From NCBI GenBank assembly GCA_013365325.1, contig JABVXV010000014.1:248001-312000 (forward strand): a stretch of 64,000 nt of DNA. The letters run 5' to 3'. Below are positions 1 to 64,000 of this stretch, piece by piece. Positions within the stretch are counted from its first letter, which is position 1, and every line of letters begins with the position of its first letter. The stretch comes from Dipetalonema caudispina (Eukaryota > Nematoda > Chromadorea > Rhabditida > Onchocercidae). Below the pieces are notes generated by a model. The model was given only the letters and a program-made list of their open reading frames with translations, was not told the DNA's origin and made no database searches. Both the position numbers and the translations under genes were made by a program.

Positions 1-667
1 TCCTCAAAGCTTGAAATATAAATATTATGAAAAGGATATACAATAAAGGACATAAGCCTGAATATGTCCTCACCTTTGGCCTTACTGTTAAAAGACTAAG
101 TAATCTTGGCTATTTCTTTTCTTTTGAAAGTTTATCGTCTATTTATTACAACTTCATTATAATTCAAAGAAGCATCGATCCAGCAAATGGTCAGTTCATT
201 TTTCAGATCTTCAAAAAATGAATGCTACTAAATTACTATACATAATTTAAAGAATAATATGCAAAAAGAGAAAATATAAATGATAATAATTACCATCTTT
301 GATCATTGGAAAAATATGCTTTTCATCGGAATCATGACGACTTTTGCACTCACTTGATAATTGCTTTGTTCGTCGTGTAAATTTTTCTTCTAAATTTACA
401 TTTACGATTACTTTAACGATGGTCATTCATTCAATGGACAATAAAAATGACCAATAGATTGTAAATCATATTTTAGCAATATTAAATATTAACGCACATT
501 TGAATTCAATTGATGTTTGAAAATTTCAATGGTTGTTAATGCATGTGTAAATTTACTTTTCATTTGTTACTTCAATGAAAAATAAATATTGTTAATATAA
601 TAGGATTTGAACGAATACCTGATTTGATCATATCTTCAGCACTATCTGATTTAGATTTCCTTGACAT
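1..667 (-). CDS. 5' part of an unrecognised gene (runs off the window)
   Basis: Four phase-consistent exons read leftwards from an ATG at 667: 667-619, 389-294, 208-153 and 95-74, each with GT/AG borders. The last shown exon ends in phase 1 (AAAG|gtgagg), so the gene continues beyond base 1. The visible protein begins MSRKSKSDSAEDMIKS, then has a basic stretch EKFTRRTKQLSSECKSRH and a segment DLKNELTICWIDASL. There is no signal peptide or membrane segment in this part. An AG acceptor (tttacag) lies about 12 bases before the ATG, consistent with a trans-spliced start. The hydrophilic, Ser/Lys-rich start suggests a cytosolic or nuclear protein. I do not recognise the family. The short last exon (22 nt) is the least certain. 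Confidence 0.45.
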
Positions 668-2550
668 CTACACTATTCCCTGTAAATCAATATGATATTA
701 AGTAATATTAAAGGATTAAGTACAATTATGATCAATTATATATTTTATTATAGTTACTTTGCTACATAAACTATTCATCATTTCGATATGAATAAGAGCT
801 TCTTGTTTAGCTTATTGAAATTTGAAATGAAATTTAACACTTCATATTGCATTAAACTTTATCATACGATTACAGTTGATGAAATTAAAATTATATCAAA
901 TATGATATCCGAAAATAGAAACTGAAATAAAAAATGTCGCAAATTTTAACATTTTCTAGATAGAAGTAACAATTCAAATCTTTAAAAAACAAATTAAGGT
1001 AAATTTTTTTCATCTGCTTTTGAAAACTAAACTTAATCTTTTCATCCATTACTTTCATAAAAAAAGAAAGCAGGTAATTATTGAGGATTCAATAGAGTTT
1101 GGTTTAATTAAATAGGAGAGTAGCCTCAAACTTTCAAGATTTTTCCAATTCTTGTTTTTTAAAACAAAACTTCCATCACTTTATTTTAGCATTTTGAATG
1201 TCTTAAAGCTTTTTCCATATTATCTTGCAATTTGAGATTTTGTAAGAAAGATGTTTTAAAAAATGATTTCGAGAAAATCAAAAATATTTCATTATTTTTG
1301 AAAAATTTTCGAGAGGACATTCATGGTTCTAAGATAGATAAAAACAAAGGAAGCTATTTTAAGCTTAATCTTTGCTCAAAACAATTTTTTAATAAAAAAC
1401 ATGCGATTTTATGCGATTTCTGCAGCATCATTTGAAAGTTCCCAAAATGCTAAAAATTATAAATTCCGTACAGTTTAAAAATATTTTAAAAGTGAAGAAT
1501 ATAAGTAAGATTAACAGTATACTAAAAATATAAAATGAACTAGCAGAAATGTGAATTTGTTAAATTTCAGCTTTTTTTTCAGTAAATATTTCTTCTGTAT
1601 TTGTTAAGTGAAAATGAATGAATTCAGCAACGGAACAGATTCTTCACACCGTTACTCAAATATTTTTGTTTGCTTATTGAGTTTCAAAAAAATCATCATA
1701 TTTAAAAATATTTGAATAACATTCCCAATTTCTAGTAAAATTGGACTTAATTTCACTTCATCGCATACCATTAAATAATTTATATGTATTAGTGTAAATG
1801 TAAACTAAAAATAATTAAGACAGTTGTTGAACAAAATTAAAATTTGATTTGTTATATGAGAATAATTAAATTTCATAAATCATCTTATACCTAATAAATA
1901 CAGAAGAACGGAAAAACTTAACCATAGGAAATTTTTACCTATGCTAAACATTTAATAGCCTATCTTTAGAGATAATAATAATACAAAAAAAAAAAAAAAA
2001 AGAAAAACCCCAACAAAGACAAATAAAGATAAGACGTTATGCAACATCTTCCATAATTAGATGATGATACGCGTGTGCATAAAGTAGAACAAATGTTGTA
2101 AGATATAAGAAAGTATTCAGCATAACAAAACATTTTTATTCTATCACTATCAATCAAAATAAAATTCAATATTCATTTATGCTTATTAGCTGAAATGTTA
2201 AATTAACTTTGTACACTGCGATATTTTAGAAAATTGTTTTAATAACCATTTTAGAAGTAAAAAAAAATATAAAAATTTAGGTTAAAAAAAAAAAGCATGA
2301 AGATCAGTCAAATTTGATGCTTATATTAATGTACATAGGTCAATAATATTTGATTTTCAGTGAAGAATGCTAGAACAAAGATTTTGGCGTACAAATTTCA
2401 AAATTTTCATAAAATTTCTTTTCAGATAACTTTGATTTCCACAATTTGAGAAGAACATTGAAATGCAAATAACTTAGAAAAAAATGCACCATTTTAATTT
2501 AGTTTCACTTGATTATTTATACAATTGAAAGTCATTGAATATTATACAAA
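668..2550. other. Intergenic, no gene seen
   Basis: The stretch lies between the start of the left-edge gene and the stop codon of myosin VI. It is AT-rich with poly-A runs near 1985-2000 and 2285-2295. The open frames on both strands are short and lack phase-matched splice partners. At about 1.9 kb, the spacing is too long to suggest an operon between the two minus-strand genes. Confidence 0.5.
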
Positions 2551-5500
2551 TTATAAAATTTCAGAATTTCCACCATTTCCAGTCCATATTCGATTGAAAC
2601 GTGCAGCGTTGATTTCAACACTTTTACGCTTATATAAAGTTGTCTCTTTCAATGATAATTTGCACATATTTTTATTATTTTGTCCTAAAATAATTGTTTG
2701 AAAATTAAAAATTTTATCTTTAGACTAATTTTTATAATTTTAACATTGAATATTTGAAAAAATTGCAAAAGATTTGCAAAAATTTTAAGTAAATTGTTTC
2801 ATTTCTTTTAGAAAGATCAGAAGAGAACAGTGTTTATTGAATTAATGCATTTTCAAAACAAGTTTTATTTTCGAAGATTAAAGAAAGGAATTGATTTAAA
2901 GTGCCAAAAAAAAAAGCAATTAATTACCAGCTACATTTAAAATTGGAGAATTGTTGGGGGAAATTTCTATTTGCCGATAGATGATCCCATTCTTGAAATG
3001 ACCATACCAAACTGTAAAATGACTTTTCCCCATAATTCCTGAAACAAATGTTTCAGGCATAGAACTGGACGGAAAATGATCGTATCATTACCGGAATAGA
3101 TAGTATCATTACTTCAAGTTCAGGAATTTTACGGAGGTTATTATATCACATAGTTATATCAGGCAGTTGTTTAGAAGTGATAAAAATTAATGATTAAACT
3201 CTGATAAGAATTAAGAATTTTTCACTTCATTTTTTGAAAAGACAATGAAATTTCGATGAATGACTTTGCTAAAGTTTAAGTTGCAAAAACTACACCATAA
3301 TTACTGAAATATCCATTTCTAAACGAAGTACAAAAAATCCAAGACTTGAAAAATTCGTAGTTTGCGAATATGATTGACTTATTATTGATCATTATTGATT
3401 GTTATTAAGAAATCAACAATCAGTGACGTGAAGATGTATCTAAATCGATATTTGCTCAAACTTCTCATCAAATTCTTTTTTCATCTGTAGTTTCATGCCC
3501 AAGCGAAAGTCTTACCAAATAAATTCTTTTCTCGATTTGTGAAATTAGAAGCAACAATTCGAAAATATCGATCTGATACAATCCTATGATTTACACCTCC
3601 TAAATCGTAAACGTCGTCTTGAAAAGAGCTGTGAAACACTATGATACAGTAAAGTTAAGATAATTTAAATTAACAAAACTATGTCGAAATTTTTCCTCGT
3701 ATCATTTTTTTCTTCTTCCTTTTTTTTTTTAATTTATTAAGATTCTAAACTTTCATATTGAAATATTCGTATATCCAAAATAAAAATTAAAACAAATTAA
3801 ATATAAAATGAACAATGCCAAACATTGAAATAATTTCATGATAGTTTAGAAAAAAAAAAAAAAAGAAGCAAAACGAATGATTCTATTTCATTGCTTCAAA
3901 CCTTTGCTTTCATTTGCATTTTTTTGTGCCTTATGGAATAATTCTTTAGAGGCCATATTTCGCTCCTTCCATTCGTTATAAGCTCGCATACGACGATAAT
4001 ATTCATTTTTGCATGCTAACGACAATTTTGCATCTTAATGAGAAGCAAACATGGGAATTCTTTCATTTGTATGAAGAAAAATAAATGATTGATTTATTCA
4101 TTTACTAAATTCAAATAATTTATTTTTTAATTCTTTCGATATAACCATCGTAGCAATTAAAAATTATGTTATGATTTGTGAATGTTTTTTTTTTTTTGAA
4201 AAAAAGCTTGAGTTATTAGTAAGTAATATTTGATCGTTATTTCTTTCATATCTAATTAACTCCCTCAATGTTGTTTTTTAGTCATATGAAATGAAATTTA
4301 AAAATGAAAACATACCATTGGAATTGATACCATTTCTAATATCAGTATAACGCCATTTAGATAAATCACATGTTTCAATCACATTGTTATTTTCTCTGAA
4401 TATTAATCGGAATTAATTTTACAGAAAAGAAAAAAAAAAATCTACTTAATTCTAAACAAGAAATTCCCACTGAATAAATAAATAAATAAGTTTAAATTTA
4501 CAGCAATTGATGCTTTTTCTGTTCCATAATTTCAATATGTTTCAGTGATTTATCCGAACATTGTGCTATTTGATCAGTTTTTTTTTCCTCTTCATTAATT
4601 TGCTCACTATAAGATTAGCATGTATAATAATTATATTTTGTGCATTCTAAGATTAAAATTGTACCAATTCTTATCTTCACGTTTTACGTCATATTTTACT
4701 TTTTTACCAAAGATATAAATGATTTAAGCAGTTAAATTTTTATATTATAAAATACTCACTTTGTGTTATTTTTGAATTGATTTTGTTGTTCCTCTTCAAA
4801 CTTTTCATGCTTTTTCGACAGGAACTTTTGCATTTCAGCAGTAACAGCTTGATGTCTATAAATTAATAATTCGCTGATATTATTTAAATAATTTATCAAA
4901 AAGTTCAAGCGACAATAATAAGCCAAAATTTGAATAATCAAATAAAAGTAGGCAGAATTGGCAGTAAAATTTCAATTTTTATAGAAATTTTTATATTTGC
5001 CTTTGAAAGTTACCTCAAGCATTGCAATTTTTCTTTCGCATCCTTCACCAAAGCATTACATCTATGTAGTATTTCCACATTAGCTGAACATCCGATATGC
5101 TGGAATTTTATTTCGATTTTTAAAACTTTGAAACAAAGACATATTTATATTTTTATCAAGCTATTAACGTGTTATTAGCCAGGTAAATCATAGATTTTCT
5201 TTTTTTTTTTTTATTTTCAAAACGATACGTAGCATATAGTTTTCCTCAATGATTCCATCGAACTACAAATATTAACAATGATAAATGAAATCTCTTTAAA
5301 TTATTTTCAATTTACCTTCAATTCATATTTAAGCCTTTTAGCATTCTCCTTTAAAGCATTAATAATAGCTGTCCATTTGCGAAAATCCATTTCGTTCAGC
5401 TTATTAACAATGGAATATATACTATTTATATTTTCTAATAGCGCTGATAAGGCTGACAAAGCACTTATTCTGAAATATACAGATAAAATCTGAAGTGAAA

Positions 5501-8500
5501 ATATCGTAGAAGTATCATTTGAATGGATATTGAAAATTAACAACTCTGAATTTCGAGAAAGATACATTTTTTTTTTTTTTTTTAAGTGAATTGACGACAG
5601 AAATATATTACAGATTATAAGGTTCAAAAAATATTGTAAATGCTCTGATCGTCGTTTAGATAAGTTAAATTGAATAGTAATAATACCTCGGTTGATATAA
5701 TTTCTGCACCAAATAGGTGCGAACAGCATTTTGAATTTTGATGCGACATTTTGCCCTATATATCAATAATCTTTCAACTGAAATAGTTAATGCTTCCTTT
5801 AAAACAGATCAGAAGAGTTCAATTCAAATAATAGGTATGTGATATGACATGTTGTGATAATTACTGACGAAAGAAATGTGATAATCATTAAAAATTTCTT
5901 TAGGATCACCTCTAACTAAGCTTAAAACAGCGAATTGTGTTCTTCGGAATCGAAAGCGATACAACCATGATAACATGCATTCAATTAAATTTTCAATATT
6001 TTCTTTACTTAGATGTAGTATCTGAAATAATAAATCTGATGGCTGAAAATTCAGATTTTCAATGAAGAATTTTCGAATTTAATCTTTGAAACATAAATAG
6101 TTAAAGATTTTCCATCAAAATTTATTTTGTAATTCTGCCTTTTTTTTTCTTTTAATTAAACCTTATCGAATTCAGCAAATTTTCCATGTCGAAAGAATGC
6201 TTTCGTAAGACCAAATTTGTAATCTTTCTCTTCCAAACCAACCACTCGAAATAGGCACTGAAATTATTTTATAAATGAAATTCTTTTCAAAAGTCATTTC
6301 AGAAATAAATTTTTAGTGCATAAATTAGAGAACTAACTTTACAAAACAATTGAGCATCGAGCATTACAAGTTTGCTTGGTAAGTGTTTTTGATACATATT
6401 GTACAATGAGAGATAAGATATTCTATAATACATAGATATTTTATTTTCTTGTAACTATTTAAAGGTGTCAACCTTTGACATTTTAATCTCAATATGGAGT
6501 AAATTAAACACTTCATTATATTGATCAATATTTCAAACGTTACAATCTTGTATATGATTATTGTTCAAAAAAAAAAAAAAACATAAAAATCTTTGTTACA
6601 TTTTGAAATTTGATATTATTATCTTGTGTTAAATGATATAAGACATTTCTTACTTGTCTAAATTTAATTTAATAAATAAGCATTAAAAATTAAGAGTTAA
6701 CCTTGATGGAAATCCACGTTGCATAACTTTCAATGCATTCGACATTCCAGAACATTTTAATTGTAATAGAATTTGTGCACCATCAAATTGATTCGATTTC
6801 ATTTCCGAATTAGGCTTTATACATCGTACGAAATGAGTTCCCTTAAAAAAAAAAATCAAATTCATAATAGTTCAATCAATGCAATTGTCTTTAATGATAC
6901 GACAATGATCAATTTTGTTTTATTTTAGAAAATTATTTTATAATTTTGAAATAATTGACATAAAATTTTCACTAGAAGGTTTAGTTCGTGAATTTACCGT
7001 TTTGCGTAATTTTGCAAGCAAAATATCAAGTTGTGAGCGAAATTTTTTTCCAACTGATGCATTCATCAATTTACCACCTAACGATCCATTACTTGTCTCA
7101 GTGTTTGAAAATTCGTTGCCAATAAATAATTCACAAACTAAGTTTTTTCTTAAATAAAATAATATTTTTGAAACGATTATTATAATTTTTGAAAAGTATA
7201 GTTCCAAGAGATATGTTGAAATACTTGTTGTAATTAATTAATTAACAATTAAAAGGCATAAAGGAATATAAATTTTAAAAAATATTTTTCATTGTGTGTA
7301 ACAAACTTGCTCTGTTGCATGAGACATTGTAGTGATGTATGCAAAGTATCGTTATTTTTTTCAAGAAATTGAGCAGTATCATAACAAACATCAGCTGCAT
7401 AATGACAAATGATGAAACCTTCATCGTCACGCATCATACGATGATAACGTGATGATCGTGGTACCTGTTAATAATAGGCGTACTATATTCCTGTATACTT
7501 CTATCACTTCTTCGTTGCCGAATACGGGATTTCTTTTAAAATTATCATTGTATCGTTTAACTATTCCTTATTAAGTCCGATTAATTTCTTACTTATTATT
7601 ATCATATGATAAGCTTTAAATATAAAATTTCAGCTTTACTATATCAGATATCTCATCGTGGCTTCAAATAGTGAACCTAATATGGAGATATTGAAAAAGA
7701 TACAAGTAAATAGTGCCTTGTAATAATGTGCAATAACACATGGTACGAGATTGGTATTTCAGACCGTAATAACCTGACTACCAGGTAGGTTACCAATTGA
7801 TATGATCGATGGTTCTATTCGGGTTTTAACCTACTGTTTTAATCTGAGTGCTATAATTGACGAATAATCGTCATTGCAATCCTGATGAAGGCAACTGTTT
7901 ACTTGTTTTTTTCGCTTCGAAATACAATCACTTTACTCAAAAATTAATTTGTTCTTGTTGAATTTCTCCATTCAATGATATAAAACAAACCATTAAGCAA
8001 GGATGATCAATATGAGCTTCATGCACTGCTCTCGTGAAATGTTGCGTTGAAGATCGTGGTAAGCGTGATTCATTGTCCAATAGTTCAAAGATCCCACAAA
8101 GTTTTTGTTCAAATAATTCTACAACAAACATGAATAGATGATGTGATGTAATAGCTCATCTTATACTGCCTTTTAAATTTTTTTCAAATTTTAAAAATTA
8201 AATATTAAGATGTGATCACTGTCTAATAGTACTATACTTATCAAACGTTAACATCTTGACAATCATTTTCCTATTGACACACTTAATTATCTATCAGTAA
8301 TGTGTAATTATATTAAAATATGATTGAGAATAGATCAAACCAATGCAATTCTTGTTATCATTGAATTCAACTGTATCATAATGCAATTGTTCCTTACAGT
8401 ACAAATTTTGTTCATCCATCAAAATTCGTTCATTGAAAAAATTTTGCAATTTTTCATTGCAATAATTTATGCAAAATTGTTCATAAGAATTTACATTTAG

Positions 8501-11500
8501 TGATTCTGAAATACTTCATTAAAAGTTAGAGATTTTTGTAAAAATTGCCTTCTTAGTCTTTTTTTATCACTTAAAAATGTTACTTTTTATAAGGTACTAA
8601 TAAATTAATAAAAATTTTTGATGAATATGAAATATTTTTTTTGTTACAACACTTTGACGTACGTGAAGATAAACATGTCAGTTTTACATTCTAGAAGAGG
8701 AATGATACTAATACGATGCATTTTGTTATGATACATTGAAACAATGATAAAATGTACCAAAACCAGCTGTATCCAATACGCCAATTGAAAAGATACTATC
8801 ATCAAAAGGCATGCATTCCGTTATTTTGCTAACAATTGCAGTAAATAAACGATTATAAATGGCTTTAGCAAGAGCATCACGTGCTATACTTGCTTCATTA
8901 GCACGCAATGGTACTCTACAATGTAGAATAAAATGGATGTAATTCTAACAGATGTAAAATTTGACGTGGATCTTTCCTAAATTTGTTTTATTGAACAAGT
9001 GAAATTACTCTTACAGTAAGATTTTACCATCATAACAAATAGGTAAATAAAACGATACAGTGTTTTTATCATCGTTTGATAACTGAACAATCAAAAGTGT
9101 AAAAATTAACGAGAAAATTTTATGCATAATCAAATGATTTTCAATAAAATTAAATGCGTATTAAAAGTATTTGTGGAGAAGATCGTAGTGAGTTTGGAAA
9201 TTAACTTGATAGGAAAAATCTCATAAACTAAGATCGTTAACAATCTTGTAACATTTTCCGGTATAAACGGAATTCTGAAGTGATGCTTCAAGTAAATAAT
9301 GGGGGAGGATGTAGCCAACAAAAAAAAAAGTATGATGATAAGAAGCGTAGGAAGAATTCATGTAATTTCATCTTTTGTTATTATTAGGTTTTTATTAAAA
9401 AAGAAAAAAATTATTGGGAATTTTTTTTGATCAATTTTTTTTTTTTTTTTTTCAACAACTAACGCATAAAGTGTTCCCTTTGTGCCACCCCTAGTTGGTT
9501 GCATTAATCGGATCGCAAGATGTTTCCTCAAATCGGTCACATCAATGCCAAGTAATTCTGCTGTATTTATTAAATATATTTCACTTTCTTGTTTAACATT
9601 ACAACCACCTACAATTTATAATCATTGAAGCATTTCCATCATAATTTTTACAACATCTATTTAATGGTTATTGTCTTCTTCGAAGTTACCATTATCCATC
9701 AAATTTTTTTTATAATTGTAATTATAATCAATTATAATTATAAAGTAAATTCATTGTGGTCTCTTTAGAAGGCCTAAGATTTTTTTTTTTTTCAGTCTGT
9801 GATGTTTTATGACAATCTCATGTAAATATATTTGAAAATTTAACTTGAAAATACTCTCAAAAAGATTAACAAAGAACTATTGGTTGTTAAAATATCGAAC
9901 TTATAATTTAAGTTTACAATTTGAAAATTAGTAGCTTATTCTGAATTCGAAATTAAGTCATATTTAGTGATTAAATATACAACTTTATTTTTCCATAAAT
10001 AAAATTTTAATTGCGCTTTGCCACAAATTTAATTAAAATCCTATACGTAACTAATACAATTATTTCCTTATAATTAAAGATTACTTTTGAAACCGATTGT
10101 TTCATCTACAAATTCGATATTTCCAAGATGCAAAACTGCTGCAACTATTTCGAATACTTCATTTCGAATATCTGCTGAGACATTAATACGATTGAATGCA
10201 TCTAACAATTTTTGGAAATCGTTATAATCATCAATTAAATCGTCTTGCATATCATCCTCAAATAGCATTTTTAAAAAAGGAAATAAAAAAGAAAAAAAAA
10301 TTAAATTGAGAATTGAACCAATAATTCTGTCACAAAAAGTTTCGAAAATTGATTTTTCCTTTTAATTATAAATTAAATTAAACAATTACATGAATTGTTT
10401 GTAGCTTAAATGGAAATAACATGAAAACTAAGCATAATACGACAAAATGGCCATTTTTACCAGGTCATATTTCTTTCTTTCTTGTACCATTTTACTTGAA
10501 CTTTCCTTATTCAAGAAAAATTGCATGCATCCTTTATTCAGATACTAAAAGAATAAATTTTACTGAAATATAAAAATTGATTCAAATCCTGAAATGATTT
10601 GTTTTTTTTTTAAAGTGAAAATAAATAAAATGAATGGTTCAAAGTATAACCAACATTGAAATTTTCCAATCTATTCAATTTTAATTTATTTGCCATTTGT
10701 TTATCAGTACCAGCAATTAATTGATAAAATATATGATAATTCCTTTCACATTCATTCTGTCCACAAAGACGTGAACGTTCCAGTAAATAGTGCGATACAA
10801 AACCACCCACAATAATACCCTAAAAATGTTAAAAAAAAAAGAATTTATTACAAATATATATATATTTTAAATGCCATATAAAAAGATAAAAAAAAAATTT
10901 CTCACACCGATTTAAACGAAATTGGAATTTAGAAATGTTTTAAGTTTTGATGAAGAATTTGTGCTGTTAATTTACTTTGTGAATTAGCAAATTGCTTGAT
11001 TCTAAATGTATTATTTCTCGCATTTCAAAAATGCTGAAATATTTTCTAAAATTCTAATCTTTTTACAATCACAAATACATATTCTTTTATAATTTTTTGA
11101 TACTACTTTATATATTAGAAAAATTTTTTTGGTTTCAATTGAAATGCTTCACTGAGTGGTGGTATATGTAAATTGCTAGGCTATGAAGACTATTTTCAAA
11201 CCTTGTCATTGAAATGTATTTCAATAAATTTGCCAAATCGACTGCTATTATTGTTGTATGCTGTTTTTGCATTTCCAAATGATTCCAAAATTGTACTTAC
11301 TAAATTTTAAATAATTACAAATATGTTTAATTCTGCTTGAAAAATCTAGAAATTTGCTAAGTAAATGAATATTACCGTAGTTTGATTTGATCTCGTTTGA
11401 AATTGTTGTAATCCGAAAGATTTTAAGGATTTAGCTGATTAATAAAGCTTATTTTCTTACTTGTAAAGTTACACGTTTGCAAAACGATTTATACGTAATA

Positions 11501-13015
11501 CGAAAATGTTCCGTTCCGACATTTATTAGATCCAGTTACCGAGTAATGAATGAATAATTAAATCACTACAAATGTTTTGTTACGTGTCACGTGAACTGAT
11601 GAATGTTTAAAATTATGGCCTAACCTTTGTTACTGAAATGCATTTCAATAAATGCTTGCTAATCATTTGTGAAGATTCCGGAATCGCATTAATCAATGTT
11701 CCTTTTCCTGTCTACTATGCAAAAATTATTGTATTTGTGAAATTATCTGATTAAAATCTTACTTTAAATACTTACTTTCCAAAATGCGTTGCTCGATTGT
11801 TCCCACGAGATAGCCCCAAGATTCGCATAAGAATCGGATTATATGTTTCTGAGATTCAGTCTTACCGGCTCCGGATTCTCCCGATATTATAATTGATTGA
11901 GATTCATGATTGCGCATCATGTCTCGGTAAGCTTTATCAGCTTAAAATGATTACATTTACATATGGCCACATTTAAACCCTTGTGAACAATTGCGCATAA
12001 TTGAATAGTTCTTTTCAATTTGAAATTATATCATTTTTGAAATTCTATTTTCCTGATTGTTCCTGAACTATTTGCTTTGATTTGCATGATAGATAATCAA
12101 TAAAACTCAATAACTACCAATGGCAAATATATGCGGGGGTAAAGTTCCCAATGACTGTCCTTTATACTTTCGTATCATATCAACATCATATAAGCCAGAA
12201 ATTTGCTCGTACGGATTTATTGCAATGAGTATATTGGCCACATAAGTCTATAAAAGGTCAACATTACTCACAAAAAAAACTGGAAATAATTCAACAAAGG
12301 AAATGGCACTTCTACTTCAAGCAAACATTTAAATCATCCAAAGTTCAAGGCAATATTAACTATGTCGCTATTCCGGATAATAATACGTAATTTAACTAAA
12401 TTAAGCTACAAACCTGATATTCATGTGTTCGTCAGAGAATTTCAAAAACTACAGTAAGAAATAAACCTTACGTAAAATTGTTTGCGATTATAACGCAAAC
12501 GACAATTATTCAGAAGAGAACCATCATTCAGATGAATTAGTGAACCTAAAAATGACTTTATGTTCACGTACCCGTATCACTTCCGTACTTTTTTTTTTTT
12601 AATCGATTCAATACCCAATTCTCTGCACTACTTCATTCTACATCAACTACCGCACAGTTCTTTATATTCCATATCGGAAAAATTTGTAGCACTCTGTTGA
12701 TATGAAGAATGAAAAATTTATAATTTAATAACAAAATATTTACAATTATCATCAACATCTCTACTGATATCTTCTCCAGCAGGAAAAATATTGTCGTAAA
12801 AAGCTTGAAACTGAAACAATTAATTCGATTAAAGTTTGTTGATTTATTTATTCAAATCGTAGCATTTTTTAATATGCTCCTACCGTTCCAATCCCATGTA
12901 ATCGTTGTAATGTTAACCATTCACAACCGATATCAATAACTTTGCATAAAATGAATCCATCCTTATCATCAGGTGCCCAAACAGTCATATTCATTTCTTC
13001 TGTTTCCATCAGCAT
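2551..13015 (-). CDS. MYO6: Unconventional myosin VI heavy chain, complete, 29 exons
   Basis: Minus-end-directed actin motor. Exons: 13015-12884, 12810-12744, 12545-12472, 12247-12118, 11940-11776, 11299-11202, 10819-10655, 10544-10461, 10256-10085, 9608-9464, 8915-8758, 8505-8341, 8118-7991, 7464-7307, 7148-6998, 6841-6702, 6422-6338, 6257-6162, 6021-5910, 5777-5687, 5469-5316, 5099-5014, 4855-4760, 4606-4502, 4395-4316, 4033-3902, 3599-3516, 3038-2928, 2684-2551. They sum to 3498 nt (1165 aa). Seen: P-loop GESGAGKT (155-162), switch [10 protein letters not shown] (205-213), switch II DTAGFE (459-464, Glu split across an intron), TEDS-site Thr in GGTKGT, DALAK, and RCIKPN. A converter/insert-2-like helix and one IQ motif ([19 protein letters not shown]) follow at about 770-838. 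The tail ends in a cargo-binding domain from about 1057, with VWYGHF where vertebrates have WWYAHF. Nematode orthologues include SPE-15. An in-frame TAA precedes the ATG and an acceptor lies at about 13030. Confidence 0.93.
11625..11707 (-). pseudogene. Degenerate duplicate of the myosin VI switch I exon
   Basis: The segment lies in the intron between the P-loop exon and the switch I exon. Its 3' part matches the real exon (11299-11202): TTTATTGAAATGCATTTCAG here against TTTATTGAAATACATTTCAA there, so FIEMHFSNK parallels [10 protein letters not shown] shared GGAATC...AATG...GCA stretch lies upstream. About 30 bases encoding the switch I loop are missing, and a 1-base loss shifts the frame. 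An acceptor (agacag) and a donor (AAAG|gttagg) flank it. Its 83 nt would keep phase (1 in, 0 out) if spliced, but the peptide would lack switch I. It is probably a dead relic of an alternative exon. Confidence 0.55.
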
Positions 13016-13470
13016 TAATTATACTAGTACTAAAATTTTGGATTAAAAATATGACAAATTTTAATTGTAGAATAGCTAAATGTTGGAGCTATTTTAAATA
13101 ATTATTACTTTTCAATGCTTTATGAAATTTAAATTTGCTATCCAAATTATTGATATAAATTTAGCAATGAATAATAGCTTCTTAAAAATTTTTCATTGAA
13201 CAAAATTTCTTTTACTATTTAAAGATTTGTATTGAAATAATTAATGAACAATTGATACTTTTATATAATTACTGTAGCGCTAGATAAAATCAAATTTTCC
13301 GCAAATTTCATTCAGTATTGTATAATAGAAAGTATACACAAAAGTAATTTCTATATTTTAAAGATGTTCCTTTCACAATTAACACCAAAAATATTATTTT
13401 AAAATTACGACACCTGAAAAAAAATAAATAAATAAATAAAAAACACTCTTGCGTGCAGCCACTCCTCACT

Positions 13471-13770
13471 GGAAACAATAATAGTAAATGATGTTTTTGG
13501 ATGAAAAAGCTATTTTTATGATAGATAAGATAGTATCTGAAATTTAAATTAACTCCTAAAATCTTCCATATCACTTAAATGATAAATAACTGAATGGTCA
13601 AAAAAAAAAAAAAAGAAATAACGGAATTGTATCGAAATTTGATAAACTAAGTAAGGGAAAATAAATGGATCATTGGTCGTTATGATAGCTTTAAATGAAA
13701 AAAAAAAACTATTTTTTTGATGGATAAAGTTAGTGTATGAAATTTGAACCATATTTTAAAACTCTCCATT
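13471..13770. repeat. Diverged tandem duplication, about 100 bp per copy
   Basis: Copy 1 (about 13471-13570) and copy 2 (about 13650-13770) share the order GGAAA, ATGAAAAA(n), CTATTTTT, GAT(A/G)GATAA, TGAAATTT, TCTTCCAT/TCTCCAT. The matches are interrupted by small indels and substitutions. No coding sense was found in either copy. The rest of 13016-14026 upstream of the myosin gene shows no exon that can be supported. Confidence 0.5.
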
Positions 13771-14026
13771 TTTTTTTCGAAATTTATATTATTATTAGTC
13801 ATTTAGTTACTGATATCTCCTAGGAGAACAGTTTGAAAGTTAACACTGCAAATTTCATTGATCAAGACGAGTAAAGTTTCTTCTGGATTATTTTACCAGG
13901 ATCATCAGTAAATGATAATTTTATACTGATAAGGCTATCCGGATAATTCTGTTATGTTTTTCCATGCTAAATTTTCTCCTCTTCACCTCATTACTATAAA
14001 AAACTTTTTAAATGAAAAATACTCAC

Positions 14027-14262
14027 TTCTTTTGATTCAGAGTTCACTTCACTTTTCACATACTTCAGGACATTTGATATTATTTCCCAGTAATAGTTCA
14101 ATTTTATAATTTGTTGAACTGTTAAAGTTAATTTCTCATCTGACAAAATTGAAAGTGATCCATCATACTGAATGTTGGAAGAATCTCGTGAATATTACCT
14201 CAAGCTGATCAAAATTCTCAGATAGCAAATGTTTAACAATCAATTTCAAATTATTGAAAATT
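14027..14262 (-). other. Possible coding exons of unknown identity
   Basis: A 141-nt open segment (14167-14027) has an acceptor (cattcag) and a strong donor (GAA|gtgagt). It reads YDGSLSILSDEKLTLTVQQI at its start and is phase 0 at both ends. A second open segment, ending at 14199 with donor GAG|gtaata, encodes IVKHLLSENFDQLE. The intron between them would be only 31 nt, and no acceptor or ATG opens the upstream segment; an in-frame TGA precedes it. This may be a small gene with an unseen start, a decayed gene, or chance. No family is recognised. Confidence 0.22.
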
Positions 14263-14815
14263 CATACATAGAGAGTAAGAGATCAATTTATTGTTTTAAA
14301 AATAGAATGCACAGCAAATTTATTCATATAAAAACACTGAATAAATAAATATTATAGAAGACTTATCATAAATTGAAATAATAAGCTTATATGAAGGACA
14401 AATATTGAAATCGATAAAAAGGACAAATTTATTACATTTATTAAAATGGATGAAATTTCTTTCAAGATTGAAATCTTATGTTATTTTGAATGAAATTAAG
14501 GATGACAATAGCTGAAATATGAAACTAACAGTAGTAAGAAATGGCACTATAGGTTTAGGTTTTGGGAAAAACTTTTCTTTATCGCTTTCATTAGCTATCG
14601 AGCAATATTTATTATAGTTTCAATCAATTACTTTTTAAAACAAAGAATTTTATATAATACCAAGGATATATGGATGTGTTACATCTTGTTTTTGTTCATT
14701 TTTCGTTTAATTCATGCATTCGAAAGTTTCGAACGGTATAATAAATTCAATGGAAATGTTAGAAAAAGTTCTTTCCTAAATTTTTCATACTAACAGAAAT
14801 GAAAATTATAAAATT

Positions 14816-15880
14816 TCAAAAAGCAGCAACAATAATGAAAGCAATTAAAGCAAATGCTGAGAAAAGATTATTTGAAGCAATAAAAATATCTCTTATAGCT
14901 ACATGACTGCTTATAATTGTAAATATATCATCATCTTTTGATGTGGGTTCTTCCAGATACAATCTGTAAAATGAGATATGTACAAATCTGAGCAAATATA
15001 TCCTAGGTATGAAGTTAGGGCATTAATTCACATAAGGATTTTAGGCTTATATTTATTAGCAATGATACAATGTGGAATTTATGCATAGATATTTTTTGGA
15101 AAATATGATTAACTAATTTGATCATGTATCATTTTATTCTTATATTTTAAATTGATTCAAAATTTCTTCTTCTATTTTTCACATTCATTTCATCTCTTTT
15201 ATCCACTAACATTTATTAAGAAGAGATTTTAAAAAATGATTATAACTAACAAACGGATATCGCCATATTTTTGCTCTTGCACGATTTATCAAAAAAATAG
15301 TAAATGCAATCTTCTAATTTATCCGAAAAATCATTCGATGACAAATCTTAAATTAAATTAATCCAAAATAAATCCATTTGAATTTCATTTCTTTCAAGTA
15401 TTTTCTAAACTTGTGAACAATTTTCCATAATATTTTCATAAAGCATCAAACATCATTTCCCATAACGTTTGCTATGTATGCGTAAAGTTAGCAGGAAATT
15501 CTCCAAAATATTTTGTACTTATAAGTAAAACATCTAAGTTAAGCGTATCAACGATAATACCTTTTTTTTTTTTTTTTTTTTTGTAAATAAAATTCCCACA
15601 AATAAGAATTAATTTTCCTCCTTCAGTATGTAAAATAATGAAAAAGGATCAAAACTTTTTTGAACAATTAAGTAATAATACCATAAATAAGAAGTAACAA
15701 AATATTAGTTAAATTAATGTTGTAATTACCTGTGATATTATAACGATGTATACAATCTACTGTAGTTGATACTGTTGCTGTATCATGAAATATCGAGAAT
15801 GGTAATAATAAAATTAATCTATTCCAATAAATAATTTTGTCACTTATCAGGAATAAACTTATCATAATAAGAACATTCAT
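14816..15880 (-). CDS. Possible small secreted or membrane-anchored protein
   Basis: The first exon (15880-15730) starts with ATG and a hydrophobic leader (MNVLIMISLFLIS..., then LILLLPFSIF), then TTVDCIHRYNIT, with donor ACAG|gtaatt in phase 1. The last exon (14963-14816) has acceptor tttacag and must be read from phase 2. It encodes an acidic segment (EEPTSKDDD) and ends in a hydrophobic tail, NNLFSAFALIAFIIVAAF, then TGA. That tail resembles a GPI-anchor signal or a terminal membrane helix. At least one middle exon is needed to fix the phase. A weak candidate is 15310-15283 (DCIYYFFDK), which fits phase 1 to 2. Both end exons have plausible compositions and splice sites, but the family is unknown and the model is incomplete. 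Confidence 0.33.
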
Positions 15881-16633
15881 TAAGTGAACACTCCTATTAC
15901 CTTATAGACAGAATAACAGAGATTGCACTTTTTTTTTTCTTACGGGTTGTCAACGTCATCGCTATTGGTAACGTTTTCTTGCATCAATTACTGATTATAT
16001 TCATTATTTGATAGGTAATTTTTATTCAAATATCTTCATGATATCATAACATTTCAATACAGAAGCTAATTAATTCTTCCTACATTTTTTCTATAAAATT
16101 ATTTGCAATCAAATATTTTGAGAAACATAAAATAATTAAGGAACTTATTCTATCTGTTTTCAGAAAATATACCTAATATGTATGCAGTAGTACTTGTTCC
16201 ATAGGCTTAGGATACAAATATTGTATGTTCTTCTTGGCATTTACCATATATCATCATTCTTTCCTCAACATAACTATCGATGAGAGTAAATGTTCTCACA
16301 AATTATTTGTTGTAGTAGTTAGTTATTCAATATGTATCATCGCAATATCTTGACCAATTGTTAGGGCAATGCATGTATAACACTGATATAAGCAAGACCA
16401 CTTCAAATTTAATTTAATTTTGCAATTCAGTTGTTGTATGTTTGGAAGTGTTTAGAATTTAAGAATTCCTGTGTACATAGTGATGTAATAAGTAACATAC
16501 AACTTTGTGGGAAGGAGTGGCAAAAAGATGACAATTTGGATGTACTTTAATAACCAGCATTATCCATCCTCATAGACGATAATTAATGCTTATCTATTAG
16601 ATCCCATTCACACAATATGAATATATTGTATGA

Positions 16634-16674
16634 ATACAATGATAATGTTGGAAAACACAACATTATCATTGTAT
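16634..16674. repeat. Perfect 17-bp inverted repeat with 7-nt loop
   Basis: The left arm ATACAATGATAATGTTG (16634-16650) is the exact reverse complement of the right arm CAACATTATCATTGTAT (16658-16674). The loop is GAAAACA. It lies in a gene-poor stretch about 55 bp before the duplicated sequence that flanks the assembly gap. It could form a stable hairpin. No transposase or flanking target duplication was seen. Confidence 0.8.
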
Positions 16675-16729
16675 CTTATTACATTGACAAATTGGAAAGT
16701 AATTTTCTGAACTACTGAAACCATGTCTG

Positions 16730-17071
16730 ATCCAATACTTTACTTTCAATACAATAATTTACGTCGTTAATCAAATCCTCACAAAAAATTTAAATTCTGC
16801 ATGATGAATTTATAATTTGGAGGCTGTAGGGAAATTGTCTGCAGCTCAAANNNNNNNNNNNNNNNNNNNNNNNNNNNNNNNNNNNNNNNNNNNNNNNNNN
16901 NNNNNNNNNNNNNNNNNNNNNNNNNNNNNNNNNNNNNNNNNNNNNNNNNNATCCAATACTTTACTTTCAATACAATAATTTACGTCGTTAATCAAATCCT
17001 CACAAAAAATTTAAATTCTGCATGATGAATTTATAATTTGGAGGCTGTAGGGAAATTGTCTGCAGCTCAAA
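16730..17071. other. Assembly gap (100 N) flanked by identical 121-bp copies
   Basis: Bases 16851-16950 are N. The 121 bases before the gap (16730-16850, starting ATCCAATACTTTACTTTC and ending CTGCAGCTCAAA) are repeated without visible change directly after it (16951-17071). A round 100-N spacer between identical ends is typical of two contigs that overlap but were not merged. The second copy is then probably an artefact, not a biological repeat. Confidence 0.9.
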
Positions 17072-17255
17072 ATTCAACAATCATAATTTGACATTTCTCA
17101 TGCAAAAAACCATTTTTTTTAAAATGAAAGAACTTCATTCCATGTACAAAACACCATATACAAGTATCTATAAAATGCGCTTATACTAATCCCCTAACGA
17201 ATAACTATGATATCGTTAAGAGTCATTAGATTTTTTCTAAATCAATCATCAGCGT

Positions 17256-18890
17256 TCACCATCTCTTGGTCGGTACTTCCTCTTCACCACCTCTCCACTT
17301 CAGCTTCCATACAAGTGGTCCACCATGGTAGCTTGCAGACTTGCGATGGATAACTTTGTTTTGCAAACCCCACTCTGACACTCTCATATATTGCCAGAAT
17401 ATTCCAGTAATGTATACCATAATACCCAATGAACAGCCAGCAAGGAAGTTATCTCCTTAAACGGACATAAATTTGAGTGAAAATAACAAAACTATTAAAA
17501 CACATTAAGATACCGTAGATATCCAGAAAAACTGATAGTAATTCTGAAATATCATAATATTACAAAATGAGTATAGGACAAATCTCGCACAACTGTACTC
17601 GACAAGGCCAGACTCGAGTAAAGTTGACATTTTAGAATGAGTGTACGAGTGATCATATTGAAAGCCGTTAAACTCGTTTGAAGAATTCATATTTTCTCGG
17701 AGAATTCAGAAAATATCTATGAAAGAACATCAAATTCATAAAAATAGCGGTTTCTATTTCTGAATTACTTTCCTAAAAAATAGTTTATCTGATAAGTAAA
17801 AGAAATATGTCATTGAACTTCAGCTATACAAAATGACTGGCATCCTAGACGTGCCCAGAATCGAGCAAATGAATTATCCTCACAAGAAGTCAGGGAAACT
17901 CCATAAAATCCTCGTTTCCCTAAAAATATAACAGCCAAAAACTTGAATTTTGATTACTTACTCATTGTTGCAAAAACGAGCCCTGTTGCGGTAGATGAAT
18001 AGAGGTGATTCATGAAATCGTCTTTATGTCTTACCATTGCTGCACCGCTTAGTGTTACACCCCATGTGAAGGCCAATGTAGCTGAAGCGCAACTGTTTAG
18101 GCGAAAATCAAAGACCTGATTAATTTACGAGAATGGGAGGTACTAATGGGTGAAGTGGAATGCTGAATGATTTAGATATACTAAACTAAGGTGTGATACA
18201 GTTAAAAATCAGATTTTTAGAAGTTTAGTCATTCAAGGCAGCACAGTTCCGGATGATGGTATAACTACGTTGGAAATATGAGTCACCATCTAAATCACAA
18301 TACTTTTTCTTGCCTTCCAGCCTCTTGACAAAAGGACAATAACGGACAAATTTCATCGAAAATCAAGCTTTTCCAAAACCGAACAAAACATTTAATACTG
18401 TTCACAGAAAGCTCAGAAAGAAAGTAAAAAAGATTGAAAGATTTTTGAAAAATAACCTGGAATCGGCAGAAGCTTAAAATATGTCCTCAGTATTGAGAAT
18501 GGAGTGACTGGCACAGGAAGTACATTGTGACCTCGAATATGCAAACCAGTGTAGGGAATCACTGAAAAGAGAAATTTATCCACTTCCATTTCCTAAACTG
18601 CACATTGCTTCATACCATAGCGAAGCTGCATCCGAGTTCACATATAATCACTTTGCCTGCATTCTTTCAAAGTATTCTGTTTACCCACTAATTTAATTAC
18701 ACCTTTACTTTTATGTAAGATGCGGGTAAATAACTAAATTTTATATAGCATAATAAAAATGTTTGCAGAGATTAGAGATTGCTCAGGAACGATACTTACT
18801 AATAACAGCTGTATATTGCGCACAAGCCAATCCCTTTATAATGGGATCTTCGTTAAGTGCGGAATTGAAGAATCGAAATGGCTTCGGCAT
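17256..18890 (-). CDS. NDUFA11: NDUFA11-like complex I membrane subunit (TIM17-type fold)
   Basis: Predicted accessory subunit of mitochondrial NADH:ubiquinone oxidoreductase in the inner membrane. Exons 18890-18800, 18561-18457, 18081-17962 and 17455-17256 join in phase 1 at every junction, giving 516 nt (171 aa). The protein starts MPKPFRFFNSALNEDPIIKG. It has several hydrophobic helices (LACAQYTAVIM; ATLAFTWGVTLSGAAM; NFLAGCSLGIMVYITGIFW). The segment HKDDFMNHLYSSTATGLVFA parallels the KDDPLNYF...GG region of NDUFA11. The C-terminus is basic and soluble and ends VPTKRW. The start lies 175 bp after the stop of the upstream 157-aa gene on the same strand, the usual spacing inside a nematode operon. 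Identification rests on the mid-protein motif and topology; another TIM17-family member is the main alternative. Confidence 0.68.
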
Positions 18891-19065
18891 CCACCACGAT
18901 GTTTTATACCTAGCCTAAATAGGAAATTAATTTCCTCCATACAGAAAAATACAAAACATCATCATGATCATCCCAAATAGTTACATTATTTGCAGTACTG
19001 GAAGAAATTCCCGTTGATATGTTTGTAATATAAAAAATTGGCAAACTAAAATTCGCATTTTTTAT

Positions 19066-20108
19066 TTAACGACTTGCCAGAAATTCATGATAGTTGTTGT
19101 TGGCGCGCATTACTTTCAAACCTTGATAATGAGGCCATGGTCCTTCAGTTAATTCATATTTTGCGGCGATATCCTTGTATTGCGTGGAATTTTTGTACAG
19201 CTAGAATAATAAAGACTGAAGAGGGTAAAAATCAATGATATCGCAAACCAATCTAGGACTCAATAGAATCTGTCATGCAACCGACTATATAAAAAATTTT
19301 TATTTTCTGTCATGAGATACTCAAACTGAATACTTTCTTATTGCATACTTGCAGTGATGCAAAAGTTCGCAGAAGTAGTTAACCTTTCCATACTTCATGT
19401 ATTTTCATTCACCGCTTTCTGTATCTGTAAACGTCATCGACATGCATTATCACATTGAAAACGCCTCCTTTTTCCCATCACTCATCCGCAGTCTAACTCA
19501 TGCCTAGTTCAAAATTTTTTGCCCGAAAAATATTTTAATAATACCTAATAACCATACCTTATTCATAAATTCTTCATAATTTCCTGGTTGATCACCTTTC
19601 CGTGTTAAATTGGGATATCTTGTTGAATCAAGACCCAACGGACCCGCAAGAGAAGTTCCATCGGGCACTTTAGGGTCATAACTGGAAAATGTTCTCTTGC
19701 ATAGCAGCTTCAAGAATGAGAAAATTTGCGTCATAAATCGCAACTTTTGTGAGTAAGAAATTTCAAACTTCGGTTTAAAACTAACTAGTCAGGATCATCC
19801 TCTCTCAACTGCGGTCGTGCAAGACTCATTTTGCCGTTTTCCGTTGCTGCATTTGTCCAGCCTAATTCAGTCCACCATACCCTACGTGACTTGCTTCTAA
19901 ATAAAACAACACATCGATAAGGGACATACAGCAATTAAAAAAAAAAAAAGCTTCACAAAGGCTAAACATAAATGATAAATCAAAAAGATTAATGATTAAC
20001 AAACTGGTCACGTTGATCCCAACGTTTATTCCAGTAACCGATCCATGGTGGTCTGTTTGGTGTATAGGTAGCTCGTAAAGGTTCATCATCTTTTTCGAAT
20101 TTGGTCAT
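19066..20108 (-). CDS. 157-aa Trp-rich conserved protein, first gene of a likely operon
   Basis: Exons 20108-20005, 19896-19786, 19681-19558 and 19200-19066 join with phases 2, 2 and 0, giving 474 nt (157 aa). The protein begins MTKFEKDDEPLRATYTPNRP and continues with WIGYWNKRWDQRDQ and RRVWWTELGWTNAA. A middle segment contains DGTSLAGPLGLDSTRYPNL, and the end is LKVMRANNNYHEFLASR. No membrane helix or cleavable signal is evident. TAA is followed at once by AATAAA on the coding strand. It sits head-to-tail with the NDUFA11-like gene 175 bp downstream, so a mitochondrial role is possible by context only. I do not recognise the family. The clean splicing and conserved-looking aromatic motifs make it a real gene. 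Confidence 0.72.
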
Positions 20109-22408
20109 AATGATGATGCCAATTTCTGAAACACAAACTTTTTATTATTTACGCACATCTTCACTTCGAATAGCTGATGCAATTACGGAAATAAATTCAT
20201 CTCTATGATCAATGGAAAGGAAAAATAATTTGAAACCATCAATTCAAATTAATACATCAAACCCACCACACACCCGAACCACCCCATATCCCCATAACCA
20301 CCAGTACAACTCCCCCGCACCGGACCGGCAAATAGCATGCCAAAAATCTTCCAATAATGAAAACATTAAATCTCTTCTCATGATGATCATCTTTCCATCA
20401 AGTGATAATTGATGATTTGTGATAAATAGCATAATTAATGTCATTACAACTTATGTTACTGTCGTCGTGATAACGTAATTAACACTATTATCAGTCATTT
20501 TTATTATAAGTTCAGACAATGTAGCTAATTAATGATATAATATGAAATTTTTGTGAGCATTATTTTATGTGTTCTTCATGGTAAAATGAACAATTTTTTG
20601 AAGTTTTAATAAAAGAAAAAAAAATTTTTCTCCAATTTTTAAATTAGAAAATTCAAATCTAAATAATTTGAAAGGAAAGAGAACGAAAATTTTTCTCAAA
20701 TGAGAATTTAACATGATTTTAAGTGGGAATAAGTCAAAGTATAGGGTAAATACATATATGCAATATATGATATAGATGGAATAACGATGTGCTTTTTTTG
20801 ATTTACCGATCAAGAGATCGGTAAATATTCAATGATTCCAAAATTTGATGCAATTACACTGAACATACATTACTACATATCGAAGTTTGAGATGAAACTT
20901 AATTATTTCAAATTTAAAACATTCCTGATATGTTTAATTGACATTGACGATAAGCAATAGATGATGATAAATCATGTTAATAAGCATCTTTCAAGAACTT
21001 TAACATTTAAAATAAAATTCAAACTTAAAATTAATTTCTCGAAAAAGTATCAAACTTTTTTTATCTGATGAAAATAGAATTCTTACCTTCAATTGTCTTA
21101 CATTCCGAATGGAATTTCGAATTCTTTCATTTTATTATTAAGCAAAATGAATAAATATTCTTATATCCTGCAATTATTTTAGTATGAGATGAGCTTGATA
21201 TGGTGATGAAATGGATAATGGATAAATGCGGGGGATTCTACAGTATCATAGATGAAATATATAAGCTAAAAGTTGCAATACTAAAAGGATAAGGATTGAT
21301 CGATGTGACATGGATGAATGATTGATTTATTGTTAATTTGGTTGTGCCATTAACGCAGAAGCAACGTGTGTGGTCTCGGATACCTTCTTCTTCTTCTTCT
21401 TCTTCTGCTTCTTCTGCTTCTTCTTCTTCTTCCACTTCCTTCTTCACCTCTTTTTTCCTCCACCTCATCATCATCAATGTCTATCATAATTTTTATGATG
21501 TCACGCACGCAATTACTACATATCTTCCTACGAAGATATCTCGACATATCCAAAAGAGGTCAAAGGTTATCATAGGAATAGGTGTTACTTTCATAGTAAA
21601 TAACAACAAAACGATCTCCATTGTTCGATGGTATCGCAGGAATTTTGCAATTAAATTGCTAAAATGACGACAAATTTAAACGAATATTATCAAGGATGTG
21701 AACATAAGGTTTATTCAAAGTGGCGAATATTAATCTTTGAGATTCTTTTTGTAGACATTGAGGATTCTTTGATGGACAAAAATATTTCCAAAAAAGAATC
21801 CTAAAAATTATTACATAGCAAAAAAGAAGGAAAGGGAATGGAATATGATGATAAGAGGTCGAAATGATGCTAATGTAGTCGAAAATGTGAGTTCAAACAA
21901 AACAATCTGTATTCGAGAGTAATTTAATGATTACCTGTAGTAATCATTCTAACTTCCCATCTACTTATGCAAACTTAGCAAATAATCATTTTTTTTGCGT
22001 ACGTTTATTTCAATGATAATGGAACAAGGATGAGATTGAACATAAATTATGCAATTAATGGGTAATTTAGATTTGAAGTATGATACATTCATTTAAGGCT
22101 ATTCGAGATTAGATGCTTTTTTAAGATCACATTAGACAACAACGATCTTAGAAGGTAAGTAGATTAGCTAATCGATACGTTGAATGTTTAAGTATTTAAG
22201 ATCATAGGATGATGGATACGTTTTTATGAGATTTTTTCAGAGATCATTGGTGTGTTCCAAAAATTACGCGAACAAGTCTGACTAATAAATAGCAAAAGAG
22301 TGAATTTTAGGATTCACAGAAATAGTTTTCCTAACTTTACGATCAGCAAGTGACAATTTTTTGGAAGAGGAACTTCAACTTACCCATAAAGTACTTAATA
22401 TTTAATTT
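20109..22408. other. Divergent intergenic region with a TTC triplet tract
   Basis: The region lies between the starts of a minus-strand and a plus-strand gene, so it should hold both promoters. A pyrimidine triplet tract (TTC with TGC interruptions) spans about 21384-21446. It produces long but meaningless Ser/Leu/Glu open frames on both strands. No coding exon was found. Confidence 0.5.
21384..21446. repeat. (TTC)n triplet microsatellite
   Basis: CTTCTTCTTC... is broken by two TGC units and followed by TTCCTTCTTCACC. The complementary strand is a GAA/GAG purine tract. The overlapping open frames are low-complexity artefacts. Confidence 0.85.
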
Positions 22409-24179
22409 ATGCGCTATTTTGAAATGGGATATTGTCGAATTCTAGTATCTATCCATATTTTAACGATTTTAATGTTTGGGATTCAATATGATGCATGCGC
22501 TTCATTCCCAGCTACCAATGAAGGTAAGCTTTTAAGTGTTCTATATGTATAAAAATTTCAGAAATAATATTTTGGATTACTTCAGAATTTTCTTCGATAT
22601 TTCAGAATTTCCTAAATTCAGTACTGGCTTCCATTTTATCTAATCGAGAGGATACACTAGTAAATCTTCAAGTATCCTTACTATCCTCGTTCCGAAGATG
22701 TTTTCCATAGAAATATTGACCGGGATTTCCAAACTTCTGCTGACATGACCTACTGCATTCAGATGACATTGCATTAATTGATAATCAACCAGTAGAATGT
22801 TGTTAATTTAAGTTTTTTGATGAGAATGAAATTTACTTATACCTTTCGCAGTGGTGGCCCGATGTTGTTCTAAGGAATATGCTGAATGTTGCACAGAATC
22901 AGTCGATTTTATAAAACCACTTCGTTGTGATGGTATGAAATTAGAAACGAGAATTAATGTGACCTTATGCATCCAAAAGATAATGTATGGAGAATATCAA
23001 CCAATGCTCAATCTTACAGGTCAATTTTCGATTCATCAAAAATATTTACAATTCTTCAACTATTTACATCCTCATTTCTTTTTTTTTTAAATATTATTTC
23101 TGCTCTAATATCTGATTTGAATTCTGATTTTGTTGATAATCGATAATAAAAAGAAAAAAGAACTAAATGAATTAAAGAGCTAAATAAGAATTAAAATTTA
23201 ATATATTAGTTAAATAATGAATATCGGAAAAAAATATGTGCAAATCTTCGGGTTAAAATTATAATCAAAATTTTAGATACAGTATGTTGCGATGTGTTTG
23301 CTGATGATGATAACGATGAAAAAGAGCATTGTTTAACAGAATGTATTACAGTAATGCAGATACCTGCTCTCAAGAATGATAAAAAATTGAAAAGAATTAA
23401 AGAATGCAGAAGAGTAAATCCGCTTTATAAAGTAATCCTTAAATTTTCTATTTCTAAAATTCTTTGAAACCAAAAAAAAAAAAAAAAAAAAATGTCCCTT
23501 ACAGTATTACATAACTGCAAAATCCAATACAAATAGCAAAGCGTATTTGTTAAAATGATTTCATCTTATGCATAAAACAGTGATAAAATTCAAATTTTGA
23601 TCTCTGAAAACCAAGCAAAGTGATGGAAGAATTTATGAATCTTAGGAAATTTGAAAGAAAAAGAAAAAAGAAAATATCATTACACTACTGAAACAATTTT
23701 ACTTCGATCTAATGATCAAAATAATTATTCATCGTTAAGAAGGTGATCATCTCGAAATAATGAAAACTTCCAATAATACAAGAGAAAAACTAATTGTTCA
23801 TTTATATTTGTTCCAAATATAAAGTGACCTTTCCAAAAATTATAATTTCAATAGAAGTTCATAAAATCACAAACATCTTAAAAATCAATCATAAATAAGT
23901 TCACAGCGATACCTATTAAATTAAAAAGTAATGCTAAAGTTAAAGGTCAATTTTATTGGTCCATAGATCTTTGCGTTAGTTTTTTTTTTTTTTGGCCATA
24001 TATATTTATTAATGCTGTCAATTTTATTCAAATAAATGGAATAATTTCAGTGTTTCCATCGATGTTTACAATGGTTACATAATAGAAATGAAGTTGAAGC
24101 AGTGAATTTCGAACAAGAATGCTCCATAAAATTGAAAATGTTACCGGGGAAAGTGTATATTGGTCCCGAAATTAAATGA
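22409..24179 (+). CDS. Secreted cysteine-rich protein with CC doublets, 188 aa
   Basis: Exons 22409-22523, 22852-23019, 23277-23431 and 24051-24179 join in phases 1, 1 and 0 for 567 nt (188 aa). Residues 1 to about 30 form a signal peptide (ILVSIHILTILMFGIQYDAC). The mature part has doublets and pairs of cysteines: RCCSKEYAECC, RCDG, TLCIQK, TVCCDV, HCLTEC, ECRR, CFHRC and ECSI. These probably form disulphides outside the cell. A potential N-glycosylation site is visible (NVT). The spacing resembles nematode-specific CC-doublet families such as the DB module, but I cannot match the pattern exactly. The CC-doublet domain of the gene at 35346-36760 is the nearest similar style in the window. 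Function unknown. Confidence 0.7.
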
Positions 24180-25304
24180 ATGACTAATTTTCAAATTTTC
24201 TCTTCAAGTACATTTCAAATTTTCAATTGAATTGTTTGTAAATATTAATAGTATTATAATTTATAATCGTATTGTATGATTTAATGAAAACATATAGTTC
24301 AATTGTGGTAAAAATGTTGATTTAAATTTTTTAAAGCAGTAAATGATTCTGATGAAGTTTTTCTTTCTTTTTTTTTTTTTTTTTTCATTTGAATAAGTTA
24401 TTTAAAACAATATTACTTAAAATATGTCAAACAAGTTTCAACTTTCTCAATTATTTTAGGGTTAAATCATCACTTATTACATACACTATCACGAAATACA
24501 AATGCCCATCTAAAATTCGCGTGGAATTCATGCAATTCTAAAATCTACGAATAAAACTTACCATTTACTTAGGTAATTTATATAAGTACAAGAAATATAC
24601 GCAGAAATTATCACTCATAAAAGTATCAATAACCCATAATGATCAGCTCGGAACAAACTGACCTATCCGTTACGTCAAACGTCATCAAGTGTAAAAATAT
24701 AAGCATCTATCAATGCTTTCCATCATTCATTCTCTTCATGTACTATTTCCCTACCATTGCATTCCGTTCTCTCATTATTACATAGTATTTTCAACATTTC
24801 ATCAATGACTAAATTTCTATCATATTCAATACTTTCTCATGTACTATCGTTGTGATTTTACTCATTTCCTTTCATACTGAACGGTAGCAGTAAGTGGTAA
24901 GTAAATAATTATCAGTTAAAACGTACGTGAAATTTGATACGTATTTGTTACTAAATGAGTTAAATTATTTGATCGAACTATGTATTCATCCTTTTAAAAA
25001 TTTTCTATTTCAGTTTATTTCTTATCTCTCATGTATGTGAAGAGTTATCAATAGCTATAGTATTGGAATAATTTGTCTCTTTAAAATATCAAATGATTTA
25101 TTTGATTGAGATGAGTTTAAAAAAAGTTTTTTTTCTTTTTTTTTCTTTTAAGAAAGTAATGAAAAGATAATTTATTTTATTTTATATCCTCATAGATATA
25201 TTATTGTATTTATGAATCTTCACAGTCATTATTGTCGTACAGATGATGTTTGTTGCCGTAAAATTGACAAGTGTCATTTTTATCAAATAATATAACTATC
25301 AGGA
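24180..25304. other. Intergenic, presumed promoter of the GCLM gene
   Basis: No exon is supported. The stretch has poly-T runs at about 24367-24385 and mixed AT-rich sequence. An intron-like acceptor (actatcag) ends two bases before the GCLM ATG, consistent with trans-splicing of a leader onto that mRNA. Confidence 0.45.
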
Positions 25305-27303
25305 ATGTCTACAAATATTAATCAATCATCGATGGAGATTATGTCACAGATCCAGAAATCTTCAGCAATACTCCTCAGTACTGGAAATATTCAGCGACAT
25401 CCTGAAGTATTTCGACAAATGTTTAAAAATTCAGCGGAAGAACTTGTGGCTGCACTCGAACATCAGCTCGATGGATCAAATGGACCAGAGTTGGAGATGA
25501 GGTCTGTTATATCGTAATTTATGGAAATTTGAAAAAGGAAATGTTGAGGTTAAGTATGCTTATAATACTTATATTTCCTTTAGAAAGAATAATTTTGAAC
25601 TTTAAACAAAGAGAAACTTCATTGAAAAGAAAATAATGTTTTCCATTACCTAAAAGAAAGAAATGTTTTAGACCGGATGGTACGATAATGCTTGCTCGTG
25701 ATTCAGAAAACTGCCGTTTAAATACCATCGAAAAAGCCGATATGAAGATAACATTAAAGGTTCATGCTTTTTCCTTTGCCTTGACTGGTTTGAGAGGAAG
25801 AATGTGACGAGTTTCTGGCTCTTACCTGAAAAATTACATAAAATTTGGAACTCTTTGTACAAACGTTTAAATATAATTGTTATAAAACATCTGAATAACT
25901 TTCAATGCCTAAAATGAAAAACTAATGGAATTGCAGGTTTTCATGTCTGCATTAGACATAAAACAAGTGGAAGAAAGTATTGATACAGCTTTGCACGAGA
26001 TCAACACTAAATCAGTTTCTCAGCTGATCATTGCTTTCCCTCCGGATGATAAGTTGGTAATCTTCTTTTCATTCTCAAAAACGGTATTGATTTCTGTGAG
26101 GCAAAATTTGCTACAATTTTTAGATTATAGATCTTATTTTTAAGCTTTACGATTACGCTTTGGTTCCAAAACAAAAGAAAATTGAAAGTGTGTTTTTTTT
26201 TCTGTCTGTTTTCATTTTAGGGACATCATTAAAATGGTATAACCATATAATTTATAAATAAAATATCTGCAGCATGGAAAAATGCTATTTCAGATCGTGT
26301 TTGCTTGCCCAATATTTTTGAAAGCTTGAAACATAGAAATAGAGAAATTTTACAGAATATAGATCCGGCTGTACCCTCAGAAGTACAACAATGGCTGTCT
26401 CATATCCTGCCGTTTTGGAGACAGCTAGAAACTTTGGCGAAGACTTATAAAGTAAACACATTGGGTGTAGCGGATCTTGACTATGAGCAGTTAAAAGCGC
26501 TGTATGAATCCACGAATGACCATCGTCCAATGATTGACCATTATAACACTGAACATTGTTGTACGGTTTGTTTTTGCATTTTCATGTAGTTTCAATTTAT
26601 ACTTAGTCAGAAGTAAATTTCAAGTCTAATGGGATACTTCTTTGGAGTTGTGATAGTACCTTTATAGTTTATCTACAACAGGTCCCTCCTGAATTACGTG
26701 AATATGCGAAGCAAAAGGATATTCAGTTGTTGACCCACAATGATCCGAATTTATACAGTATTACTGAAAGATTAGGTGGTACGACCGGGAAACTATTTGG
26801 AAATGAACACTTCGACCTTCTCTTCATTGCGAGGTTTTTTTTTTTTTTAATTTTATTAATATTTGACGCATTTTTTGTGGCTGATAATCTTGATCAGTGA
26901 CGATTTACACAAATATAAGAATGGTTAGAAATACTAGATCTTATTTCTTCTTATTTAAACTGCTAACCTATTGCTGTTAAAAGATAAGGCCCACATTGAT
27001 CAAGTAAGTTATGCCTAATTATTGGAAATCACAGTTATTAACAAGCAACCCAGGTAAACTTTGGTTAATCAGTTGCGAGCAATGTGGAACATTTAATCTG
27101 AATCATATTTTCTGTTTCTCAAGCATTGGTTTCTTGATTGTAATGCTGCTCATTTTTACATGAAGATTTGTAAATATTTAAAGAAAAAATGATTTATAGG
27201 GTTAATAGGAATTAATAATTACAGACTTACGATATGGTTGCGAAGCCGTTCAATAATCGTTGGAAAGGGTTACATCCTCAAGTTCCTCAAAAACATTTCT
27301 TGA
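25305..27303 (+). CDS. GCLM: Glutamate-cysteine ligase modifier subunit
   Basis: Regulatory subunit of the rate-limiting enzyme of glutathione synthesis; it binds the catalytic subunit and lowers its feedback inhibition. Exons 25305-25501, 25672-25759, 25937-26056, 26124-26187, 26273-26565, 26682-26833 and 27225-27303 sum to 993 nt (330 aa), with phases 2, 0, 0, 1, 0 and 2. Family landmarks seen are ILLSTGNIQRHPE near the start, SQLIIAFPPDD, VNTLGVADLDYEQLKALYE, HCCTVPPELREYAKQKDIQL followed by LTHNDPNL, and a final WLRSRSIIVGKGYILK. The fold is aldo-keto-reductase-like in known members. The protein is about 55 residues longer than human GCLM (274 aa). Part of the excess is an inserted region around IIDLIFKLYDYALVPKQKK. 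The start follows a likely trans-splice acceptor. An upstream stress-response site was not identified. Confidence 0.92.
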
Positions 27304-30300
27304 ATTGAGAAACGTTTCGTTCTTGAAGCTGCAGTTTTTAAATATGTACGTGTAGATTCTGTGGTGTAAAAGTAGACAAACTTGGTGGTGATGGTGCTGT
27401 GAATAATGTTCAACTTTTTTGTAAATGTTGGTACCACAAATTTTTTGCCCATATTACAATGTTCTTGTAATGTTAACCAGAAGTGGTGGACTTTTTTGAA
27501 ATTTGAATATGTAGAAGCAATAGAGTTTAAAAGAAGCCTTATTTATCAAAGGTCAACCAGCTAATTAACAGAATGGTTCAACGACTGGTAACATTAGGCT
27601 GTTTCAAGAGGTCGATTCTTTTCGGATGTACGATGTAAGAAGTGTTCCACCAGTACACATTCCGCATTGAATGATTAGATCATCATACTGGAGATAGGTT
27701 TAAATCGCTTTGTTTAGAAATTCAGATCTTTTATTTATTTCTTTGAATTAGAATTTTACATTAATATTTGTATCATTTCGGACGAGTTACTTGAAACCTA
27801 TTGTTAAAGCAGTGGTTTTTGTTTTAAACACTGACTGTATTTCAAATTCCTTAGTTTCGAGTTAAAAAATTCTGGTCCATTTATTTGTGATACTCTCATT
27901 TTTTATCTTACGATGGTGGTTGGTAGAAAATTAAGTGATCTTTTTTGCTTACTATATACTTCAATATTTGTATCCGATGCGTTCCAATATTCAGATTTTG
28001 TGGACTTCAGGAAATAGAATATATTTCACTTCAGAAGAGTGGGAAATTTGTATTCTGTAATGTTTGTAGTTTGTATTTAAGGCGAATAAGATTTTGTTGC
28101 CAGTCATTGCGTATAGACAAAAATTTCCTCGATCCATACCACATCCATGCATGAAAGCCTTTTATATACCAGGAATACTAAGGACAAAACAAATATTTGT
28201 GGAAAGTTCATAATAATCTTACTAGTTTGAATCTCCTTTATTTTAATCCCGGTTGACACTTGAAAAAGTTTCTTTTTTAACTTTAGGCAGAAAATTTTAC
28301 ACTTAAAGGCAATACAACTGCTGGGAATCGAATGCAAAGCCTGTCGTAAGTGATTACTTACTGCTGAGGTGTAAAGTTTTTTTTTCATGTCTTCAAAAAA
28401 ATGAACAGAATTGTATTTTCCTCGTGGAAATAATCTCCTTCGAAGATTTCCTTTCAAATTTCACTTCTCCATCATTTCTCACCTCGATCTCTGCCAAACA
28501 CTTGCACTTTTACAAAGTTATCAATTAATATCTATGTTAAATGGCATTATGGCGACATGCCTGCGACATGTTCATCCTTTTTTTTTCCACCAGAAAAATA
28601 TCTCCTTCTGTTAACCAACATGGAGCATAAGTAATTTGAATAGCCGTTTCTAAGTAGCCGTCTGATTCCGTTTTATCGTTACTTGCTGGACATACTAAAT
28701 AGCAGTAAGTTATCCTTGGAAAATTTTAAATTTCAAATACAATGAAAAAATCTTTAAAATTCGCTAAATAACACCGAAAACACTTACAGTTCAATAGCTC
28801 TAGAGATTAAACAATTCTTGAGCAATCGCAAATCATCGGTTTAAGTATTGTTTGCGACAAAACAATTGCGTTAGGTGACAATGATACTTCAACTTCCATG
28901 TAATTTTGCTTGTCTCACAATGAAATTTAGCAAATATTTCTAATCCCGGTGTACGGTAGCTTATTGTTCGCAACTTCTCCTACAGTAAGATTACAAAATG
29001 ATTAGTTTAAGAGCATGTTAAACGGACTGATGATTGCAGAAATGAAGCTGTACGTTAAGAATCATATCGTTATTTTGTGAATATCAGAAATGGATCATTC
29101 CAAAAAGTTAAAAATGTATGAAATCTGCTCAATTATTTTTTTAAATTTCCTTCTCCTAATATATAACTAAATTAAACTTTCAAATTAGCCTCTCTTTTCA
29201 TCGCTAGAAATTGTCACGAAAATATCATAACTTATACAGTTGCCAGTTAATCAGTCAATCTTTTGATTTCCTCATACTCTAAAATCATTGTTCAATAACG
29301 ATGAATTTTTAAAGTAGAAGAAACATGCATAATTTTTTCCAAAAAGCCGTAAATTGAAAAGCTGTTATTTTTAGCCTCCCTGGATACTACTGAAGACAAC
29401 CATGCAAAAAAACTTACCTGAATTTCTAACTTTTGAAGCACCACCTACAGCATGGATGCATTTGGAAAAACAGTAAATCCATTTTTGATGGCTTTCTCAA
29501 AAGTTGTAACAAGCTTCTTCTTTCAATTTTTTCATTTACCCCTATTGTTAGCCGTATGATCAGTTGTTTTTATCATTGTCTAACATATCAATGCTAAACC
29601 CAATATGTTGAAAGATCGAAATATCGTTGACAGATAATTTCAACATTAGAATTTTAGGCAATATTTTATCGTTGATTAATTGTTAAGTGATTTTTGCAAT
29701 TTATTATATTTTCCGCAGGAATCCTGGATTTCTCGAATTTTGTAATTACCTAGTTCTGTTTATAAGATAACTGAGAATTCATATTTCATAAAATTTCCGG
29801 AAAATATTGCTAAAAAAAAAAAATCTTCCCATTTTATCTGCAGTACACATTTCATAACTTCCTCTGCAGTCATAAATCGAAAAATAAACGAGAGAAAGCT
29901 ATAGATTGGTAAGCTTAAATTAGTATCATATATGTGTTATGCTCAAATGGTATCAGTTACACCACTAGTAAGTATTATCATCCCTGTTGTGCAATATCTT
30001 TTAGCATCATCGTAATAATAAACAAGGTAAGAAGTTATAGATGAGAGGCATCTGTTATTAGAGCTTATCTGTTAAAGTGGGTAAAATAGCTAAGCTTTAT
30101 ATCACAATGGATCGTTTTGCTAGAGATTGATAGATAGCTACAGAACAGTTGTGCTCGTTGATGAAGTAAGTAGTGCAATACTCTCTACTGGTCCCCTCAC
30201 TCCTTTCTCCCCTCCCCCTATCAGAGAATTTAACCTTATCAGTAATCATTTCATCTGTAAATTTCTTGGCCATATCATTAATGCTAAAATAAGACTTATT

Positions 30301-30382
30301 TTATTATAGTATTTTTTTTTATCTTCATAATTAATTTTGGCTTCATTCATGAACAATTTCTTGACTTAATAATGTTATAAGT
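27304..30382. other. About 3 kb without a supported gene
   Basis: Base composition is slightly richer in GC than other spacers, and open frames up to 117 codons occur (minus strand 28104-28457). None has a credible splice partner, family motif or compositional support. It may hold decayed elements. Its right end is the presumed promoter of the SelP-like gene. Confidence 0.4.
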
Positions 30383-33300
30383 ATGGAGAAAATGTACTAC
30401 TACAATGTCATCTCTTTTAATATTTTATTATTGCTGCTATCTATTCTAATATTTGCGAAACCTATCGTCAAGGTAAAAATTATTCCAAAAATTTATTATT
30501 ATATTTAAGATTTAAATTATCAGATCAAAGTTTATTTGATAAATAATACAATGTTATTTTGCAAATTAATAAGATAACAACATTACAAATTAATACAGTA
30601 TTTTTTTTTTTTTTTTTTTTTTTTTTTATGCTATTTGATGAGATCATAAATTAATGATGTGTCATTAATTGATGATCCTAATAAAAAAAAAAGTATCTTT
30701 TTTATCCGAAATAAGACTAATGATACGATTAAATTTTCTTCATATACTTCATCCTTTTTGTATTGAATGTAAAAAAGACAAAACAAATCATCATAGAACA
30801 TTTTTCATCTCTTAGCTTCTTCAAACGTATACAAGCATTTTTCATCATCACATCAATAGCACATTCAATGAATTTTCTCTCCTTTCTTCAACTTTGTCTA
30901 CACTCATGTATTCTTCTCAATAAGGTTTTAATTCTTTTGTTTCATTCTATAAAAAGTATACAAAAATGATAGGTTAATTGTTTAATAATTTTAATTTTTT
31001 ATAGCAATATTAATTCGTATTGGTATCAATTATCATCGCCATTTTTATAATTGTTTAATAAAATTTTTTGCTAAATGTTTATTTTCATTTATTTCTAAAG
31101 TATAAGTTCGAAAATGAAAGAATTCATATTTTTTAGAAGATTGATAAGTTAAGAAAATTCATAATAACTTCACAATAATCATTTTCAAAGTTAACAGTAT
31201 GCATTTATTTCAATTTATATCAGTATTTTTTGCAGGGTTCACCGATATTATGCAATCAGACAAAACCATGGAAATTGGGTGGTCGAGATATTGTCGCAGA
31301 TTCGAAGGGTTTCGTTCTACTAGTAGTACTAATGCCCATGCAATGTGAACATTGCCACAAACAATTGATGAAGTAAATTTATTTTTGAATCTTTTTTAAA
31401 TGAAAATCTTTTGATGTTTTGAAGTATTTCATTATTTACTTATCGCTAAGTTGAAATTTCCTCAAGAATATATTAAATTATAGATTCCAAACAGTAATGG
31501 AAACACTGCCGGAAATAAGGATTGTTGTTATAGCTCCATATGATGAGAATCCTCGTCTGATTGAGCGCTATCGAGGGGAATTCTCTCGTGTTGCAATCGG
31601 TATGGAATCATTGGATGAGCGAATCTGGAGCACACTATCAGGATCTGCTCATGATCATTTTATTTATGATCGGTGAGAAATTAATCTCTATATATTCAGC
31701 ATTGAATTTTCTTCCACACTTATCCCAAGAATTTGATTGTGACACATTAATTCCAGTATAATGAAAAGTTAAAAAAAGAAAAAATTACTATTATTTCTAA
31801 ATTTTTTGCTATCTTAACTTGTGAGATGTGAATAAAAGAAAATGTATTATTTATAATGATGCCTTCTTTATTAGATTTAAAAAGTTGTGCTTTTATGTTT
31901 CATTTCAATATTTTCAAAATTATTTGTAACAAGCATTTCTAGATGTGGACGTCTAGCTAGCGTTATTCGGCATCCAAAAAGTGATACGTCAAAATTTGAG
32001 CATACACTTTGGGCGTTAAAATTAGCTATTAGTTATGCTCAATGTGGTTGGTGCCAGTACGATCCACCCAACTTGCCGCCAGCTCAGAAATCTGCCACAA
32101 CCAATGCTGCGTCTATGCGCCGTGGAAAAACAAGAAAGACTGTAAGGTTTTCCAAAACTATGAATCATTTTTTAAAGATGAGTGTAATTTAGAAATTCTT
32201 CACTAAATTAGTTCGATCCATACATTCAAATGACGTGGAATTGAAAATGATTGATTGAAATAGAAACAATTAATGGGATTCACTTTTAATAAATTGTATA
32301 AAGCAGTACATCGCTATTGAGTGCTTAATAGCATCTAAGAACGGTAGTAGAAAATGAAGAATCCGGAATTCTTCGGAAGGTTTATACTTTGAGATGCTGA
32401 GATGATCTAAGCATTATCTTTGCTATATATGTCCTCCAACAATTGTAACTGATGAGATAGGATGAATATGTTTATCATCTTTAATTGAAAATCATCATGT
32501 TGTGATCGATGGAAAATTGATGAAATTACTTGTGATCTGAAAGGATAGGATAGGTGCAGAGCAAAAGATTTCAGAAAAAGTCTGAAGTAGTGAATTTTAT
32601 CATCAGTAAAAGCTGAGAAATTTTCATTAACAATAAAACGACAACTTTTGATAGCATTAAAAAAAGGATACACAGGTGCATTTTGAGGGAATAAGAGAAA
32701 CATATCAAAGGATTGAATTACTACTAATGCTCAATTTTTTTCATCATTTTATAAATGGAACTGGAAAGGTGGAAAAGATATTAATCTTAGTGAGAAAAAG
32801 TTGGAACGGAATGATTGATTTATTTTCAAAATTTAATAATAACAGTGAGGAAGTTAGGTTGATATTTAATTCCTCAAATTGTATTAAAATTTTAACCGAA
32901 ATTTCTTACATTTATTTTGTAATAATTGAGTAAAGATTGGTTGATACTATGAGAACTTCTGGCTACTATAAGTTCCGTCAAAGTAAGAATCCCATCTTGA
33001 AACTTCTTGAGTTTATGTGAATTGATGGAGAGAGAAAAGAGATACATTTTGAATATATAAACTGGTAATTTATTTTAGAAAAAAAAATCATGCTAACTTC
33101 TTCTGAAAAACTCTTCTTGCTGCATTTCAACAAATTGTTACAACTTCTTAGCGCAATTATTTTTGTGTAAGATGTCCAAAAATAAGTGCTCCAAAGAATT
33201 TCAGCGTATCAAAGCAGTGGTATATCCACAAATTGGTAGAACAAATACAGTGAATTCGTATCGTCGATATGGTATTACATCTGATCATGACCGTTTTTCC

Positions 33301-36300
33301 TTGCGAATTAATACAGTCGCTCCAACACATGAAGGTCATACAAGGATTTCTGGTGATCAGATTTCTCACTTGTCCAGTGTTACTCTTCCATCAACGACTA
33401 TTGAAAGTAATCAAAACACAATAATCACTAGCAGAGAATCACAACAACAGCAACGAGTCTCAGTGCATAAACAAATGCCAAGTCCGCAGCAAACACAACA
33501 AATGTAATATTTCTCGATATAAATATTAAATTCTACAATCTTAAGTCTTAAATCACTTCAAATTAAAAGTGGATTCCATTTGGAATCTAAAAGTAACCTT
33601 TAAAAAAGTTATGAAGATGAACCTGATAAGAATTTAGAAGTAGCGCGATTTTCAACGTAATCCTAAAATAAAAAATAAGGTCAGGAGGATCTTTGCAATT
33701 ATATTCGTCAGCTTCTTTCATTCCGATTTATAGTAATATCAAATCCAATATTTAAAGAAAATTCTATATAACAAGCGCATTACTCACTTCATGATTTCAT
33801 TTCATTATTCCGTTAATTTGGCCTTTTCGATTCAAATCATTTCTTTTTTTTTTCTCCGAGGTGTTTAAGGTTTGAAAGTGGTCAACGAAGGGTTACAACT
33901 CGACCGGATGGATGGACAGTATCACGATCATTACCTAGTGGAATACATCAAGATGGAAGTCAACAACATGAACAAAATCAGCAATGGAAAAAAGAACAGC
34001 AAGATCGGCAGGTGCAAAATGAAAGAAAACAGGAACAAGAGCATCAACAAGCTTTGGAACAGTTACGCATACAACAGGAACAGCAACAGCAACAAAGAAT
34101 TCGGGAATATGAAGAAGAACAAAGGAGGATTCAGGAGCAACGACGATTACAGGAAATACAACGGCAACATGTAGAACAACAAAGACTGCATCAACAAGTG
34201 ATCTCATAACTATTCGTTGAATTTCTATAATCTCTCGATCAAAATTTGCTGAAACAAGTGTGACATTTTCGATTTTCGTTGTAAACCAATAGTGACAATT
34301 TATGAGAAATGCTATATTTAAAAAATTCTTAATATTAGAATTTAACAAACATCAAAAAAAAAAGCTATCGAAATCATTTTAATTTGTAGGAACTCGCAAG
34401 AAGAATCGAAGAACAGCGAAAATTACGGGAACAAGCAAGTGAACTTTACACTGATATAAGTAGCGAAGAACAGGAACGTCATGGGCTTGATCCAAAAACT
34501 GAGAATAATTTGAAACAACTTAAAGCTGGACAAAATCAACAGCAGCAGCAGCAGCAAAACATTCAAGGTCACTTCTAAAAGTTCTCTGATAATTTCGATC
34601 ATTGTCAAAATTCTTACTTCAAATATTGTTGTAACAACATATTATATAGAACCAAAAAAAAAATGTTGATATTCCGGTACTACAAATATAAATAATAATA
34701 ATAATAATATTATCAGGTAGTCAAAGATGAATTATTTTTATAGCAGGAATTCATTTTAGAAATTGATCTCTACTAGGATAATTTACTAATGTTCGTTTGG
34801 CGCTAAATATCATCGTTGAAGAGTTCACTTTCAGATTATACAGTGACAACAAGAGCAGATTCTGATTCCATTAGTCAAGCAACGAAAAGTTCAGCTTTGT
34901 ATGATACAGGAGATGAAGAAAGTGATTATGATTATTCGCAGGCGATCAGTAAAACAACCGCTACTTCAACTGAGAGAGTTGGAATTAAATTGAATTATTA
35001 AATTTTTTTTTTTTCGAGCAATGGATTATTAAATTTTTGAACACATAAATTTTTTGATTTTATATCTGAGGGTTAGGTAAAGAATTATATACTTTTAAAA
35101 GATTTTAGGAAGCAAATTGAGCGAAATATCTTTCGATAATCTAATGTTCCATTGTTAATATGTTACCAAAAATTAATTTCAAATATTTTCTTATAAATCA
35201 TAAATTGATTAAAAGGATGAAGAATAATATTGATTTTTGGGATGGATTAAATTCTGGATTAACTTTTAAAAGTACATCATGAAATCATATAAATGAATGA
35301 ATTAAAAGTACAATATATAAATGAATTTATAATTTGAATTTCCAGACTCAAATCTTAGGTACAAAACCTCCAGAACATCCAACATTTCTTTTCGAGCATC
35401 AAGTACCATGTGCTGCATTTACGGATGAAATATGCATTGAACAGGTACTGTACGCTTTTCAGAACAAATTTTTAAAATGATGAGTTATTGTTGTGAAGCG
35501 TTTATTGCATAAATCCTTCTCAATAATTCAGAAAAGAAGAATTGGAGCAGATAAAATGAGCAAATGTTGTGATAAAGGGATTTATTTAACGGATTTATGC
35601 GTACCGGGACGTTGCACAAATGCTACGACTGAATTATGTTGTATGCAGAAATTTCTTCAGGTTTGTTTCCTTTCTTTTATCTCAAATATTGTATCATTAG
35701 ATAATTAATGTTACGTAAAAACTATTTATTCTAAGTATGTTTACTTATGAAATTAACCTAAAATATGTTCCTGAAAGTTTATGCAATGAGTTGAGAATGT
35801 TTTTTTTTTTTTTTTTTCTCTTTTTTTTGACATACTTTAATTGTTAAGCTGTATCTCAATAAGTTTAATGTTGATCAGACAAATACTACTAACAGTATGT
35901 TATCAGTTATAGGTCGGAAGAGATTTAATAAAGAATTTTTGAAGATGATTTTGTGAAAAGAGATTATTTTCCTTGTTCAATGATATTTAAATTTTATTAT
36001 TTTACAATTGCAGTCCAAATACAAATGTTGTCTAAATGATAGTAAAGCAATTAATTCACCCGGTGATGCATTCAGTCGTTGTTGCTTTCATAAATTTGTA
36101 CAAAATGATGTTAGTTCTTTCTTACAATTGAAGATATTGTTAGTGAGATATTAATTCGAAAAGATATCTATTCTTCTAATTTTTGATTAATTTATCCTAG
36201 AGATAATTAAATATTTCTATAAAAAGATTCACAATGTTTGAAAAAAAAAAAAAGAAATCAATCTGAAAGGTAAATTTGTTTAGTAAAAAATGTAAAATGA

Positions 36301-36760
36301 AGAAGGATGGTGAAAGAGAAAAAACAAAAAAAAGATAAGAAAGAAAATCAGGGATTTTTCTAGATTACTCTAGGAATAATTCTTTCTTTGAAAATTTCAT
36401 TGGAAAAAAAAAAATGAAAAAATAAACTGAATTAATTTCAATTACTTCATATATTTTCAGGATAAATGTTGTCCAGCTCATCGTGCCAAATTTCATTGGT
36501 TAACAGCATATGAGATATGCTTACCCAATGTTCGGGTTGATCTAAGCGGTTTACGATTCACTGTATATCCTACCACTAATCTCGACACCAACCATGATAA
36601 TCAAGCATTGGAAAATACAATAACAATAGATCTAAATGTGGACAAATCATGGGATCATAGTTGTGAGCAAGGTGCCAAAGTGTTGCAATTCCCTTATTTA
36701 CCTAATGATGAACTTGAGGACGAGAAAAAGGGTGATGGGAATAGTGAGGAAAGCAGATAG
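30383..36760 (+). CDS. Secreted SelP-like (Cys form) thioredoxin domain fused to Gln-rich coiled coil and CC-doublet domain
   Basis: Exons 30383-30472, 31236-31372, 31484-31672, 31943-32141, 33172-33503, 33870-34197, 34390-34567, 34835-34977, 35346-35444, 35532-35660, 36014-36109 and 36461-36760 give 2220 nt (739 aa) in continuous phase. Residues 1-26 form a signal peptide (NILLLLLSILIFA). Residues 31-190 match the N-terminal domain of selenoprotein P: a redox CEHC at 67-70 replaces the Sec-x-x-Cys, STLSGSAHDHFIYDRCGRLA parallels the vertebrate NGSKDDFLIYDRCGRLV, and CGWC follows. Residues 206-425 are Ser/Gln-rich then a Gln/Glu/Arg coiled coil, with a CAG/CAA run in the next exon. Residues 533-680 carry CC doublets (KCCDKG, ELCCMQ, YKCCLN, SRCCFH, DKCCPA). 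An ATG opens the 33172 exon, so two genes are possible. However, the extracellular-type C-terminal half would then lack a signal peptide, which favours one gene. Confidence 0.72.
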
Positions 36761-36926
36761 CGCTTATTGAAAATACTCTAATCAATTAATTTCTTATATA
36801 AAATGCTTGTAAATTATTATATTTCATATATTCTTGTATATTACTGTATCCATCTATCAATTTTGACACCATACATATTAATTATTTAATTATTTAGATT
36901 GGAAAAGTAAACTTATCCTATGAAAA

Positions 36927-37151
36927 TTAAAAAGCTAATTTTAAATTAATCAATTTTCTATTCTTTGATGTTCTCAATTTAGGGATGACCACCACCTGTA
37001 GTACTCCTAAAGTTATATATTTTGTATATATGGTATCATTTCCCTTAGAAGTTAGTAAATTCATCCCTTCTTGCTGATCCTCTCTTTGTGCTTGTCTTAT
37101 AATATTGTTGTATCGATACATTGCAATCATTTCCAATTTATGATTTTGCAT
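36927..37151 (-). CDS. Possible 74-aa gene, weakly COX7A-like
   Basis: Single-exon ORF beginning MQNHKLEMIAMYRYNNIIRQ and containing EGMNLLTSKGNDTIYTKYIT, then a short hydrophobic segment LGVLQVVVIP and a basic end. An acceptor (tgtttcag) lies 9 bases before the ATG, as in trans-spliced nematode genes, and an in-frame stop precedes it. The order Gln-rich basic helix, Gly-x-x-LLTSKG, D-x-x-Y, hydrophobic helix loosely resembles cytochrome c oxidase subunit 7A. That likeness is slight, and the frame may be chance. It converges with the SelP-like gene, 166 bp from its stop. Confidence 0.28.
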   Translation of the reverse strand: MQNHKLEMIAMYRYNNIIRQAQREDQQEGMNLLTSKGNDTIYTKYITLGVLQVVVIPKLRTSKNRKLINLKLAF

Positions 37152-37970
37152 TTATTGTTCCTGAAACATCATTTTATCTACTACTTCTTAATAGTTAATG
37201 ACTTCAAAAGCTATTAGATGTTCATAAAATCAAAAAAAGCATTTATCAGATATTTTCAGATTTAGATTGAAATACTAACCTTGGAACTTTGAATTTCTGT
37301 TTTATCTGTAAAAAGAAACTTAATAAATTTTATGTTAAACAGTGATTAGATCTTCACTACCGCTTCGAATAATGTATTTAAAAGTTTTTGAAAGTGTAGT
37401 GATGAGTAATTGAAATCTGGAAATGGTCGAAAAAAACTCGAAATTGTCAAGATTATGGAATTTCATGAATTTTGAAAATTTCAATTTATTAAGCTGACTT
37501 TTTGTTTCATTAATAACATACCTGATACCTTGAGGATAAGAAGAGATATTAATGGTTAGAGGACGAAGAGAAATAAATAGTTGAAATTGTAGAGAAGAAG
37601 ATTGGATACCCGAGAGATGGCCTAATGTAGCACGGCTGAAACCCTGTAGCAAATTGATTAGGCTCTGAATTATGAACCTAATCGTTATTACGTTCAGCTA
37701 TGCCAACATCTTGCCTTGTCCCGTGTCCCGTATGATTCAGATAAAATACATAATAATACATCCCTCTTATAATACATATAGGTTGATGATGACTCGATCT
37801 CTTCAACAATCTGATATTTCAACGACAATGGAATGATTGGAAATTTAAGAATTTCAGGATCAGTATGATTGGTTGACTAACTAACTGACTAACTGACTGA
37901 CTGCTACATAAATAAATTAAATGGACAGTTCTCTTTACCCTCTTTCATTTAATAGAATTTATTATAAGAG

Positions 37971-37998
37971 GGAGAGAGAAAGAGAGAGAGAGAGAGAA
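37971..37998. repeat. (GA)n microsatellite
   Basis: GGAGAGAGAAAGAGAGAGAG... is a purine dinucleotide tract in the spacer between two convergent genes. Confidence 0.85.
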
Positions 37999-38135
37999 AT
38001 AAATGAAGAAAAGCGGTCGAATAATTGAATCCTCAAATAGCTGTCACAAATTGCAGACAATATCACCATTCCTCAGCTTAGTTACTTTACAGAGAGATGA
38101 CAGAGAAAAGGTAACTTTTATGAGACATGAGGAGA

Positions 38136-38137
<2 letters not shown>

Positions 38138-38170
<33 letters not shown>
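38138..38170. repeat. (TA)n microsatellite
   Basis: Uninterrupted alternating TA of about 33 nt. It generates Ile-Tyr repeats in open frames that are not genes. Confidence 0.9.
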
Positions 38171-38172
<2 letters not shown>

Positions 38173-38384
38173 TCAGCATGTACACAGGTGTGATCGGTAT
38201 GTTGTATAGCCACTTTTCTCCTTACCAATTGTCCTTCCACCATCCTTTTATTTACTTAGTTTTTCATCAATGTCACCAACAGGATGACGGAAGATTGGCC
38301 AAAAGCTAAGTTAACTAAACTGATTCTCTTTCAAATGTTTACTGAACAACTCAACAACCAATGCTAATTTGCTCCTTCCTCTAT

Positions 38385-38404
38385 CTCCTCCTCCTCCTCC
38401 TCCT
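38385..38404. repeat. (CTC)n microsatellite
   Basis: Perfect CTC triplets of about 20 nt, in the same gene-free spacer (37152-39990) as the GA and TA tracts. Nothing else in that spacer could be supported as coding. Confidence 0.8.
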
Positions 38405-39990
38405 TTTACCACATTATTAGTTGTGTATCCTTTGTAATACTCGGTACCATCTATTCATTAAATCCACACCTGTATTATATCTCTGCATCTTTCTTCGGTA
38501 TAGCTTAGTGCCAGCCTATCATTCACTTTTCATTCTAATTTCATCTTTTTCTACGAAAATGCTTCAACTTAACTTCTCATTTTGTTCTTTAAAAAAAAAA
38601 AAAAAAAAAAAAGAAAAAAGAAAAAAAAAATTGAGTAAACAAATTTTGCTAACATTTCTTTTTTTTTTTTGTCTTCAACAATATCTATAAAAATTTCACA
38701 AATTTATTCAGAATTTAAATACAGTGATGTAGATCTTTTTATTATAATTTTGATAAAGCAACTAATATAATAGAATTCATTTAACTGTAACTTTTCGGCA
38801 CTTAATAGAATTCTGTACTTGAGTATTTTACACTTTTCAATTATGAACTTTTTTTTTCTGTTCTCAACCTATTACATACAATCTTTACTAAACATAAATT
38901 AATAATTTTCTGAAGTTTTTATTTCAGTACTTTTACATAATTAATGTTATTTCTGTTCTAATTCTTATTACTCATTCAAATAATTGGCTCTATTGCATTT
39001 CTTTATAGAGAGCTTGAAGAGATTTCATGAAATGAAAATATTTAAAATTCGAATTATGCTATAAAAAAAACTTTTAATAAAGTTAATTGATGAATGTCTC
39101 TGCTACATTTGAATTATTTCTGTGTTAGAAATAATCAACATTATTCAAAGTAAGCATTTGAAATTTAAAAAAATTAGTATTGTTAAAAGATATAACAATT
39201 GATATTCTTATGTAACTATAACACGTTGCTCTTGTAAAGGATGGTGTTAATTAACGGCTCATTAACGATGAAATTATTTAGATTTCACCTTTGAAAATCA
39301 TTTTCTTCAAAATTATTTCGCTTTTTTATACTAAAAAAATTCAGTTGCATCCTTTCTAAAGTTTATCTTTTTTAAGTAATTTTGAAAAAAAAAAAAAAAA
39401 AATTCAATACAAATATGCGGCATAACTTAAACTGTTTGAATTTGCATCCGACAAAAATCAAAAATTATAAAAGTAACCTTAGGAAACCAATATGAAGCTG
39501 AAGTTTTTATTTCTGACGGTGCACTGAAATATTATTTTCAAATTCAAGTTTCATATTCTGCTTTTTTTTTTTTAGTTTGATTTATACAAATGTACAGTTA
39601 CAGTATTTAAAATAAAATAAACTAAATGAGTAAAAAAGCGGCCATTTATTTGTAGTAAAACGAAAAACAAAACTGAACAAAAACTTTTGTTTCATCACAA
39701 TAATTTAATTCCTTCTCGATAGTACTATCAACCAATTAACTAAATCAATGAATAAATTTAGTCATGTTACTTCAAAAATCAACAAAATTTTTGTTCAGAT
39801 TATTTAAAATCATAAGTTTTTACATGATTTGTAAAATGATTTAAATCTATGACTTGAATTTTTGCATGATTTAAATCTGATTGTCATAAATATGCTATCA
39901 AGAAGTGCATCGTCTGCTAATGATCTATTGAAAATGATGTCTAAAAAATGATGAGCTATCGGAATAGGTAACATAATGATGAGCGAAATT

Positions 39991-42516
39991 TCAAGAAGTT
40001 GATTCAGTCTTCTGCTGATTTTGATTTTGTTTACATGAATGATTGAGATGTGCATAAATCAGGACACCAATATCACGATGGCCATTTTCCACCGCAATCG
40101 ATAAGGCTGTTGAACTGTCCTAAAATGTTGTCTAATCAATAATTTCTAGTTAATGAGTTTAATTTTTATCGTAGTTTCATTATGGTAAGTTAAATTAGCT
40201 CCAGCTATCTTGCGATTCTGTAATATGTTGTAGACATAATGCTTATTGCAGACTTCAAAATATCTCTCTTCTATTTGATTGCATAAATTTAAATTTGTTA
40301 GATAAGTTCGAGTTTTAAATTTGTCAAATTTTAAAAGAACAAAATTATCAACAAATTTTTAAAATAAATCGTTAGGATTATAATTGACTTTTTTAATTTT
40401 TATTGGTTGTTTAGTTGTTGTAAAAAGTTATCAAATCATTTGAGTTTAATTTAAATATACTTTTTTTGTTAGGTATATATTAAAAATATATTTGTCAAAG
40501 CAAAAAAATGTACACAGTCAGAAAGTGAAGCATCAATATCTTGTTGTAGAAGTAATAATTTCACGATTTCTTTATGGCCATGTTCAGCAGCACACATCAA
40601 TGCTGTAGAGCCTTCTTCATCCTAAATTGGTAAATTTTTCATAAACTTAAAAATTGTTGTAATTTTGAATTAATTAACAAATTAAAAATATGTTAGGAAA
40701 AATCATTCATTATCTCTTCCATGTGCATTTAATGATCGATCAAACCTGTATATTGAGGTCAGCTTGACAATCAATCAATAACTTTGTAGTATTCATTTTA
40801 CCATGAGAAACAGCCAGCATTAGTGCTGTCTGTCCATGCTAAAATAATTGAAAATTTTCATTAAAACTAGATTAAAAAATTCTAAATAAAATATTTGAAA
40901 CAAATTTCTTAAGGATTTCATTCAATAACTTCATTCATTTTACTATTTTTGTAGTAGAAAAATAAATTTTTCATAAAAATACAAACATCGAAGATTATGT
41001 TTAAAAAAAAAAAAAACTTTCAACAATTTAAAAAGATACAAACCTGGACAGCTTGAGCATTGACATCACCTAATTGAAATAGTCGATGAATAACGGCAGC
41101 TTCAATTTCATCGGATGCATCACAAAGTGATGCCAGCATTACTGGTGTATATCCGGCCTAAATAATTTATTTCGATAATTATCATTTAATTTAAACAATT
41201 AAACGAATATTTTAGATTCCTTTTATTATTTGCTAATAATATAATTTGAAAATTTTCATCTAATTTTTATCAATTAACCTTATTTGCACGATCCAAATTG
41301 CATACTCGAGAATCCAATAGGACACTAACAACGTCGAAATTACCATGAGATATTGCATAATGGAGAGCAGTATTTTCCTGGAAAAAATTTCAGATTTATT
41401 AAATTTTAAAATTCTAATGCGATTTGAATATGAAATTTTAAGAAAAATTTATAATTAACCGACCGAACAATTATCAATAATTGTAGAAAAGATAAGTACA
41501 GTTTTGTTTGTCTTTTCATTCTAAATTCCCTCCCATTTTCAGTTTATATTCATAATTTAAAAAAACAAAAAAAAAAAAAAAATGATTTAACATTAGGGTC
41601 AGCTAAATTGATGACGAATTTAAGAACGGCATCTGATGCTGCCTCCAAGAAGTCGATGAAACCTTCCACTTGAATCGCTGATGCTGTCTTCCGTGCTGCC
41701 GTTTTCAACCACTCATGTTTGGCATGTTTCGTTGCCCAATCCTTTAAATGAAATGAATTTTTAATTTGTGATATTCAATTAAAAATAATATTTATAAGGA
41801 AAATAGACGAGAGAAAAAAGTTGGAAAAAGATTTTTCAGATATGAAAAAAGAAAAAAAACTTTTTTTTTGTGACAATTCTAATTTCATTACCAGCAAAGA
41901 AGGTTCAACTGAATCTGGCTTCTGAAAATGTTTCTTGAGAATTTCGATCGCTTCACTAAGTTGTGGTGTTAGTTCAAATTGTGCAGCAGTACCTGTTTCG
42001 TTCGTATCGTATGAACCTTCCGAATCGGAAGATGAACTCGTACTGCAAATTAATCTGTACCATCTTATTCTATCAAAAATCCTCATGATAAGTGATGCTT
42101 TAATTATGAATGTCTAGAAGAACTAAATTTTTAATTATGATTTAAATCTAAAAAAAAATTAAATTTTTAATTATGATTTAAACTTTTCTTGTAATTATTG
42201 TATTGTTTGACAAATTCTCATAGCAAAATAATATCACCTGTCTTCGAAAACAATTGGTTTGTTAGTTTTGTCGTAAGCTGGAAGAGATATCCTTGGTGGT
42301 GCATTCTTCAGAGGTTGTGCAGATCGCGAAAAGGTTACTGCTCGTCCATTGGAATACGTTCGTAAAGTACGCATTTCCGAACGTAACGGAGTTAATCGAT
42401 CGGCTATTTCAGCTTCCTAAAGGCATATAATCATTCATAAAAGTGTAACTTTTTGAACACTTCAAAAAGTTAACAAACAAACAATTGAAGTGAATATTTT
42501 TCAACATTAATTTATT

Positions 42517-42554
<38 letters not shown>

Positions 42555-45500
42555 GAAATATTATTAAATTTAAATCTTGATAAGAAGATAAAGGATAAAC
42601 TTCATCAGGTGATTGTGGTACAGTTTCTCCAGGAATGTATTTGCTGATTTTTGGCCGTGGTATTCGAGCAGGAACTGGTTCCGGAAACTTCGATAATGGT
42701 ATTTGTGATGGTATAACATCTTTCTTAAGATTAACTTTTTCTTTCAAGGCACCTTTTGTTGTTTGAGGTGTTGAAGGAGCTGAATCACTCTGAAGCATAC
42801 TTTAATTGTTATGCAAAAAACTGCAAAATAAAGAAGTAAATTTTGTTGTCTCTTCCCAAAAATTATTTTATCCGTTCGGAAAGTGCAATTTGCTTTTCAT
42901 TTTAGTTGGAGAAATCAAATTACACAAATTGATGGAATTGAGGAAAAAGCAGCAGTTTGAATTTTATTTTATTTAAAATTAACTTATGCAAATATTGATG
43001 AAAAATCAGTAGCTGTCTAAAAATAATGAACAATGGAAAAATCTGAATAGCACAGATTCGCACTTTTTATTCAAACTATTTAACAGCAATATTCATCTAA
43101 CTTTTCTTGCTAATTTTATGATTTGTATTTTTCTAACTACAAAATAATTAATATCATTTGCTGATTCATTTAATTTACATAAAAAATTTTAACCTAATTT
43201 AACGTGATAAAAATCTACTAAATGTAATGTTAAATGTTAAATTTTAAAGAAAGATTCGTGATAATTTAAAACTAGATTTACTTGTGTTTTATGCTGATCA
43301 ACGATGTACTGCAACGAATCTCCCTTTTTACTGGTTGATCGCCAAGATTTAGATGTTGCCGTACCACGAATGAAACTTAGTGGTTGTGATTTTTCAATTA
43401 ACATTTTCTTAACTATAGCTGCACGGGCGTGACCCAATGCTCGAGGTGTTTTGACCTCTGTAACGATTTCATTTGTAGTTTTAACGCCTGAAGTGTCTGC
43501 AATATGTTGCTTCAACGACAACTGCTCCGCAGACTTCAAATTCTCGAAATCGATATCTTCTGGATCAGATAGTGTTTCTTCGATTACACAAATCTTCAAG
43601 AAGCAAACGATTAACATGCTAACGAATTACAATACATTGAATGTTAAAAATTTCATTTTTCATAGGAAGAAATTTTTTCATATAATTAAGATGAAAATAT
43701 GAATCTTTCAGAAAATTTATGGTATCATCAGAATTCAAAAGAATATTACAAAAGACTTTCCCGTACCGTATCTTCATCATCACTATCTAAAATCAGTTCT
43801 TTTTCCAACTTGATTTTATCAGGTTCAAATACCTCGATCACATCATCGTTACCCACTGCTACATCTTTCTTATCTCTAGGCGGAATTAACCAGAGCGATT
43901 CCGCTATTTCCGTATCATCGATTATTCTTGGCTCACTTTGTTCTGTAATACATCGCCTTTGATCATTTGTACATTCATTAATTAACTAATAAAGCATTTT
44001 ATTTTATCGCAATTTTTTAATATTTCTTTTGGGAAGCTTTTACCCGTCTTTTTTACTCGTATTTCTGATGCTACTTTCTGATTTCTTGAGTTGACAGGTA
44101 ATTCAGAACTTATTGAAATAGATAATTTACTATATATTGAAACCGAAACAGTATTTTCGTTTATTAATTATTACTTGTTAATGCATTCAAATTGGCATAT
44201 TTTCTAACTACTAATTAGCATAATTGAAATTACAAAAAATAAATCAAAACAAACCAAACTCTGTTTGCAATGCAACAGTACTACAATTTATCCTTTGATT
44301 ATTTTCCATTCCACTATTTATTTTGATATCGATATCCATTTCGGTGATAGCATCTACAACATTGCGTTCCAACAATTCATCACAATTTGTAGAAGAATCT
44401 TTTTGAATAATCTGTACTGCATTAGCACTATGAGTTAGCAATTGTACCGGCGATGTGGAAACTGATATCGTTCTGTAATTAAAACCATATCGCATTGTCG
44501 GAATTGTAATGCAAAGCTTTTAAATTCACTAAATAGCAATGTTATTTCTAAAATATGACAATATGTAAATGAGGTAAGAAATCACTTTAATAAGCTATAT
44601 AAATTGTTAATAAAAAGTTAGCAAAATAAAGTAAAAATTATTCTCAAATGTAGGAAATATATGAAAAATGAATTACTTCGTTTTGATATGTTCGGTTTGA
44701 ATATGACGTGAATAGGATGTGATCGGAGTTGTCATCGATGAGGAATCTTTGAGCAAAGAAATAGTTTGTTTACTTCCAGTTCCTGAGTCAACCAATTCGA
44801 CAGCATCTGTCATGCTCGAAAAATCACACATCACAGTGAACACATCATACCCATAGCCATGATCTATTCATATATCAATTCAAAAGCACGATATTTCAAA
44901 AATCGATAATTTTTATCATAAAAATGAAATTTTCGGACTTATTACGAAAATTAAAAATTTTATTTTTAAAATTCAAAATTCTTAAATATAATTAAACCTG
45001 TTCTCAAATCTTTTCCCACTTATTTTCCTTGCTCCACTTTTGTTTACTATTATTATCATTTTTATTCTTCGTAAACGATTTGTCATAAATATCTATTGTC
45101 TCCAAAACAAATGCATAAATGTTGAAAGAGTTGAAATTTTACTCAACCATGCTAAAAAATTTATATATTGAGAAATATTTCAACTCACGATCAGGGAATA
45201 CTGATCCGCTACTACATTCAAAATGACATTCTGGCTCAACAGTTAGTAATTCCTGACTGAGCAAATCGGTTTTAGCATCTGAAAGAGGAGATGAAGCTAG
45301 CAATTCATCAGTTTCAATCCCAATTGAGTTGAGCTGTGGTTCTGGAATAGGTGAACTGGCAATATCCCTATACCAATGCATTTCGTTTTGATCCGCCAGC
45401 GATACACTTGTCCTCTACAAAAAATTATGTTTTTCCTTATTAATTTTGAATTTTTGAAATTTTACAATGGAATATCTTCATATAGGAGATATGAAAACGA

Positions 45501-48241
45501 TTTATGCCTAACAATTAAATTAAATAAACATAGAAATCAATAAGTACATAATTTAACAAATTACCGAATAAACATAGTATAAGAATTTTTCTCATCTTTC
45601 AGGACTAGTAACTAATTAATAATCATATCAGTATTAATAAAACAAAGATATATACCATTATCATATTATTCGTAAACTAATGATAATAATAAATCTAAAA
45701 GTTGCATAATAAATACTACTACTATAATCAAGCAATTAATATCTACTAGAGATTTTTGATAATGATAAAATGTTGTACATACACAAACAAAAAAAATTGC
45801 GTGCATATAATTGCATAAAGAAGAAAGTGAAAACTTTCATTGAATAAAATTAATAACCTTATCTTCAATATCGATATGCATCGTATTATTAGCAGCATCC
45901 TTTTCGGTAATTGCATCATTAAGCATTTCACATGAACTTCCAACACTTTTATCAATAACAACTATTTCTTCTCTTTTCCTCCTTATCTCTTCAGCTGTTT
46001 TACTTTTCATTTCATCCGTTGCTTGTTTTAATCTTAATTTACAATTTATTCAATTAATTTTTACAGTATGATATATATATAAAAAAGAATTAATGCAATT
46101 AAATCTTATCAATAATCAAATTAAAACTATTTGATTCATCCTTTAAATAGAATATCCTATCATTTTACCATTTACTCATTGATAACCTTTCCTTAATGTT
46201 GCATAATTTAATTAAAATTAATTGAAAAATAATCTTAAGAATAATTAGTATCTTCTAATCACAATTGCACTTCAACAAAAAAAAAAAAAAAAAAAAAAAA
46301 ACCTGCACGATAAATCAGACAGCTGTTTTTGAAGGTTGCAGCATTGAAAACATAGTCCATTGGTATTAACATCATTATTGGAATCTTTTGAACCTACCGC
46401 TAATGCATCATTTTCATTTGCTAACTGCACAAAATCATTTTCGATAGTCCTGCAGAAAAAAATTTTTTATGCAAACTTTTTTTTTTTTTTTTTCATCCCT
46501 TAAAACAATTTTGAAATATTTTGAGGAAGAAAAAAGAAGAATAAAATACAAAAAAATTTAATAAAGTATAAAAAAGTTGTCTTAATTAGATTAAATTCAA
46601 ACAAAAAAATCGATTTGATTTTTAACTGCTTCTTAATTTAATTAAATTCAATTGAAAGTTTAGAATTGAAATAGCATAGAAGATTATCATTTCATTTGTA
46701 AATAATTCTAAAAATTTAAGCATTTAAATTATCTGATGCAATTTATATTACTTGCTCTATAAATCTTACCCATTTAAAATATTTCGCATGGATGTTTTCG
46801 TAGTTTCTTTTACATCATTTAAATTCCTTGAGGTTGAATATTTTTTGGTTGTTGAAAAATTTAATGACAAATGAGGTGGTGAACTTCGATCACGTCTTAA
46901 TTGTTCCTGCAACTACGAATACGATATTAGTGGAATTTGAAATTTCTGTCACAAAAACAGTCAATGAAATAAGATAAAGTATTGTTTTATTTTTGGATTT
47001 GGAGAAGAGTAATTAATGAAATTAACACAATCATGAATTAATTTTTTGAAGGAAAAGATTAAAAATAGCAAAAAACATCCACCATTGCATTATTAAAATT
47101 AATTGCTAATAAAGTTTTATCTAATTACTTACCACGTAAAAATAATTTTGAAACCAATTGTAAATTAAAAAAAAAAAAAAGCTTTATATTATATATTTGA
47201 AAAGAAAACGAATTTGGTAAATATACTTACTGAGAAAAGTGAGCAATTTTTTGGATAAGGTGTAGGTGGAATAGATATCGGTTTAGGATCCATCTTGAAA
47301 GTATTATCATCTGTTTTTCGACGTCTCATACTAACGAATCCATTTATGTCTACAGCACTGGATGATCGTTCCACCGATGAACGTATCCTCCATTGTGGTT
47401 GTTGCACTGATTCCGTATCACTCGGGTACTGATTATGTGTTGAAGCAAGAGTGAATGAACGTCGTGGCATATCCGGAGTTCGACTCCCTAGATAGTTTGT
47501 TTTACCTTGCTCGTACAACGATCGTTTATATTCCGACTGCAAAAAAAAAAAAAAAAAAGGAAAAATAAGTGATATTTAAAATTGCTTCAAAAACTTGAAA
47601 ATTTTGGAATTAAAAATTGTATTTAAACTCCAAAATTCATACAAAAAAAAAAAATCTGTCAAGAATAAGTTATGAAAAATGCTTTTCGCAAATTCAGTGG
47701 TTGATGATTTAACTTCAAAGTAAATCAAAAAATAAATAAATAAATTTTATTGATTTTTTCTCTTCTACTCTTCCTTTCTCTTTTTTTTTTTTTTTTTTTT
47801 TGAGGATTTAATATAAAAGCAGATAAAAGCAATTATCTCGAAAGCATTCAAGCTTATAACAATAATTTCAGCACAAAAAGATTATCACAAGAAAGAAACT
47901 TCTTGGGCTAAACCGATGTCACGATTTCGACTCTCCGTATTCCTAACATTTTGCGATCGAGAATTATTTGTTGAAAATAAGGTTTTGCGGAAATCATCAT
48001 TAAGTTCATCGTCCTTCTGATGTTTTGATTTGATTTCTGACATTGCTTTTCCCAAAGCAGTACGATATCCTGCAGAAATTACTTTGTATATATTACGAAA
48101 AGAGAGAGAATGAAGACAATAAATTGAATGATTCCATCAAAATGAATGAAATAAGATGGATAAAACCGCCGTAGCATTGCTTTTTTCCATTTTTTTTTCA
48201 TTTTTATTTGATTTTGTAGCGAAATGATGGAGCATTTTTAA

Positions 48242-48275
<34 letters not shown>

Positions 48276-50601
48276 TATATTTTAGAAAGATTGATTTGAA
48301 TTTTAGCAAATTTTCACTTTTGAATTCATTGATGATCATTCAGTTGAATGTTATTATTCATTGCTGTAAGTTTAGAGGACTTTTCGATAACTTAGGTATA
48401 TTTTTTTCATCACACATTTGATCGATAATACTACAAGCAAATTTAAATTTATTGACTACGTTCGAAATATAGTTGATTTATTTTTTAATTTATGAAAAAA
48501 GTGAAGTTGTATAAATATAAGCACAATTAAGAATTGTTTGATGAAAAGATTTGGGAAAGTAAAAAGGAAAATATATGAAAATTTCAATAAATTGTGGATT
48601 GTTTAGTTGAAAATGTACACTTACATAAATGCATAATTAATGGGAAATAAAAATGAAATGATAATTTATAAAATGAATAAGTATTAAAGTAAGCTTGCGA
48701 ACGAATAATTATCACTATGATTACCTACTTAACCTTTACCTCTACTACTCTTCATCCCAGGTAAAACAATGACAATCATTTTTATTGGAAAGAAATTAAC
48801 AAATTTTTCCCTTTGAATTATTATTTCATTCAATAAAGTAATTTGCATCTATTGAAAAGTATCCTGAAGTCTATGTGAAATATATTATGATATAGTGTAG
48901 TGATGCATTACATCAATTTTCATTAAATATTCAACATAGTAACATATCAGTTAATTAATTAAATTAAAAAATAATTTAAATTACCATATTGTTGCGCTTC
49001 ATGTACAAATAGAGGTTTTCTTGATGATGATGCCATATCTGAAGAATACTTTTCTTTTTTTTTTTTTTTGGGTTTTTGGTGTAATATGTAAAAATGAAAT
49101 ATCGTATTATTTTAGATTATATTATTTTTCATTTTTTAACCTAACTTTATGATTGTGTGAAAATTAACATTAATTAAAATGCATAAATTAAAATGATAAT
49201 CAAACAAACCGTTGTGTGAATTTATAAATGCTTGTGATTGGTTGATGTATTTTCGTTCCACTATCTCATATGGTATTGGTGTTACTGAAAATTTTTAACA
49301 TTTTTTTTTTTTTTAAAAAACTAAAGTTTTTTTTGTTCCAAAAACTTCAATTGTTTTTGATCAATTGACTACTTGATAAATTATTCGATTATTCGTTTTT
49401 AATTCCAAACTAAAATTTAAGAATTTAGTAAGTTTATCAATGTATTCGAAGGAATATTAGAGTTTTGGAACGATTAATATTATCACTCTGTTAAATTTTT
49501 CAAAATTTTCACTGATTGTTTGAGTTCTTTCCAGAGTTAAAAGGAAATGAATTAGTAAAGAGAGTTTTTGATTAGTGAAAAGAGTTCTCGGATTTAAACC
49601 CAAAGTTTTCCTATTATTTCGTTTTTTTCAGAGAAAATTCATATTTCTAATCTCCCCATAAATCATTTTATGCATTTGCATAATGGCAAATTTTTCAAAC
49701 TTACTTATCAAATTCTCTCTAAATCATATGTTTGAATGTTTGTTGAAAAAAGTTCATTTAAAAAAAATCCTCACATGTAACCATCCAGCATTCAAATCAT
49801 CAAAATTTGTCACTTTTAATATGTTTTAATTTTTCATTTTTACTTTTTATACCCTTTCAATTCTTGGAAAAACTTAAAATACATTACCAAATAGCGAAAT
49901 TGATTTTGAAAAATTAATTACTTCTTTGCTTTTACTTCAACAAAATCTTATTTATATTCTATAGTCAGTAAGAAATGATTAATAGCCAATGCTTTTTTGA
50001 GAATCTTTAAAAAATCAGGCTATAAGTTCTTTAGTAAATAAGTAATGATATGAGATGATTTCATCTTACATCAATTTCAAATCGAAAAAAAACCAAACTT
50101 ATAATTGGTTTCCTAATAATAGATGATACTGCTTAGTATTACTGCATAAATGGAATAACTATTACTTAAATAGAGGTTAAGATAAGATACTATCACCAAG
50201 TACAAGTATCATATTCTTTGAAATCAATTAAGATGATTTATGTTCGAATTGAAACCAATGAAAAGTTTAAGCATTTTACCTAGAAAAAGAAATATGTCAT
50301 GCATAAGTACTTCCAATTAGCTTTTCCAATTGTAACAATGTCTTAGCATAATGAAAGTGTTTGAAATAATGAAATTAACGATTATTTATAAAATTTAGGA
50401 AGAAAGGGAAATTTTTTCTTAGGAAAGACAATAGGTATTTAATACTTTGTAATATGCTATACATTTTTTTTTTTTTTTTTTTTTTTTTTGTTTTAATCGT
50501 CATCTTTCATTAAAATGTTTGACAGAGTGAATTTATTGAGTTACGTGGAAATTCTTAAAACAACTTTGATACGAAATCAAAATTGTTTTAACATTTATCA
50601 A

Positions 50602-50636
<35 letters not shown>

Positions 50637-51955
50637 AACACATCCTTAGTGACAATGATGGTTGAGTTCGATTTTGTGTTGTACCATAATCTGAAAAATA
50701 ACCATTGCATCGTACATTTTTTCGTACATTATTCAACGGTTTTCGCGATCCTCGTTCTGAATTATTTTCTCGTAAATTCAATGTTTCTTCAAAATCGCTT
50801 ACTACATTTTCCAACGAATCACTGAAAAATTCAAATTGTTAAATGAAATGAATGAATTATCTCCCTTTATCAATTTTGATTAATCTATACAGCTCCTAGG
50901 CTATATAGTTATGTTTCCATGGATAATACAGAGCCAAGGCTTCAAGGTATCTATCACAAAACAGATATTTATCTCATCTTCTTAGAATGTTTTATCGATA
51001 AAGCATTTAATGTGAGGAAAATTTGTTAATAGAAAATAATAAAATTCATTTTAAAATTTCACATATTTATTATCTTTTGATGAATGAATTTTATAATTTT
51101 GATGTATTCAGCTTCATTTCCCATTTTAAACAATATTTTAGATAGTAAAGATATTGAAAAGTTTCAGATTCTGCTCTCTATGCGAAATAGAAAACTTTCA
51201 AATGCCATTATCGAAAAAAATTTTGATGGAAGAGAAAATAAATAGTCATCTTATAAACGTAAACAAATACGTGATAGTACAGGAACTGATTTTCAGCATT
51301 TGTTAAGTTTCTGTTTTAACCTGAATCATTCAAACATAAAAAACTAACCTGAAAATAGAATCTAATGGGCTAAATGGAGCTTTTTCAATCAGTTGCTTTG
51401 GAGTTGTAAAGAATTTATTCGCGGTACCATTTTGAGCACTAATATGTTTCAATGAATTTTTTTGCAGGTCACTTCTATCGTTCTGTAAGAATTTCAACTT
51501 TTTATGTATAAATTAATTATAATTTCTTATAATTTAGGTGAAATATGAATGAAAACTTATTTTTACACATTTTAATTTGTAGATATTACACTTGTATCTT
51601 TCTAAATTTTAATTTTAAATGAAGAAATTACATATTCCAATTTTCAGAGTATTCATTTACAATTTGTCCTGAAGGAATTTATATAAATTCTATAACAAAG
51701 TTGAAAAAAGTTTCAATGTAAATAAGATATATTATGATTGATGCTTGAATGAGGATAAGTTTCGAAAATGAACTTTTATCAATAATCAAATAAAACATAT
51801 ACCGCAGCTGTTCCGATGCTTGTTTCATTAGCAACGTTTTCCACGAAATCAACAAATCCAAGATCTATGTGAAATCCATACGGACAACAAGTACATTTTG
51901 AGGTTTCCGTCATTGACGTCTGTTCAACGTGACCATTTACCCTGGTTGCAGCCAT
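39991..51955 (-). CDS. vab-19: KANK-family protein, VAB-19 orthologue, complete, 24 exons
   Basis: Cortical scaffold that links actin regulation to cell-matrix attachments; C. elegans VAB-19 acts at epidermis-muscle attachments. Exons: 51955-51803, 51482-51349, 50821-50640, 49284-49210, 49038-48985, 48069-47900, 47536-47231, 46912-46770, 46449-46303, 46032-45858, 45414-45189, 44806-44677, 44472-44255, 43942-43767, 43593-43282, 42789-42601, 42416-42238, 42042-41892, 41741-41592, 41377-41279, 41157-41044, 40838-40746, 40621-40514, 40119-39991. The sum is 3813 nt (1270 aa). The KN motif [18 protein letters not shown] is at about 24-41, a coiled coil ([11 protein letters not shown]... [10 protein letters not shown]) at about 435-485, and Ser/Thr-rich linkers follow. 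At 1091-1265 lie five ankyrin repeats ([74 protein letters not shown]), each in its own exon. The start is the ATG before the KN motif. Confidence 0.93.
42520..42553. repeat. Long poly-A run in a vab-19 intron
   Basis: Thirty-four consecutive A lie just downstream (in gene sense) of the exon ending at 42601. Similar runs of about 25-30 sit in other introns near 46276-46300, 48246-48273 and 50606-50634. In the gene sense these are poly-T tracts. Confidence 0.85.
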
Positions 51956-54900
51956 AATCAATGGCTTAATTTGATTTCTATTAAAAATTTCTCTCAAATA
52001 TTTGATTTAATTCCAGCAGCAGGATTGATCACCACTTGTAATCCGTCAAATCATCAATACCCATCCAATCCTAAATTTCTTTATGACTGTTATGATAATC
52101 AAAAGAAGTATAATAAATTTGCAACGCATATGGTATAATCAAGTTTACATACAAAATTATATTATTAGGTGGATTATTCGATCATCAGTGCAACAAACGT
52201 GAATAAACGTGATACTGAAATACGATCACCCCACCTAATACTCTATCTCTGTATCAGTTCATACTTTTCTAAACTTATTTCATAATTGAATAATCATTTT
52301 AACGTCACATTTATTAATCAAGATAATAAAATAGTGTAGCAAACAATTATTTGTGGAATTAAAATTAATAACGTATTTTAAGCAATCAAAATTTTTAAAC
52401 AACTAAAATATTCGTAACTAATTCATAAAAATTTTGAAATTAAAAATTAAGCTTATATGGTTTTTTGTGAATTTTAATTTTAAAAAATTCAATAAATTTT
52501 TAGTGAAAAGTAGGAAATAATCGAGCAGAAACTGGTTAACAAATGATATGAATTCTGTTCCCCTTTTTGAATAATGTGACGTATTTTTTTTTTTTTTTTT
52601 TTTTTGTTCACAATAACAATGAAATGGTTTATTTATTTATTTCTTTAAAATCTAAAAATACTTTACGAAAATCTTCATTGTATTTTTTTTTTTTTTAATT
52701 TTATTCATGATTATTTAAAAAAAAATGCATCACCTATAATTATGTACATTTTATAATTTAACCTGAAAATTAATGATAATTTTCAACAAAAAAAATTAAT
52801 TGTTAACAAAGATGAAAAGATAATTAGGAAGAGGAAAATGAAAATAGCAACCTATTTAGCATTTGGTATTCTTCATCAACCCTTTTGATACAATACCGCT
52901 TGTATCATATGTTTTATGGCAGTTGCAAAATTGCACAAAACTTTCACAGGAAGTTATTTTATTAAAATCACATGTATGAAGAAGAACAGGAATTTCAACA
53001 AAAAAAAAAAAAAGAGAAGCACTTCAATATGTTTGAAAAGTAATTATTGATTGCTACATATTGAAACTATTCTAAATTTTAAATTATTTTAATCAACAAA
53101 ATCATCAAAAGCTAATAAAAATGTTAAAAATGGGTAAACAAAAATTTAAGAAAATGATAATCAATCGATTGAGATAACAATAAATATAATGAACGATCAG
53201 TGAAATGAAATATTGTTGTTGTTAAATTTAGCCCACAACTGTTATTAGGTAGAAATCCCATTCATTTGATCACAAAGCATAGTGTAAAGTTCGATAGATA
53301 GACTAAAATAATGAATGATGTTGGTTAGTTTATGTTGATAGATTTGAAAGGATATAAAATGGATTAGAGAATGGGAAAATATTTGTTAATGATCAAATTA
53401 CATTTTATGTTTACAAAATTTACATATCGTTAAAATAATTTGAAAAAATTTTTCATTTGTAAACATATTTTATCATAAATATAGGATATAAATTTTAAAC
53501 TTAAATTTTTAAATTTAATAGAAAATTTAACAAAAGAATTACATTCTAATTTTAGAAAAAAAAAAAAATAAGTTATCGATTTTTGAAATTTTCATAAGTT
53601 TTTAGAAAAGTTAATCTATTCTTATAGCAAATACTTCTAAGCTTGATTACTTTAATTTTATTCCAAATGTTAAAATAGACAATGAAATATAATTCAAATT
53701 ATTCTGCACATGTAAATTAAACAAATGTAAAAATGATAATTTTTATAGAATTAACAAATGACATGACATAAATTAGCATAATAAAGAAGGTATAATGGAT
53801 GAATTATTTGGATATTTTTAAAAAATAGTCCATTGGTAGTATTTGGAGCGATACACAATGGAATCGATCCGGTTGAAATTTTTAAAAAAAAATCATCATA
53901 TGCTTCATCAAATACTATATGCATTATTTGAAAGGAGGTAAAATGAAAATGTAATTTTTAAAAATTAAACTTGGAAAAAGGTGTGAATGCAAAAAAAAAA
54001 AAAAAAAAAAAGTGAAGTCAAAATAACCGTTCAAATTTATTACAATTTCTTATTTGTTGAATTTTTATTCGTTATTTGAATGTAACAAGTTTGTCAGCAA
54101 TTACAAATCATACCTTACATTACTTCTTGTGGCAATTGTTAAATATTTGTTTTTGCTTTTTGCAGTAAAATAAGTGTTGTCAAAAATTTGAGCTTCGATC
54201 GATAATTTAGATAAAATAAGTTTTTCAAAAATTAGATTCCTAAAAATTTTCCATTTCATATATTCATCTTCAAAACATTCTAACAAGTTCATCAGTTAAC
54301 AATAATTAATTTCCCATAAATTTTACACAGCGAATTTATTCATATTCGTAAACGCACTTCCTTTTTCGATTTTTTATTTATTACTGACATATTGAAATCC
54401 ATTCAATTATTTCAAAAATGTTAAAATAAAAGGGATTTTTTCAAGAATTTGTTGATAATTTAACGGTTTCAGGAAATGAAAATGAAATATTTGCATGGTA
54501 TATGAGTGCTAAAAGGTTAGAAAGAGTTTAAGAAAAAAAAAACGAGTTTTTTGTAAAACAATTTTGATATTTGTTTGCATGTTCCCTTATTTACTGAGCA
54601 TGCATAAATCACTATAAAATTCTTTTGACGAAAGAAACGAAACCGAAAAATCGCCTAACAAAATGTAAACTTTCACAAATATTTTTCCCACAAATCAATA
54701 ATTTTTCAACACCAATCAAACTACATGTCCGTTATTAGTGTAAATCATTTGATGATTAAAATAGGAAAAATTCAACTATTTAATATCTGTAAATAATTTT
54801 AAAAAATAAAAATATGAGAAATTTATTGGATGAGTAATAGAAGCCAAGTTTTTTTCTTTTTTTTTGTTATTAATGATGAAGATTTAGAAATGTTAGCTTT

Positions 54901-55716
54901 AGATCGAGCATAATTGCTACTAAGAAGAATGAAAAATTTAATTCGAATTATTAAACAATAAATTATCCATCCGATATGCTAAAATGCGTTGAATAATTAA
55001 TATGAGATGTAATCTAATGAAAGTAATGAATATGTGGAATGGAATAGAAAATAGAAGAATGTAAAGAAAAATATGATTTTGTGTAAGTACAAGAAGAAGT
55101 ATGACCTTGCGTTCGATCGATTGGGATTAAAATGGTTATGGTAATTCGGTCGATTGGGATTAAAATGATATGGAACTTGATAAATTTTAGTTATTACAAC
55201 AGTAAATTTATTCTATAATGTAAAATCTAACAATTCTTGAATTGGATAAGAATGATTTTTAGTAAATTAAAGAGTTTGCGTTAGATGACAAACGGTAGAG
55301 AATTGAAAGTAAACGTATTTTGAAAGAAATCTTTGGAAATATGAAAAATAAAAAAAAAAAAACCATTGATTTGTTCAAAAATTTCATTTAAATTAAGTTT
55401 TGAGGATAAAAAAGTGTAGCAATTTTTGTATAAAATTAAAGATAAAAATTAAAAGGATTTTTATTATATTTTAATTATTATCGAAGTTTTTTTTTTTTTT
55501 TTTTATCTTATAATGAAAAATTTTATAAGTTCTTGAAATAAATGAGGAAAATTTTAAGCAACTTCGATAACATAAAGAAAACAGACTTGTCAATTTGATT
55601 GGAAAGCAAAGGATAAGAATAACTACAGAATCTTGACGTATCAGCTCGTTCAAAATCCTCTGAAAAATTGCATACACCTGGTGGTACTTTTTTTTTTTTT
55701 TTTTTTCTCTTCTATT

Positions 55717-55734
55717 TCTCTCTCTCTCTCTCTC
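55717..55734. repeat. (TC)n microsatellite
   Basis: Short perfect TC dinucleotide run following a poly-T stretch. Confidence 0.8.
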
Positions 55735-58700
55735 ATACTTTCAGTACAACATAGAAATTTAAGCAGTTTTGAAGCAGCTGTGTGTGGAAAGATATTGGAT
55801 TATTTTCAAATAGATCTAAAATGAATGGTAGATGAGGTAATTGATCGATAATGAATAAAAACAAACAGATAATTAAATTAAATTCAATCATTTATTTTTT
55901 TTTTTTATAATTTTCCAGTAATTTCTATAAATCTGTTTTTTATTAAATGTAAAACTTGATATAATGCTAAATTGAGAAGCAAAAAAAAATTTAACGATTA
56001 CCCTTTTCCTTTCGTTGTCATCAATGCTCATTTTTCAGAAAAAAATTTGAGGTTAAACGGTGGAAATAATCATTGATGTATTATGAAATTCATTTTCATT
56101 ATATTTCAAGTTTAAATTAAATTAGGATTGGTACAAACTATATGTTACAAAGCATTGAAAATTTGATAGATAAATAAATTTTGCAATTAAATGAACGACT
56201 TTTGTTCTAATACAATTGAGAAGAAAATATGAATTATTAAAATTAAAAAAAAAAAAAAAAAACAAGAAAAAAAAATTGTTCTGAAAAATTAAAAAGGATG
56301 AAAAACGATCAACAATTTTGTGAAGGTTATGAAATGATAAATTTAACGCTATGAAATAATTTATGAAGTAACAGATTTTATTTCATAAATTATTCCAGCA
56401 AGATAAATTCAGTTATGCATGAACTTATAATCTCGTAAGATAATTTGAGGTCACGGCAATATGTATATATATATTGAAATTTTATGATGTTATTTTCAGA
56501 AAAACTCGTTTTTGTTCTTTTCTCAACGAAATTGATAATCGACTCGACTCAGTATAAGTGGACTATTTTTGAGAATGTAAAACGTTTTAATATCTAAACG
56601 ATGCACTCAAGAATGTCCACAAATTTCCGCTCTTCAAATCTATAATTTACAGTTTCAAAAAAAAAAAAAAAAAAAACGAAAAAAAAAAAAATGACACAGA
56701 AAAGATGAAATCAGAAAGAATACGATGAATGATGATGATGATTGAGAAATTTTACTCAAATTTTTACTCAATTTATTAATATATTTAAAAAGATAACAGA
56801 AAAAAATGTTTGCATTTTTATAAAATACGATAAATAAGAATATCCCTTGTCCATCCTTTTCAATCATTTTCATATATTCCTATACATTTTGGGTTACCGA
56901 TAGAATTTATAATATGAGTAGTGGTAGTAAGTAGAATTGATGATAAAAATCGAAACTGGTCGTTAAATCTTTGCGATTGCAACTATGTATGTGTTGATGA
57001 TGTCTTCCACCTGTATGTATATTTATTTAATAGCAATATGCGATAAGTGGCTACTGATGATTGTGTTCTCTGTAGTTAATGTTTAACGGTTAAAATAGTG
57101 AACCAAATTCCAGTTGTAATACGACAGGATACATTTTGAGAGAATTTCTTAACAATAAAAGTGGATAAATTTCATTTAATGAACTATATAGTAATGTGAA
57201 AAATTCTCATTTTAATTAAATATTTTAATAAATATTCAAAATATATTATAATTTTATCGCTTGAAAATAAAAATATTAACAATTATTGTTTATATTTTTA
57301 TCATTTTGCATTCATATGTTATTGCCATGAAGTAATAATAAAATTATTTTAACTCATTCTAAATCGATGATGAAATTTGAGAACAATTGAACAATTGCTG
57401 ATCAAATAATGCAGTATTTTGATTTTTTAATGATGCAATGATGGGAAATTATACAGAAATGTTGAGAAAGAATGATAGTATATTTGCATCATATTAATTT
57501 ATTGAGCAGAAATAAAATGATTGTGCAATCATTAAGAAAATCAGAAACATTCAGCATGATGATAATGATTTAGACATTTTATGTGTCAATTTTTTTCTAA
57601 ACAGATTTATATATTATTATTAGTAAGAATATTGATTCGAATTTCAATTAGTTTGAACAATTTTTTAATCAATAATTGATCAAATTGTTATGGATTTAAT
57701 TTTAATTTTAACTACTTTAATTATAGGTACTGTGTAGAATAGAGCAAAGAAAAAAAAAAAAACAATCTTCGATTATACTAAAATATTATATCAGAGCATA
57801 TCGAAATTTGAATGAGATTATTATTTTAAATTACATCATTCTTTGCTAAAGGATAAACAATAAATAGGATTTAATTTTAAGCTTGAAAGAGAATAACTAA
57901 GAATAAATAACAATTATTGATATAATTAATTGTATCTATTATCAATCAAAAAATGAAATCTTAAAATAAAAATTTGAATATAAAATCACGAAAGATTGTT
58001 CAAGTCATGCAAATTCTTAAAAGGTTCACAAATGCCAAATGGTTGATGATAGGTACAATTAATTAGTACTTCCAATACATAACGGTCAAATCAAATCTTA
58101 TGCATAGTTGGAGTAGTTAGTAGTAGCAAGCAATCAACTAGTGACAAGGCCATTTCATTTTGCGAGAAATGATTGACGGCAGTGGAATTTCCTCGCTTCA
58201 TTGGAAAAGCAAAAGAATTAGAAAACGTGAAAATGATATTCGTTTAGAGAATTCACTCTTTTTTTTTTTTTAAAAAAAATCTTTGGTCATATGTAAAAAC
58301 AAATTTCTAAGATTTTTCATTCATATTCTTAGAAAAAGTTACACGTTACATTTCAATCTAATAATTTCATTGTCTATAAGAAATTTATACTTTGATAGAA
58401 ATTTTTTTTTTAATTCAAATTGCTAGTTTTTATAAATTATTAATTCTTATAAAAAAAGCTATTTACTTTAATGAATCCAAACTGTCATAAATAACGGCAA
58501 TTTTATGAATTCTGAGGAAGAAATAAGAGAAAGTAAAGTACCAATAGTTTCAAACAAAATCTAACCTAATCTCAGCAAGAGGAGACCATTTGAAATTGAG
58601 GTGAATTTAAATAACCTCATCTAATTTGACATAAATGAATCATGAAATCAGAAGAGACCAAAAAGGATACTCTATGTAAGGTAGCTTGTGTATAGTGTAA

Positions 58701-58749
58701 TAATGAATACCCATCCAATTAAGCAATCAAGTGACAGTACAGATTCTGA

Positions 58750-58935
58750 AAGAGGAAAAAGTGCATGGCGATCGCCGCCATATGCAAGCAAATGTTGTGG
58801 GTTGATGGCGATACACCCACAGGTCCTTCAGAAAAGATTGTCTCATCAAATGAAGTACTGCCTAACTGCAGTCTATTACGGCGCACTCCGCTCTGTTGAT
58901 CATTATCAGCAAATCAAATGTCAATAAAAACCGCT
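58750..58935. other. Possible coding island, strand unresolved
   Basis: The segment has clearly higher GC than its surroundings and is open on both strands. On the minus strand it reads RRNRLQLGSTSFDETIFSEG then PVGVSPSTHN; on the plus strand an ATG at 58703 opens MNTHPIKQSSDSTDSERGKS. It could be an exon of an unrecognised gene or a remnant. No partner exons with matched phase were found nearby. Confidence 0.25.
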
Positions 58936-59380
58936 AAAAGTATTTATCTCTACCTATTCATTCATCGAATTAAAGACATCTTCAAAACGTAATATACTAA
59001 CTCATTAAAGCTTAGTACAATCAGTTTTCAATCCAAGTAGCTACAGCTAAAAATCGAGACATGAGAAAATCTGCATATGCATACCTCAATATTTCACAGA
59101 TTTATTCTGCCAATTGTCAAGCTAATTCATCTAAATCACCTTTTCATTATACTCTACTTGGACTAGAGAATATTATAAACTAAAAATTTAATTATTTTAC
59201 TCGGTAGTTGTTTGGGACGAGATATCGCAAGAAAGACAAGTACTTTGAATTGTCTTTATTTCAAATCTGCAACAGAAATGATCGATAAAACTTCAAAGAA
59301 TTTCAACAAATTCAACGGTATTACTTCTTCACCAGTTCTGTCATCGTTGTTTGTAAGCCCACATCACTGATAGAAACATT

Positions 59381-62058
59381 TTATATGCGAACAACTTTTC
59401 TTTCTAATTTCTTCCTCTTTGCTTTATTGTTCACATCATTGCCTTCGATATAGAGAAGATCGTCATCACCACCAGTAGCATTATTTCTTGCAACAACTAG
59501 CGGTTCTAAAAGATAGGACTAGAGTAGCCTAAAAGAATGGTTTTAAAATATTGAAAGAGTAATTTTACATTGTTGATGCAACTTGAATTCAAACGCTTAA
59601 AAAATTAATTTAACTATTCTCTTTTTTCATTCTTTCCTATGCTTTTCCATTCGTTCCTTTCACTGAAACTTCAAAAATACCTTTTCCAGGTATATTGAAA
59701 TTTCATTCGCATTTCAAAATATATTAAATAAGCAGAGCTAACTATACCGTGGATAGCTCTGCTTACGAATACCATACCTGTTTGACTATTACCATCAGCG
59801 CCTTTCCTGAGCGGACAGTCTTTCTTCAAATGCTTCTGAGATCCACATAAATTACATGAACCTCCTGAAACAAGGTAATAAATTGCTTGCATAAACAATA
59901 ATTCGAACACCAAAATTTCCAATTCAAAATATTTGTTTTTATCTATATAAATTTTTTGGTAAATGTATCAAAAAGGATAAGCCATTTTAAATCAAGGAAG
60001 ACACGAATTTTCAAAAACAGGCCTCTAGCATTAATTTTTTACCCTGCTATTCCTATGCCGAAATGATTTGAACACGATATTTCTCTTATTTTTTTGCTAC
60101 CATTTCATATAATAGAGTTTTCACATGAACCTATGTGTCAACATTTCAAAATTGAGTTTCCCATCTAACTGACTTGGCGTTTTGCATTCTGCTGTCTGAG
60201 CGCAATATTTGATATACAGAAAAAGGAGTTGTGTAGTCAGAACAAAACATCATTAAGAAAAAAACCCACCATCTGGATATATTCCATTTGCATTTTTGTC
60301 ACAGTCTCTGGAGAGATGTCCTTGCTGCTTACATACGAAGCACGTTGCATATGGAAAACCTTGAAGCAACATAAAAATGTTTGCACTTGATTTTTAATTA
60401 ACATATCAGTAAATGCGACAACCAAGTTTAAATACGTAAAATACAGAAACTAAAAGCATACAAAAAGAATATCTTCTGTTATGAAGCATTTCCTTAATTA
60501 GACATTATGAAGTTAAAATGCAAAACATAAATAATATTCATTCAACGTACCACGAACATTTTTACGATGACAACGCGATAATGTATGCTCTGTAGAACCG
60601 CATTTGAAGCAGATCCCGGATCCCATTACTTCGTCGTCTTTTTCCGGACATTCCGAAAACTTGTGACCCGTTTGGCGACAAAAAAAACAGCACTAAAAAC
60701 TGTTGGTGTACAAAGAACATTTAAAAGCCAAATTGCCCAAATCCAAATATCCTCAGAGAAAGTTACTTACTGACTTATTTCCTTTTTCTAATTGTCGGTT
60801 TACTCGACGACTTTCACGTTTTCTCCACTTTTTAATGAGAAACGCTCCATCTTCATAAGCAATTTTACCGGATGCCACATATTCGTTAATCATCTGCTTA
60901 ACATCATCTAGTGATTGTTCTTCTGTAGAATCCAGCCTTGCTGACAAACTGTTGATCAGTATTTCCTGAATATTTTTCGTAAAACCAAACAACTATTATT
61001 CTCTGTTTGAAACCCATTAATACCAGTAGCCAGAGGTAATTCCCGATTCTACGTTTCAAGTAATGGATCTTGAATTCAACAGTGGCTCCGGAATGTTAAA
61101 CATTGACCTGATACAAGCTGATCAAATGCTTAAAAGAACCCAACAGAATATAACATAAGAAAGAGGTTAGGAATGCACAGAATACCATAAAGTATCCAAT
61201 GATACTTGGCATCTCAAATCACATCATTTTTTACCGTCGAAAACGTTGAAATGGGCTAGCAAAGATTGAAAAATCTTATTCTCGTCCTAATGAAATGGAT
61301 GTCTATAAAGTGGCCTCTACTTCATTGAGAAATAAAAATCGATCCATAAAATTATCCATATATAAACTCAGCTTATCACACAATAGACACGAAATGAAAT
61401 GTTAAAAACTATTTCAGACTTCATTAAAAACTCTGAATATAATTGGTCTTACCCTGCTCTCTTTCTGCTTTTTCTGCCATTGCCAACTTCTCCATCTTCT
61501 TATTACTTTTGCGGCTTGTGATTTTTCCAACTGTCCATCTTTCCATAACTGTCGAACTTTTCGCTTCACTTCTTCCAAATCTGTCACTGTAGCTAACGAC
61601 TTGACTAATTTCGATAAATCCTTAAATATGAAATGAACTACTTGTAAATAACCTGAACAAACTCGCATATAGGTTACATTAAGACAATCGTCTATATAAA
61701 GGGAAAATGAATAGAAACCTGAGAGCTCATGACCAAACTGATTTCAGTATGTCGTATTCTTCTTCACATTTAATCGTTGTCACTCAAAAGCGAGCTATTT
61801 GATTACTCATCTTGTCAAACCAAACAATTTCTTCGATGATGAACTAATAAAATGAAAAGCTCTGATTAATATTAAGTTAATACACAAATATAACATACGA
61901 CGTAACGTTATTTGCGTCTTTTTCTCCTTTTCTTTTACCCTATATTTCCATCCTTTCTTACTATTATCTAACTCCCTCCGCTCTTTACCTGAACGTTTTA
62001 CCAGATATCTACAATTTTGAAGTACCACAATCCCTGATATCTCCTTCAGAAGTACCAT
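59381..62058 (-). CDS. ZCCHC9: ZCCHC9-type zinc-knuckle protein
   Basis: Predicted nucleolar RNA-binding protein. Supported exons are 61620-61453, 60965-60771, 60692-60551, 60359-60270, 59864-59778 and 59505-59381, with phases 0, 0, 1, 1 and 1 (807 nt including the stop). Four CCHC knuckles appear in order: CFFCRQTGHKFSEC, CFKCGSTEHTLSRC, CFVCKQQGHLSRDC and CNLCGSQKHLKKDC. NGIYPDGGSCNLCGS matches the family's NPKGLYADGGGCKLCGS region, and the basic tail ends KVVRI, like the family's KVVNF. The 5' end is uncertain: either an ATG at 61668 reads straight in (MRVCSGYLQVVHFIFK), or a basic exon 62058-61939 (start MVLLKEISGIVV, donor AGG|gtaaaa, phase 0) is spliced on, giving 308 aa. Human ZCCHC9 has 271 aa. 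Two similar helical segments precede the knuckles. Confidence 0.88.
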
Positions 62059-64000
62059 CCCTACTCTCCTTCCTTAGGCAGCAAAATAAAAGATTTAACT
62101 GATGGCGTCATGAAAATGATTATCCTAATATATTATTTGCTCATAGTGTTAAATACAGCAATATGTGATAATGAAGGGTAAAGTGTGAAAGGTCATCTAT
62201 TCTTTTGAATGAATCTCATTAAGTTTGTACTTTCAAAATATAATTTTATTTTGAAATATTATATAATAGAGTGCATTTTGAAAATTTTTTTTTTTTTGTA
62301 TTTCCTATGAAAGGTGTTCACATCTATACATAAAAGTGTATTTTACCGTAATTTATTGTAAACTTTTCTCCTTCTCTCATCGACATACTTTTCCTGTGTG
62401 GTATTTTCTTTTTTTTTTTTTCTTTCTCTTTCATACTTATCCTCTATTTGTACTTATTTCAATCATATTGAATGATTTTTGTCACTGTCTTAATATTGTA
62501 CTATTTTTTTTTTTTTTGTCCATCTATGTACTCTTTCTATCATTAGTAAAATTTATCAGTTCTTTTGAATTGATGAATTGATCTTTTCTATGTCAATTAT
62601 TATCACAATTGTGATAAAGATCATTCCCAGAATTTTCCCAAATTTTAACTGTTGAATAGCATTATATTACTACTTTCAATGTAATATTTCTTATCAACGA
62701 AATTTATTTGATACAAAAATGAGATGAAAATTAGAAATGTATTTAATGAAATAATTTTGAAGCAAATAAAAATACAATTTCATAAGTTGTACTAATTGAC
62801 TTTGTTTAGTGTTATCATTTTTTAAAAAGATTCGAAATGTCAACCTCATTTATTAATTAATCACTTATTATGTTCTTGATAGATGTATTAGTGTATAATT
62901 TCTTATATTTTCAGGTGGTACAATAAGTAATTCCAAGTTCAACGATATTCTCAGTTGAAGGCTTCCAATTGAATGTCAGTTAGTAAAAGTAAGAAGAGTA
63001 CGATACCGGTTTCTGCTTGATGATGTATTCAATAGTGTTGTGTTGAATTATGATCAATATTCATTGTAATCGATGATTCGATATTGAAAGCAATTGGAAG
63101 ATATTCGTAATAATTTGTTTCATTCTCAAAGTTTTAAGCTTATCATTATCATCAACCAGAAAGGAGAATTTATTAGAAAGTAAAATTTTACGAACTTCCT
63201 TAGGAAATAATGGACAATTTTTACGAATCCCATAATTGTTTAGAAAAGAGATGTATTGGAATATTTACTTAGTAAATTCATATTGTTTATGTAGTTTTTG
63301 TGAGATTTGTCAAAGATTTACATGAATTACGTAAACTTATCAAGTGTACAGTCGAAATGATCAAATTCAATTCTTTTTCTTCGATTTCAATGCATAGAAT
63401 CGAATTAAAAGATGTATATTTCTTACTAAAGATCAGCAAAATATTTTTCATTTTTCTTTTAAATGAAGGATTATTAATTTTGTTTTTCTAGCAATATCTT
63501 TTATTATAGACTGTGAAGTGATTTTCAAAGTTGTTAAGCTGAAATTTCTTAATGCTGTAGAAATGACACTTTCAGTTTGTAAAAGAATAATTTTCAGGCT
63601 CATTTTGATGTGTGGAAAAACGAATGGCAACATGAAAACATGTATTTAATATTTAATATTCACGGAATACTTGCAATTTGTCAAATCAAATGTTCAATAT
63701 CAGTGAACACAAACAGGTTTTCCTTTCATGAAATTGAAGATGAAAAAAGAAAAATTGAGGGAACAACAAAAAAAAAAAAAAAAAAAAAAAAAAAACATGA
63801 GGAAAGGCCGGACTGGTGAAGCTTTAATATACATGAATTGTATTTCATACATAATACACTTCTTAATCAGAGGATCAGAGTAGTATATCTCCTCCTGCAC
63901 ATGCCATTTATTTGACAAAGTTATATATGATCATAAAGTTTCCTAAATTTCTCTTCTTTACATTATTGTTGAAATGAAAGAAAGAAATAATGTGCAAATT
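62059..64000. other. Right-end spacer, no gene seen
   Basis: AT-rich sequence with poly-T/poly-A runs (62285-62297, 62505-62517, 63769-63795). Open frames are up to about 80 codons but show biased, low-complexity composition and lack partner exons. The first few hundred bases are the likely promoter of the ZCCHC9-type gene. Confidence 0.4.

What the first reader, a model, noticed from the sequence alone, without database searches (positions are those of the whole stretch)
30383..36760. SelP-type redox domain with Cys in place of Sec, fused to a Gln-rich coiled coil and a CC-doublet domain
The thioredoxin-like N-terminus matches selenoprotein P through the block IYDRCGRLA and the neighbouring STLSGSAHDHF. 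The redox site reads CEHC with TGT codons where vertebrate SelP has Sec-x-x-Cys. The same reading frame runs on through about 220 residues of Gln/Ser-rich coiled coil into a domain of repeated Cys pairs. I know of no described protein with this order. It could be an extracellular thiol oxidoreductase tethered by the coiled coil, in a lineage that has largely abandoned selenium.
Basis: partly seen in the sequence, partly recalled or inferred. Interest (0 to 1): 0.78.

Follow-up and report, generated by a model that had tools for sequence, protein, structure and literature searches.

The report
Nematode PQN-42: Sec-less selenoprotein-P head protein
This worm gene encodes a probably secreted protein that joins a selenium-free version of the selenoprotein P head, through a variable glutamine-rich linker, to an uncatalogued sixteen-cysteine domain; relatives occur in many nematodes, one of them under the uninformative name PQN-42, and several have lost the redox cysteines.

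Summary
In a filarial nematode, one 12-exon gene (30383-36760, +) encodes 728 aa: hydrophobic N-terminus, SelP_N domain (50.1 bits, cut-off 23.2) with CEHC (codons TGT, TGC), a 366-residue linker and a 16-Cys domain. Exon 5 starts at 33205, not 33172. Nine filarial proteins have the same order, two with gaps in the Cys domain; one, 712 aa, comes from contigs of at most 3002 bases, which points to spliced RNA. The order is that of the nematode PQN-42 family (CBR-PQN-42), almost absent from the literature searched. The 16 C-terminal cysteines are invariant wherever the column is present; that domain had no Pfam or PDB match. The CxxC was lost at least three times, and the thioredoxin cis-proline is never proline (0 of 33). 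No coiled coil was supported. The genome still uses selenium: tRNA-Sec and a TrxR ending Gly-Cys-TGA-Gly. Best reading: an extracellular two-headed protein whose thioredoxin-like head is redox-active in some lineages and not in others.

The parts
30383..30472 (+). Exon 1: start codon and hydrophobic N-terminus (30 aa, likely signal peptide)
   Evidence: ATG, GT donor, phase 0; aligned with filarial homologues. Signal peptide judged by eye, no predictor run.
31236..31372 (+). Exon 2: start of the SelP_N domain, with C36 and the CEHC site C67/C70 (codons TGT GAA CAT TGC)
   Evidence: CEHC aligns to the CxxC of 3hdc and 2vim
31484..31672 (+). Exon 3: middle of SelP_N, up to STLSGSAHDHFIYDR; His132 at the cis-proline position, followed by Asp133
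31943..32141 (+). Exon 4: end of SelP_N, with C140 (DRCGR) and C173/C176 (CGWC)
   Evidence: Read-through of its donor would stop at 32192.
33205..33503 (+). Exon 5: linker; corrected start 33205 (reader: 33172)
   Evidence: 8 of 9 filarial homologues join here; acceptor score
33870..34197 (+). Exon 6: Gln/Arg/Glu-rich linker
34390..34567 (+). Exon 7: linker
34835..34977 (+). Exon 8: linker with acidic-tyrosine patch EESDYDYS
   Evidence: such a patch in 30 of 30 members examined, within 110 residues before the Cys domain
35346..35444 (+). Exon 9: start of the 16-Cys domain (PCAAFTDEIC)
35532..35660 (+). Exon 10: 16-Cys domain (KCC...CVPGRC...LCC), sequon NAT
36014..36109 (+). Exon 11: 16-Cys domain (KCC...RCC)
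36461..36760 (+). Exon 12: end of the 16-Cys domain (KCC...EIC...SC), tail, TAG stop

Best explanation
The gene is the filarial orthologue of nematode PQN-42, a probably secreted protein with two disulfide-rich folded ends joined by a long flexible linker. The N-terminal end is a selenoprotein P-type thioredoxin-like domain with Cys-x-x-Cys in place of Sec-x-x-Cys; the C-terminal end is an uncatalogued domain of 16 invariant cysteines (probably eight disulfides, one well-conserved glycosylation sequon). Inferred mechanism: the C-terminal domain binds or anchors the protein in the extracellular matrix, body fluid or cuticle, and the linker lets the head reach its targets. In lineages that keep the CxxC the head makes or swaps disulfides or reduces oxidants; where the CxxC is gone it works only as a folded binding or structural module. 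Shown: gene structure, homology, domain order, Cys conservation, loss of CxxC. Inferred: secretion, disulfides, location, enzymatic activity.
For: Both ends in nine filarial proteins and in relatives from Gnathostoma to Caenorhabditis. P0005 (712 aa) from contigs of at most 3002 bases, against 6.4 kb of genomic span here. One locus in the own genome: 11 of 11 matches there, 6 of 6 with a distant relative. Tree in line with nematode groups. All 16 C-terminal Cys present in every row that has the column, 26-29 rows each; C36 26 of 26, C140 28 of 28, C173 28 of 28, C176 26 of 28. No cysteine in the linker, so even counts in both ends.
Against: The CxxC is absent in 5 of 32 sequences (Gnathostoma P0014, Strongyloides P0017, P0018 and P0020, Pristionchus P0019; P0018 is unnamed and placed by its near identity to P0020), at least three losses on a tree built without those columns, so redox chemistry cannot be the universal function. 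The cis-proline position is proline in 0 of 33. With a profile that also held CxxC-less rows and the linker, 3hdc and 2vim scored only E 0.031 and 0.064, behind low-complexity chance hits. Three database proteins end after SelP_N (P0001 Brugia malayi, P0002 Thelazia, P0003 Dracunculus); P0001 seems to read through the exon 4 donor, so a short form is not excluded. No structure model could be made. No expression, location or phenotype data were found.
Confidence: 0.5

Rival explanations
1. The SelP_N head is not an enzyme: what is conserved is the fold with its two likely structural disulfides and the 16-Cys domain, and the protein is a structural or ligand-binding component of nematode matrix or cuticle.
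For: CxxC lost at least three times while C36, C140 and C173 stay invariant; no cis-proline; the Cys domain is closer to the window's than SelP_N is in 17 of 18 non-filarial rows (exception Steinernema), e.g. 43% against 21-22% in Strongyloides and 44% against 26% in Pristionchus; Gln/Pro/Tyr-rich linkers in several relatives.
Against: CxxC kept in 27 of 32 sequences. On a fixed tree the three longest SelP_N branches are those of the CxxC-less lineages (1.9, 1.22, 0.84), as if loss of the site relaxed the domain; but Auanema, with a CxxC, is close behind (0.83), and the SelP_N/Cys-domain ratio is as high in some CxxC-bearing lineages (Auanema, Diploscapter, Caenorhabditis stem).
Confidence: 0.33
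2. Two genes: a SelP_N-only gene ending near 32192 and a separate gene starting at 33172.
For: P0001, P0002 and P0003 end after SelP_N; the window's frame runs on past the exon 4 donor to a stop at 32192; an ATG stands at 33172.
Against: Nine filarial and several distant proteins join both parts; P0005 joins them within contigs of at most 3002 bases; the 33172 acceptor scores -0.3; the read-through tails of window and Brugia are not alike by eye beyond VR.
Confidence: 0.04
3. A true selenoprotein P relative that stores or carries selenium as Sec.
For: SelP_N homology; the species has tRNA-Sec.
Against: No in-frame TGA in the model; no SECIS match in the window at gathering scores or in 30200-38500 at E up to 5; no Sec-rich tail; no His-rich stretch (His 4% of linker).
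Confidence: 0.02

Closest known systems
Nematode PQN-42 family (C. briggsae CBR-PQN-42, P0035; SelP_N domain-containing proteins of Wuchereria, Brugia, Dirofilaria and others)
   Same: Same order: N-terminal SelP_N-like domain, low-complexity linker, 16-Cys domain; tree position
   Different: The filarial linker is longer than in the Caenorhabditis proteins measured and richer in Arg and Glu; the C. briggsae linker is Gln/Asn/Pro-rich. SelP_N of the three Caenorhabditis species is only 22-25% identical to the window's.
Vertebrate selenoprotein P (SELENOP), Pfam SelP_N PF04592
   Same: N-terminal thioredoxin-like domain; LC...W start, CxxC in the place of UxxC, IYDRCGRL, CGxC (human sequence from memory)
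   Different: No Sec, no SECIS match, no His-rich region, no Sec-rich receptor-binding tail; a different C-terminal domain instead
Thioredoxin / TlpA-like proteins (3hdc, 2vim)
   Same: CEHC aligns with their CxxC
   Different: His instead of cis-proline; four further conserved cysteines
HER-1 (another Cys-pair protein of nematodes, encoded in the same window)
   Same: Cys pairs, hydrophobic N-terminus
   Different: No profile similarity to the 16-Cys domain (hhalign probability 0.3%, single-sequence template)

Membership tests
Selenoprotein P | SelP_N domain | tested here: met
   50.1 bits, cut-off 23.2
Selenoprotein P | Sec (TGA) in the UxxC site | tested here: not met
   TGT and TGC at CEHC; no in-frame TGA in the model
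Selenoprotein P | SECIS element in the 3' UTR | tested here: not met
   No SECIS family match; Rfam models may miss unusual SECIS
Selenoprotein P | His-rich region and Sec-rich, receptor-binding C-terminus | tested here: not met
   His 4% of linker; the C-terminus is the 16-Cys domain. Feature list from PMC4699779, passage.
Nematode PQN-42 family | SelP_N-like domain + linker + 16-Cys domain in one protein | tested here: met
Nematode PQN-42 family | Orthology to a named PQN-42 | tested here: met
   One locus in the own genome, tree following nematode groups with CBR-PQN-42 in it. C. elegans PQN-42 itself was not among the hits and was not compared.
Thioredoxin-fold thiol oxidoreductase | CxxC in the thioredoxin position | tested here: met
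   Sequence-profile alignment to 3hdc and 2vim; no structure model
Thioredoxin-fold thiol oxidoreductase | cis-proline facing the CxxC | tested here: not met
   Proline in 0 of 33; the P of 3hdc aligns with His
Thioredoxin-fold thiol oxidoreductase | Disulfide exchange activity | not testable with these tools
   Needs a protein assay
Coiled-coil tether | Heptad pattern above shuffles | tested here: not met
   Window: 34 of 60 shuffles as good; in 14 relatives 3 to 57 of 60. Crude test: best a/d hydrophobic excess over the whole linker; no coiled-coil predictor run.

The most novel reading that the evidence does not exclude
In nematodes the selenoprotein P head has become an extracellular metal-binding or metal-guarded thiol site: the CxxC faces a His where thioredoxins have the cis-proline that may keep metals out. 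In 32 sequences with both sites, His is there in 21 of 27 with the CxxC and in 0 of 5 without it (naive Fisher p 0.002, but the rows are related and only three losses underlie it; the other six CxxC-bearing sequences have Asn, Phe or Tyr). The 16-Cys domain would be the carrier or anchor, so that the old selenium-transport protein survives as a different cofactor or redox shuttle.
Probability: 0.1. Interest if true: 0.75.

Novelty: new variant of a known kind. Interest (0 to 1): 0.5.

Why it matters
Selenoprotein P has been described as vertebrate and, among invertebrates, found only in marine ones (passage of PMC4699779; passages of PMC3473315). Here its domain persists without selenium in terrestrial and parasitic nematodes, fused to a new domain whose cysteines are kept more strictly than the redox site. 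That lets one ask in C. elegans what the SelP_N fold does apart from selenium transport. It also bears on a published statement that SelP_N is commoner in parasitic worms (PMC4413821, passage): of ten orthologues scanned, seven miss the Pfam cut-off or show no SelP_N hit. Five are from worms I recall as free-living (Auanema, Mesorhabditis, C. nigoni, C. angaria, Pristionchus), two from parasites (Nippostrongylus, one Strongyloides), so part of that pattern may be a detection effect.

Tried and rejected
Two-gene model: rejected. Coiled coil: no support. Selenoprotein status: no TGA, no SECIS match. Known family for the 16-Cys domain: 14 members scanned against Pfam gave only two weak hits (E 0.14 in two members, E 0.11 in one), and the PDB one at E 5.4. 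An albumin- or ECM1-like origin was considered from memory of Cys doublets only; a paper search gave nothing useful, and no structural test was possible. Relation of the 16-Cys domain to HER-1: none seen. Relaxed evolution of SelP_N after CxxC loss: suggestive branch lengths, no clean ratio effect (24 of the 29 tree rows used). Pfam SelP_N over the own genome found nothing; the same search rang in 0 of 14 controls, and genes are split into exons, so it says nothing. Paper on the nematode selenoproteome (PMC1083425) not held. mir-72 microsynteny: one paper listing, not followed up. Rows dropped: P0013 (repeated segment, no Cys domain), P0027 and P0032 (mis-joined or odd gene models) left out of alignment A4; P0018, P0036 and P0001-P0003 left out of the tree and; P0028 and P0034 lack the region counted.

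Full report
What the window is. The base composition is 28% GC, and the closest proteins are those of Wuchereria, Brugia, Dirofilaria and other filariae. The own genome is 78.06 Mb in 764 contigs and the window lies on contig C55. I did not try to name the species.

Gene structure. Twelve exons with GT/AG borders give 728 aa. Exon 5 is best begun at 33205: 8 of 9 filarial homologues join there (P0011 Elaeophora carries 11 more residues resembling the stretch 33172-33204), and the acceptor scores 5.4 against -0.3 at 33172. Still, 5.4 is below all ten other acceptors of the gene, from which the matrix was made.

One gene, not two. Nine filarial proteins of 628-741 aa carry both ends; P0012 stops inside the Cys domain and P0011 lacks its middle, as gene models may. 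P0005 (712 aa; nine contigs, the longest 3002 bases; unnamed, source 'lgn', which I take from memory to be assembled sequencing runs) cannot be unspliced genomic DNA if its introns are like those here (6.4 kb span), so I infer spliced RNA. Against this stand three proteins that end after SelP_N. P0001 seems to read through the exon 4 donor; the window's own read-through would end at 32192.

The head. SelP_N matches residues 35-192 at 50.1 bits. A profile of nine CxxC-bearing rows finds 3hdc and 2vim in the PDB with CEHC on their CxxC. A wider profile, with CxxC-less rows and the linker, gave the same two at E 0.031 and 0.064 behind low-complexity hits.

The family. The first whole-protein search gave 16 hits, only the 7,987 candidates sharing most words being scored. 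A profile search gave 21 hits of 4,864 candidates, four already known, 17 new, among them C. briggsae CBR-PQN-42. Named hits come from filariae, Gnathostoma, Gongylonema, Steinernema, Strongyloides, Diploscapter, Pristionchus, Auanema, Mesorhabditis, Heterorhabditis, strongylids and Caenorhabditis. No ascarid, clade I or non-nematode name appeared, but candidates are limited by shared words and length, so absence is not shown. The tree (29 rows, CxxC columns left out) groups them as nematode taxonomy does, with warnings on several long branches.

What is conserved. In the Cys domain all 16 columns are Cys in every row that has the column (26-29 of 29). In SelP_N, C36, C140 and C173 are invariant where present, C176 is not aligned in two Caenorhabditis rows, and the CxxC is missing in 4 of 27 rows, or 5 of 32 sequences in the fuller count. 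The fewest changes on the tree are three. The position of the thioredoxin cis-proline is His in the window and Pro in none of 33. [quoted passage not shown] A sequon after C[ST] occurs in 30 of 31 proteins with a Cys pair. An acidic-tyrosine patch precedes the Cys domain in 30 of 30 segments; shuffled segments give 14.6 of 30 on average and at most 22 for the loose pattern, and 5.2 and at most 11 for the strictest, which is seen in 28 of 30.

The linker. It varies from 138 to 594 residues in the 15 sequences measured, and its make-up changes from Gln/Arg/Glu to Gln/Pro/Asn/Tyr. The heptad test gives nothing for the window (34 of 60 shuffles as good) and no consistent signal elsewhere (3 to 57 of 60). 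I read it as a disordered spacer; no disorder predictor was run.

The Cys domain. The window's domain has no Pfam match at E up to 1, 14 members give only two weak hits, and the PDB gives one chance hit. In one search I saw no protein with this domain and a different N-terminal partner, apart from models that look partial or mis-joined (P0034; P0027, which still holds SelP_N).

Selenium. The own genome has a tRNA-Sec at 71.7 bits (gathering score 47; 1 of 15 matches over the cut-off). A thioredoxin reductase gene ends GGA TGC TGA GGT TAA, that is Gly-Cys-Sec-Gly; I looked for that form with a pattern that contains TGA. Filarial TrxR is known as a selenoprotein (PMC8914392, passages). The lineage therefore keeps selenium use at least in TrxR.

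In print. A search for pqn-42 found one paper, with a primer table entry. Searches for SelP_N or selenoproteins with nematode or filarial words (listings, of which I opened a few for passages) found no description of this protein; PMC4413821 states that SelP_N is commoner in parasites (passage). Of ten orthologues scanned, three are just under the 23.2-bit cut-off (P0018, Strongyloides-like, 22.3; Nippostrongylus 22.9; Mesorhabditis 21.5), four have no SelP_N hit (Pristionchus, Auanema, C. nigoni, C. angaria), and three pass (C. briggsae 26.3, C. bovis 26.6, S. papillosus 26.9). The library holds open-licence papers only.

Verdict. This is a real, conserved gene of the nematode PQN-42 family.

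Noticed in passing
22409-22523, 22852-23019, 23277-23431, 24051-24179 (+): A HER-1 homologue (the secreted male-determining protein of C. elegans): 188 aa with a hydrophobic N-terminus, Pfam Caenor_Her-1 on two exons at 48.3 and 75.1 bits, and PDB 1szh at E 2.1e-19 for the joined protein. HER-1 was reported missing in two Dorylaimia nematodes (PMC3890508, passage); here it is present in a filaria. Whether that is already in print was not settled (listing).
   Followed up: partly
26251-26900 (+): Exons that by memory resemble the modifier subunit of glutamate-cysteine ligase (PPELREYAKQKDIQLLTHNDP); no significant Pfam match. If right, a glutathione-synthesis gene lies about 3.5 kb upstream of the SelP_N gene.
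   Followed up: no
37617-37719 (-): mir-72 microRNA precursor, 62.9 bits (gathering 60), about 0.9 kb downstream of the gene on the other strand.
   Followed up: no
10074-10361 (-): Myosin head exon, 36.8 bits.
   Followed up: no
G000 contig C268, around 26276-29084 (-); loci L019, L022, L027: Thioredoxin reductase gene of the own genome whose end reads Gly-Cys-TGA-Gly-stop, the Sec-bearing form.
   Followed up: partly
PQN-42 family, SelP_N domain: Seven of ten orthologues scanned miss the Pfam SelP_N cut-off or have no hit, so counts of SelP_N by genome may understate them.
   Followed up: partly
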